From NCBI GenBank assembly GCA_903887485.1, contig CAISPV010000030.1:1-41275 (forward strand): a DNA stretch of 41,275 nt, read 5' to 3'. The number at the start of each line of letters is the position of its first letter. The first letter of the stretch is position 1. A model generated the notes under the pieces. That model ran no database searches. It worked only from the letters and a program-made list of their open reading frames with translations, and was not told where the DNA came from. This stretch comes from an uncultured Desulfobulbaceae bacterium (GTDB lineage Bacteria; Desulfobacterota; Desulfobulbia; Desulfobulbales; Desulfocapsaceae). The translations under genes were made by a program, and so were the position numbers. Shown piece by piece: positions 1-41,275 of this stretch.

Positions 1-37
1 CAATACCAAAACCATGATAGAGTAAACTCGTGGACAT
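1..37 (-). CDS. ISL3 family transposase, N-terminal 12 residues
   Basis: Only the first 12 codons are in the window: MSTSLLYHGFGI. ISL3-family transposases of one common bacterial branch begin with nearly this sequence (MSTSLLYH-FG-). The ATG at 37-35 follows an AAGGAGGG ribosome binding site at about 8 bases. The protein would be a DDE transposase, but no catalytic residue is visible here. The call rests on the short start motif and on the position inside a disrupted catalase gene. Confidence 0.65.
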   Translation of the reverse strand, partial: MSTSLLYHGFGI

Positions 38-143
38 GTAGAACCCTCCTTATCTTTTGCTTGGTCGCATTGATAAGGACTACATGTCCATTCTTTTTAC
101 CACTCATTTTTCGGTACAAGTACGCTTAATCCGGAAGAACCCC
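1..143 (-). mobile_element. ISL3-type insertion sequence, left end (partial)
   Basis: The window opens inside an insertion sequence. A transposase start (37 to 1, minus strand) lies behind a good ribosome binding site, and about 105 bp further out the sequence joins the coding frame of a catalase gene. The outer end, read inward on the minus strand, begins GGGGTTCTTCCGGATTAAG, which I take as the terminal inverted repeat. The outer boundary near 143 is inferred from the point where the catalase reading stops making sense. The rest of the element and the other repeat lie outside the window. Confidence 0.65.
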
Positions 144-332
144 AAAATTGGCCTTGAGCGAGTTTTGATTATCGGCAAGTGCGACGCCCTCGTTGGTGGT
201 GAGCGCGGGGTGCTTGCCACCTGCGACCTGATGCATCTCGCCGCCTGCTGCCGGTTGTGAGTCTTCCTTGTGCCCTGAGCCCCTTTTTTGTTTGCGTATT
301 CCAGGATTACTCTTGGTTTTTTCTTTGCTCAT
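126..332 (-). pseudogene. Clade-2 (KatE-like) catalase, 5' fragment cut by an IS
   Basis: The 68-residue reading carries a polar N-terminal arm, then the conserved catalase start KHPALTTNEGV, ADNQNSLKA. In intact large-subunit catalases this continues with a G-P-R-G-P motif and the heme domain. Here the frame runs into the insertion sequence after about residue 61 and stops at 126. The start is well supported: AAGGAG lies upstream of ATG at 332. The heme-binding and catalytic His and Asn residues are all missing, so the product cannot be active. The rest of the gene may lie beyond the insertion, outside the window. It is on the same strand as, and downstream of, the catalase-like gene at 455-1669. 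Confidence 0.8.
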
Positions 333-454
333 GATCGATCTCCTTGGTGAGTAATGCTGGCTTGCCGGCTCTTGTCATGTGTTGTCAATTTCCTTACTTT
401 TTTCGAGCTTTCGCCTATGACAAAGCTCACTTGCTGCAGGGGCACCTCCACTGG

Positions 455-1669
455 TTACTTGCGGGGATCTATCAGGTGCTTGTTGTTTTGCTTATGGCGG
501 AATTCGGATAAGTACCGGTAAATTTCAACCCTCGCCCGGTTGATGCCGCCGATCGGTCGATGTTCAATCAAGGAATGCGCCGGGGAGAATGACAAATCCT
601 CAGCCAGTTCCTCACGTTCCTGGGTACGGAAGGCTTGGGGAGGAATGCGAAGGGTGGCCACTTTGATAAAGGGGGATTCTTTTTCGCTCCAATCCACACC
701 GGCATCTTCAACCGGCATCCGGCCAGGGTTTTTTTGCATTTGAATCATGAAATCAAAGCTCGCCTCATTTGCTGCCAGATGTTTTTCCATATTGTCAGTG
801 AGGTAATTATCGGTAAGCATTGGCGGCAAGGAACTTTTTATGCGTGAAGTGGGAACGAGGGAATATTTTACACTGTGATCTGCCCCGTAGAGATAAGGAG
901 TCATACTCCAATAGCGGATGTCCAACGGAGAGGTCTGGTTTTGCCTCGCCTTGCGTAGTTCGTTAATTATATGGAACTTGCCGGACACAACCAGACGAGA
1001 AAAAAAGACAAGGGGCGACCATTTGATGCTGTAGTACACCGCATCATGGAACAGTTTGACCGTTCCTAAAGGCATAGTCGGATAACTTATTAATACAAAA
1101 TCCTGTGTTTCTTTTTCCTCGTTTTGCGTCTGAAACCGCTCCCCTTTGACCCCCATGATTTTTATGGCAAAACCACGGAGGTCTTTGACTTTGTCCGACT
1201 GGATCTTACCGCTTGAACTGGAAATTCGAACCCAAGCGGAATAGGTTTGGGGAAACTCAAATATTCCCTTCTTCAGTTCCGCCGGGATGTTCGGTTCCAC
1301 AATGAATTCTGCTTGCAAGCAGGCCAGATTTTTCGGGTGCGCGTCACGTCTGGTTTGGCCTGCGGGATAATCTGTGGACATCTTTTCTTGTAATAAAACT
1401 TCCATGTCTTTGATCAGGCGTTCTTCGTCAGCAGGGACCTTTTCAAATCTGGTTATGCCCCCTAATTTCCCGTTAGAAAACTGCACATTATCCCTCTCAT
1501 CGGATTTATCGTTTTGGGCAAGCTCATCCCCGGCTTTGAGCTGGTCACCTTGATTTTCTTCCGTGTCGGAGCCGAAACGGACATCAGCTTCTTTGGTGGT
1601 GATAACTTTAGCACAGGCAACGCTCACCAATGCCAATGTTAACAGAATCATACCAAGATTTTTCATCAT
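455..1669 (-). CDS. Catalase-like heme-binding protein, exported
   Basis: This is a secreted or lipid-anchored member of the catalase-related superfamily (the SrpA/y4iL-like group). The N-terminus has a hydrophobic signal ending V-S-V-A-C-A; the Cys may be lipidated or the site may be ordinary signal cleavage. The core has recognisable catalase-fold stretches: an AWVRISSSSG strand, a DLRGFAIKIMGV segment and QDFVLISYPTM. I start the gene at 1669, where AAAGGA precedes a double ATG; a longer start at 1705 would place polar residues before the signal. These proteins often lack full catalase activity, so the reaction is uncertain; peroxide or peroxide-dependent chemistry outside the cytoplasm is plausible. 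It precedes the interrupted KatE-type fragment on the same strand. Confidence 0.8.
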   Translation of the reverse strand: MMKNLGMILLTLALVSVACAKVITTKEADVRFGSDTEENQGDQLKAGDELAQNDKSDERDNVQFSNGKLGGITRFEKVPADEERLIKDMEVLLQEKMSTDYPAGQTRRDAHPKNLACLQAEFIVEPNIPAELKKGIFEFPQTYSAWVRISSSSGKIQSDKVKDLRGFAIKIMGVKGERFQTQNEEKETQDFVLISYPTMPLGTVKLFHDAVYYSIKWSPLVFFSRLVVSGKFHIINELRKARQNQTSPLDIRYWSMTPYLYGADHSVKYSLVPTSRIKSSLPPMLTDNYLTDNMEKHLAANEASFDFMIQMQKNPGRMPVEDAGVDWSEKESPFIKVATLRIPPQAFRTQEREELAEDLSFSPAHSLIEHRPIGGINRARVEIYRYLSEFRHKQNNKHLIDPRK

Positions 1670-1733
1670 GATTTCCTTTGCATAGTCTCTGGGGTTGGGT
1701 TGCAAATCCTAAATAAAGTGGTCAAGAAAAAAA

Positions 1734-1756
1734 TACACCCTGAATACACCCTGAAT
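1734..1756. repeat. Two-copy 11-bp tandem repeat
   Basis: TACACCCTGAA occurs twice in direct tandem, 65 bp upstream of the catalase-like start. It may be a regulator site or simply slippage; no function can be assigned. The rest of the gap between 1670 and 1892 shows nothing else I recognise. Confidence 0.5.
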
Positions 1757-1892
1757 AGAGAGCTTCCAAAGAGAGTACAGCTAACCGATCCAACATCTTG
1801 AGTTGCTGTTGATCGCTTCTAAGCCGCCAATGAGCAGCCACCGCTGACGAAACCCGGATGGAGTACTGCCAGCGGATATAACCATGTTTGCA

Positions 1893-2165
1893 TTAGCTCT
1901 GGATTTTTCCATCTTTGGCTTCCTGTTCCATTTTTTTTAAACGGGTGTAGTAATCGGCAAACTCGTTGAGATGCGCGAGTGCGATTTTGCCGGTGAGGAT
2001 GGGGTCGTTGCCTGTCACGTCCGTTGACGGGTCATGCAGGCCATGCTCCAATTCAACATTCAAACCCATGCGGAATTGCTCCACGTTGAAGCGACTCCAA
2101 TCAATACCCAACTTGTCACCGATTTTACGGGCCTGCTCAGTCGTGAAATGTTGCTTAGCTGACAT
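1893..2165 (-). CDS. DUF5661 family protein
   Basis: A 90-residue soluble protein. The sequence matches the small DUF5661 family along its full length: an FTTEQARKIGDKLGIDW start, then FRMGLNVELEHG, then NDPILTGKIALAHLNEF and an acidic tail after DYYTRL. Family members of this size are common in environmental bacteria and have no known reaction. An AAGGAG-type ribosome binding site precedes the ATG at 2165. There are no signal peptide and no cysteines, so a cytoplasmic location is likely. Confidence 0.85.
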   Translation of the reverse strand: MSAKQHFTTEQARKIGDKLGIDWSRFNVEQFRMGLNVELEHGLHDPSTDVTGNDPILTGKIALAHLNEFADYYTRLKKMEQEAKDGKIQS

Positions 2166-2277
2166 TTCGTTTTTCTCCTTCAGTGTGGTTTAAAATAGTA
2201 TAGACACGAAGTGCCGCGAACCCTTGATAACGGTTGACGGAGCAGTGGTGCCGGTAAGGGGATCTCATATCTCGTAG

Positions 2278-3117
2278 TTATTGTTGTATTTCCTTTGACA
2301 GCATGATTCGACGCACGAACTCCACTACTGCCGGCGAGACGATCTCTGGAAATTCGGCCTGCGGGTAGTGCCCGGCGCCCGGTACTATCAGTATCTCACC
2401 GTTTAGCCGGTCGGCGATCCAGCGAGCTTCGGTTGCCGGATCCGGGAAGTCCGGGTCTTTCTCCCCCATGACGACAAGCGTTGGGGCGTGCACCTCGGCG
2501 AGACGCGCCTCGACGGGGTTGTGCGAGGTGTGTGTGGTCTTGTGAAAAGCATCCCAGTGGCCGGGCTTACGCAGATTTTCTGCGACCTCGACGAAGTGGG
2601 CATCAAACTCGGTGTTGCGGCGCGTAGGATAGAGCGTTCGGAAGTAAGCGTTCCAGGCTGCGGGGCCCCACGGCCAAAGCAACGCCAGGCGCAGCATGAG
2701 CTTTCCGAGCGGGTTGGTTTTGGGCTCGCGCACGAATGGGCCGAGCAGGACGAGTCCGGCGATCAGCTTGGGCGCCTCGGCTGCCGCCCAACACGCCGCC
2801 GCCGCGCCCATCGAGTTGCCGATGAGGATGGCCGGTCCACCGAGATGCTCGGCGAGCGCGATGAGATCGGTGCCGGCGGCAACATCGTCGTAGACATCGA
2901 AGGTCACGTCGCTATCACCGTGGCCGCGAAGGTCCATGGAGGCGACACGGAAACCAGCCTCGACGAGGGCCTTCGCCAGAAAACGGTAGACCGAACGCAC
3001 GTCGCCCATGCCGGGGAGACAGATGATAAGTGGACCTTCGCCGCGCAGAGAGTAGGCGATGCGTCCGGTGGAACGGTCGAGGTAGAGGGTGGTGACATTG
3101 GTTGCGGCGATGCTCAT
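2278..3117 (-). CDS. Alpha/beta hydrolase
   Basis: A complete 279-residue alpha/beta hydrolase. The fold signature MDLRGHGDSD is at about 61-70. The nucleophile elbow GNSMG places the catalytic Ser at about 102, the acid is probably Asp221 in GEKDPDFPDP, and the base His250 in PGAGHYPQAE. The substrate cannot be told from sequence. The ATG overlaps the stop of the upstream gene by four bases (ATGA), so translation was probably coupled to the now broken dehalogenase-like gene. Base composition is clearly GC-richer than the surrounding genes, which suggests acquisition together with its hydrolase neighbours. Confidence 0.88.
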   Translation of the reverse strand: MSIAATNVTTLYLDRSTGRIAYSLRGEGPLIICLPGMGDVRSVYRFLAKALVEAGFRVASMDLRGHGDSDVTFDVYDDVAAGTDLIALAEHLGGPAILIGNSMGAAAACWAAAEAPKLIAGLVLLGPFVREPKTNPLGKLMLRLALLWPWGPAAWNAYFRTLYPTRRNTEFDAHFVEVAENLRKPGHWDAFHKTTHTSHNPVEARLAEVHAPTLVVMGEKDPDFPDPATEARWIADRLNGEILIVPGAGHYPQAEFPEIVSPAVVEFVRRIMLSKEIQQ

Positions 3118-4020
3118 TGGGTGGTCCTTGGCTTTGAAATGTTTGATATCAGGAGCGGCTTGGCAAGCTGTTCAATGCGGTGCATGGTCAGGAACGAAAG
3201 GAAGTGGGCTGCGATCTCATCAGGGCAGTCGTCGATGGCGAAGTGGCCGGCTTCGAGCAGGTGTACTTCAGCATCAGGTTGCTCGCGGCGGATTGCGTGC
3301 GCGCCATCGACTGAGAAGATCGGGTCATGAATACCCCACAGGACGAGGGTGTGCGGTCTGCACACGCGCAGATAGGATTGCCACTGGGGGTACGACTTGA
3401 CATTGGTCCGATAGTCGTAGGCCAGGTCCAACTGAATCGCCTCCATGCCCGGTCGCTTGAGGAACGCAATCTCATCCATCCAGAGGTCCGGATTGAAGCG
3501 CTCAGGATTTGTGCGGTCGCCGATGTGCCGGGCAATGCCGGCCTGAATGGAATACATGCCCTCGCCAATCTTCGCTTCATATTCCGCACGGTTGCTCCAG
3601 TAAGAGCGGCGCCAAGGCCATCCGAAACCCGACAGGTCCGCCGTAGTCCTGCATGAACAGGCTGTATTGCGGCAAGCCGAGTACGTCGGTGAACTCTCGC
3701 ATCGTCCGCGCCAGATGCTTGAACGTATACTCGAACACTGAGCGATCCGGCGCTTGCGACAAACCGAATCCCGGGAAATCGGGAGCGATCAGTCGGTAGT
3801 GCTTCCCAAGGCACGGCAGCAGCGGCTCGAACATGCGAGATGACGATGGATAGCCGTGCAGCAGAAGTACAACCGGCGCATCCTTTGGGCCGGACTTGCG
3901 ATAGAAGATGCCGATGCCGTTGACGTTTACTGTCTTGTACGTTGTCATTGCGTCCGAATCGGTGATCGTTGGGTTTTCATTTACTCTCGTCATGGTCGTA
4001 ATGGATTGCTTTGGCTGCAA
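3114..4020 (-). pseudogene. Haloalkane-dehalogenase-like alpha/beta hydrolase, broken
   Basis: Two reading frames together make one hydrolase. The first part (4020 to about 3605) has LLLHGYPSSSRMF, the APDFPGFGLS signature and FMQDYGG with the nucleophile Asp at about 125. The second part (from about 3600 to 3114) has YWSNRAEYE, NPERFNPDLW, then LWGIHDPIF and EAGHFAID with the acid and base. At the joint the frame changes, and roughly 30 residues expected between FRMALA and the YWSNRAEYE stretch are missing. The simplest reading is an internal deletion near 3600-3615. The active-site parts survive, but the product would be truncated at residue 147. The start is uncertain (TTG at 4020 or an inner ATG at 3993 or 3948). 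Confidence 0.82.
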
Positions 4021-4176
4021 ATAGGGTTTACATCTGGTCCACAGGTGAAACTTCGCATAAAATTAAATGAAACTGGGCTCGTTCAGCCGCGCGTTTCATC
4101 TGCGTATTGTGCTTGCGGCTCTTTTGCTGTAAGGCCTTGTCGAACGGCTGATTGGTACGGTTTTCGGAACACGATC

Positions 4177-5001
4177 TTATGTTTTAAGAAATGTCAACAA
4201 GTCAGCATTGAGTTGATTTTTGTGGGTATCTGCCAGACCGTGGGGTGCGCCCGCGTAAATCTTCAGGGTTGCATTTTCGATCAGTTTTGATGAACGGAGA
4301 CCTGCGGCGCCGATTGGCACAATCTGGTCATCGTCACCGTGAATGATCAGCGTCGGCACGTTGAATTTCTTGAGGTCTTCGGTGAAATCCGTTTCGGAGA
4401 ACGCCTTGATGCAGTCGAAGGTGTTCTTGGCACCGGCCTGCATCCCCTGCAACCAGAACGAGTCAATCATGCCCTGCGAGACCTTGGCGCCGGGCCTGTT
4501 GGCCCCAAAGAACGGACCGCCGGCGAGATCCTTGTAGAACTGCGAGCGATCGGCGAGGCATCCCTGGCGGATCTTGTTGAACACGTCAATCGGCAAGCCG
4601 CCGGGATTGGCCGACGTTTTCAGCATCAGTGGCGGAACGGCGGAGATCAGGGCGACCTTGGCCACCCGTTTCGTGCCGTGGCGGCCGATATAGCGGGCCA
4701 CCTCGCCGCCACCCGCAGAGAAACCGATCAGAACGGCTTCTTTCAGGTCGAGCGTTTCGATAAGCTCCGAGAGGTCATCGGCATACGTATTCATTTTGTT
4801 GCCATTCCAGGGCTGGCTTGACCGCCCATGGCCGCGACGGTCATGGGCAATGCATCGATATCCGTTGGAGGCCAGGAATAGCATCTGGGCCTCCCAGCTA
4901 TCGGCGCTGAGCGGCCAGCCATGGCTGAATGCCACAGGCTGTCCTGCACCCCAGTCTTTGTAATAGATCTGCGTACCGTCTTTCGTTGTAATCGTGCTCA
5001 T
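4177..5001 (-). CDS. Non-heme chloroperoxidase-type alpha/beta hydrolase
   Basis: A full-length 274-residue member of the cofactor-free haloperoxidase/esterase family. Visible marks are [24 protein letters not shown], the nucleophile elbow GFSAGGGE with Ser95, the long conserved [16 protein letters not shown] loop, an Asp in HGDDDQIVP at about 221-229 and His254 in GAPHGL. Such enzymes hydrolyse esters or perhydrolyse acids; halogenation in vitro is a side reaction. The gene stands alone on the minus strand, 156 bp upstream of the broken dehalogenase-like gene. Its ATG at 5001 has an A-rich but weak ribosome binding site. No signal peptide is present. Confidence 0.88.
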
Positions 5002-5090
5002 TGTTTGTTTCCTTTTTCAGAGGGAGAGGTTGTTGAATTGATCGTTTTCCTGGTTTCAGTGGGTCATTAAGTGGCAATCACGCAAGGACC

Positions 5091-6539
5091 TTATACTGCG
5101 ATGAACGTGCCCCGAAGTTCTGCTCGCAGCGGGCTACGCCTGGCAATATAGGCTCTCATCGTCTCGATGATTCGCTCAGTGTGTTGTTGACGATTGCGAC
5201 CGTATTTGTGGGCGACCCCTTGTTCGGTGACAAAGGCCGTGGGGTAATGTCGCCCGAGTTGCAGCGGTTTATTCCCTACAAACACTTGCTGAATACGCTG
5301 TCCCGGTGGGTTCTCGATCTTGATGCAGGCGTTGAGACCGAGACTGCGTTTGACGTAGCCGCCCATCTGATCGTATGGATCGCGTGCAAACGTGCGCTCC
5401 AGATTTTCCTCCAGCATCGCGATAATTTCCTCACCTGTCAATTCGACCGTTGAGATTGGCGGGTTCATCGGGATCATGTTGTAGAGGTCATTTACCGTGA
5501 CATCCCCAGGAATTATCGGCGCACCAAAGCGCCAACCATTTGAGAAAGCCAATTGAGCACCCGTGCTTTCCAATAGCGCCTGCAAAAGGGAATTGTCCAT
5601 CGTCGTTTCCAGCATGGTGCCTCGGTTGAGCGCTGTTGCAGTTTTACCCACAACCATTGGTAACTCCTCATGATACGGTGCGAGCGCTTGGCGGACGAGG
5701 TCAGCTACTGCGGGATCGGGGTCTATTCTGGCTTCCACCTCGATCAGTTGATGCTGGTAATCAACGATCTTATTACTATCTAATTCCAAATCCAGACGAC
5801 CCAGGAAGGAACCGTGACAGCCCGATTGTATGACCAACGTTTTTCCCTGGAGGGCAGGTTTATAAAGGCGGTTATGGGTGTGACCACTCAGACAAACATC
5901 GATCCCCTGCACCTCCGACAACAGCTTCATGTCCTGGGGAAATCCGATGTGCGAGATGAGAATAATCAAATCAACCTTCTCCTGAGTGCGAAGAATGTCG
6001 ATGATCGGAGGAAGTTCTTCTCGGCCAAGGGTGAATTCCAGTCCTTCGCTAAAGGAGGGTGGCATGGTCTTGTCTATAATGTTGGAGGCGATGCCCACCA
6101 GACCAATCCGCATCCCACCGGTCTCCGTCACGTTATAGGGTGCGAAGAGCCGCTCTTTGGTTGCTTGATTGTAAACATTGGTTGCAAGCATCGGATAGTT
6201 GAGTTCCGTTGCGCGCTGCTTGAACGTTGCAGGACCATAAGCAAATTCCCAATGAGCCGTCATCGCATCAAGACCCAATGAATTCAAAATAGGAATTAAA
6301 GCCTGTCCCTGCGTCTTCTGGGCGGGATGGGTTCCATGGAGAGTATCGCCGCAATCGCAAAAGAGTACCCGATCCTGGCTCGCGGCCCGAATCTGCTTGA
6401 TGATTGTGGCAATGCGGGCATATCCTCCGGCAGGACGATAGATTGCCTGACAACCCTGCCAGAACATCTCCTGGTGTAGATCAAAATAGGCATGGCTGTC
6501 GTTCATTTGAACTATTGAAAGTAGCTTTCTGCTTTTCAT
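5091..6539 (-). CDS. SoxB-like metallophosphoesterase/5'-nucleotidase, no signal peptide
   Basis: A 482-residue calcineurin-type phosphoesterase joined to a 5'-nucleotidase C-terminal domain. Metal-binding motifs are QMNDSHAYFD (Asp14, His16), CDCGDTLHG (Asp65), AHWEF (His96), ISHIGF (His197) and SGHTHNRLY (His220, His222). The usual GNHE/D motif is replaced by AHWEF, the hallmark of SoxB-type thiosulfohydrolases. The C-terminal domain runs from about residue 290 to 470. There is no Sec or Tat signal, unlike periplasmic SoxB or UshA, and no other sox genes are nearby. A cytoplasmic phosphatase or sulfohydrolase is possible; the substrate is unknown. The start ATG at 6539 has GGAAAGAAA upstream. 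Confidence 0.8.
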   Translation of the reverse strand: MKSRKLLSIVQMNDSHAYFDLHQEMFWQGCQAIYRPAGGYARIATIIKQIRAASQDRVLFCDCGDTLHGTHPAQKTQGQALIPILNSLGLDAMTAHWEFAYGPATFKQRATELNYPMLATNVYNQATKERLFAPYNVTETGGMRIGLVGIASNIIDKTMPPSFSEGLEFTLGREELPPIIDILRTQEKVDLIILISHIGFPQDMKLLSEVQGIDVCLSGHTHNRLYKPALQGKTLVIQSGCHGSFLGRLDLELDSNKIVDYQHQLIEVEARIDPDPAVADLVRQALAPYHEELPMVVGKTATALNRGTMLETTMDNSLLQALLESTGAQLAFSNGWRFGAPIIPGDVTVNDLYNMIPMNPPISTVELTGEEIIAMLEENLERTFARDPYDQMGGYVKRSLGLNACIKIENPPGQRIQQVFVGNKPLQLGRHYPTAFVTEQGVAHKYGRNRQQHTERIIETMRAYIARRSPLRAELRGTFIAV

Positions 6540-6668
6540 TTTCTTTCCTGTCAGCCAGGTTTACTGTATTGCGGCCATATTACCGACTGACCACTCATGG
6601 TAGAATGAGCGCTACCGAGTTATTATGGACGATGTATTTCAAGAATGATTAGTTTGCCGGTTGCTTAA

Positions 6669-7231
6669 TTACTGCATCAGGCAGCAAGTTTTTTTAACCC
6701 ATATGACATACCGGTCCATCCAGTTTTGCAGAAACTGTTTACTGTCAGCACCGATGTTGCCGGCTTCGTCAAACAATCCCTCTTTTACCTGGATGAATGC
6801 CTCGGGTTGACCAAGCGTCGGTACATCCAGAACCGCGAGAACATTGCGTAAATGCTGTTGCGCCATGGCTGTGCCTGAGGCGCCGGGTGAAGCACCCAAA
6901 ATACCAGCCGGTTTTCCTGCCCAAGCGCTTTGGCCATAAGGACGCGAAGCGTGGTCGATTGCATTCTTGAGCACGCCAGGGATTGAACGGTTGTATTCGG
7001 GAGTAATAAAGAGAAGGCCTTGGGTCGCCCTGATTTCGTTTTTGAGTCGTTTGACGGACTCGGCCTGGTTCGCGTCGTCATCCTGGTTGTACAGCGGCAA
7101 GTCACTGATTTGCACCTGTTGGAACGTGAAATCAGACGGCGCCAGTTTTATAATGGCGTTCGCCAGCTTGCGATTGAACGAATCTCGGCGCGAAGGCTGC
7201 CGACGATAACGGCGATTTTGTATTGGCTTAT
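6669..7231 (-). pseudogene. NADPH-dependent FMN reductase, frameshifted
   Basis: The protein is an FMN_red-type quinone/azo reductase. The start region reads YKIAVIVGSLR (the FMN phosphate loop); after a frame change it continues RDSFNRKLANAIIKLAP and then QISDLPLYNQDDD, FITPEYNRSIPGVLKNAIDHASRP and GILGASPGASGTA. The break lies at 7187-7192, where GCGC appears in place of the GC that would keep GSLRRDSFN in frame, so a two-base expansion is likely. The probable start (ATA at 7231, six bases after AAGGAG) is not a normal start codon. With both defects this is best called a pseudogene; sequencing error could explain the frameshift but not easily the start. Confidence 0.75.
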
Positions 7232-7289
7232 GATGTTCTCCTTTAAGGTGACAGATGTCAGGTTTTGATGTTGGCTGAGAAAAATGGAC

Positions 7290-7333
7290 ACCATGGAGTG
7301 CCTTCTTTCATGAGAAAGGAGGCACTCCATGGT
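7290..7333. repeat. 20-bp stem, 4-base loop hairpin
   Basis: The arms 7290-7309 and 7314-7333 are complementary over 20 positions with a single G-T pair, and the loop is ATGA. The outer 14 bases (ACCATGGAGTGCCT) are a perfect inverted repeat. No T run follows directly on either strand, so it is not a standard terminator. It lies just upstream of the broken FMN reductase, and could be a regulator-binding or mRNA structure, or an insertion remnant. Confidence 0.85.
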
Positions 7334-7386
7334 TTGGGATTAATTTGCGTGTATTCAGGTTGAGAGTTGATAATAATTATTGTCGG

Positions 7387-7458
7387 TTAAGGGTACTTTG
7401 AAAAATTGTCTTTTTTCACGCCTTGATCTTGAATCCTGATTGTTCAAAGTGCCCTTAA
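7387..7458. mobile_element. MITE-like 64-bp element flanked by TTAA
   Basis: A 64-bp segment (7391-7454) has terminal inverted repeats GGGTACTTTGAA and, from the other end, GGGCACTTTGAA (11 of 12 identical), and is bounded on both sides by TTAA. Short length, near-perfect terminal repeats and a duplicated four-base flank are what a miniature inverted-repeat element looks like. It has no coding capacity. It could also act as a structured end of the lipoprotein mRNA, whose stop is 27 bp away. Whether related elements occur elsewhere in the genome cannot be seen here. Confidence 0.55.
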
Positions 7459-7484
7459 GCTGTAGTTTTTGCTACCGGTTAATT

Positions 7485-8048
7485 CTAACGAAACCTGTCT
7501 ATATCCATTGCCAAGGAATCAAGTCGACGGGAGATGTCTGCTCTTTCTTCGTACGTAGCGGGTCTTCCACCCTCAGTGATCCGTAAATATTCTCTGCGAA
7601 TGGAGTCTAATCTGGCCTGAAATTCTCTTTCCTCTGTCGGAGGCAAGCGCCTGCTGATTCTTCCATCATCAATTCTCCTTTGGAGTGTGACAATCGTATC
7701 CCCATTCCTTGGGCTTTCAATTCTTGTAGTCTGTGCATGTGCCCTGTTTATATCCTCTCCAAGCGCATCAAGTCTTCCATGAAGTCTGTCCCATTCTTCC
7801 TGATAGACAATTTTGTCTCTCAGCTCCGCATAGTCTGTTCGAATAATCTTCAGTCTCGTCAGAAACATTTGGGACTGATCAAGGCTAAGCGCGCCGGTTT
7901 TCAGCCCATCCCCAATCCTCTCCTGGATTACAATCATTTTGTTTTCTGCACTTCTTTCATAATCAGGCCAAATTTGCATTGAGGCACAGCCCGAAAACAA
8001 GGACAATCCAAAAAGCATGAGTGCTGTTATAAAAATATTTTTTCTCAT
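7485..8048 (-). CDS. Lipoprotein with two copies of a helical repeat
   Basis: A 187-residue protein with a signal peptide ending LSLFSGC, a good lipobox, so it should be lipid-anchored. The mature part has two copies of a charged helical unit of about 65 residues: IQERIGDGLKTGALSLDQ through LDALGEDINRA, and LQRRIDDGRISRRLPPTE through LDSLAMDIDR. The same unit occurs once in the exported protein at 35954-36340. I do not recognise a named family; a periplasmic, possibly stress-linked structural role is a guess. The ATG at 8048 follows an AGAGGGAGC ribosome binding site. Confidence 0.7.
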   Translation of the reverse strand: MRKNIFITALMLFGLSLFSGCASMQIWPDYERSAENKMIVIQERIGDGLKTGALSLDQSQMFLTRLKIIRTDYAELRDKIVYQEEWDRLHGRLDALGEDINRAHAQTTRIESPRNGDTIVTLQRRIDDGRISRRLPPTEEREFQARLDSIRREYLRITEGGRPATYEERADISRRLDSLAMDIDRFR

Positions 8049-8473
8049 TTTGCTCCCTCTGTCTTTAACTTGTTGTAGCTAATCAACTTTTTGAGTTGAG
8101 GTGACTGGCTAAATTATAGGATATATTGCGTTGCTGCCGGTCGTTGTTCCGGTATGAACGCTCGAAGTGAAACAACTCATAGATAGCGGTCAATCTGTGC
8201 TGTTATGCATTATTTTTTATTAAAGCAATTCTTGTGCCAGGCTTCAAATGCTCAGCATCACATCACCTATCTTTCTGATTATAAGAAATAATTCGCTTGA
8301 TAAGCCTTTTCAAGATTGCCTTTCAGAGCAACCATAAAAATGGTCATATGGAACCATTGGTTAAATATTGCCCTTTTTTATAGTTCCTCATGACGATCCA
8401 ACAAACACCATTTCAGTTAATTGTTCCTAAAAAAACAGAAAGATAGGTGACACAACGTTGGGCGTTTCGATCC
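8049..8473. other. Intergenic region between divergent genes, with a spaced inverted repeat
   Basis: No credible gene is visible in this AT-rich stretch. It separates the minus-strand lipoprotein from the plus-strand helical protein. Its one clear structure is a 15-bp inverted repeat, TCACCTATCTTTCTG at 8263-8277 and its complement at 8436-8450, spanning 188 bp. Confidence 0.6.
8263..8450. repeat. 15-bp perfect inverted repeat spanning 188 bp
   Basis: TCACCTATCTTTCTG (8263-8277) is exactly repeated in inverted orientation at 8436-8450. The inner arm ends 24 bp before the sigma-54-like promoter at 8474. It may mark the ends of a small non-coding mobile element, or be paired binding sites for an activator. 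Confidence 0.6.
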
Positions 8474-8489
8474 TGGTACAAATATTGCT
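8474..8489 (+). promoter_or_regulatory. Sigma-54-type promoter upstream of the helical protein gene
   Basis: TGGTAC, five bases, then TTGCT matches the -24/-12 consensus (TGGCAC-N5-TTGCW) with one mismatch, and both the GG and the GC are present at the right distance. It points toward the gene at 8576, leaving a leader of about 75 bases. Confidence 0.5.
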
Positions 8490-8575
8490 CTGCTTATATG
8501 TTGAATAGTAGACGGGGATGCGTGGAAGCTGTGAAATATCCCATAAGGGAAACAAAACTCAGAAAGGAGATTGTC

Positions 8576-8872
8576 ATGACAAGTAAAAACTACTGCAGGA
8601 TTATGGATATGGAATTGACTGGCTGGAAGGCAAAACTCTATGATGTTATCAGTAAAATTGACAGATTGCCTACGGGCGACAAACAGAAAATGTATGCGGA
8701 TGTTAATGCCCTTCATATCATCATGTCTGAGTTGGATGAAAAAATCGATCAATTGAGAACCAGTTGTCCCACCGAATGGAAGCCGGAAAAAGAGCAGATA
8801 GCCACTAAACTGAAAGACCTTGGGAGTAAGTATGGTCAGACTGCCAATCAGCTCTTTGATTATGGATTATGA
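8576..8872 (+). CDS. Small helical protein, unknown function
   Basis: A 98-residue protein beginning MTSKNYCRIMDMELTG, predicted almost wholly helical with heptad-like spacing. I start it at 8576 because AAAGGAGA sits seven bases upstream; longer in-frame starts have no such site. The C-terminal half (TEWKPEKEQI, then KLKDLGSKYG) resembles the C-terminal half of the next small protein at 9122, so the two may be distant paralogs. No named family is recognised. The sigma-54-like promoter at 8474 suggests control by an enhancer-binding activator. It precedes a stress-defence gene group. Confidence 0.7.
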   Translation: MTSKNYCRIMDMELTGWKAKLYDVISKIDRLPTGDKQKMYADVNALHIIMSELDEKIDQLRTSCPTEWKPEKEQIATKLKDLGSKYGQTANQLFDYGL

Positions 8873-9121
8873 TATTAATTGGCGATTGATAGAATCCATT
8901 TTTGAGTTCATCAGTGAGAACGGTATCTTTTCTTGTGTTCTCTCGGGTCGGTAACCATAAACCATGGTTTTTAATATCAAGTGAATCAGGCGCTGTTTAT
9001 TTTTGATCATGGTGGCAAGACATACCAAAATTTCCATTTGGCCGGTGTGTTGGCCACCATCAATCAGTCGATATGGGCCTTTGCGACGCCATTATTCTCA
9101 AACTCAGCAGGAGGAAACATT

Positions 9122-9427
9122 ATGCTCAAGCAGAAAGATATGGAAGATTCTATGCTTTATGCCCACAAGAATTTTATGGATAATCTTGAAAAAAGTCTTG
9201 ATATTTTGGCACTGGAACTTAAACAGGCCAAGGATATGACCGTTCGATGCAATGACGAGTGGTGTAATGTCACCGAGTCCTTTATCGATGATATGCACAA
9301 AAACCTCTATGCTATCAGTGAGCCTCGCTGGCTACCCGATGGAGACTCTCACAGGCTTAAACAATTGCGTACAAGAATTCGCGATCTCTATAGAGAGTTT
9401 GCCCATATCAAGGGTGGTCATTCTTGA
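9122..9427 (+). CDS. Small helical protein, related to its upstream neighbour
   Basis: A 101-residue, charged, helical protein beginning MLKQKDMEDSML. The start is at 9122 behind a strong AGGAGGAAAC site. Pattern shared with the 98-residue protein upstream: a Cys followed by EW, then a Trp-Leu-Pro turn and a helix ending LRTRIRDLYREF. No membrane segment or signal is seen. It lies 128 bp before desulfoferrodoxin, so a link to oxidative stress is possible but rests only on position. The 249 bp separating it from the 8576 gene hold no other gene. Confidence 0.65.
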   Translation: MLKQKDMEDSMLYAHKNFMDNLEKSLDILALELKQAKDMTVRCNDEWCNVTESFIDDMHKNLYAISEPRWLPDGDSHRLKQLRTRIRDLYREFAHIKGGHS

Positions 9428-9554
9428 CCCGTGTTTTTGACAGGGATTGTCACGAGGCAATTGATGTGCATCAGGGAATGTGTGTTGCCACCTGTAAACA
9501 GATGAGCTGGCCGACTTGGCCGCAATGATTTTAAAATCAGGGAGAAATTCAACC

Positions 9555-9932
9555 ATGACAGAAAAATTACAAATCTATAAGTGTGAAATTTGTGGGAATA
9601 TCGTGGAAATGCTTCACGCAGGTGATGGAGAGCTTGTTTGTTGCGGGGCACCGATGAAACTGTTCAAGGAGAACACCGTAGACGCGGCAAAAGAAAAGCA
9701 TATCCCTGTGGTCGAAAAAATCGAGGGTGGTTTCAGGGTAAAGGTCGGGAGTGTGCCCCATCCCATGGAAGATAAACATTATATAGAGTGGATTGAAGTA
9801 ATTACCGACGACGGCAGGGTATACCGGCAATTCCTTAATCCCGGCAAAGCACCGGAGGCCGTCTTCAAAATCGACGCAAACAAGATAACTGCTCGGGAGT
9901 ACTGTAATTTGCATGGTCTGTGGAAAGCATAA
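9555..9932 (+). CDS. dfx: Desulfoferrodoxin (superoxide reductase)
   Basis: This 125-residue protein reduces superoxide to hydrogen peroxide in the cytoplasm of anaerobes, taking electrons from rubredoxin. The desulforedoxin-type centre I is complete (Cys10, Cys13, Cys29, Cys30). Centre II ligands are all visible: His49 in KEKHIP, His69, His75, Cys117 and His120 in [10 protein letters not shown]. The Glu-Lys pair before His49, needed for catalysis, is present. The start at 9555 is set by GGAG ten bases upstream and the family's [10 protein letters not shown] start. The next gene is a rubrerythrin-like protein that could remove the peroxide formed. Confidence 0.95.
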
Positions 9933-9972
9933 GCATGCTCGAATTATTCATTACATTTCCGGAGGGAGCGCT

Positions 9973-10467
9973 GTGAATATTTATGAATATGCCATGCAGA
10001 TGGAGCAAGATGGGGAAAAGTTTTACCTTCTTCTTGCCGAAAGTTGTCAAGTAGAAGGTATTGCCACTATTTTTACTATGCTGGCCAACGAAGAGGTGAA
10101 ACACTACAATACCATTGCACACCTACAAAAATATGCTGCAGATTCTCCTTCGGTTGAAACAACAGTCCTGAAGAATGTGAAAAACATTTTTGTCAGAATG
10201 AAGGAAGAAAAAACAGATGTACGCATTGGTTCGTCAGAGCTCGAATCTTACCGAAAAGCAATGGCCATTGAGGAGATGAGTTGGAAGTTTTATCTCGACA
10301 AGGCTGCCAATGCTGATGAGGAAAATGTAAAACAGATATTTTTGCGTCTTGCCGGCGAAGAAGAAAAACATTTGCGGATAATGGAAAATATCGTCGAATT
10401 CGTTGCCAGACCGGAGCCGGGAAACTGGCTTGAAAATGCTGAATGGCATCATCTCGATGAGTATTAA
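9973..10467 (+). CDS. Rubrerythrin-like ferritin-family protein (no rubredoxin domain)
   Basis: A 164-residue four-helix diiron protein of the COG1633 type. Paired iron-binding helices are visible: MEQDGEKFY and NEEVKHYN in the first half, EEMSWKFY and GEEEKHLRIM in the second, each half giving an E-x-x-H. The C-terminal rubredoxin domain of classical rubrerythrin is absent, so it needs an outside electron donor if it is a peroxidase. The GTG at 9973 is chosen because GGAGGG lies six bases upstream and the product then starts VNIYEYAMQMEQDG, as in the family. It follows desulfoferrodoxin by 40 bp and is probably cotranscribed. Confidence 0.85.
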   Translation: MNIYEYAMQMEQDGEKFYLLLAESCQVEGIATIFTMLANEEVKHYNTIAHLQKYAADSPSVETTVLKNVKNIFVRMKEEKTDVRIGSSELESYRKAMAIEEMSWKFYLDKAANADEENVKQIFLRLAGEEEKHLRIMENIVEFVARPEPGNWLENAEWHHLDEY

Positions 10468-10531
10468 GGGTAAGAAGGGAGCTCTGGTGAATATTGGCAA
10501 ATACATAAACTATTAACAGAGGGAGGTCGGT

Positions 10532-10906
10532 ATGAAAAAAACACTTATTCTGGTAACGGCGTTGATGATGACAGGAGGTTTGACCTTGGCCTATGCAGTG
10601 AACGTAGATAAAGGGAAGACCCTTTTCGAAAGCCCAGGCCTTGGCGGTGGAACCACCGGCAAAAGCTGCAGTAGCTGTCACGAGGGTGGAGAGAATCTGG
10701 GCAGTGACTTGTTCGAACGCAAGCAATTCACTATCATGAAGATGGACAAGAAAAGTCTGGCTGAAGTTGTCAATATCTGCATTGAAAAGCCCTTAGGTGG
10801 TGCTGCCATTGACACTAAGGGCCAGGATATGAAGGATCTGATCGCCTACATGAAAACTTTGGTTGGCAACCAAGCCGGTAACAAAGAAAGTGCCGAAAAA
10901 AAATGA
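10532..10906 (+). CDS. Periplasmic monoheme cytochrome c
   Basis: A 124-residue class I cytochrome c. The signal peptide runs to about residue 22 (LTLAYA). Heme is bound at CSSCH (Cys46, Cys49, His50), and Met100 in GQDMKDLIAYM is the likely axial ligand. The tail is Lys/Glu-rich. A GAGGGAGG site precedes the ATG. The second half of the gene plus its downstream flank is duplicated at 11680-11957, beyond the P460 gene. Electron partners cannot be told from sequence; its place between the rubrerythrin-like protein and P460 suggests electron transfer in stress defence or nitrogen-oxide chemistry. Confidence 0.88.
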   Translation: MKKTLILVTALMMTGGLTLAYAVNVDKGKTLFESPGLGGGTTGKSCSSCHEGGENLGSDLFERKQFTIMKMDKKSLAEVVNICIEKPLGGAAIDTKGQDMKDLIAYMKTLVGNQAGNKESAEKK

Positions 10907-11001
10907 AGACTGCTGAGTCCTGAGTAATGGCCTCATATGTTTTTTGAGTCTTTAAGAGAAAATGGATGTTGCTCTGCGCTGCATCAACATCTTGCTGGTT
11001 T
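10728..11001 (+). repeat. Direct repeat, copy 1 (about 275 bp)
   Basis: From TCACTATCATGAAG to CATCTTGCTGGTT this segment is repeated at 11680-11957 with only scattered substitutions and a small insertion. It includes the last 60 codons of the cytochrome gene and about 95 bp of downstream flank, containing the stem GATGTTG/CAACATC. Confidence 0.9.
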
Positions 11002-11141
11002 ATAGGAAACTTCGATAAAAGTTTCTGGGTACCCAGAAAGATTGGACTCCTGCATTGTCGAGAGTCCCTCCAGGGAGGTGATAGTTGAGTCTCATATATA
11101 GCCATATTATTCGAAAATCGTTATTTCAAAAGGAGATTAAC

Positions 11142-11636
11142 TTGAAAAGATTAATGTTGCTTATTGCCATCAGTATAATTTCCCCAGAATTAATTTCAGC
11201 TGCTAATGTGCCGGTTGCGCCGAATGGAATTGCCTATTATCCTGAATATATGACTTGGAAATTTGTAGCGCCTTCCTATCGGGAGGATAAAGGCCATATT
11301 CGTATCATTACTGGCAACGAGACTGCTATCGCGGCATTGCAGGCTGGTAAAAATCCACTTCCGGATGGTAGCGTGCTGGCCAAAGTAGCCTGGAAAGCAG
11401 AAAAACATCCTTCCTTCCCTGTAGCCACTGTGCCGGGAGCGTTCGTACAGGTTGAGTTTATGGTGAAGGATGCAAAAAAGTATAAAGAAACAGGTGGTTG
11501 GGGGTTTGCTCGATTTGTGGGGAATGAACTTAAACCCTATGGAAAAGACGCTGGTTTCGTCAATGAGTGTTTTCAATGCCATACACCGGTGGCACACAAC
11601 GATTATCTTTTTACTAAAATTGTCAAAACACCTTGA
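11142..11636 (+). CDS. Cytochrome P460 family protein
   Basis: A 164-residue secreted heme protein. The signal peptide ends LISAA. The P460 fold shows in ITGNETAIAAL, VLAKVAWKAEKH, FVQVEFMVKD and GGWGFARF, and the C-terminal CFQCH motif (143-147) attaches the c-type heme. P460 enzymes oxidise hydroxylamine; the related cytochromes c'-beta bind NO, and sequence alone does not separate them. The TTG at 11142 is preferred: AAGGAG lies six bases upstream, and it yields a compact signal peptide (LKRLMLLIAI). The gene lies between an intact cytochrome c gene and a broken copy of it. Confidence 0.85.
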   Translation: MKRLMLLIAISIISPELISAANVPVAPNGIAYYPEYMTWKFVAPSYREDKGHIRIITGNETAIAALQAGKNPLPDGSVLAKVAWKAEKHPSFPVATVPGAFVQVEFMVKDAKKYKETGGWGFARFVGNELKPYGKDAGFVNECFQCHTPVAHNDYLFTKIVKTP

Positions 11637-11679
11637 GTCCTACATCCAAAAGAATACTTTTCTCGTCCTGGATCGGAAA

Positions 11680-11957
11680 TCACTATCATGAAGATGGACA
11701 AGAAAAGTCTGGAAGAAGTTATTAATATCTGCATCGAAAAGCCCTTAGGTGGTGCTGCCATTGACACTAAGGGCCAGGATATGAAGGATCTGATCGCTTA
11801 TATGAAAACTTTGGTAACTAAATCAACCAAGCCGGTAACAAAGAAAGTGCCGAAAAAAAATAAAGGCTGCTGAGTCCTGAGCAATGGCCTCATATGTTTT
11901 TTGAGTCTTTAAGAGAAAATGGATGTTGCTCTGCGCTACATCAACATCTTGCTGGTT
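11680..11957 (+). repeat. Direct repeat, copy 2
   Basis: Second copy of the segment at 10728-11001. It begins abruptly at TCACTATCATGAAG, right after unrelated DNA, so the duplication took only the 3' part of the cytochrome gene with its flank. Confidence 0.9.
11688..11873 (+). pseudogene. Cytochrome c 3' fragment (duplicate)
   Basis: The 61 codons beginning MKMDKKSLEEVINICIEK repeat the second half of the cytochrome at 10532-10906, including the axial Met segment GQDMKDLIAYM, with a changed Lys-rich tail. The signal peptide and CxxCH heme site are absent and no ribosome binding site is visible, so a working cytochrome cannot be made. It is a leftover of a partial duplication that now flanks the P460 gene. 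Confidence 0.85.
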
Positions 11958-11991
11958 AAATTGAGTTTGAGAAAACAACAAGAGGCTTACC

Positions 11992-12246
11992 ATGTATGCA
12001 AAAGAAGCATTGTGTGAAAAAATTATCACCCTTTATCCTGATATCGGCAAATGTGGCATCGATATCGCTGTTGAGTATGATCCTCAAAAAAAGATATGGC
12101 TGGTTGATTTGAAAAAGGGCGCACACGAACTCAAACATCATTTGGAAATACCGGATGCCGATGCTTGTATGGAAAACAAGCAATGTGTTTCCCTGGGCCT
12201 TGAGATTGATCAGCTCAAGAAGAATATCGAGGGGCAGCAGTATTAG
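11992..12246 (+). CDS. Small conserved-looking protein, unknown function
   Basis: An 84-residue acidic protein starting MYAKEALCEKIITLYPDIG, with a beta-like middle (IDIAVEYDP, IWLVDLKKG) and a helical tail (LGLEIDQLKKNIEG). It has three Cys (in ALCEK, GKCGID and DACMENKQC, the last with two), giving four in total; a CxxxxxC spacing hints at metal or disulfide but is not a known motif. An AAGAGG site precedes the ATG. It stands downstream of the cytochrome copy and ends at the dispersed repeat. Confidence 0.6.
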   Translation: MYAKEALCEKIITLYPDIGKCGIDIAVEYDPQKKIWLVDLKKGAHELKHHLEIPDADACMENKQCVSLGLEIDQLKKNIEGQQY

Positions 12247-12338
12247 TACCTTACAGGATATTTTCTAGTTTTTTTTGTAAGAAAATATCCTTGTCACAAG
12301 GTACTTATCCCGGCTGTCTTCCCGTTTACCGGGGTTAG
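12245..12338. repeat. Dispersed intergenic hairpin repeat, copy 1
   Basis: The sequence from AGTACCTTACAGGATA to GGGGTTAG is nearly the same as 40587-40679. It folds into a long hairpin around GGATATTTTC/GAAAATATCC (12245-12305) and a second one with CCGG arms (CCCGG ... CCGGGG). In this copy the outer stem has decayed (TTGTCACAAGG in place of TGTAAGG). It sits between the 84-residue gene and korA and may act as a terminator. Confidence 0.85.
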
Positions 12339-12364
12339 CTTATCGTCATCAGAAAGAGGGCATT

Positions 12365-14098
12365 ATGGTTATGGATTACTCCATCAAGATTGGAGGTGAA
12401 GCCGGGCAGGGTATCCAGACCATTGGCGATGCCCTGGGACGTGTATTCACCCGCTCCGGGTATCACGTTTTTTCCCACCAGGATTATGAATCACGCATCC
12501 GTGGTGGGCACAATTTTTACCAGATACGAATTTCAGATCATCCCCTTGCCGCTTCCAGGGACAAGATTGATATCCTCGTGGCCCTTGATCAAGCAAGTAT
12601 CACCAGCCATGAGCACGAACTGACAAGCAATGGCAGAATCATCTACGACGCTTCAACGCTCAAGTTAAAGAACGAAGGTCCTGCTTTTCTTGAAATTGCC
12701 TTCGAAAAATTGGCCATGGAGCAGGGCGGCGACAAGATCATGGCCAATACGGTCGCTACCGGCGCAGTCCTCGGTATGCTCGGGATAGGACTGGACATTT
12801 TTCTGGAACTCATTGCCGTCATGTTCAAGAACAAGGGTGATCAGATTGTTCTTGCCAACAGGAACGCCGCGCAGGCAGGGTATGAGTACGCCAGACAGCA
12901 TTGCGACAAATGTACCTTTGCCGTTGCCACTGATGAAATAAAACAGCGGATGCTGGTCGGGGGAATCGAGTCCATTGCACTTGGTGCACTGGCCTCGGGG
13001 TGCAAATTTTATTCGGCCTATCCCATGACACCGTCTACGGGCATCATGAACTATCTTGCGTCCAAGGAGGATGAGTTCGGTGTTATCGTCGAACAGGCCG
13101 AGGATGAGATTGCCGCGATCAATATGGCCCTCGGCGCATCCTATGCAGGGGCGCGCGCCATGACCGGCACATCGGGCGGCGGCTTTGCCTTGATGGTGGA
13201 AGGACTTTCGCTTGCCGGTATGACCGAGACTCCGATTGTAATTGCTATGGGCCAACGGCCAGGCCCGGCGACCGGCTTTCCGACGCGGACTGAGCAGGGA
13301 GATCTCGACTTTCTCGTCTCTGCCGGGCATGGCGAATTCCCTCGTGTCATTTTTGCGCCCGGAACTCCTCTGCAGGCATTTTATCTCACGAACAAGGCCT
13401 TTGATATCGCTGAAAAATACCAGATTCCCGTCTTCATCCTCTTTGACACCTATCTCGCCGATTCCCAGTGGACTTTTGACAGCTTCGATCTGAGTCCGTT
13501 GCGTTACCATGATTACCGTTTGCGGGGAGATGCCTTCAAGAATCAGCACGACTATAAGCGCTATGCATTTACCGACTCGGGGGTCTCTCCCCTTGCAGTT
13601 CCCGGAGACGCCGGTCATGTCGTGGTCGTCGACAGTGACGAGCATGATGAGGAAGGGCATCCTGTCGAGGATGCCGCCACCAGGATCAGGATGGTCGAAA
13701 AGCGTTTCTTCAAGAAACTTCCGCTGATCAGAAGCGAGATCGCACCACCTGAGCTTTACGGAGACCACGAGGCACATGTCATCCTTACCGGGTGGGGCTC
13801 AACTTATGGTGTTATGAAAGAAATTGTCGACGAATTGGGAAAAACAATAAGTATTGCCATGCTTTATTTCAGTGAGGTTTACCCTCTGCCCGACCTTACG
13901 CGTTTTGACTATGTGGCCTTCCTGCAGCAGGCAAAGCTCCCCTTGTGCATTGAACATAACGCTACCGGCCAGTTTGGTCGGATCCTGCGTGCTGAAACCG
14001 GTTTTATGTTCAAGAATTTAATCCACAAGTATGATGGCAGGCCGTTTACGGTTGAAGAACTGATAGGAGAGATCCATGGTCACCTTGGAAACATATAG
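12365..14098 (+). CDS. korA: 2-oxoacid:ferredoxin oxidoreductase, alpha subunit (gamma-alpha fusion)
   Basis: The 577-residue subunit has the gamma domain first (GGEAGQGIQT at 10-19, residues 1 to about 180) and then the pyrimidine-binding alpha domain (GCKFYSAYPMTPSTGIM, GTSGGGFALMVEGLSLAG, GQRPGPATGFPTRTEQGDL). With KorB it converts a 2-oxoacid such as 2-oxoglutarate and CoA to the acyl-CoA, reducing ferredoxin, or runs in reverse to fix CO2. The substrate is not fixed by sequence. An AAAGAGGG site precedes ATG 12365; ATG 12371 is an alternative. Its end overlaps korB by 23 bases, so the two are coupled. Confidence 0.93.
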   Translation: MVMDYSIKIGGEAGQGIQTIGDALGRVFTRSGYHVFSHQDYESRIRGGHNFYQIRISDHPLAASRDKIDILVALDQASITSHEHELTSNGRIIYDASTLKLKNEGPAFLEIAFEKLAMEQGGDKIMANTVATGAVLGMLGIGLDIFLELIAVMFKNKGDQIVLANRNAAQAGYEYARQHCDKCTFAVATDEIKQRMLVGGIESIALGALASGCKFYSAYPMTPSTGIMNYLASKEDEFGVIVEQAEDEIAAINMALGASYAGARAMTGTSGGGFALMVEGLSLAGMTETPIVIAMGQRPGPATGFPTRTEQGDLDFLVSAGHGEFPRVIFAPGTPLQAFYLTNKAFDIAEKYQIPVFILFDTYLADSQWTFDSFDLSPLRYHDYRLRGDAFKNQHDYKRYAFTDSGVSPLAVPGDAGHVVVVDSDEHDEEGHPVEDAATRIRMVEKRFFKKLPLIRSEIAPPELYGDHEAHVILTGWGSTYGVMKEIVDELGKTISIAMLYFSEVYPLPDLTRFDYVAFLQQAKLPLCIEHNATGQFGRILRAETGFMFKNLIHKYDGRPFTVEELIGEIHGHLGNI

Positions 14099-14927
14099 AG
14101 GCCATATTCCGGCATGGTGTCCGGGGTGCGGCAATTTTGCGATCTTGAAGGCGTTCAAGGATATGCTGGTTGAGCTGCAACTGGAGCCCCATCAGATCAC
14201 CGTGGTCTCGGGGATTGGCCAGGCGGCAAAGCTGCCGCATTATACCAGGTGCAACACCTTTAATGGTCTGCACGGCAGGGCCTTGCCAGTGGCAACGGGA
14301 ATCAGGCTTGCGAATCATGCCATGCCGGTAATCGTCACGACCGGTGACGGCGACTGCTATGGCGAGGGAGGCAATCATCTTCTGGCTGCAATTCGCAGAA
14401 ACATTAATGTAAAGCTCTTTGTCCACAATAATCAGATCTACGGGTTAACCAAGGGGCAGCCCTCTCCCACAACCAGCGAGGGAACCAAGGCCAAAAATGT
14501 CCCCTCTGGCGTGATTTCTGAGCAGTTTAATCCCATGACACTCGCCGTGGCCCTCGACTGCGGTTTTGCGGCCCGGGCCTTCGCCGCTGACACGGAGCAC
14601 CTCAAGGGGCTCATGAAAGAGGCCATGAACCACCAAGGATTTGCGCTCATCGACATCCTCCAACCTTGTGTCACGTTCAACAAGGTTAATACCTACGACT
14701 GGTATCGTGAGCGCGTGTATCATATTGAGCCGGAGTATAATCCTGAAGACCGCTTGGCGGCATTTTCGAAGTCGCTCGAATGGGGTGACCGAATCCCGAT
14801 CGGTGTCATCTGCCGGAATTCCCGGCCCGCCTTTGAGGAGCGTGTCCCGATGATAGCAGCAGGGCCGCTTGTGCATCAAGATTTCGATCCATCAAGGATC
14901 GATGAGACGCTTAAGGATTTTTATTGA
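14076..14927 (+). CDS. korB: 2-oxoacid:ferredoxin oxidoreductase, beta subunit
   Basis: The 283-residue TPP-binding subunit. TPP and magnesium are bound by GDGDCYGEGGNH (from about 90) through VHNNQIYGLTKGQ. Iron-sulfur Cys candidates are Cys15 and Cys18 (AWCPGCGN) and Cys198 (LQPC). The third Cys usually seen in SGIGC is a Gln here (SGIGQAAKLPHY), with Cys59 ten residues on, as in a branch of anaerobe enzymes. An AGGAGAGA site lies inside the korA end. A strong palindrome follows the stop at 14955-14980. Confidence 0.93.
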   Translation: MVTLETYRGHIPAWCPGCGNFAILKAFKDMLVELQLEPHQITVVSGIGQAAKLPHYTRCNTFNGLHGRALPVATGIRLANHAMPVIVTTGDGDCYGEGGNHLLAAIRRNINVKLFVHNNQIYGLTKGQPSPTTSEGTKAKNVPSGVISEQFNPMTLAVALDCGFAARAFAADTEHLKGLMKEAMNHQGFALIDILQPCVTFNKVNTYDWYRERVYHIEPEYNPEDRLAAFSKSLEWGDRIPIGVICRNSRPAFEERVPMIAAGPLVHQDFDPSRIDETLKDFY

Positions 14928-14954
14928 GAGGTTAGTATTGATGGTCCCGTAACA

Positions 14955-14980
14955 ACTCGACCCGAGAAAGCGGGTCGAGT
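14955..14980. terminator. Perfect hairpin after korB
   Basis: ACTCGACCCG and CGGGTCGAGT form a perfect 10-bp stem with a six-base loop, 27 bp after the korB stop. There is no T run, so termination efficiency is uncertain; it may also protect the mRNA 3' end. Confidence 0.55.
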
Positions 14981-15020
14981 AAGGATTCAAGTAAAGATGG
15001 GACGCGATACGAATAGCCAT

Positions 15021-15083
15021 AAAAAAAAGCCTCTTCCTTCTTTGTACCAGTACTTTGTACCAGTTTCGAAGGAAAAGGCTTTT
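15021..15083 (-). terminator. Terminator of tRNA-Glu (minus strand)
   Basis: The arms AAAAGCCTCTTCCTTC (15025-15040) and GAAGGAAAAGGCTTTT (15068-15083) pair over about 16 bases with one mismatch. On the minus strand the stem is followed by a run of eight T, a classic intrinsic terminator 45 bp beyond the tRNA. It could work for korAB on the other strand too. Confidence 0.85.
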
Positions 15084-15127
15084 AGAAACCAAAAACTATT
15101 AGTAATTTCAGATACTAATAATGCAAT

Positions 15128-15202
15128 TGGTGACCCCAAGGGGAATCGAACCCCTCTTTACGGCGTGAGAGGCCGCTGTCCTAACCGATAGACGATGGGG
15201 CC
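15128..15202 (-). tRNA. tRNA-Glu (CTC anticodon)
   Basis: On the minus strand the sequence folds as a complete tRNA. The acceptor GGCCCCA pairs with TGGGGTC, the D-arm holds GGTTAGGA, the anticodon loop is CTCTCAC with anticodon CTC, and the T-arm holds GGTTCGATTCC. CCA is encoded at 15130-15128. It would read GAG. Confidence 0.97.
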
Positions 15203-15298
15203 TGAAGGTCGATGTCTTTTTACAGGAATCGGCTTCTCTTGTCAAGGAATTGTTCAGGTCTTGTTTGATGATAAATATGAGTTGAGATGAAAAGGGGC

Positions 15299-15877
15299 TC
15301 AATGCTTGCCAGTTGCAAGCTCTCGGCCCATGGTTATGGCCTGCTTTAAGTACTGGGCCTGTGTTTGGATGGCTCCGCGCTGATCTACCCCCCGGACTAG
15401 CAGGGATTCTCCGCATTCCAGATCAAGGGCGTCAAACAAGGTACGGGCGGTAAGCAGCGCACCGTCAAAGACCTTTTTCCCTTCTGTGGCGGCAGTTGCC
15501 AGGAGGATGCCTTGACGCTGTTCATTGTTTCTGAAACGGATCCCGGAAAGATATTTTCTGGCCCAGCGGGCTTGGAAACGATCGACGAAGGTCTTGCATT
15601 GGGCTGAAAGGCCATAAAAATAGATGGGGCTGACCAGGATCAGATGATCACAGAGATCAACCTTTTCGTAGAGGGCAGTCATGTCATCTTCAATAACACA
15701 GGTTGAGGTCTTGTTGCAGCCGCCACAGCCCTGGCAGGGGGAGATTCTCAGATCGTTGAGGCGGATAAAGTCAACGGTGGTATCAGGAATCTCCTGTATT
15801 CCGATGGCTACGCTCCGGGCCAGGGTCTCACTGTTGCCGTTTTTGCGGGGGCTGCCAAGGATGATGAGGATATGCAT
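15299..15877 (-). CDS. Flavodoxin-like NAD(P)H-dependent FMN reductase
   Basis: A 192-residue flavoprotein of the iron-sulfur-flavoprotein/FMN_red type. The FMN phosphate loop is GSPRKNGNSETLA near the start, followed by SPCQGCGGCNKTSTC, a Cys-rich stretch with four Cys that in related proteins can hold an iron-sulfur cluster, and the flavin-contacting SPIYFYGLSAQCKTFVDRF. It probably passes electrons from NAD(P)H or ferredoxin to small acceptors in the cytoplasm. It begins 10 bases after the malQ stop on the same strand, so it is probably in one transcript with malQ. Confidence 0.85.
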   Translation of the reverse strand: MHILIILGSPRKNGNSETLARSVAIGIQEIPDTTVDFIRLNDLRISPCQGCGGCNKTSTCVIEDDMTALYEKVDLCDHLILVSPIYFYGLSAQCKTFVDRFQARWARKYLSGIRFRNNEQRQGILLATAATEGKKVFDGALLTARTLFDALDLECGESLLVRGVDQRGAIQTQAQYLKQAITMGRELATGKH

Positions 15878-15887
15878 GGGATCTCCG

Positions 15888-17456
15888 TCAAAGTAGGTCG
15901 GAACTCAAAGGGTTCTTGGGGCAGCGACCAAAGAGAGCCGTCTCATCCTTTAACCAGGAGCTCAATGAGTCTGTTAAAAAACGAGGGGCGCAGCGCCATG
16001 TCCAATTATCTTTCCTGGTTCCAGGATTGTTCATCCTGCAATCGTTGCCAAACCCCAGGATGTCTTGAAGGGGGAAAATGGTCAGACAGCCGATTGAACT
16101 CATGGCCAGATAAATAAGATCTTTGTGGATGGCTGAGTGGTTGTCGTCTTGCTGGTTAGCGATTTTTTTAATTCGTTGTCTTTGTGCGGGACTTAAATGA
16201 TCACTAAGGAACCAGCTGACAGTGGTGTCATTGTCATGGGTGCCGGTATAGACAACACAGTTCTGGTTGGTGTAGTTGTGGGGGAGAAAGGGGTTGTCCG
16301 GGTTGTCATCAAAGGCAAACTGCAACACCTTCATGCCGGGGAACCCGAGAGAGCGACGGAGGTCGGTGACTTCCGGGGTGATTATGCCCAGATCTTCGGC
16401 GATAAAATCCAGCGGCCCAAGGGCGGTAAAAATTTTGTCAAAAAAGAGTTTGCCCGGTCCTTTGAGCCATTCGCCATGGATGGCCGTTTCCTCTTCCTCC
16501 GGAATGGACCAGTAGGCCTCAAAGCCTCGAAAGTGGTCGATGCGTGCAGTGTCAACCATCTGCAATACAGCACGAAATCGTTCAATCCACCAGTCGGTCA
16601 GTTTTTTCTCGATGTTTTGATCGATAGTCTGCCATCGGTACAGGGGGTTGCCCCACCGTTGTCCGGTTTTGCTGAAATAGTCGGGCGGAACGCCGGCTAC
16701 ATGAGTGGGGCGAAGGCTTTGCGGATCAAGGGTGAATATTTCCTGATTGGCCCAGACGTCCACACTGTCCCAGCCGACATAGATAGGAATGTCGCCGATG
16801 AGTTTGATATTTTCCTTTTTGGCTTTGGCTTGCAGGAGCTGCCATTGCCGGAAAAACTCAAACTGCTCAAAGGCATAATATCCGATACGCTCGTGGTGTT
16901 TCAGACGCAAGGCGGCCAGGGTTTCCGGCCTGCGGGTGGCGATTTCGGTGGGCCAGTCAAACCATCCTTGGTCATGAAATTCCTCTTTCAGGGCCATAAA
17001 GAGGGTGTAGTCATCCAGCCAGTGTGTATTTATTTTAAAATCAGTAAATTGTTGTGAATCTGGTGAAAAGTTGGCAAAGGCCTCTTGCAGGAGTTTGTTC
17101 TTAAAGGTTGCGACTTTTTGGAAATCGACACTGTATTCGGAAAAAGCAGGCGTGTTGGTAAGGGTGCTCTCCCGGATCAGTCCTTCTTCAAACAACAGGT
17201 CAGGTGAGATGAGGAGCGGAGAACCGGCAAAGGCCGAGGTGCTCATGTAGGGAGAATTGTCAAAAACCGGGCTGCTGGGGCCTACGGGGAGAAACTGCCA
17301 AGACCCTTGTCCGGCGCGAGCCAGAAATTCAAGAAAGGTGTGGCTGGAAAATCCCAGGTCGCCGATACCGTATGGGGAAGGGAGCGAGGTGATATGGGCG
17401 AGGATGCCACTGCCGCGTTGGGGGAGGGCGGAGGTAGGAAACGTTTGTATCATCAT
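15888..17456 (-). CDS. malQ: 4-alpha-glucanotransferase (amylomaltase, GH77)
   Basis: A full-length 522-residue GH77 enzyme that transfers maltosyl units between alpha-1,4-glucans, used in glycogen or maltodextrin turnover in the cytoplasm. The N-terminus shows RGSGILAHITSLPSPYGIGDLG and FLPVGPSSP. Catalytic regions are ARIDHFRGFEAYW with the nucleophile Asp at about 307, IAEDLG with the acid Glu at about 354 and GTHDNDT with Asp408. Residues 1-2 are both Met and the ribosome binding site is weak, so the start may be either. No other glycogen genes are next to it; a flavin reductase follows on the same strand. Confidence 0.95.
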   Translation of the reverse strand: MMIQTFPTSALPQRGSGILAHITSLPSPYGIGDLGFSSHTFLEFLARAGQGSWQFLPVGPSSPVFDNSPYMSTSAFAGSPLLISPDLLFEEGLIRESTLTNTPAFSEYSVDFQKVATFKNKLLQEAFANFSPDSQQFTDFKINTHWLDDYTLFMALKEEFHDQGWFDWPTEIATRRPETLAALRLKHHERIGYYAFEQFEFFRQWQLLQAKAKKENIKLIGDIPIYVGWDSVDVWANQEIFTLDPQSLRPTHVAGVPPDYFSKTGQRWGNPLYRWQTIDQNIEKKLTDWWIERFRAVLQMVDTARIDHFRGFEAYWSIPEEEETAIHGEWLKGPGKLFFDKIFTALGPLDFIAEDLGIITPEVTDLRRSLGFPGMKVLQFAFDDNPDNPFLPHNYTNQNCVVYTGTHDNDTTVSWFLSDHLSPAQRQRIKKIANQQDDNHSAIHKDLIYLAMSSIGCLTIFPLQDILGFGNDCRMNNPGTRKDNWTWRCAPRFLTDSLSSWLKDETALFGRCPKNPLSSDLL

Positions 17457-17844
17457 TGATGAAAAGAAATAAATGTTGTTTTTTTAGCAGGTTGAGAGGT
17501 GGCTTGTTAGCGATGCAAAAAAGATAGCATTGAATCTCTTGCCTGTTGACGAATCTATCTTATAGTATTTAGAATGTTGCTTTTTTTATTCAACAGAAAT
17601 GGTTGTCGTATTTTTATCGATATTCAAATTTATTTATTTGTTTTTTTGTTATCAGGCGTTGTAGTATGGAATGTTTCCATAAAAGTTTTGTGGTAGCGGA
17701 ATGAATGTGTCGATTTTTGCTTGATTTATTCTCGCAAGAGAAACTGACGTTACTGATTAAGAATCTGGACGTGTAAGGGTATAAGGCTAATTTTTACTGT
17801 ACTTATTAGTCTTTGTAAACAAATGAGTTGTCTGAAAAATATAA
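17457..17844. other. AT-rich divergent intergenic region before the sigma factor gene
   Basis: No gene is visible. It separates malQ (minus) from the sigma factor gene (plus). Apart from the promoter candidate at 17546, it holds T-rich tracts around 17577-17650 and nothing else I recognise. Confidence 0.6.
17546..17575 (+). promoter_or_regulatory. Sigma-70-type promoter candidate
   Basis: TTGACG, 18 bases, then TAGAAT is a fair housekeeping promoter in the direction of the sigma factor gene, which starts about 270 bp on. AT-rich DNA raises the chance of a false match. Confidence 0.4.
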
Positions 17845-19197
17845 GTGATGGAGTATGGCACAGTGCTCTCCGAATTGAAAGAAAACCTGCTGAAGGCTGG
17901 TCAGACTGAAGGGTGTCTCAGTTTTAGTGATTTGAATGAATTATTGCCTGATGAGATTAAAGATCCCAATGCTATTGAAAGTATCTTTAATTTTCTGGGG
18001 GATAATAATATCCAGATTGTTACCATTGAGAAAACCGGTGAGAAGAGGACCTTGTCCGGTGAGGTATGGGATCATGACAAGGTCTCCATGGATGACGATG
18101 ATGATCTGACAGATGCCTCGATTTCAGTGGCGGGTGATGGGAGTCATGAAGCGGAAGAGACGACTACCACATACCTGCGGGAAATGGGTCAGTTTGATCT
18201 GTTGACCCCTGATGAGGAGGCGAAGTATTCCAAGTGTATCCGTCAGGGTTTTGATGCAATTATCCAGGCTATACGCGATGATATCTCTGAGGTTGCCGAG
18301 ATTACCCAGCTCTGTGCCCGGATTGATCTCTGGGAAAGGCGTGACCCCACCTTAAAACCAAAAAAACAGCAGCTCAACTTCATGCGTTACAGTGTGATCG
18401 CTGCCGCTAAGAAGTATTCCGACAAGCGCGAACTGCATGAAATGCAGGCCAAGATTGAGGCCTATAGTCGCTCCATTGAGTTTGCCAAGGATGCGATGAT
18501 CCGGGCCAATCTCCGTTTGGTGGTCTCTATTGCCAAGCGTTATATGCATCAGGGACTGACCTTGGCCGATCTGATCCAGGAGGGAAATCTGGGTCTGATG
18601 CGTGCGGTCTTCCGTTTTGATTATACCAAGGGTAACAAGTTTTCCACCTATGCCAGTTGGTGGATCAGGCAGGCCATTACTCGGGCGATTCTTGATAAAA
18701 CCAGGACCATTCGGCTGCCGGTGCATTTTCTGGAACTGCGCAGCCAGTTTTTCAAGGCCTTTTACGCCTTGTTCAAGGAGCTGGGCCGGGAGCCAACGCC
18801 ACTTGAGATCTCCAAGAGCACCGAGCTGCCCATGGACAAGATCCTGGCCATCCTTGAGGCGTCACGAGAGCCTATTTCTCTGGAGACCCCGGTTGGTGAT
18901 GACGACTCGACCCTTGGTGATTTTCTCGAAAACAATGATTCTCAGTCCCCTTACGATATGGTACAGACCAGGGAACTTGCCGGTCGGGTTACCGAGATCC
19001 TGTCAACGCTCAGTGAACGGGAAGAAAAGATTATCCGGTTGCGTTTTGGTATCGGTGAAAAGGCTGAATATACCCTCGAAGAGATTGGCAAGCGATTTAA
19101 CGTCTCCCGTGAGCGGATTCGCCAGATAGAAAAAAAGGCCTTGAATCGCCTGCGCCATTCGAGTCGGCGTGACCAATTGAAATATTTTCTTGATTAG
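17845..19197 (+). CDS. Sigma-70 family sigma factor, RpoD-like (possibly group 2)
   Basis: A 450-residue sigma factor with region 1.1 (LSFSDLNELLPDEIKDP, about 25-41), an acidic linker, region 1.2 (TYLREMGQFDLLTPDEEAK, about 109-127), region 2 (ANLRLVVSIAKRY to KFSTYASWWIRQAI, about 221-278), region 3 and region 4 (TLEEIGKRFNVSRERIRQIE). It lacks the large non-conserved insert of proteobacterial primary sigma. The usual DPVRMY before region 1.2 is TTTTY, and region 3 begins PVHFLELRSQ in place of PVHMIET, so a second, RpoS-like role is likely. The start is GTG 17845 or ATG 17848, with a weak ribosome binding site. A strong terminator follows. Confidence 0.9.
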   Translation: MMEYGTVLSELKENLLKAGQTEGCLSFSDLNELLPDEIKDPNAIESIFNFLGDNNIQIVTIEKTGEKRTLSGEVWDHDKVSMDDDDDLTDASISVAGDGSHEAEETTTTYLREMGQFDLLTPDEEAKYSKCIRQGFDAIIQAIRDDISEVAEITQLCARIDLWERRDPTLKPKKQQLNFMRYSVIAAAKKYSDKRELHEMQAKIEAYSRSIEFAKDAMIRANLRLVVSIAKRYMHQGLTLADLIQEGNLGLMRAVFRFDYTKGNKFSTYASWWIRQAITRAILDKTRTIRLPVHFLELRSQFFKAFYALFKELGREPTPLEISKSTELPMDKILAILEASREPISLETPVGDDDSTLGDFLENNDSQSPYDMVQTRELAGRVTEILSTLSEREEKIIRLRFGIGEKAEYTLEEIGKRFNVSRERIRQIEKKALNRLRHSSRRDQLKYFLD

Positions 19198-19218
19198 CAG
19201 TTGATAGTGTGTCGTGGG

Positions 19219-19250
19219 AAAAAGCCGGACTTAAGTTCCGGCTTTTTTTT
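19219..19250 (+). terminator. Intrinsic terminator of the sigma factor gene
   Basis: AAAAGCCGGA and TCCGGCTTTT form a 10-bp stem, followed by a run of nine T in total. It lies 22 bp after the stop. Confidence 0.93.
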
Positions 19251-19253
19251 TGG

Positions 19254-19300
19254 AGCCGTTACGAAACAACTATTGTATATTTGTCGTCTTTGTAACGGCT
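19254..19300. repeat. Inverted repeat AGCCGTTAC/GTAACGGCT
   Basis: A perfect 9-bp inverted repeat separated by 29 bp lies directly before the mqnE promoter candidate. It could be an operator or a second termination structure. Confidence 0.5.
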
Positions 19301-19311
19301 TCGTTGCCGTT

Positions 19312-19340
19312 TTGACATTCTAAAGATCATACCCTTATAT
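19312..19340 (+). promoter_or_regulatory. Strong sigma-70 promoter of the menaquinone cluster
   Basis: TTGACA, 17 bases, then TTATAT is a near-consensus promoter. Transcription would begin about 19347, only some six bases before the mqnE ATG at 19353. Confidence 0.65.
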
Positions 19341-19352
19341 TTGCGGCGGAAC

Positions 19353-20450
19353 ATGAAATCATTTGTGCAACAGGCAGGACTTGGGGATATTCTGGAAAAG
19401 GTGGAGGCCGGAGAGCGGCTGAATCTGCAGGACGGGCTGGCCCTTTATAATACCAAGGAGATCCTGGCCCTCGGCTATATGGCCAATCTGGTCAGGAACC
19501 GGATGAATGGCGACAAGGCCTATTTTATCTACAACCAGCATATCAATTATTCTAATATCTGCACCAATCTCTGTAAATTCTGCGCCTTTGGCAAGGACAA
19601 GAGCTCCGATCTGGCCTATGAGATGGATCTGGCCCAGGTCAAGGAGAAGGTGCGGGCGAGGCTTGATGAGCCCATTACCGAGATCCACATGGTGGGCGGG
19701 ATTCATCCTGACCTGCCTTTTGAATATTACCTGGAACTGCTGCGCGGGATCAAGGAGGTCAGGCCCGATGTCCATATCCAGGCCTTTACCTGTGTCGAGA
19801 TCGCCCATCTGGCAGGGCTGGCCGGTAAATCGGTAGCGAAAACCCTGAATGTCCTGCGGGATGCCGGATTGGGTTCCATCCCTGGCGGCGGGGCTGAGGT
19901 TTTCTCACCGCGCATCCGGGCCATTACCTGTGAAAAGAAACTCTCTGGCGAGCAGTGGTTGGAAGTGGCCAAGACCGCCCATCGGCAAGGCCTGCACACC
20001 AATGCCACCATGCTCTATGGCCACATTGAGACTATGGAGGAGCGGCTGGAACACCTTGATGCCCTGCGCGCGGCTCAGGATGAGACCAAGGGCTTTCTCG
20101 CCTTTATCCCGCTCTCCTTTCATCCCAAGAACACCGAGATGAGTACACTGTCGCGTACCACCGGCATTGATGATCTGAAAAACATCGCCGTGGCCAGGCT
20201 CTATCTTGACAACTTCCCGCATATCAAGGCTTACTGGGTCATGATCGGACCCAAGATGGCCCAGGTGGCCCTTTCCTTTGGGGCCGACGATATGGACGGC
20301 ACGGTCAAGGAAGAGGTGATCACCCACATGGCCGGTGCCGACACCGATCAGGCCATCGGCAGCAAGACCTTGGTGCGTCTGATCAAAGAGGCGGGCCGGG
20401 TGCCGGTGGAACGGGATACGCTCTATAATGTGATCAAGGTGCATGCCTGA
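19353..20450 (+). CDS. mqnE: Aminofutalosine synthase
   Basis: A 365-residue radical SAM enzyme of the futalosine route. It joins 3-enolpyruvylbenzoate (the MqnA product) to the S-adenosylmethionine-derived adenosyl group to give aminofutalosine. The cluster motif is Cys70, Cys74, Cys77 in ICTNLCKFCAFG. Family marks are HINYSNIC, EIHMVGGIHPDLPFEYY, LGSIPGGGAEVFS and FIPLSFHPKNTEMS, the last typical of MqnE. I start at ATG 19353; an upstream TTG at 19341 would lie at or before the predicted transcription start. The stop overlaps the mqnC start (TGATG). Confidence 0.94.
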   Translation: MKSFVQQAGLGDILEKVEAGERLNLQDGLALYNTKEILALGYMANLVRNRMNGDKAYFIYNQHINYSNICTNLCKFCAFGKDKSSDLAYEMDLAQVKEKVRARLDEPITEIHMVGGIHPDLPFEYYLELLRGIKEVRPDVHIQAFTCVEIAHLAGLAGKSVAKTLNVLRDAGLGSIPGGGAEVFSPRIRAITCEKKLSGEQWLEVAKTAHRQGLHTNATMLYGHIETMEERLEHLDALRAAQDETKGFLAFIPLSFHPKNTEMSTLSRTTGIDDLKNIAVARLYLDNFPHIKAYWVMIGPKMAQVALSFGADDMDGTVKEEVITHMAGADTDQAIGSKTLVRLIKEAGRVPVERDTLYNVIKVHA

Positions 20451-21544
20451 TGATGGGGGGTGCTGGGGTGCCGGAAGGGATGATGGCGACTATTACCGAC
20501 AAGGTCATGGCGGGTGGCAGGATCAGCGATGAGGAGTTTCTGGCCCTTGAGCGGGACGCCGATCTCTACCAGCTTGGGTTTCTGGCCGATGGTATACGGC
20601 GACGCCTCCATCCGGAGGGGAATGTCACCTATGTTGTTGACCGCAATGTAAACTATACCGATATCTGTGTCTCCGCCTGTAAATTCTGCGCCTTTTTCAA
20701 GGCACCCGAGGACCAGGCCGGCTATCTGCTTACCTTTGACCAGCTTGAGCTGAAGATCCGGGAGACGCAAGAGTTGGGAGGGACCCAGATTCTGCTCCAG
20801 GGTGGGCTCCATCCTGATAAGCCGCTCGAATACTACGAAGAGATGCTGCGCTTCATGAAGTCCACCGGCATCCATGTCCATGGTTTTTCGCCTCCTGAGG
20901 TCTGTCATTTCGCCATTCTGTCGGGTCTTTCCATCCGCGAGGTGTTGCAGCGGCTGATCGCGGCCGGTCTGGATTCGATTCCCGGCGGCGGGGCCGAGAT
21001 CCTCTCTGATCGGGTGCGGCAGGCCACGGCCCCGCGGAAGTGTTCGGCGGATCAGTGGATTGAGGTTATGGAAGAGGCCCATCACCAGGGTTTGCGCACC
21101 ACCGCCACCATGATGTTCGGTCATATCGAGACCGTGGCCGAGCGGCTGGAACATCTGCGCCGCTTGCGGGAACTACAGGATCGGACCGGCGGCTTCACCG
21201 CCTTTATCCCCTGGCCTTTCCAGCCCGACAATACCGCCCTGTCCCAGCAGGTCGAGATCGAAAAGACCACCGGCATGGGCTACCTGCGCATGCTGGCCCT
21301 GTCGCGGATTTATCTGGATAATTTTGCCAATGTCCAGGCCTCATGGGTGACCCAGGGGCCGAAGATCGCCCTGCTTTCCCTCTTTTTCGGGGCCAATGAT
21401 TTCGGAAGTACCATGCTTGAAGAGAATGTGGTGGCGGCGGCCGGGGTCAGTTTCAGGCTGTCAGAGCAGGAGATCAGGCGTCTGGTTGTCGATGCCGGTT
21501 TTCAACCGCGGCAGCGGCTGATGGATTATACGCTGATCAAGTAG
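20450..21544 (+). CDS. mqnC: Cyclic dehypoxanthinyl futalosine synthase
   Basis: A 364-residue radical SAM enzyme that cyclises dehypoxanthine futalosine, closing the second ring on the way to dihydroxynaphthoate. The cluster motif CVSACKFC gives Cys73, Cys77, Cys80. Family marks are NVNYTDIC, TQILLQGGLHPDKPLEYY, GFSPPEV, LDSIPGGGAEILS and FIPWPFQPDNTALS; the last differs from MqnE in the way expected of MqnC. The ATG overlaps the mqnE stop, with AAGGTG eight bases upstream, so translation is probably coupled; ATG at 20480 is an alternative. Confidence 0.94.
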   Translation: MMGGAGVPEGMMATITDKVMAGGRISDEEFLALERDADLYQLGFLADGIRRRLHPEGNVTYVVDRNVNYTDICVSACKFCAFFKAPEDQAGYLLTFDQLELKIRETQELGGTQILLQGGLHPDKPLEYYEEMLRFMKSTGIHVHGFSPPEVCHFAILSGLSIREVLQRLIAAGLDSIPGGGAEILSDRVRQATAPRKCSADQWIEVMEEAHHQGLRTTATMMFGHIETVAERLEHLRRLRELQDRTGGFTAFIPWPFQPDNTALSQQVEIEKTTGMGYLRMLALSRIYLDNFANVQASWVTQGPKIALLSLFFGANDFGSTMLEENVVAAAGVSFRLSEQEIRRLVVDAGFQPRQRLMDYTLIK

Positions 21545-21550
21545 GTTTCC

Positions 21551-22804
21551 TTGCCATCTCCTGTACCCCCATCTCCTGCCGTTTCTCTCTATCTGGCCCC
21601 CTGGGTGGTGCCAATCAGCTCGCCGGTGATCAATGACGGCGCTGTGGCCATTGCCAATGGCAGTATCCTGGCGGTGGGCAGCTCTGCCACCATGCGAATG
21701 CAGTTTGCCGATGCCTGCATTGAGCGCTGTCATGGGGTGCTGTTGCCTGGTCTGGTCAACGCCCATATCCATCTTGAGCTTTCCGCCTATCCCCATATCC
21801 CGCCTCCGGCCCTGGATGAATCCTTCTGCGACTGGATCCGTTCCCTGCTGCGGGTCAGACAGGATGGGGAAATCACCCCGGAGGCAATAGCCGGTGCGGC
21901 CCAGCAGATGCTCCAGCAGCAGCACGATTCCGGCGCTCTCCTGCTGCTCGATATCGGCAACATCCCACCATCTTCACTGGCAACCAATCCGTCTTCTGCC
22001 CGGGTCACCTTTCTGCTCGAATTGCTGGGACCCACGGCCAAGGCGGAAGAACAGGTCCTGGCCCGGATTGCCTCTCTACCCGATTCGGTGGCGGCCACCC
22101 CCCATGCCCTCTATTCAACCACTCCCGGAATCATAAGCGCCCTGAAGCAAAGAGCAGATCGTCTTCAGCATATCCTTTCCCTGCATGTGGCGGAATCAGC
22201 CGATGAGATTGAACTTCTGCGCCGCGGTCAGGGCTGCTTTCGCAGCTTCCTTGAAGAACGGGGCGCCTGGGAGAATACTTTTCCAACCCCGGGAATTGAC
22301 AGCCATGGCGCGGTGGAGTACTTAGAACGTCTGGGGTTGCTTGATGCAGGTCTGCTCTGCGTCCACTGTGTCCAGGTGAGTGAGAAGGAGGTGCAGATGC
22401 TGGCAGTGCGTGGTTGCAAAGTCTGTCTCTGTCCCGGCAGCAACCGCTTTCTGGGTGTCGGCGTCGCCCCCTTGGAGCAAATGCTGCATCACCATCTGCT
22501 TCCCGCACTTGGCACCGATTCCATCGCTTCCAATGAAACGCTTGACCTGTGGCGGGAGATGCAGATCCTGCGTGAAGATCATCCCGGGGTGAGTCCAGTC
22601 GAGATCATGGCCATGGCAACCCTGGGAGGAGCTGCGGCCCTGGACCGGGAACATGATTTCGGTACTTTGGCCCCTGGCCGGAAAGCCATCTTCCTGAATG
22701 TGGACAGCCAACTCCTGCATGGTGTGCAGAATGAGGAACAGCTTCTGGATGCGCTCACTGGTGGCGGCTGTCCCTCCACGATCCGATGGGTTGTGGAAGG
22801 CTGA
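21551..22804 (+). CDS. Amidohydrolase, probable 6-aminodeoxyfutalosine deaminase
   Basis: A 417-residue amidohydrolase of the COG0402 type. Metal and catalytic residues are visible: HxH in LVNAHIHLEL (His72, His74), His212 and Glu215 in LSLHVAESADE, His272 in CVHCVQVS, and Asp323 in GTDSIASNET. A distant group of this family deaminates aminodeoxyfutalosine to futalosine, and the position right after mqnE and mqnC fits that step. Specificity is inferred from context. The start is a TTG at 21551, six bases after the mqnC stop, with AGG upstream; no in-frame ATG occurs before residue 48. Confidence 0.82.
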   Translation: MPSPVPPSPAVSLYLAPWVVPISSPVINDGAVAIANGSILAVGSSATMRMQFADACIERCHGVLLPGLVNAHIHLELSAYPHIPPPALDESFCDWIRSLLRVRQDGEITPEAIAGAAQQMLQQQHDSGALLLLDIGNIPPSSLATNPSSARVTFLLELLGPTAKAEEQVLARIASLPDSVAATPHALYSTTPGIISALKQRADRLQHILSLHVAESADEIELLRRGQGCFRSFLEERGAWENTFPTPGIDSHGAVEYLERLGLLDAGLLCVHCVQVSEKEVQMLAVRGCKVCLCPGSNRFLGVGVAPLEQMLHHHLLPALGTDSIASNETLDLWREMQILREDHPGVSPVEIMAMATLGGAAALDREHDFGTLAPGRKAIFLNVDSQLLHGVQNEEQLLDALTGGGCPSTIRWVVEG

Positions 22805-22840
22805 AAGGTACTTTTTTTCTTATGAAAGCTTGGATGAGAT

Positions 22841-23944
22841 GTGGACACCGTGGTTGAACCTGTTCGAGAAAAAATGAAGAATCCTGCCGTTAACACATCG
22901 GCCTTGCCGATTTTCAGGTTTTTTGCGGCCTGCGTGGTCGGCTTTTTCCATTTTGGCCAGAAGACTGATTTTTATTACCACTTCCCGGAGATATTCAAGG
23001 CTGGCGCGGAGATGGTTACCTTCTTCTTCGTTCTTTCCGGATTCCTGTTGTATTTAGGGTATCACCAGCGGGAGCTTGTGTCGTTGCGGCAGTACTTTAC
23101 GAAACGGGCGCTCCGGATATTGCCTCTTTATTACGTGGCCTTCCTGATGACAGTCGTGCTCAGGGGGATTGCCGGTAAATTGTCTTTTTCAGAGTTTTTC
23201 ATTAATCTGTTCTGTCTGCAATCGTGGTTTGTCAGTCCGATCTCTTTTAATTTTACCAGTTGGTTTGTCTCTGATCTGGTGTTCTTTTATTGCCTTTTTC
23301 CGTTCATCCTCTCCTTTCTGAAAAAACATAAGCCGGCTCCCGCCCATATGATAGCCGCGAGTCTGTTGCTCTGGCTGGTCACCCAGGGAGTTCTGACCAA
23401 GCTTCTCAATTCGCATTTCTATCTTGGATATCCTTCCTATTCCCACGATCTGCTGTTTTATCTGCCTCTTCCCCACTTTTGTAGTTTTTTCATGGGGATA
23501 TGCGGAGCCTATTGTGTCCGGGCGTATGACCTCAGGGAGCGGCGGGGTGAAGTCGTCTCCCTGCTGACGACCGTACTCCTCTTGGGCGCGGTGGCGTTGT
23601 TGATTCAGGTCCTGCCGCGATTCACCCGAGGTCTGGGCTTTGAGTTGCCTTTTTATTCCAGCCTCTATGCCCCGGTCTTCCTGGCCGTGATCCTCAATAT
23701 CACCCTCTCCCGCAATGCGTTATTGCGAATATTGTCGTGGCCTCGTTTTGTGTTTTGGGGGGAAGTGAGTTACGCCCTCTATATCATTCAGGCGCCAATG
23801 GACGAGCTGTATAAGTATTTAATTCCTGGACTCTTTACTGTGTCGGAGGACGTGAAATTCCTTCTGTTTTTTGTATTGCTTGTATCGGTATCTGCCTTGC
23901 TTACATCGTGGGAGAAATCGGTTGTCCGGCGAATTATGCGATGA
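22841..23944 (+). CDS. Acyltransferase family 3 membrane protein
   Basis: A 367-residue integral membrane protein with about ten hydrophobic helices. The start RFFAACVVGFFHFGQ carries the conserved His of the OafA/YrhL family; FFFVLSGFLLYLGY and FTKRALRILPLYYVAF are typical family stretches. Such enzymes move acetyl or other acyl groups to sugars of lipopolysaccharide, capsule or peptidoglycan. It has no evident menaquinone role although it lies inside that cluster. The start is unsure: GTG 22841 or ATG 22874, neither with a strong ribosome binding site. Confidence 0.88.
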   Translation: MDTVVEPVREKMKNPAVNTSALPIFRFFAACVVGFFHFGQKTDFYYHFPEIFKAGAEMVTFFFVLSGFLLYLGYHQRELVSLRQYFTKRALRILPLYYVAFLMTVVLRGIAGKLSFSEFFINLFCLQSWFVSPISFNFTSWFVSDLVFFYCLFPFILSFLKKHKPAPAHMIAASLLLWLVTQGVLTKLLNSHFYLGYPSYSHDLLFYLPLPHFCSFFMGICGAYCVRAYDLRERRGEVVSLLTTVLLLGAVALLIQVLPRFTRGLGFELPFYSSLYAPVFLAVILNITLSRNALLRILSWPRFVFWGEVSYALYIIQAPMDELYKYLIPGLFTVSEDVKFLLFFVLLVSVSALLTSWEKSVVRRIMR

Positions 23945-24031
23945 TTTTCTCGATGGGGAGCGGCGGTCGTGTCTTTCCAGCTGTGGCCGTTGTGAATGCC
24001 CTGATGTCTTCGATGAAAAAGGTTGGTTTCC

Positions 24032-24889
24032 ATGAACAAGGATAAAGAAGAGAGGGAACAGTTGGCCAGGATCGGGATGGTCAACTATATCAACATGGCG
24101 CCGATCTATGAGAGCTGGAAGAAAAGGGCGCATCCGGCCCAGTGGCATTTGATTGAGGCTCCGCCTGCTACGCTCAACCGGATGCTGGCGGCCGGCGATC
24201 TTGACCTTGGTTTTGTCTCCTCTCATGAGTACTGTGTCCGGCCCGAGCTGTACCGGATCCTGGCCGATCTGTCGATCAGTGCCAATGGCCCGGTGGGTTC
24301 GGTGTTCCTCTTCTCCCGGATTGATCCCGGCAAGCTGGATGGTTGTCCGGTGCTGCTCAGCGGCCAGTCGCAGACCTCGGTCTTTCTGGTCAAGATCATT
24401 CTGGAGGAGTTTTATGGGGTTAAACCCCGGTACAGTTCCGGAGATGTCGAGAGTGAGATGAGTTCCCCGGCCCAGGCGCTGCTGGCCATAGGTGATCAGG
24501 CCCTGCGGCTGGTGGGAGATCCCCGGTTTCCATATCAGCTTGATCTGGGGGCGGTGTGGCGGCAGCATACCGGGCTGCCCTTTGTCTTTTCCGTATGTGC
24601 GGTGCGGGAGGATTTCTGCCGGAGAGCGCCTGAGACCCTGGCCCTGATTCACGAGGAATTTGCCGACTGCGTCCGGGAAGGGCGGGAGAATCTGGAGGCC
24701 ATCTGTCAGGTGGCGGCCCCGAGGATTCCCATGCACCCGGACGAATGTTATGTCTATCTGCGGGCCATCGAGTATGATCTGGGGGTAGATAAACAGTTGG
24801 CTCTGGAACGGTTTTCCCGCTATCTGATTGATCGTGGTGAAGGGTCGGCGCAGGCGCTGCCGTTGAAGATTGAAGACAGAAGGGTATAA
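24032..24889 (+). CDS. mqnA: Chorismate dehydratase
   Basis: A 285-residue enzyme that removes water from chorismate to give 3-[(1-carboxyvinyl)oxy]benzoate, the first step of the futalosine route. The periplasmic-binding-protein-like fold shows in RIGMVNYINMAPIYES, AAGDLDLGFVSSHEY, ISANGPVGSVFLFS and LLAIGDQALRL; the N-Y-I-N and S-S motifs match MqnA rather than MqnD. ATG 24032 is chosen since AAAAAGG lies nine bases upstream; the TTG at 24023 would be directly at that site. It is followed after 17 bp by the ubiX-like gene. Confidence 0.93.
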   Translation: MNKDKEEREQLARIGMVNYINMAPIYESWKKRAHPAQWHLIEAPPATLNRMLAAGDLDLGFVSSHEYCVRPELYRILADLSISANGPVGSVFLFSRIDPGKLDGCPVLLSGQSQTSVFLVKIILEEFYGVKPRYSSGDVESEMSSPAQALLAIGDQALRLVGDPRFPYQLDLGAVWRQHTGLPFVFSVCAVREDFCRRAPETLALIHEEFADCVREGRENLEAICQVAAPRIPMHPDECYVYLRAIEYDLGVDKQLALERFSRYLIDRGEGSAQALPLKIEDRRV

Positions 24890-24906
24890 GGAGAGAGGGC
24901 AGGATA

Positions 24907-25488
24907 ATGGGAAACAGGCAAGGTCCAAAAAAGATCCTGGTGGCAGTGACTGGCGCCTCGGGCATGTTGTATCTTCAGTCCTTTCTGCGAGTCATCCAGG
25001 ATCTTGATCTGGTGGTGCACGGTATCTGTTCCGAGGCTGGCCACAAGGTGCTGGGGCTGGAAAAGGGGCTGACGCCGCAGGAGCTGCCGGCGGTCAACAC
25101 CTGGTTTGACTGCCGGGACTTTGCCGCTCCTCCGGCATCCGGTTCCAGCGGCTACGATGCCATGCTGGTCCTGCCCTGCAGCATGGGGACGCTGGCTGCC
25201 ATTGCCGCCGGGATCTCCGCGAATCTGATCCAGCGCTGTGCCGACGTGATGTTGAAAGAACGCAAAGATCTGGTGCTGGTGGTGCGGGAAACACCCTTGA
25301 ATCGGACCCATCTCAACAATATGCTGGCGGCCCATGATGCCGGGGCCATTATCTGCCCGCCCATGCCCGGGTTTTACCTGCAACCGGCCAGCCTGGAAGA
25401 GGCGGCCGATACCTTCTCCTGGCGGCTTGCCGATCAGATAGGGCTTAATATTCCGGGGCGACGCTGCTGGGGCGCAGAGGAAGAATAG
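24907..25488 (+). CDS. ubiX: UbiX-like flavin prenyltransferase
   Basis: A 193-residue Rossmann-like flavoprotein that attaches a prenyl group to FMN, making the cofactor for UbiD-type decarboxylases. It shows AVTGASGMLYLQSFL at the start, LVLPCSMGTLAAIAAGIS with the flavin-binding Ser, VVRETPLNRTHL and a late PGFYLQP with the conserved Tyr. Here it probably serves the decarboxylase that works on prenylated dihydroxynaphthoate; no ubiD is in the window. Its stop is directly followed by the start of the prenyltransferase gene. Confidence 0.9.
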   Translation: MGNRQGPKKILVAVTGASGMLYLQSFLRVIQDLDLVVHGICSEAGHKVLGLEKGLTPQELPAVNTWFDCRDFAAPPASGSSGYDAMLVLPCSMGTLAAIAAGISANLIQRCADVMLKERKDLVLVVRETPLNRTHLNNMLAAHDAGAIICPPMPGFYLQPASLEEAADTFSWRLADQIGLNIPGRRCWGAEEE

Positions 25489-26349
25489 ATGTTAAAAAAG
25501 ATTGGTATTCTGCTGGAGATGGTGAAGTTTAAACTCACGGTCTTTGCCATGCCCTTTGCCCTGATGGGGGCCTTTCTGGCGGGTCGTGGCGCACCGGATG
25601 GCATGACCTTTCTCTGGGTGGTCCTAGCCATGGTCGGGGCGAGGACCTGTGCCATGGGCTTTAACCGCATTGTTGACCGCCATTTTGACAGCGCCAATCC
25701 CCGTACCGCAGGCCGGGCCATTCCGGCGGGCGAGGTGCGGCTGCAGGAGGCCTGGGCCATGGTGAGCCTCGCCGGACTCCTTTTTTTCTTTGCCTGCTAT
25801 AACCTCAATGCCCTGACCCTGAAACTGGCGCCCCTGGCTCTCTCCTTGACCCTGTTTTACTCCCTGACCAAGCGTTTCACCTCGTTCTGCCATCTGGTAC
25901 TCGGTGTGGCCCTGGCCTTTTCGCCTCTTGGCGGCTGGGTGGCGGTATCAGGAAGCCTGACCGGGTTCCCTTGGGCGCTCTCTCTTGGGGTCCTGTTCTG
26001 GGTGGCCGGGTTTGATACCATCTATGCCTGCCTCGATGCGGATTTTGACCGGGCATCCGGCCTCCATTCTCTGCCTTCCCGTTTGGGGCGGGAAAATGCC
26101 TTCCGGCTGGCAATCGGGTTTCACCTCCTCGCCTTTGTCCTCTTTACCCTGACCGGGGTGCAGGCCCGTCTCAACCTCTGCTATTATCTCGGCATCGTGC
26201 TCACCGCCGCCGTTCTCTTCTATCAACACCTGGTGGTCAATCCCCGAGATCTGTCCCGGATTAAGGGCTCTTTTTTTTCCTTGAACGGGGTAATCAGTCT
26301 CACCCTCTTTGCGGCCACCTGGCTGGCGCTGTTGACCGGAAAAGGGTGA
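25489..26349 (+). CDS. mqnP: UbiA-family prenyltransferase (MqnP-type)
   Basis: A 286-residue membrane protein with about eight helices. The first prenyl-diphosphate motif is N59-RIV-D63-RHF-D67 and the second is the CLDADFD stretch at about 180, both complete. It should move a polyprenyl chain to an aromatic acid; in this cluster 1,4-dihydroxy-6-naphthoate is the likely acceptor, making it MqnP. The protein alone resembles 4-hydroxybenzoate prenyltransferase UbiA, so the symbol rests on context. The ATG follows the ubiX stop with no gap and DUF3108 begins four bases after its stop. Confidence 0.88.
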   Translation: MLKKIGILLEMVKFKLTVFAMPFALMGAFLAGRGAPDGMTFLWVVLAMVGARTCAMGFNRIVDRHFDSANPRTAGRAIPAGEVRLQEAWAMVSLAGLLFFFACYNLNALTLKLAPLALSLTLFYSLTKRFTSFCHLVLGVALAFSPLGGWVAVSGSLTGFPWALSLGVLFWVAGFDTIYACLDADFDRASGLHSLPSRLGRENAFRLAIGFHLLAFVLFTLTGVQARLNLCYYLGIVLTAAVLFYQHLVVNPRDLSRIKGSFFSLNGVISLTLFAATWLALLTGKG

Positions 26350-26353
26350 GACA

Positions 26354-27223
26354 GTGACCAGATTCTGTGGAACTTTCTGCTACGCTCTCGTCCTGTTCTT
26401 GTGGACGATTGATGGCGCTGCGGCAGAATCTCCTCCCCTCGGTGTGGCTGATCCCTCTCTCCTTCGTTCCGCCTATGGTGGTGATGAAACCTTCCAGTAT
26501 GATGTCTCCTGGAGTGGTGGCATTAAGATCGGTGAACTGCGTCTGCGGATAATCCGGACTGTCAAGGATCATGACAGTTTTGAGATCCATGCCCGGGTCA
26601 CTGATTATGGGACCTTCCGTTTTTTTTATCCGGTTGATGACACCTTTGTCACCCTGGTACAAGGGGAGCAGCGGTTGCCGGTCAGGTATGAGGTAGAGCA
26701 GAAGGAGGGGCGCGGCTATAAGGCGCATCGTCTAAGTCTCTATGATCAGGAGAGAAATCTCGTGCGCTACCGCAAAAATGATGAGCCGGAGCAGCAGTTT
26801 GTGATGACCGGAAAGGCCCATAATGAATTCTCCTCGTTTTTCTTAACCCGGGTGCTGCCCTTTACGCCGGACACCTCGGTCATTGTGCCCACCTTTGCCG
26901 ATGAAAAGCGGCATGAGGTGGTGGTCACTCCTCGGCAGTGGTCCTATTTTGATGAAACCCTGCTCGGGCCGGTAAACGTGGTCGAGGTCCTGCCCCGCAT
27001 GACTTTCAAGGGCTTGTACGATAAGAGCGGCGATACGGTGATCTGGTTCACCGATGATGCCTGCCGGGTGCCGGTACGCATTCGCTCAAAGATCTTGATC
27101 GGCTCGCTCACCGCCGAACTGGTCGCCTACCACGGCACGTCCTGCGGCCGGCAGTGGAATCTGGAGCAGAAGGTATTGGATGAAGAGGCAAAGAAGAAGG
27201 CGGCGAAGATCAAGGGGGATTGA
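26354..27223 (+). CDS. DUF3108 periplasmic protein
   Basis: A 289-residue exported protein. The signal peptide runs to about residue 24 (TIDGAAA). The mature part fits DUF3108: ETFQYDVSWSGGIKIGELRL, then a repeated beta pattern with KAHRLSLYDQE, NVVEVLPRMTFKGLYDKSG and FTDDACRVPVRIRSKILIGS; the tail is Lys-rich. The function of the family is not known; a beta-rich fold and envelope role are likely. It starts with GTG four bases after mqnP, probably in the same transcript. Confidence 0.85.
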   Translation: MTRFCGTFCYALVLFLWTIDGAAAESPPLGVADPSLLRSAYGGDETFQYDVSWSGGIKIGELRLRIIRTVKDHDSFEIHARVTDYGTFRFFYPVDDTFVTLVQGEQRLPVRYEVEQKEGRGYKAHRLSLYDQERNLVRYRKNDEPEQQFVMTGKAHNEFSSFFLTRVLPFTPDTSVIVPTFADEKRHEVVVTPRQWSYFDETLLGPVNVVEVLPRMTFKGLYDKSGDTVIWFTDDACRVPVRIRSKILIGSLTAELVAYHGTSCGRQWNLEQKVLDEEAKKKAAKIKGD

Positions 27224-27241
27224 GAAGGAAGAAGAAAACTC

Positions 27242-27775
27242 ATGAATAATCCGATAAAAGTAACTCTTTTCATTTTGGTTGTTTTGTCTCTGTCGGTGGG
27301 CGGAATAGCCTTATTGACGAACACAAACCAATACCCTCTTCCCATAGAAACAGTGGCAGACAAGGTTCTCATAGAAAAAAAGGCCAGACGACTTACTCTT
27401 TTCAACAATCGGAAATCATTGAAATCTTACCGTATCGCTCTCGGGCCGAATTCAGAGGGCAAAAAGAAGGAAGAAGGTGACAAGCGAACGCCCGAAGGAA
27501 CGTATATGATCGACCGACGAAAAGAACGGAGCAGCTATCATCGTGCGCTCCACATTTCATACCCGAATCCAGACGACATCGCCCAAGCTAAAGCAAGAGG
27601 TGTGTCACCTGGCGGTGACATAATGGTCCATGGGCTACCTAATGGCATCGGGTTTCTCGGAAAGCTTCATGTGAAAAGAGACTGGACACTTGGATGCATT
27701 GCTGTAACCAATTCTGAAATCGACGAAATATGGCGTGTAGTTACTGATGGTACTACGGTGGAGATTGTCCGTTAA
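27242..27775 (+). CDS. L,D-transpeptidase (YkuD domain)
   Basis: A 177-residue protein with a membrane anchor (residues 7-26) and a YkuD catalytic domain. The catalytic signature is IMVHG with His130 and, 22 residues on, RDWTLGCIAVTNSEIDE with Cys152. Such enzymes form or change 3-3 cross-links in peptidoglycan or attach proteins to it, in the periplasm. VLIEKKARRLTLF is the usual first strand. A GAAGGAAGAAG site precedes the ATG. Codon use is more AT-rich than in the genes before it, so it may have a separate origin. Confidence 0.92.
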   Translation: MNNPIKVTLFILVVLSLSVGGIALLTNTNQYPLPIETVADKVLIEKKARRLTLFNNRKSLKSYRIALGPNSEGKKKEEGDKRTPEGTYMIDRRKERSSYHRALHISYPNPDDIAQAKARGVSPGGDIMVHGLPNGIGFLGKLHVKRDWTLGCIAVTNSEIDEIWRVVTDGTTVEIVR

Positions 27776-27943
27776 GCAAGTTTGTCCCCCCTTCCTGATC
27801 GCTGAAAGCTGTTGGCACGGTCATATTTCACTGGCGTTGAAAGAAAAAGTGTTTATACTTATGCATTTTATGTCCATGAATAAGCAGGGATCATGCCCTG
27901 AACATTGCAATAACTGCATGAAAATCTTAACAAGGAGAATATA

Positions 27944-28591
27944 ATGAAATTGATTCTGTTGGGCGCCCCCGGCGCTGGAAAAGGCACCGTTGCCAAGTTG
28001 TTGACCGCACTCGATGGCTCGGTCCAGATCTCTACCGGCGATATCCTGCGTGGCGCTGTCCAGGCGGGAACCGAACTGGGCAAAGAGGCCGAGGCCTTCA
28101 TGAAACGTGGTGATCTGGTGCCCGATTCCCTGATCATGGGGATCATGGAAAAACGTCTGCAGGAGTCTGATTGCGCCAAGGGCTTTTTGCTCGACGGCTT
28201 TCCCCGCACCATTCCTCAGGCCGAGGAGTTGACCCAGCTTCTGGCCAAGCTCAACATTAAACTGGATATGGCCGTTGATATCGATGTGCCCCGTGATATT
28301 ATCCTGGACCGTCTTTGTACCCGCCGGACCTGTGAGAATTCAGCATGTCAGGCCATCTACAATGTGAAATCCAACCCACCTAAGGTGGAGGGGATCTGTG
28401 ACAAGTGCGGCGCCCGCGCTGTGCAGCGTGAGGATGAAACCGAGACGGCCATCACCCACAGGCTTGAGACCTATAACGAGAAGACCGCCCCTCTCATCGG
28501 TTTTTATCGGGAAAAGGGCTTGCTGATGAGTGTGCCTGCCACCTCCAGCGATGACGTCATCAACGCCGTGAAGGCGAAATTGAATCTGTAG
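27944..28591 (+). CDS. adk: Adenylate kinase
   Basis: A 215-residue enzyme that interconverts 2 ADP with ATP and AMP in the cytoplasm. The P loop GAPGAGKGT is at 7-15; AMP-binding marks are STGDILR and FLLDGFPRT. The lid domain holds four Cys (TCENSACQ and GICDKCGA), so this is a zinc-type long-lid form. A strong AAGGAG site precedes the ATG and an intrinsic terminator follows the stop. Confidence 0.97.
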   Translation: MKLILLGAPGAGKGTVAKLLTALDGSVQISTGDILRGAVQAGTELGKEAEAFMKRGDLVPDSLIMGIMEKRLQESDCAKGFLLDGFPRTIPQAEELTQLLAKLNIKLDMAVDIDVPRDIILDRLCTRRTCENSACQAIYNVKSNPPKVEGICDKCGARAVQREDETETAITHRLETYNEKTAPLIGFYREKGLLMSVPATSSDDVINAVKAKLNL

Positions 28592-28609
28592 GCATAAGGC
28601 AGATTCCAT

Positions 28610-28647
28610 GGAGGCTGTCCTGGCATGACCGGTCAGCCTCCTTTTTT
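28610..28647 (+). terminator. Intrinsic terminator of adk
   Basis: GGAGGCTG and CAGCCTCC form a perfect 8-bp stem followed by six T, 19 bp after the adk stop. Confidence 0.93.
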
Positions 28648-28671
28648 AACTCAGTAAGGAGCGGTGAACAA

Positions 28672-29565
28672 ATGACTCAGACAATTGTGACCACTGATTT
28701 TGCGGGACTGAATCTGGTGCATCGGGGAAAGGTCAGGGATATGTACGCCATTCCTGGTCATGACGATAAGCTGCTGATGGTGGCCACCGACCGGATCTCG
28801 GCCTATGATGTGGTGATGGATGACCCGGTCCCGGGCAAGGGTCGGATCCTGACCCAGATCTCCCTGTTCTGGTTTGACCTGCTGGGCGATATCGTTGACA
28901 ATCACCTGATCACCGCTGATGTAAGCGAATATCCGGCGCTGTGCCAGCCCTATGCCGACCAGTTGGCAGGCCGCTCCATGCTGGTACGCAAGACCCAGCC
29001 CCTGTCTATTGAGTGTATTGTCCGCGGCTACCTCTCCGGCTCCTTCTGGAGTGCCTACAAGAAAAATCCGACGGTCTGCGGTTTTGCCCTGCCTGCCGGG
29101 ATGCAGGAGTCTGATCAGTTTCCCCAACCTCTGTTTACCCCCTCAACCAAGGCGGCCATCGGCGACCATGACGAAAATATCTCACTGGCTACCATGGAAG
29201 AGATGATTGGTAAGGAGCGAGCCCGTGAGATCGCTGATATCAGCATTAACCTCTACAGCAGGGCCGCCGATTATGCCCGGAAGAAGGGGATCATCATTGC
29301 CGATACCAAGTTTGAGCTGGGTGTCATTGGTGATAAGCTAATCCTGATCGATGAGGTACTGACCCCTGATTCTTCCCGTTTCTGGCCGGTGGACGAATAT
29401 CAGCCGGGCCGGGGCCAGGCCAGTTTTGACAAACAGTTCCTGCGCGATTATCTTTCATCGCTTGATTGGGGCAAGACTCCGCCGCCGCCAAAACTGCCGA
29501 CGGAGATCATTGCCAAGACCAAATCCCGCTACGAAGAGGCCCTGCGCAAGTTGACCGAGGGGTAA
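28672..29565 (+). CDS. purC: Phosphoribosylaminoimidazole-succinocarboxamide synthase
   Basis: A 297-residue SAICAR synthase, which couples CAIR and aspartate with ATP in purine synthesis. It shows the family start GLNLVHRGKVRDMYAI, then ATDRISAYDVVM, GKGRILTQISLFWF, ECIVRGYLSGSFW, FTPSTKA and DTKFELG, ending with LIDEVLTPDSSRFWP. Its length is that of the larger, yeast-like form. An AAGGAG site precedes the ATG. It comes after the adk terminator, so it likely has its own promoter, which I cannot pick out. Confidence 0.97.
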   Translation: MTQTIVTTDFAGLNLVHRGKVRDMYAIPGHDDKLLMVATDRISAYDVVMDDPVPGKGRILTQISLFWFDLLGDIVDNHLITADVSEYPALCQPYADQLAGRSMLVRKTQPLSIECIVRGYLSGSFWSAYKKNPTVCGFALPAGMQESDQFPQPLFTPSTKAAIGDHDENISLATMEEMIGKERAREIADISINLYSRAADYARKKGIIIADTKFELGVIGDKLILIDEVLTPDSSRFWPVDEYQPGRGQASFDKQFLRDYLSSLDWGKTPPPPKLPTEIIAKTKSRYEEALRKLTEG

Positions 29566-29643
29566 GCATAAGCAGTTGGTGACGGCCCCGATTTGTGCAG
29601 GGCGGGGGGCTTTCCAGGGTTATTCTGCAGGAGGATGAACGTC

Positions 29644-30282
29644 ATGCTCGATTTTACGGAATACACCAAGATCTTTATTGCCTTACTGGCAATCGTCAAT
29701 CCCATCGGGGCCATCCCCATTGTCATTGCCCTGACGGCGGATGCCTCGGAGGAAGAATTTAAGCGGACCACCAAGACCACGGTGATTTCCGTCTTGGTGA
29801 TTCTGGTAACGGCCTTGTTGACGGGTGAGTTTCTGCTCGGTTTTTTTGGAATCAGTATCAGCTCGTTCCGGGTTGCCGGCGGCATCCTGCTCCTGCTTAT
29901 GGCCATCTCTATGCTCCATGCCCGCCACAGTGCGATCACCTTCAGCAAGGAAGAGGCTGATCACGACAGGAGCGACAGTCGGGAATCAGTGGCGGTCGTC
30001 CCGATCTCCATGCCCTTGCTGGCCGGCCCTGGGGCCATCAGCACGGTCATTCTCTACACCCAGAAAAGCCATGCGCCGCTTCATTATCTGTTTATGGGGC
30101 TTGATATACTGCTGCTGGTGCTGACTCTGTGGCTCGCCTTCCTCTCCATTCCGTGGATCTCTAAACATACCAGCCAGACGGGTATCAATATCTTTTCACG
30201 GGTTATGGGGCTGATCCTGGCCGCCATTGCCATTGAATTTATCGCCAACGGCATAAAGGGGTTATTTCCCACGCTTGCCTGA
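29644..30282 (+). CDS. MarC/UPF0056 family membrane protein
   Basis: A 212-residue membrane protein with six hydrophobic helices. Family stretches are FIALLAIVNPIGAIPIVIAL near the start, FGISISSFRVAGGILLLLMA, VVPISMPLLAGPGAISTVI and the last helix MGLILAAIAIEFIANGIKG. The family was once linked to antibiotic resistance, but that has not held up; its transport role is unknown. I start at ATG 29644, nine bases after AGGAGG; ATG 29635 would be too close. It ends 11 bp before the converging lon-type gene. Confidence 0.9.
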   Translation: MLDFTEYTKIFIALLAIVNPIGAIPIVIALTADASEEEFKRTTKTTVISVLVILVTALLTGEFLLGFFGISISSFRVAGGILLLLMAISMLHARHSAITFSKEEADHDRSDSRESVAVVPISMPLLAGPGAISTVILYTQKSHAPLHYLFMGLDILLLVLTLWLAFLSIPWISKHTSQTGINIFSRVMGLILAAIAIEFIANGIKGLFPTLA

Positions 30283-30293
30283 AAGATCTCACC

Positions 30294-32309
30294 TCAGCAT
30301 AATGCCAAATCAATGACCTCGCTGATATCATTGATGGTAACGATCTTCATATCTTCCAGAATATCTTCCGGAATTTCTTTAAGATCTGCTGTGTTTAACA
30401 GGGGCAGAATGACGGTTTTCACCCCTGCCCGACGGGCGGCAAGAATTTTGTCGCGTATCCCGCCGACCGGCAGCACCCGGCCGCTTAAAGTCAGTTCACC
30501 GGTCAAGGCGATATCTTTTCCCACCGGCCTTTTTGTCAACAGTGACAGCAGGGCCATGGCAATGGTAAGGCCTGCGGAAGGCCCATCCTTGGGGACCGCG
30601 CCGGCTGGAACATGGATATGAATGTCATGGCCGTTGAAAAAATCGTCGTCAATATGGAATAATGCGGCGTTGCTGCGAATATAACTCAATGCCGCCTGGG
30701 CAGACTCCTTCATTACCTCCCCCAGTGAGCCGGTGAGGATGAGTGTCTCTTTCCCTTTCATGATCGTTGCCTCGATGAAAAGGATCTGCCCTCCCGCCTC
30801 GGTCAATGCCAGGCCGGTGGCAACGCCGATCCTCTCGGTATCACCTGCAAGTTCAAAGAAATATCGGCGCGGACCAAGATATTTTTCAACCAGCTCTTCG
30901 GTAATCTCTATGGTTTTTTTCTCTTCCCCGTGGAGCACGATCTCTCTTGCCAGCTTTCGACAAACAGCGGCAATCTGCCGTTGAATATTCCTCAGCCCTG
31001 CTTCCCGCGTATATTCACGAATTATCTTTTGTACCGCTTCCGGCGTGAATACCAGTGATTGCCCGGACAGACCTGTCTCCTCAATTTGTCGCGGGATCAG
31101 ATAGTCGAAGGCGATCCTCTCCTTTTCCTCCTCCGTATAACCGGAGAGATGCAGAAGCTCCAGCCGGTCAAGAAGTGGCGCGGGGATAGGGTCAATTGTA
31201 TTGGCAGTGGCAATGAACATGACCCGTGACAGATCAAAGGGCAGGTCCAGGTAATTATCGATAAAGTGGGTGTTCTGAGTATGGTCGAGCACCTCGAGCA
31301 GAGCGGATGCCGGATCCCCCTTGAAATCCTGGCCGATTTTATCGATTTCATCAAACATAATAACAGGATTACGGGATCCGGCGCGGCGAATTTCCTGGAT
31401 AATCCGGCCGGGAAGGGCGCCAATATAGCTTCGTCGATGGCCGCGAATTTCTGCCTCATCTTTCATCCCTGCCAGGGAAATGCGAATGAATTTCCGGCCA
31501 AGGCATCTGGCAATGGATTTCTGCAGAGATGTTTTACCTGTTCCCGGAGGGCCGACAAAACAGAGAATTGGTCCTTTGGTGTCGAGCTGTTTTTTCTTTT
31601 TTGCCAAGGCCTGTTTGCTTGTTTCACGGAGTTCATCAAGCTGTAACGGCTTGGCCAGAAAATGGAAAGAGCCCTTTTGCATGGCCTCAACAGCGGTCGG
31701 GGTGGTGGCATATCCGGTAACAATGATAACTTCGGTGCTGGGATCCAGGGCCTTGGCTTTTTCCAGTACCTCCATCCCCCCGGCCCCTTTCATCTTCAAA
31801 TCCGTCACCACGAGATCAAATCGCTTTTTTTCCAAAAGGGCCAGCGCTTCATCGCCTCCGGCAACGCTTGAAACATTATAGCCCTCCCGTGACAGGACAT
31901 GTTCCAGGTTGCGGCGTGCAGTTTCATCATCATCGGCAAGCAGAACATTGTGGCGGCAGGATAATTTCAGGATACGGACGGCCAGGTATTCCAGGATACG
32001 TTCTTTTATATCCTGTAATCCATAATGATCTTCATCGAGTATCTTCTGGGCGCGGTCGATATCAAGATTATCCTCGGTAAAGGTATTCCACGGCAGGCTG
32101 GTAAGATATTCGATATAGTTTGTGCCGATGGTGTACTCGGTTGCGGAGGTGTTGGTCTTCGTAAGTTTGTCAACTTCCCTGAGTACCGCTTTTCTGACCA
32201 GAGGCGGCATGTCGACGCGCAGTACCGTTTCGCGCAGTTTGTCTATATCAGAGGAGTCTTCGTATTCCTGCTCTTGTTCGGGCTGCTGCCATTTTGAAAA
32301 TATTCCCAT
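30294..32309 (-). CDS. Lon-type protease with an inserted response-regulator receiver domain
   Basis: A 671-residue protein. Residues 21-118 are the Lon helical segment ([35 protein letters not shown]). A full CheY-like receiver follows at about 119-235, with the acidic pocket (ADDDE), the phosphate-accepting Asp170 in VVTDLKM, Thr198 and Lys220 (LAKPL). Then comes the AAA+ module: Walker A GPPGTGKT (253-260), Walker [10 protein letters not shown], sensor ATANT. Last is the protease domain with Ser578 (KDGPSAG) and Lys621. The usual N-terminal Lon substrate domain is missing. ATP-driven proteolysis switched by phosphorylation is the natural inference. The gene faces away from the microprotein pair at 32735. 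Confidence 0.95.
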
Positions 32310-32503
32310 TTTTATCCTCTGTTTATCAGCCTACTGTTGCAAGAGTGAGTGTGCAGCATGTCAATGTTTACAACCTGTCATAAAGCCGATTGCCGAGCAA
32401 TGTTCATGAATAGTTCGTTTCTTATGATCTACCTTACTTTTTGATAAAAACCAAAAAAATTGAAGCAGATTTGGTTTGATGCAAATTGCAACGTTGGTGT
32501 TGG

Positions 32504-32516
32504 TAGTGTAACACTA
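32504..32516. promoter_or_regulatory. 13-bp palindrome, possible activator site
   Basis: TAGTGT-A-ACACTA is a perfect palindrome about 170 bp before the predicted sigma-54 transcription start, and about 195 bp upstream of the Lon-REC start codon on the other strand. Confidence 0.4.
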
Positions 32517-32657
32517 TCTAACTTGTTGTTGTTGCAATACATAAAGTTGAAACGATAGCGCGCTGTTTCATATAGTAATATCACGATTCGTTGCCCTGAA
32601 AACGGTAATTGATGAGAAATGTATTGAATTCAGTGAGTTGATGATAAAAAATTATTT

Positions 32658-32673
32658 TGGCACATCTGTTGCA
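32658..32673 (+). promoter_or_regulatory. Sigma-54 promoter of the microprotein pair
   Basis: TGGCAC, five bases (ATCTG), then TTGCA matches the sigma-54 -24/-12 consensus at every conserved base. It points toward the gene at 32735, leaving a leader of about 50 bases with AAGGAG before the start. Confidence 0.75.
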
Positions 32674-32734
32674 TTAATAAAAGACAAAGGGAGTTAACGG
32701 TTTGAAATAAAAACATTATTAAGGAGAGATGAAA

Positions 32735-32899
32735 ATGAAAACGAACACGAAAAAGACGTATTTCGATACACTGATGATGGCAATCACTTTTGCTGAGGCT
32801 GGTGAATATGAAACAGCGAAGGGCATACTGGAGCAGACCAATCAGCAGCGGAAGCAGCCGGAAACAAGAGTGGAACAACGACCGGCCTTAGAGCTTTAA
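32735..32899 (+). CDS. Microprotein of the MMAITFAEAGE pair, first copy
   Basis: A 54-residue protein starting MKTNTKKTYFDTLMM. The core LMMAITFAEAGEYETAKGIL is nearly the same as in the next gene, whose product it matches along its length. The core reads as a helix-turn-helix hairpin like half of a TPR unit; the tail is Gln/Arg-rich. AAGGAG lies eight bases before ATG 32735; the earlier ATG at 32729 is too close. It is the first gene after the sigma-54 promoter. Function is unknown; two copies and strict core conservation argue that it is a real gene. Confidence 0.75.
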   Translation: MKTNTKKTYFDTLMMAITFAEAGEYETAKGILEQTNQQRKQPETRVEQRPALEL

Positions 32900-32959
32900 G
32901 AGATACAACAAGAGACTAATTTCTTTAATATAACCCAGTTCATACGGAGGAACAACATC

Positions 32960-33127
32960 ATGTCGAACGAAAAAACACATCTGAGTAAGTGGGATAAGCT
33001 GATGATGGCAATCACCTTTGCTGAGGCCGGTGAGCCTGAAACGGCCAGAGATATTCTTGAAAAGACCAACAAAAAGCAAAAACGGCCTGAAAATCAGGGC
33101 GAGAGTCGACCTGATTTGCGAGTTTGA
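32960..33127 (+). CDS. Microprotein of the MMAITFAEAGE pair, second copy
   Basis: A 55-residue paralog starting MSNEKTHLSKWDKLMM. It shares MMAITFAEAGE, ETA, ILE and TN with the first copy at the same positions, while the ends differ and DNA differences fall mostly at codon third positions in the core; this pattern shows selection on the protein. A CGGAGG site lies eight bases upstream. It is 60 bp after the first copy and is followed by a hairpin terminator, so the two probably form one sigma-54-driven transcript. Confidence 0.75.
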   Translation: MSNEKTHLSKWDKLMMAITFAEAGEPETARDILEKTNKKQKRPENQGESRPDLRV

Positions 33128-33155
33128 TAAAAAAGGTAGTCACAAGATTCACATG

Positions 33156-33208
33156 AAAAAAATAAAGGGGCAACAGCTAAAAGCTGAAGCCCCTTATTCT
33201 ATTGGTGC
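33156..33208 (+). repeat. Direct repeat with the tRNA-Leu 3' flank, copy A
   Basis: The stretch AATAAAGGGG ... AGCTGAAGCCCC ... TTATTCTATTGGTGC resembles 37204-37258, where it forms the tRNA-Leu 3' end (ACCA) and its terminator on the minus strand. Copy A has no recognisable tRNA beyond the ACCA-like end. Confidence 0.65.
33165..33195. terminator. Hairpin terminator after the microproteins
   Basis: AAGGGGC and GCCCCTT form a 7-bp stem with an inner AGCT/AGCT pair. On the minus strand it is followed by a T-rich run, on the plus strand by ATTCTATT. It may work both ways; it lies 38 bp after the second microprotein. Confidence 0.65.
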
Positions 33209-33805
33209 TGGGTCAAGACAAAAACCCACTGAGTTTAATCTGCACATTCGACTTCAAAACCGACATCTGTCTATTCAAAAAAAAAATTTCTGATGACTTC
33301 CTGACTCTTCTGATCTGTTTGCAGAGTCTGAAAACCGGCTATAAAGGATCTTCTCAAGGGTGCATGAACGTATATTTTCTTTGATGACAGCACCTTTGAT
33401 CGCTCTCGCTCCAAGGTTGTTGAGCTTCTTGCCTGGGTGGGGGGTGAAATCAGTATTCTGATCAGAATTGTCTATGCAGTTTGTCGCGGTGACTTAGGGG
33501 AAACCATGAAAACAATTGAAAATGTTATGTTCTTCTGATAGGGTCTATACTTGATAGTGTTGCAATATTTTTTACATGGAACTTGGTAAAAATATTTCGA
33601 CTGTGATTGAATGGATCACTATTCATTTTCAGGTTGGTTAAAGGATTCAGGAAGAAGGTTGCGTCACCCTGTATTACTCGAGGTTGAATCTTGCCAGAAC
33701 AAACCTTAACCAATTTGACATTGATCGTAACTATCAGCTTATTTTAATGAAGTTTAACTGAAATATCAAAAAACCATACACCAACTTGTTACAACAGGAG
33801 AAATA
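33209..33805. other. Gene-poor region with a transposase relic
   Basis: No intact gene is visible over about 600 bp. The only coding trace is the transposase fragment at 33368-33440. Poly-A and AT-rich DNA dominate. Confidence 0.6.
33368..33535 (+). pseudogene. IS4-type transposase fragment
   Basis: In one frame the DNA reads IFFDDSTFDRSRSKVVELLAW, split here as IFFDDSTFDRS and RSKVVELLAW. This strongly resembles the first catalytic-Asp segment of IS4-type transposases (the D-D-S ... R-S-K-K-V-E-L-L pattern). A stop codon precedes it directly, and the similarity fades after about 33440. No start, other catalytic residues or terminal repeats are seen, so it is a relic. Confidence 0.6.
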
Positions 33806-34093
33806 ATGAGTAATACCGACAATGATAAAAAATTTCGTGAGATGGCGGACGCTTTTATCGCCGAAGCCAATAAACTGAGTAAAAATGAGGACCTGGGTAT
33901 GGTCAGTGCGTCATTTTTGTATGCTGCGGCGCGATTTAATATATTTCTTGTTGCGGCAAGTTCGGGTTCGGCAGATGAATTTGCGTCAAAAAAAGAAAAT
34001 TCATTAAACGCCCTTATGGCGGAATTCAAAAAAATGCTTGAAGATCATTTCGAGAATTACAAAGAGAATTTTAAAAAAAACCTAGGGAGATAA
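33806..34093 (+). CDS. DUF3144 family protein
   Basis: A 95-residue soluble protein. The family pattern is clear: FREMADAFIAEANKLSKNED, then VSASFLYAAARFNIFLVAAS and a charged helical tail ending EFKKMLEDHFENYKENF. The family has no known function. A CAGGAGAAA site precedes the ATG. It is one of the few intact genes in an AT-rich island-like area; an 8-bp inverted repeat (ATCTGACA/TGTCAGAT at 34114-34153) follows. Confidence 0.85.
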   Translation: MSNTDNDKKFREMADAFIAEANKLSKNEDLGMVSASFLYAAARFNIFLVAASSGSADEFASKKENSLNALMAEFKKMLEDHFENYKENFKKNLGR

Positions 34094-34504
34094 GATGTAG
34101 TCGTTGAGACCTGATCTGACAGTTGTTAATTTCTCAAGTCGTTAGTGTCAGATTACTTTCAAGCTTATCCTACGGTACCCCACCTCCTGTTCCCAATTGC
34201 CAAGAGGAGAATGATTATGAGGTTTATAAACCTTTAATACATCTCAGGCAGGGGCATTGATTTGATCCTACCTTTTTTTAATAGCATGTTATGCCCTTGT
34301 GAGTAGGATTGCCAGAGGTAGGATCTTCAGAAAATGTGCAGAACCAAAGTTGAGACTTCTACTGTATATCTGATTTCGGGAGTTAAGACATCTCCTATCA
34401 ATCTGGAATGATAACCAGTAGAGCTTCATAACGACTATATCAGAAGTGTCCCTGTCTCCCCCTGTTTTCCCAACATGGCTGTAATCACAATACTGTCAAG
34501 TCAA
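34094..34504. other. Intergenic region with inverted repeats
   Basis: No gene is visible. Two inverted repeats are present: ATCTGACA (34114-34121) with TGTCAGAT (34146-34153), a possible end of the DUF3144 mRNA, and GATCCTACCT (34264-34273) with AGGTAGGATC (34316-34325), of unknown role. Confidence 0.55.
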
Positions 34505-34840
34505 TCATTCTGCATCGTCCTTCTCTTCATGATGGCTGGGTATATGCAACTTGTTCATGAGATCTGCAAAAGGGGTGTGGGTGGCCGTTGGTTTCTTTTC
34601 CGTAGCTGAATTTTGAGTGGGTAGCCATTCGGCGTCCAGAGAGCGGGAGTGTTCGTTGTCATGGCTGTAGATACACAACAGTTCCCAGTTGCTGCCGTCG
34701 GGCGGATTGTTCCTGTAATTATGATCTTTGTGATGAACTGTCAGCTCTCGCAGTTTTTTTCCGGAAAAATCACGGCCGCATTTTCCACAGACCCAGGGGA
34801 GGATCTTCAGCGCTTGATCTCGGTACTCTGTTTTTTTCAT
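34505..34840 (-). CDS. YajD-type HNH nuclease, one zinc Cys replaced
   Basis: A 111-residue HNH protein of the YajD group. The first zinc knuckle is VCGKCGRDF; the HNH core is LTVHHKDHNYRNNPPDGSNW; then ELLCIYSHDNEH. In relatives the last part is usually C-x-x-C-H, so the second Cys of the pair is Ser here, changed by one base (AGC for TGC). This may weaken zinc binding. The tail beyond residue 75 is charged and not conserved. It is alone on the minus strand. The nuclease role is inferred from the family. Confidence 0.85.
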   Translation of the reverse strand: MKKTEYRDQALKILPWVCGKCGRDFSGKKLRELTVHHKDHNYRNNPPDGSNWELLCIYSHDNEHSRSLDAEWLPTQNSATEKKPTATHTPFADLMNKLHIPSHHEEKDDAE

Positions 34841-35200
34841 TTTTTTCCCTCAGCAGAGCTAGAAAATACTACAAAAAGAGATACACTGGTGTTTCGGTAG
34901 AAAATTAAACTGTGCAGAATAATATCTTCTACCCTCTTCCCCCAATGTCAATATCTCTATATTAAACCAATCCAGAATATTTAGAACTTAATCTTGACTA
35001 TCGACGGCCCAGATCAAGCTCCCTAAAATGATGCCGTCTTTCTGTATAATACTCAACTACTCTTGGCAAGATAGGTAACTCATGCTATTTTCATTAGAAA
35101 TCCGATGTGCCAGAATATCTTTTCTACATTGAAGCGACAAAAAAGCAGAAGAGGATAACTTTTTAGATGAAGATAAATCAACCATTGAGGAAATATCACC
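34841..35200. other. Intergenic region between divergent genes
   Basis: AT-rich DNA between the YajD-type gene (minus) and the DUF4337 gene (plus). No gene, strong promoter match or repeat is visible. Confidence 0.6.
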
Positions 35201-35806
35201 ATGGATATTGACCCATTGGACACCATTGAGAAGGTCGATGAATCTCGCCCAGGCGATCGGGCTGCTATGCGCCTGAACACAATTGTTGCTATTACGGTTG
35301 CGATTCTCGCCACCTTCATGGGTATCTGCAAAGTTAAGGATGACAATATCGTCCAGAACATGCAACAGGCGCAGGCCAACAAACTTGATCATTGGGCATT
35401 TTATCAAGCACGTAATATTCGTGAAGAAATTGCCAAAGCGACTCTGGTCCAGTTACGATTAAGTGTAGCCACCGGATCTCCTGCAGACAATGCGCGTTAT
35501 CAGCCGGCGATTGATGCCTACGAAAAAATGGCTGCCGAACAAAACAAGAAAAAAGATGAATTAAAGGCATTGGCCGAGCAGGATCAGAACGATTATGACG
35601 CTATAAATTTTCGAGATGATCAATTTGATTTATCGGATGCGATGATTGCAATTGCAATTTCTTTGTTGGCAGTTACAGCTCTAACACAAAAGCGCTGGCT
35701 ATATCTGATCGCAATGATTCCTACCGGATTTGGTATCTTAATGGGCTTGTCTGGATTGCTCGGATGGTCAATTCATCCTGCAATCTTGGTTCGTTTATTG
35801 TCATAA
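35201..35806 (+). CDS. DUF4337 family membrane protein
   Basis: A 201-residue protein with one hydrophobic helix near the start (TIVAITVAILATFMGIC), a charged, helical middle (QNMQQAQANKLDHWAFYQARNIREE, given here in part: NMQQAQANKLDHWAFYQA) and two helices at the end. The order and the DHWAFYQ-R-IRE stretch fit DUF4337. The middle should lie on one side of the membrane as a coiled coil. Function is not known. A GAGGAAA site precedes the ATG. Confidence 0.85.
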   Translation: MDIDPLDTIEKVDESRPGDRAAMRLNTIVAITVAILATFMGICKVKDDNIVQNMQQAQANKLDHWAFYQARNIREEIAKATLVQLRLSVATGSPADNARYQPAIDAYEKMAAEQNKKKDELKALAEQDQNDYDAINFRDDQFDLSDAMIAIAISLLAVTALTQKRWLYLIAMIPTGFGILMGLSGLLGWSIHPAILVRLLS

Positions 35807-35953
35807 GATGAATAAATTGCAGTAGGACACTAATCAAGTTGTTACACTATGTTGAAGGTTGAAGCCACAAGTAATTATGCCTAAACTCTGGATATTCCTA
35901 TGTGTTTTTGGAGCGTGCTCTATGAATGAAGAAATCCTGAAAGAGGCCATATT

Positions 35954-36340
35954 ATGAAGAAAGTAATTTTTGCGGTAATGTGCGTGGTCATGCTGTTCGG
36001 AATGGTAACAACGGGCCATGCCAATTTTAGGGAGTGGCGCGGAGGAATTAGAGCGCGAATTCATGAAGCTGAAGACCGGATCGACTGGGGCATCGAAAGG
36101 GGAGCACTCACACGAAACGAAGCAGAGAGACTCCATCAAGAACTGAGCGGGATTTTCTACGAGATCGACAGAATGAAGGAAGACGGACAACTCGATGAAC
36201 GAGAGCGGGATATCATCAATCGGGACCTTGACCGGCTGGATCGTGACATTAGCAGAGAAAAACGTGACAGCGACCATCGACAAAATGACAATTACGACAA
36301 CGACCACCGAGATGGCAATCACGATCACAGAGACAGATAG
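35954..36340 (+). CDS. Exported helical-repeat protein with a His/Asp-rich tail
   Basis: A 128-residue protein with a clear signal peptide (to about residue 23, VTTGHA). The mature part has one charged helical unit, RIDWGIERGALTRNEAERL to INRDLDRLDRDI, the same type that occurs twice in the lipoprotein at 7485-8048 (RIDDGRISRRL to ISRRLDSLAMDI). The tail is rich in His, Asp, Asn and Arg (DNDHRDGNHDHRDR), which could bind metal. No named family is recognised; it should be periplasmic. Confidence 0.7.
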   Translation: MKKVIFAVMCVVMLFGMVTTGHANFREWRGGIRARIHEAEDRIDWGIERGALTRNEAERLHQELSGIFYEIDRMKEDGQLDERERDIINRDLDRLDRDISREKRDSDHRQNDNYDNDHRDGNHDHRDR

Positions 36341-36521
36341 CAGGGGTTTGTCAGTGGATACAACTCTCTTTCGGTGAGTTTGGTCAAGGATAATATTGAC
36401 ATGCCAAAAGTTATCGCGTACAGCGGCGACTCGCTGTTTTATATTCAAGTTCCTTGGCCTTCGTTGAGTTTTTCGTTATATTTTTTCATACCAATAATGC
36501 TCTTTACACGGAAATTCATAA

Positions 36522-36905
36522 ATGAAAAAATCAATAAAAGCAGTCCTGTTATCAGCTTTTGTATTTCCGGGTGTAGGGCATATTTACTTAAAAAAGTATA
36601 TTCCTGGTGTGGTCTTAGTTGGCACTTCATTAGTCGGGAGCTACTATGTGATTTCAAAGACGGTGGAGAGGGCTTTTCGAATAGTCGAAAAGATACAAAG
36701 TGGTGGTGTCCAACTGGATGTCACGGCAATTACAGAATTAGTGTCAAAACAATCAACTGGCTTTGAAGCTCAACTGATTAATATTGCTACAGTAGTAATA
36801 ATCCTTTGTTGGCTAATTGGTATTGTTGACTCTTATAGAGTTGGTTGTGTACAAGACAAGGGTGGCTCTACCGCAGAGGATATGGGTAGATATCGGAAAA
36901 AATAG
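36522..36905 (+). CDS. Small membrane protein, TM2-like
   Basis: A 127-residue protein with a first hydrophobic segment containing FPGVGHIYLKKYIPGVVL, the G-x-G-x-x-Y-x-x-x-x-x-x-G pattern of TM2-like proteins, a soluble middle and a last helix IATVVIILCWLIGIVDSYR. Function is unknown. A CGGAAAT site stands before the ATG. It is the last gene before the tRNA-Leu flank. Confidence 0.7.
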   Translation: MKKSIKAVLLSAFVFPGVGHIYLKKYIPGVVLVGTSLVGSYYVISKTVERAFRIVEKIQSGGVQLDVTAITELVSKQSTGFEAQLINIATVVIILCWLIGIVDSYRVGCVQDKGGSTAEDMGRYRKK

Positions 36906-36975
36906 CACATTGTCTTTCGTGGATAGTTAAGATGGCTTTTATGGAAACTATCATAGCTGATCCAGAGAAAAGGCA

Positions 36976-37040
36976 ATGCTGATTAAAACTTTACTCAATA
37001 AGGTCGAACGGTTCAAGTCGTTCGTTTACGGTTCCATCTG
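36976..37040 (+). pseudogene. Possible ISL3-type transposase start fragment
   Basis: The first 20 codons read MLIKTLLNKVERFKSFVYG, close to the start of one ISL3 branch (M-x-[IL]-K-T-[IL]-L-N ... K-x-F-V-Y). The frame continues for 41 more codons with no resemblance (none of the Cys or R-R-F-E-F motifs), so only the tip of the gene would remain. The call rests on a short match. Confidence 0.4.
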
Positions 37041-37101
37041 CGTCATGAATCCGTGGTATGAAAGTGTAGGCCAAGCTGATTTTTTAAACCTTTCCTGCAT
37101 A

Positions 37102-37131
37102 GCCAAAAGGCCACACCTGTGGCCTTTTGGC
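37102..37131. repeat. Perfect hairpin with a 13-bp stem
   Basis: GCCAAAAGGCCAC and GTGGCCTTTTGGC pair perfectly across a four-base loop. There is no T tract directly after the stem. It may be a terminator for the membrane protein gene, or an end of an old insertion. Confidence 0.7.
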
Positions 37132-37202
37132 ATGTTCCTCAAGCCAGGGTTGCCGCTGTGAAACAGGATCATTTGGGCTTTAACCGCATTTCCCGATGTG
37201 CC

Positions 37203-37245
37203 ATAAAAATAAAGGGGTTTCAGCCGTAAAAGCTGAAACCCCTTT
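37203..37245 (-). terminator. Terminator of tRNA-Leu (minus strand)
   Basis: AAAGGGGTTTCAGC and GCTGAAACCCCTTT form a perfect 14-bp stem with a 7-base loop; on the minus strand it is followed by ATTTTTA. It begins eight bases after the encoded CCA. Confidence 0.9.
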
Positions 37246-37258
37246 ATTCTATTGGTGC
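37204..37258 (-). repeat. Direct repeat, copy B (tRNA-Leu 3' end and terminator)
   Basis: Matches 33156-33208 with a few changes. It covers the last bases of tRNA-Leu (ACCA) and the hairpin behind it. Confidence 0.65.
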
Positions 37259-37340
37259 CTAGAGCGGGAGTCGGACCCGCACGGGCGCAAGGCCCACGAG
37301 ATTTTAAGTCTCGGGTGTCTACCAGTTCCACCATCCAGGC
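37253..37340 (-). tRNA. tRNA-Leu (TAA anticodon)
   Basis: An 88-base tRNA with a long variable arm, as for leucine. The acceptor GCCTGGA pairs with TCTAGGC, the D-arm holds AACTGGTAGACA, the anticodon loop is CTTAAAA with anticodon TAA, the variable arm TGGGCCTTGCGCCCG, and the T-arm GGGTCCGACTCCC. CCA is encoded. It would read UUA. Confidence 0.97.
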
Positions 37341-37505
37341 ATAGTCGTTATTTGTACCACAGGGATGTTTTGTTTGTCAATCGGCAAAACTGGGTGGGTA
37401 ACGAGCAGGCAATATGTCTGATGGTGGAGGGCATTGACTTGATATTTTGTATTTGCAGAGGTCATAGTTGTGTGGTTGCAGTATTGAGGCGTACAGTCTG
37501 AGCCT

Positions 37506-37739
37506 CTATTCTTCCTCTTTGAAAGAAAATTCAATATCCCCTTTTTGTCTCAACAGCTCTGCCACCTTCTGTCCACAGCGTTTTGATCCGCAGGAACCGC
37601 CGCCTATTCCGGTGGCCTGGGCAATCTGCTCAAAGCTGGTGGCCCCATTTTCAATGGCCTTGATAATCCTGCGCAGCTTGATTCCCTTGCAGATGCAGCC
37701 TGGTTTTAGCCGGGCGAGGATTTCTTCTTCGGTGGCCAT
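37506..37739 (-). CDS. Bfd-like [2Fe-2S] protein
   Basis: A 77-residue protein. Four Cys in the Fer2_BFD spacing (Cys15 and Cys17 in GCICKG, Cys50 and Cys55 in GGGSCGSKRCGQ) would hold a [2Fe-2S] cluster; ATSFEQIAQATGIGGG is the typical second helix. Relatives include bacterioferritin-associated ferredoxin and domains of NifU or nitrite reductase. It is likely cytoplasmic. Its ATG is six bases after the uvrC stop, so they form one transcript; a link to repair is not evident. Confidence 0.88.
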   Translation of the reverse strand: MATEEEILARLKPGCICKGIKLRRIIKAIENGATSFEQIAQATGIGGGSCGSKRCGQKVAELLRQKGDIEFSFKEEE

Positions 37740-37745
37740 CTCCAG

Positions 37746-39572
37746 TTATGCCTCCGGCTGTTCCGATGGATGAAAATGATGGCGGATCTCCCGCGCCAGT
37801 TCCGGGCCGATTCCAGGCACCCTGGTCAGTATTTCCTCTGAGGCCTGTTTGATCTGGGTCAGGCTGCCGAGGGTCTTGAGCAGCATCTGTTTCTTCTTGG
37901 TACCGATGCCGCTGATGGCATCCAGCTCTGAGGCCAGGGTGGATTTATTGCGCAGTTTGCGGTGAAAGCTCACTCCGTAGCGATGCGATTCGTCCCGGAT
38001 GCGCATGAGATAGAGCAGAACCGGATTGTGGGGTGGCAGGATGATGGGATTTTTGCGGCCCGGTTTATAGAGTTTTTCCCCTTCTTCCTCTTTTTCCTTG
38101 GCGATGCCGAGCCAATCCAGCTCCTGGATATCTCCAGCGCCTGTCTCCCGGGCCACGCGCAGGGCTATCCCTAACTGGCCGCGGCCGCCATCGACCATCA
38201 GCAGATCAGGCAGGTCGTTTTCTTCCAGGCCTCGTTTTAACCGGCGTTCCAGTACCTCGGCCATCATCGCGTAATCATCGGGGCCATCAATGGTTCGGAT
38301 CTTGTAGTGCCGGAACTTATGGGGGGCCGCCTCACCCCGCTCAAAACAGACCAGGGACCCGACCGCATGCTGGCCGGATGTATTGGAGATATCCAGGCAT
38401 TCAATGGTGTCAGGACTATGATGCAGGTGCAGGCTTTTGACCATGGCGTTTGCGAGTGTCTGCCAGGACTGTTCTTTGTGGTCGCGCTCGGCAAAAAGCT
38501 GCTGGGCGTTGGCATTGGCCATGGCGATGAGCTGCATCCGATCACCGCGTTGCGGGACCTGGAGCTGGACGGTCTCGCCCCGCAGGTCGCTCAGTCGTTC
38601 GCTGAGGAGTTCTTTGTCCTCGGGTTCCAGAGGTAAGAGAATGTCTTGTGGCAGATTGTCGCCCTGATCGTAATACTGGTTCAAAACCTGGGACAGTATA
38701 TTTGCGTCATCCCCGATGGGGTCAGCGAGAAAAAAGGTGCGGCTGCCGCTGATCGTGCCGTTTCTGACCAAGAGGATGGCAAGGGCCAGGGAGGCATCTT
38801 TTCTGGCCAGGCCAAAGATGTCCTGATCCCGGGAATGGGTGGCCACGATCACCTGTTTTTCCAGGGTGCGGGACAGGGCCTGAATCTGGTCGCGGATGAT
38901 GGCAGCTCGCTCAAACTCAAGGTCGCGCGCGGCCAGTGCCATCTGCTGGCCCATGGCGGTAATCAGGTCCCGGTTATGCCCTTCGAGGACCATGATGACC
39001 CTGGCCACCATCTCTTGGTACCCTGTTCGGTCGGTCAGACCCATGCAGGGGGCCAGACAGTTGTGCATCTGGCCGTTGAGACAGGGCCGTGTCCGAGCCT
39101 GGAGCTGAGCGCCCTTGCATCTGCGCAGGGGAAAGAGGGAGGCGAGCAGTCTGAGGGTTGCCCACATGGCCGAAGGCGAGGAATAGGGGCCGAAATAGCG
39201 GGCGCCGTCTTTTTTTCTACGTCTGGTCATCAGTACCCGCGGCCATTCCTCCTGGATCGTGACCTTGAGCAGGGGGTAATTCTTGTCATCACGAAGGATG
39301 ATATTGTAGCGGGGGCGATGTTTTTTGATCAGCGAGGCCTCAAGGATGAGGGCCTCTTTTTCGGTACGGGTGAGCAGGGTATCCACCTTGTGGACATGGG
39401 AGAGCATGACCGCCGTCTTGTCCTGACCCGCTTGGGCAATCCGGGCGTAAGAGGCCAGCCGCTTGCGCAGATCCTTGGCCTTGCCGACATAGAGGACGCC
39501 GGATTTTTTATCGAGCATCAGGTAAACCCCTGGAGAATGGGGGGTAGCGGCGAGAAGATCAGGGGGAAACAT
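37746..39572 (-). CDS. uvrC: Excinuclease ABC subunit C
   Basis: A full-length 608-residue UvrC, which makes both cuts around DNA damage with UvrA and UvrB. The GIY-YIG domain is at the start (HSPGVYLMLDKKSGVLYVGK, then KDLRKRL). A Cys-rich stretch follows (RRCKG, RPCLNGQMHNCLAPC), as in many UvrC with an iron-sulfur site. The UVR motif is DLEFERAAIIRDQI, the RNase-H-like nuclease has IECLDISNTSG and LMVDGGRGQLG, and the end carries two helix-hairpin-helix motifs (ISGIGTKKKQMLL, VPGIGPELAREI). A Bfd-like gene follows directly. Confidence 0.97.
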   Translation of the reverse strand: MFPPDLLAATPHSPGVYLMLDKKSGVLYVGKAKDLRKRLASYARIAQAGQDKTAVMLSHVHKVDTLLTRTEKEALILEASLIKKHRPRYNIILRDDKNYPLLKVTIQEEWPRVLMTRRRKKDGARYFGPYSSPSAMWATLRLLASLFPLRRCKGAQLQARTRPCLNGQMHNCLAPCMGLTDRTGYQEMVARVIMVLEGHNRDLITAMGQQMALAARDLEFERAAIIRDQIQALSRTLEKQVIVATHSRDQDIFGLARKDASLALAILLVRNGTISGSRTFFLADPIGDDANILSQVLNQYYDQGDNLPQDILLPLEPEDKELLSERLSDLRGETVQLQVPQRGDRMQLIAMANANAQQLFAERDHKEQSWQTLANAMVKSLHLHHSPDTIECLDISNTSGQHAVGSLVCFERGEAAPHKFRHYKIRTIDGPDDYAMMAEVLERRLKRGLEENDLPDLLMVDGGRGQLGIALRVARETGAGDIQELDWLGIAKEKEEEGEKLYKPGRKNPIILPPHNPVLLYLMRIRDESHRYGVSFHRKLRNKSTLASELDAISGIGTKKKQMLLKTLGSLTQIKQASEEILTRVPGIGPELAREIRHHFHPSEQPEA

Positions 39573-39777
39573 GGTGTCTGTCTGTTGTCAGGATGATGCG
39601 GAAAGGAGTCAGGGCATCGTCTTCAAGAGGGGCTGTCTTACTTTTGCCCTGTTTATGAAGGAGTAGATGGCACCGGGAAATTTTAATCGCGTAATGGTCT
39701 TATCAGGTCATGATAGCAGGAGAATAAACAGTAAGATGTGATTTTTCAAGACCTGCCTTCTTTTCTCTGATGCTTAA

Positions 39778-39807
39778 TTGACATGGTTTTGAGGATATGA
39801 TTACAAT
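39778..39807 (+). promoter_or_regulatory. Sigma-70 promoter of the first DUF1566 gene
   Basis: TTGACA, 18 bases, then TACAAT is close to consensus, leaving a leader of about 30 bases with GAGAGGGAGG before the ATG at 39844. The rest of the gap since uvrC shows nothing I recognise. Confidence 0.65.
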
Positions 39808-39843
39808 TAAATATTATTCATCATCTCGGAGAGGGAGGCAGAA

Positions 39844-40482
39844 ATGAAACAAACAGATTGGAAAAAGCAAAAAATCAAGGCTGATAACGGTTGCACTATG
39901 CGACGGATGAGTGGCGTTTTGCTTGGGGTTGTCCTTCTGATGGCACCGGGCGCAGGGCTGGCGGGTACGGGGCCGGACTGGAATCCCTTGCCGGATACCG
40001 GTCAGAAAAAGTGTTACGATGAAAATGTGGAGATACCCTGTCCGGGTGCCGGGCAGTCTCTGTATGGTCAAGATGCCCAGTATCAGGGCCCGGCCCCTTC
40101 CTATCAGGTTAATGATGAGGGTGAAATCGTCACCGACAACAATACCCGCCTGATGTGGATGCAGTCTGATGACGGAGTGCGCCGTATCTACACGGCTGCC
40201 AACACCTACTGCACCAGTCTTACTCTTTCCGGCAAGACGGGTTGGCGACTGCCGTCTGCAATCGAACTTACGTCCATTATCGATTATAGCCGTTTAAACC
40301 CGTCGATTAATCCCGTTTTTAGCAGTCAGTTGGCCTTTTACTGGACGGCTACCGGCAAGGCGGGCGGCGTCCAATATAATTGGATGATCAATTTTGCAGA
40401 TGGTAGCGATTATACAGGCGATAAAATAAGTACTGCTGATGCTAGCGCTCGTTATGTTCGTTGTGTTTGCACTGGACCATGA
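39844..40482 (+). CDS. DUF1566 (Lcl C-terminal-like) exported protein
   Basis: A 212-residue protein with a long, charged N-region and a signal helix (VLLGVVLLMAPGAGLAG). The mature part has one DUF1566 domain: VTDNNTRLMWMQSDDG, AANTYCTSLTLSGKTGWRLPSAIELTSIIDYS, FYWTATGKAG and ARYVRCV. The domain is found in many secreted proteins with lectin-like folds; binding of sugar or protein on the cell surface is plausible but not shown. Two Cys in QKKCYDENVEIPC may pair. A paralog lies 300 bp downstream. Confidence 0.85.
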   Translation: MKQTDWKKQKIKADNGCTMRRMSGVLLGVVLLMAPGAGLAGTGPDWNPLPDTGQKKCYDENVEIPCPGAGQSLYGQDAQYQGPAPSYQVNDEGEIVTDNNTRLMWMQSDDGVRRIYTAANTYCTSLTLSGKTGWRLPSAIELTSIIDYSRLNPSINPVFSSQLAFYWTATGKAGGVQYNWMINFADGSDYTGDKISTADASARYVRCVCTGP

Positions 40483-40586
40483 AAAATTGGGGCTTTGGTT
40501 TTGTCGTTCCTTGTGATGCTGCATGGAGATCGGGCCAGCGGAATGTTTTTTTTGTCGCGCAATGGATCTGGATGTGTGCGGTTTTT

Positions 40587-40679
40587 AGTACCTTACAGGA
40601 TATTTTCTTGTTTTTTTTGAAAGAAAATATCCTGTAAGGTACTTATCCCGGCTGTCTTCCCGTTGTTTACCGGGGTTAG
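40587..40679. repeat. Dispersed intergenic hairpin repeat, copy 2
   Basis: Almost the same as 12245-12338. In this copy the first hairpin is intact: the arms, beginning AGTACCTTACAGGATATTTTC on the left (21 bp, shown from its parts AGTACCTTACA and GGATATTTTC), are perfectly complementary, around a T-rich loop. The second hairpin has CCCGG/CCGGG arms. It lies between the two DUF1566 genes. Confidence 0.85.
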
Positions 40680-40783
40680 ATTGAATGGACGTGAGAGATG
40701 ATAGTCGCAGGTATGGCAATAAAGGTTAGCTCTGGCGCACGATGCGTTGTCTATTATCATTGTTTTGCAGGAGGAAGAAAGGA

Positions 40784-41170
40784 ATGAAACAGAACAGAAC
40801 CAATATACGGCGCCTCAGGCACCCCAAACCAAAAAGTGGAATCCGGCACATCATGGCCAGCACCCTTGGGTGTTGTCTCTTTATGCTCTATTTTCCTGTT
40901 GCTGCCCATGGCCTTAGCCGCTATACCACCATCACCAATACGGTTACTGATGCGGTTACTGGTTTGGAGTGGCAGAGAACCGATGATGGTAACACCTACA
41001 CCTGGATAAATGCTCTTGCCTATTGTGAAGCTTCAGCTCTTGATGGCAAATTTGACTGGCGGCTGCCCAATATCCGCGAACTCAAATCTATTGTTGATTT
41101 CACCAAAGAGCATCCAGCCATCGACCCGGCTTTTATTAAGGCTCTGTTCCCGTTAAGTGTTGAAAAATAA
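40784..41170 (+). CDS. DUF1566 protein, shortened at the C-terminus
   Basis: A 128-residue paralog of the previous DUF1566 protein, with a signal helix (LGCCLFMLYFPVAAHG) and the first part of the domain: VTDAVTGLEWQRTDDG, ALAYCEASALDGKFDWRLPNIRELKSIVDF and HPAIDPAF. It stops after ALFPLSVEK, exactly where the family would continue with the Y-W-[ST]-[ST] strand and the R-x-V-R end, so about 70 residues are missing. It may be a truncated, failing copy. The ATG at 40784 has GGAGGAAGAAAGG before it. Confidence 0.7.
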   Translation: MKQNRTNIRRLRHPKPKSGIRHIMASTLGCCLFMLYFPVAAHGLSRYTTITNTVTDAVTGLEWQRTDDGNTYTWINALAYCEASALDGKFDWRLPNIRELKSIVDFTKEHPAIDPAFIKALFPLSVEK

Positions 41171-41215
41171 GCAATGGTTCTTATCTTTTTGATATATCAC
41201 AAGAAGGAGGGAACC

Positions 41216-41275
41216 ATGGAGAACGAGTCCTTTTCTAAATTGTTAGTTCAAATCACCGAGATGGATCATCGGCAA
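41216..41275 (+). CDS. Start of an unidentified gene (partial)
   Basis: Twenty codons, beginning MENESFSKLLVQITEMD, run off the window. A very strong AAGGAGGG site lies before the ATG. The short start (SFSKLL-QI) is somewhat like IS1595-type transposases, which would fit the shortened gene beside it, but the evidence is too little to name it. Confidence 0.55.
   Translation, partial: MENESFSKLLVQITEMDHRQ

Follow-up and report, generated by a model that had tools for sequence, protein, structure and literature searches.

A gene of an uncultured Desulfobulbaceae bacterium encodes a LonA-type protease, hereafter REC-Lon, in which a complete response-regulator receiver lies between the pre-core helix and Walker A, and from which the LON domain is absent. 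This architecture, confirmed here for the window (the whole stretch of 41,275 nucleotides that was analysed), recurs across the window's phylum and the phylum sampled around a Nitrospirota record. It probably marks an old LonA subfamily with a receiver inside its motor, in which one histidine kinase drives both the protease and an NtrC-type regulator. In bacteria, regulated proteolysis is generally considered to depend mainly on adaptors and on the availability of substrates. If our reading is true, a Lon with its own receiver, a sister receiver on a transcription factor and one kinase for both would join transcription and degradation in a single signal.

Domain architecture of REC-Lon

The REC-Lon gene occupies positions 30294..32309 on the minus strand, stop included, and encodes 671 amino acids; all parts of it listed below are on that strand. 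Starting from the N terminus, a tail of residues 1–19 (32253..32309), with pLDDT below 50 for residues 1–14 in the predicted structure, leads into the Lon linker helices and the first AAA+ helix (residues 20–117, 31959..32252), assigned by alignment to 3m6a and modelled as helices 12–31, 36–50, 57–70, 84–94 and 99–117. The inserted receiver spans residues 119–241 (31587..31955; Pfam Response_reg 122–230, E = 2.2e-27) and carries D126, D127, D170, T198 and K220. The codon of Asp170, the predicted phospho-acceptor, lies at 31800..31802, and the residue is an aspartate in 66 of 66 REC-Lons. The AAA+ core (residues 249–384, 31158..31565; Pfam AAA, E = 2.7e-24) has the Walker A lysine K259, the Walker B pair D320/E321 and R382, which we take to be the arginine finger. 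It is followed by the Lon lid (Pfam, residues 410–465, 30915..31082) and the Lon_C protease domain (Pfam, residues 469–670, 30300..30905; E = 1.3e-84), which holds the Ser578–Lys621 dyad. The original prediction of a receiver with Asp170, Thr198 and Lys220 within a Lon open reading frame is thus borne out, as is its claim that the ATPase and Ser–Lys residues (K259, D320/E321, R382, S578 and K621) are intact.

The protein combines features of a response regulator and of a LonA: it has the REC fold, acidic pair, phospho-Asp, Thr/Ser and Lys of response regulators, and the Walker A and B motifs and Ser–Lys dyad of LonA, and it scores 746.9 bits against TIGR00763 (endopeptidase La, NCBIfam; cut-off 608.05). 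Among the best 25 of 29 Pfam families, LON_substr_bdg was not found, nor were a sigma-54 interaction domain or an HTH. Searched with PF02190, the complete genome gave matches at three places, all on other contigs and none at the REC-Lon locus; three ordinary Lons with a LON domain are encoded elsewhere in this genome. The N-terminal substrate domain, missing according to the original prediction, is absent only as regards the LON domain proper (PF02190): the linker is kept, since residues 20–116 align with solved Lon structures (3m6a, the Lon of B. subtilis, and 7p6u) over the linker and the first AAA+ helix.

The AlphaFold2 model of REC-Lon, built with an alignment of 68 rows, has a pLDDT of 89.5 and a pTM of 0.85. 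In it, helix 99–117 is followed by the first receiver strand (121–125), strands and helices alternate through the receiver, and a single helix, 224–244, stops just short of strand 248–252, which runs into Walker A. Compared with LonA chains by Foldseek, the model reaches a TM score of 0.91 relative to the target (3m6a, rmsd 3.1).

Insertion point and conservation

At the insertion point, most ordinary Lons have next to nothing. Named records supplied 85 ordinary Lon-like ORFs, and in 75 of them the gap between the linker and AAA+ matches could be measured (the other 10 gave none). It ranges from −6 to 20 residues and is −3 to 5 residues in 67 of the 75, in agreement with the prediction that the receiver sits between the pre-core helix and Walker A, where Lon normally has a short gap. 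A motif-based ruler gives the same picture: measured from HYGL to GPPGxGKT, the pattern matched 43 ordinary ORFs from an input of 88, and 39 of the 43 have a span of 40; every one of the 66 REC-Lons has 166 or 167. The flanks of the insert are of fixed length: in 66/66, Leu98 of HYGL and Asp126 are 28 residues apart, and the receiver Lys220 and the Walker A Lys259 are 39 apart. Inside the receiver, the D126–D170 spacing is 44 in 63 REC-Lons and 45 in 3.

Nine residues, D126, D170, K220, K259, D320, E321, R382, S578 and K621, are invariant in the 66 proteins, among them relatives from several families that share as little as about 50% identity. Position 127 carries an aspartate in 64 proteins and a glutamate in the other 2; at position 198, 59 have threonine and 7 serine. 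We considered chance or a frameshift artefact as the origin of the window's layout and ruled both out, because the arrangement recurs in the genomes of relatives (14 of 38, own included).

Distribution and phylogeny

The REC-Lon set comprises 66 loci from 65 genomes, because L064 and L225 are the same protein of the same genome. The recurrence among the 38 genomes of relatives is of complete REC-Lons. Across the class, matches were found in 92 of 257 genomes; in 88 they span from the linker to near the end of the protease, and in 4 genomes they are partial, those of G119 and G054 starting only at residue 227 or 261. In the phylum, 48 of 395 sampled genomes, from 19 family codes, have a REC-Lon. 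Desulfocurvus belongs to this phylum, which is accordingly Desulfobacterota, and 40 of 120 genomes from the order of L064, a Desulfocurvus, have complete REC-Lons. Of 198 genomes sampled in the phylum to which L099 belongs (its record title reads Thermodesulfovibrionia/Nitrospirota), 24 have one; in the phylum of the genome of L133, which is too small to be Pseudomonadota and where there is no known member to serve as a positive, the count was 0 of 58. Carriers with names include Desulfobacter vibrioformis DSM 8776 (L063), the Desulfocurvus MAG (L064) and an uncultured delta MAG (L065).

In a tree of the Lon core (176 rows, no receiver columns), a branch with support 99 separates all 66 REC-Lons from 14 REC-less Lons, 19 paralogues and 77 Lons of named records; the tree was made with FastTree, which is no careful search, and 8 of the 85 named-record ORFs, having too little core, were left out. 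The simplest reading would be a single insertion event, with the receiver retained afterwards. Polyphyly had been suspected from the REC-less Lons L209–L221 and L302 and was rejected, all 14 lying outside the clade. These are ordinary Lons whose cores are 62–67% identical to that of the window's REC-Lon, yet they stand apart from its clade. In one genome, G046, a second and shorter REC-Lon-like ORF of 491 amino acids (L173:17238-18710) lies about 7 kb from the complete one.

Histidine kinase and NtrC-type regulator partners

A histidine kinase and an NtrC-type regulator are encoded as a pair within 7 kb of REC-Lon at 49 of 66 loci (48 of 65 genomes); the reference sequences came from L174, itself among the 49 linked loci. 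With the same thresholds, the pair was found at 0 of 39 control loci, which are ordinary Lon loci of at least 15 kb each from mixed phyla. At L174, Pfam describes a HAMP–HisKA–HATPase kinase of about 490 residues and a regulator composed of REC, a sigma-54 domain and HTH_8. On the stretch fetched, 17 of the 66 loci, the window's included, gave no pair; 3 of these 17 have a regulator above 300 bits without a kinase that passes the threshold.

The receivers of the protease and of the regulator resemble each other. In a tree of receivers, those of the 66 REC-Lons, the 49 linked regulators and the C77 regulator described below group together with 3 of 40 other receiver rows from the window's own genome, with support 93. 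The REC-Lon label needs 2 changes on this tree, which has few columns and many open forks; one origin of the label is possible. The alpha1 helix is the kinase-specificity helix of receivers. Over this docking helix (residues 129–142), REC-Lon and the regulator of the same locus are identical at a mean fraction of 0.54 (lowest pair 0.07), against a mean of 0.20 between REC-Lon and the 40 own-genome rows, which were taken from the top of the listing (39 distinct), with two C77-regulator rows set aside; the best-matching unrelated comparison reaches 0.57, which is above the linked-pair average. Asn134 is conserved in 65 of 66 REC-Lons and 48 of 49 linked regulators. The alpha1 likeness of the two receivers is due in part to common descent.

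In the window's genome, a kinase–regulator pair lies on another contig, C77, and is not linked to the REC-Lon gene. Its regulator is the genome's top receiver match, and its receiver is the closest to the inserted one among the own-genome receivers tested (alpha1 0.57, 50% overall). Around the pair are a Usp-like protein, a small membrane protein, two TauE/SafE-type proteins and a Usp, names that rest on similarity to Pfam-scanned relatives and on reading. At L178, in another genome, relatives of the C77 regulator (67%), kinase (54%), membrane protein (55%), one TauE (66%) and Usp (61%) are encoded near REC-Lon. The simplest reading is that these genes make up a three-component module, which would be split in the window's organism.

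FAEAGE proteins and the surrounding locus

Upstream of the REC-Lon gene, a 74% direct repeat falls in two divergent mini-protein ORFs, candidate companions of 56 amino acids (32729..32899, plus strand) and 55 amino acids (32960..33127, plus strand), which share the motif MMAITFAEAGExETAxxIL. By regular expression, the FAEAGE motif occurs within 8 kb of REC-Lon at 30 of 66 loci, or 27 without the doubtful L186, L192 and L065, and at 1 of 39 control loci, where the match looks spurious. Its carriers are mini-proteins, Usp-like proteins, a small membrane protein and single receivers; the motif itself gave no Pfam family above cut-off, with TPR and, for one relative, DUF4807 below it. A single-sequence model of a mini-protein (pLDDT 78.6) has helices 10–22 and 26–37. 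The mini-proteins of many relatives end in RPxLRV-like tails. The window's genome has eight FAEAGE matches, of which six are listed, two each at the REC-Lon locus, the C77 locus and contig C6. One open frame on C6 (G000:C6:31560-32024, 156 amino acids) has a receiver match and FAEAGE near its end, and similar receiver–FAEAGE proteins occur at L191 and L294.

The 28-residue FAEAGE hairpin might be a recognition tag for REC-Lon, such that on a kinase signal the protease would bind or degrade tagged proteins or use the mini-proteins as adaptors; we regard this as unlikely. The strict version, a motif private to REC-Lon, was rejected, as FAEAGE occurs in 40 of 165 class genomes that have no REC-Lon match. 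Among genomes with one, the motif is present in 19 of 19 with the window-type REC-Lon and in 2 of 73 with the other type, a split made after the identities had been seen and in which G050, G054 and G119 of the 19 have only partial matches. Against any REC-Lon across the class, the odds ratio is 0.92. Given this class-wide distribution, FAEAGE appears to be part of a wider stress module, not a private companion.

A sigma-54 promoter upstream of REC-Lon was rejected as a candidate feature, its pattern occurring at 1 of 66 loci against 1.1 in shuffles. An Rfam search of the window returned two tRNAs, at 15131-15202 and 37256-37340 (−), and nothing else above gathering scores. The upstream stretch is otherwise gene-poor and holds a DUF3144 protein (33806-34093, plus strand; Pfam 2.6e-24); an HNH endonuclease domain protein (34508-34840) and UvrC (37746-39572) are both encoded on the minus strand.

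The DVU3303 system of Desulfovibrio vulgaris

The original prediction implied that the arrangement was new, a claim overtaken by the literature: Rajeev et al. 2011 (PMC3333781) already note a three-component system of Desulfovibrio vulgaris in which the response regulator DVU3303 contains a Lon protease, and suggest a possible phosphorylation requirement for the protease. In their account, UspA-type and membrane proteins are among the targets of the system's regulator, and orthologues of the regulator are given for some Desulfovibrio, Thermodesulfovibrio, Thioalkalivibrio and Dechloromonas, mostly with a Lon-type one adjoining (PMC3333781); the regulon is repeated in PMC4641369. A 2023 fitness study groups DVU3303 with the kinase and regulator as DVU3303–DVU3305, and finds all three detrimental in 6.25 mM chlorate (disruption was beneficial), with every pairwise cofitness above 0.9 (PMC10102598). 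This shared fitness fits a protease acting in the direction of the regulator; polar insertions could give the same pattern if DVU3303 comes first in the operon, an order taken from the numbering. DVU3303 itself presumably has the layout of the window's REC-Lon, given the complete REC-Lons in the Desulfocurvus order. Among the matches listed in the open-licence literature, we found no other paper on a REC-Lon-like protein, nor one on its insertion point, origin or biochemistry. The present analysis adds the exact layout, the clade, its range, the split module and the two mini-proteins beside the gene.

Proposed mechanism and alternative explanations

In the mechanism we propose, the histidine kinase would phosphorylate Asp170 of REC-Lon. 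A shift of the beta5–alpha5 side of the receiver would then pass through the long last helix, 224–244, to the strand before Walker A, and would reach the first AAA+ helix too, thereby switching ATPase or nucleotide handling, ring assembly or substrate access. The same kinase would also phosphorylate the NtrC-type regulator, and one stress signal would therefore set both synthesis and degradation, the synthesis arm being sigma-54 genes that likely include those for Usp-like proteins and TauE/SafE-type transporters. Gating, including its route via the last helix, is inferred from the anatomy of the protein; phosphotransfer, the sharing of the kinase, the regulon in this organism and the substrates are likewise put forward as predictions. 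A phosphorylation-gated protease would fit the conserved receiver chemistry, the near-fixed spacing, the single clade, the linked kinase and the sister receiver. As for the sign of gating, activation by phosphorylation seems slightly the likelier.

The same anatomy bears on a different role for the receiver, as a docking platform that takes the place of the LON domain and whose recruited substrates would be the kinase, the regulator or other partners, so that phosphorylation would alter binding and not the motor. The absence of the LON domain, the position of the receiver ahead of the AAA+ core and the conservation of its kinase-facing residues would all suit a platform, but the lengths on both sides of the insert are fixed and a long helix leads to the strand before Walker A, which suggests mechanical coupling over a tethered platform; docking is a possible reading, though not the one we favour. 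Equally tentative is the idea that the protease works while unphosphorylated, for instance to clear the stress regulon once the signal ends, and is shut down by phosphorylation. In favour of this, ordinary Lon cores are active without a switch. The chlorate data point the other way: disruptions of the D. vulgaris protease, kinase and regulator each raise fitness with cofitness above 0.9, whereas a protease that opposes the regulator would be expected to go in the other direction unless the insertions are polar (PMC10102598).

It is most improbable that the receiver is a non-signalling relic and the protein merely a fourth Lon paralogue. The window copy does lie apart from the kinase–regulator pair, in a genome with three ordinary Lons; against this, the acidic pair (D or E at 127), Asp170, Thr/Ser198 and Lys220 are retained by all 66 REC-Lons, even by those from several families with about 50% identity. 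A phosphorylation-gated Lon that shares its kinase with an NtrC-type regulator stays our preferred reading.

Comparison with known systems

Among the closest known systems is that of DVU3303, which likewise combines a Lon-containing response regulator, a histidine kinase, an NtrC-type regulator and UspA-type and membrane targets (PMC3333781); the window's gene differs in lying apart from its kinase–regulator pair, which is on contig C77. With LonA (MEROPS S16, TIGR00763), REC-Lon shares the linker, AAA+ module, lid and Ser–Lys protease, and a fold with TM up to 0.91; it differs by the missing LON substrate-binding domain and by the receiver, about 120 residues long, that sits within its AAA+ module. 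The inserted receiver is of the kind found in NtrC-type sigma-54 activators (its best solved relatives by sequence are NtrC1 and DctD) and, as in them, sits immediately ahead of an AAA+ strand. NtrC types carry their receiver before the entire AAA+ domain, whereas in REC-Lon it splits the AAA+ module, and neither a sigma-54 domain nor an HTH is among the best 25 Pfam families. Control of Lon by phosphorylation is reportedly also found in Xanthomonas, where the switch, by the title of the work (PMC5784255), is on Lon itself. Phosphorylation also steers AAA+ proteolysis through RssB and CpdR, receiver adaptors that deliver substrates to ClpXP; their receiver resides in a separate adaptor, whereas that of REC-Lon is built into the protease chain.
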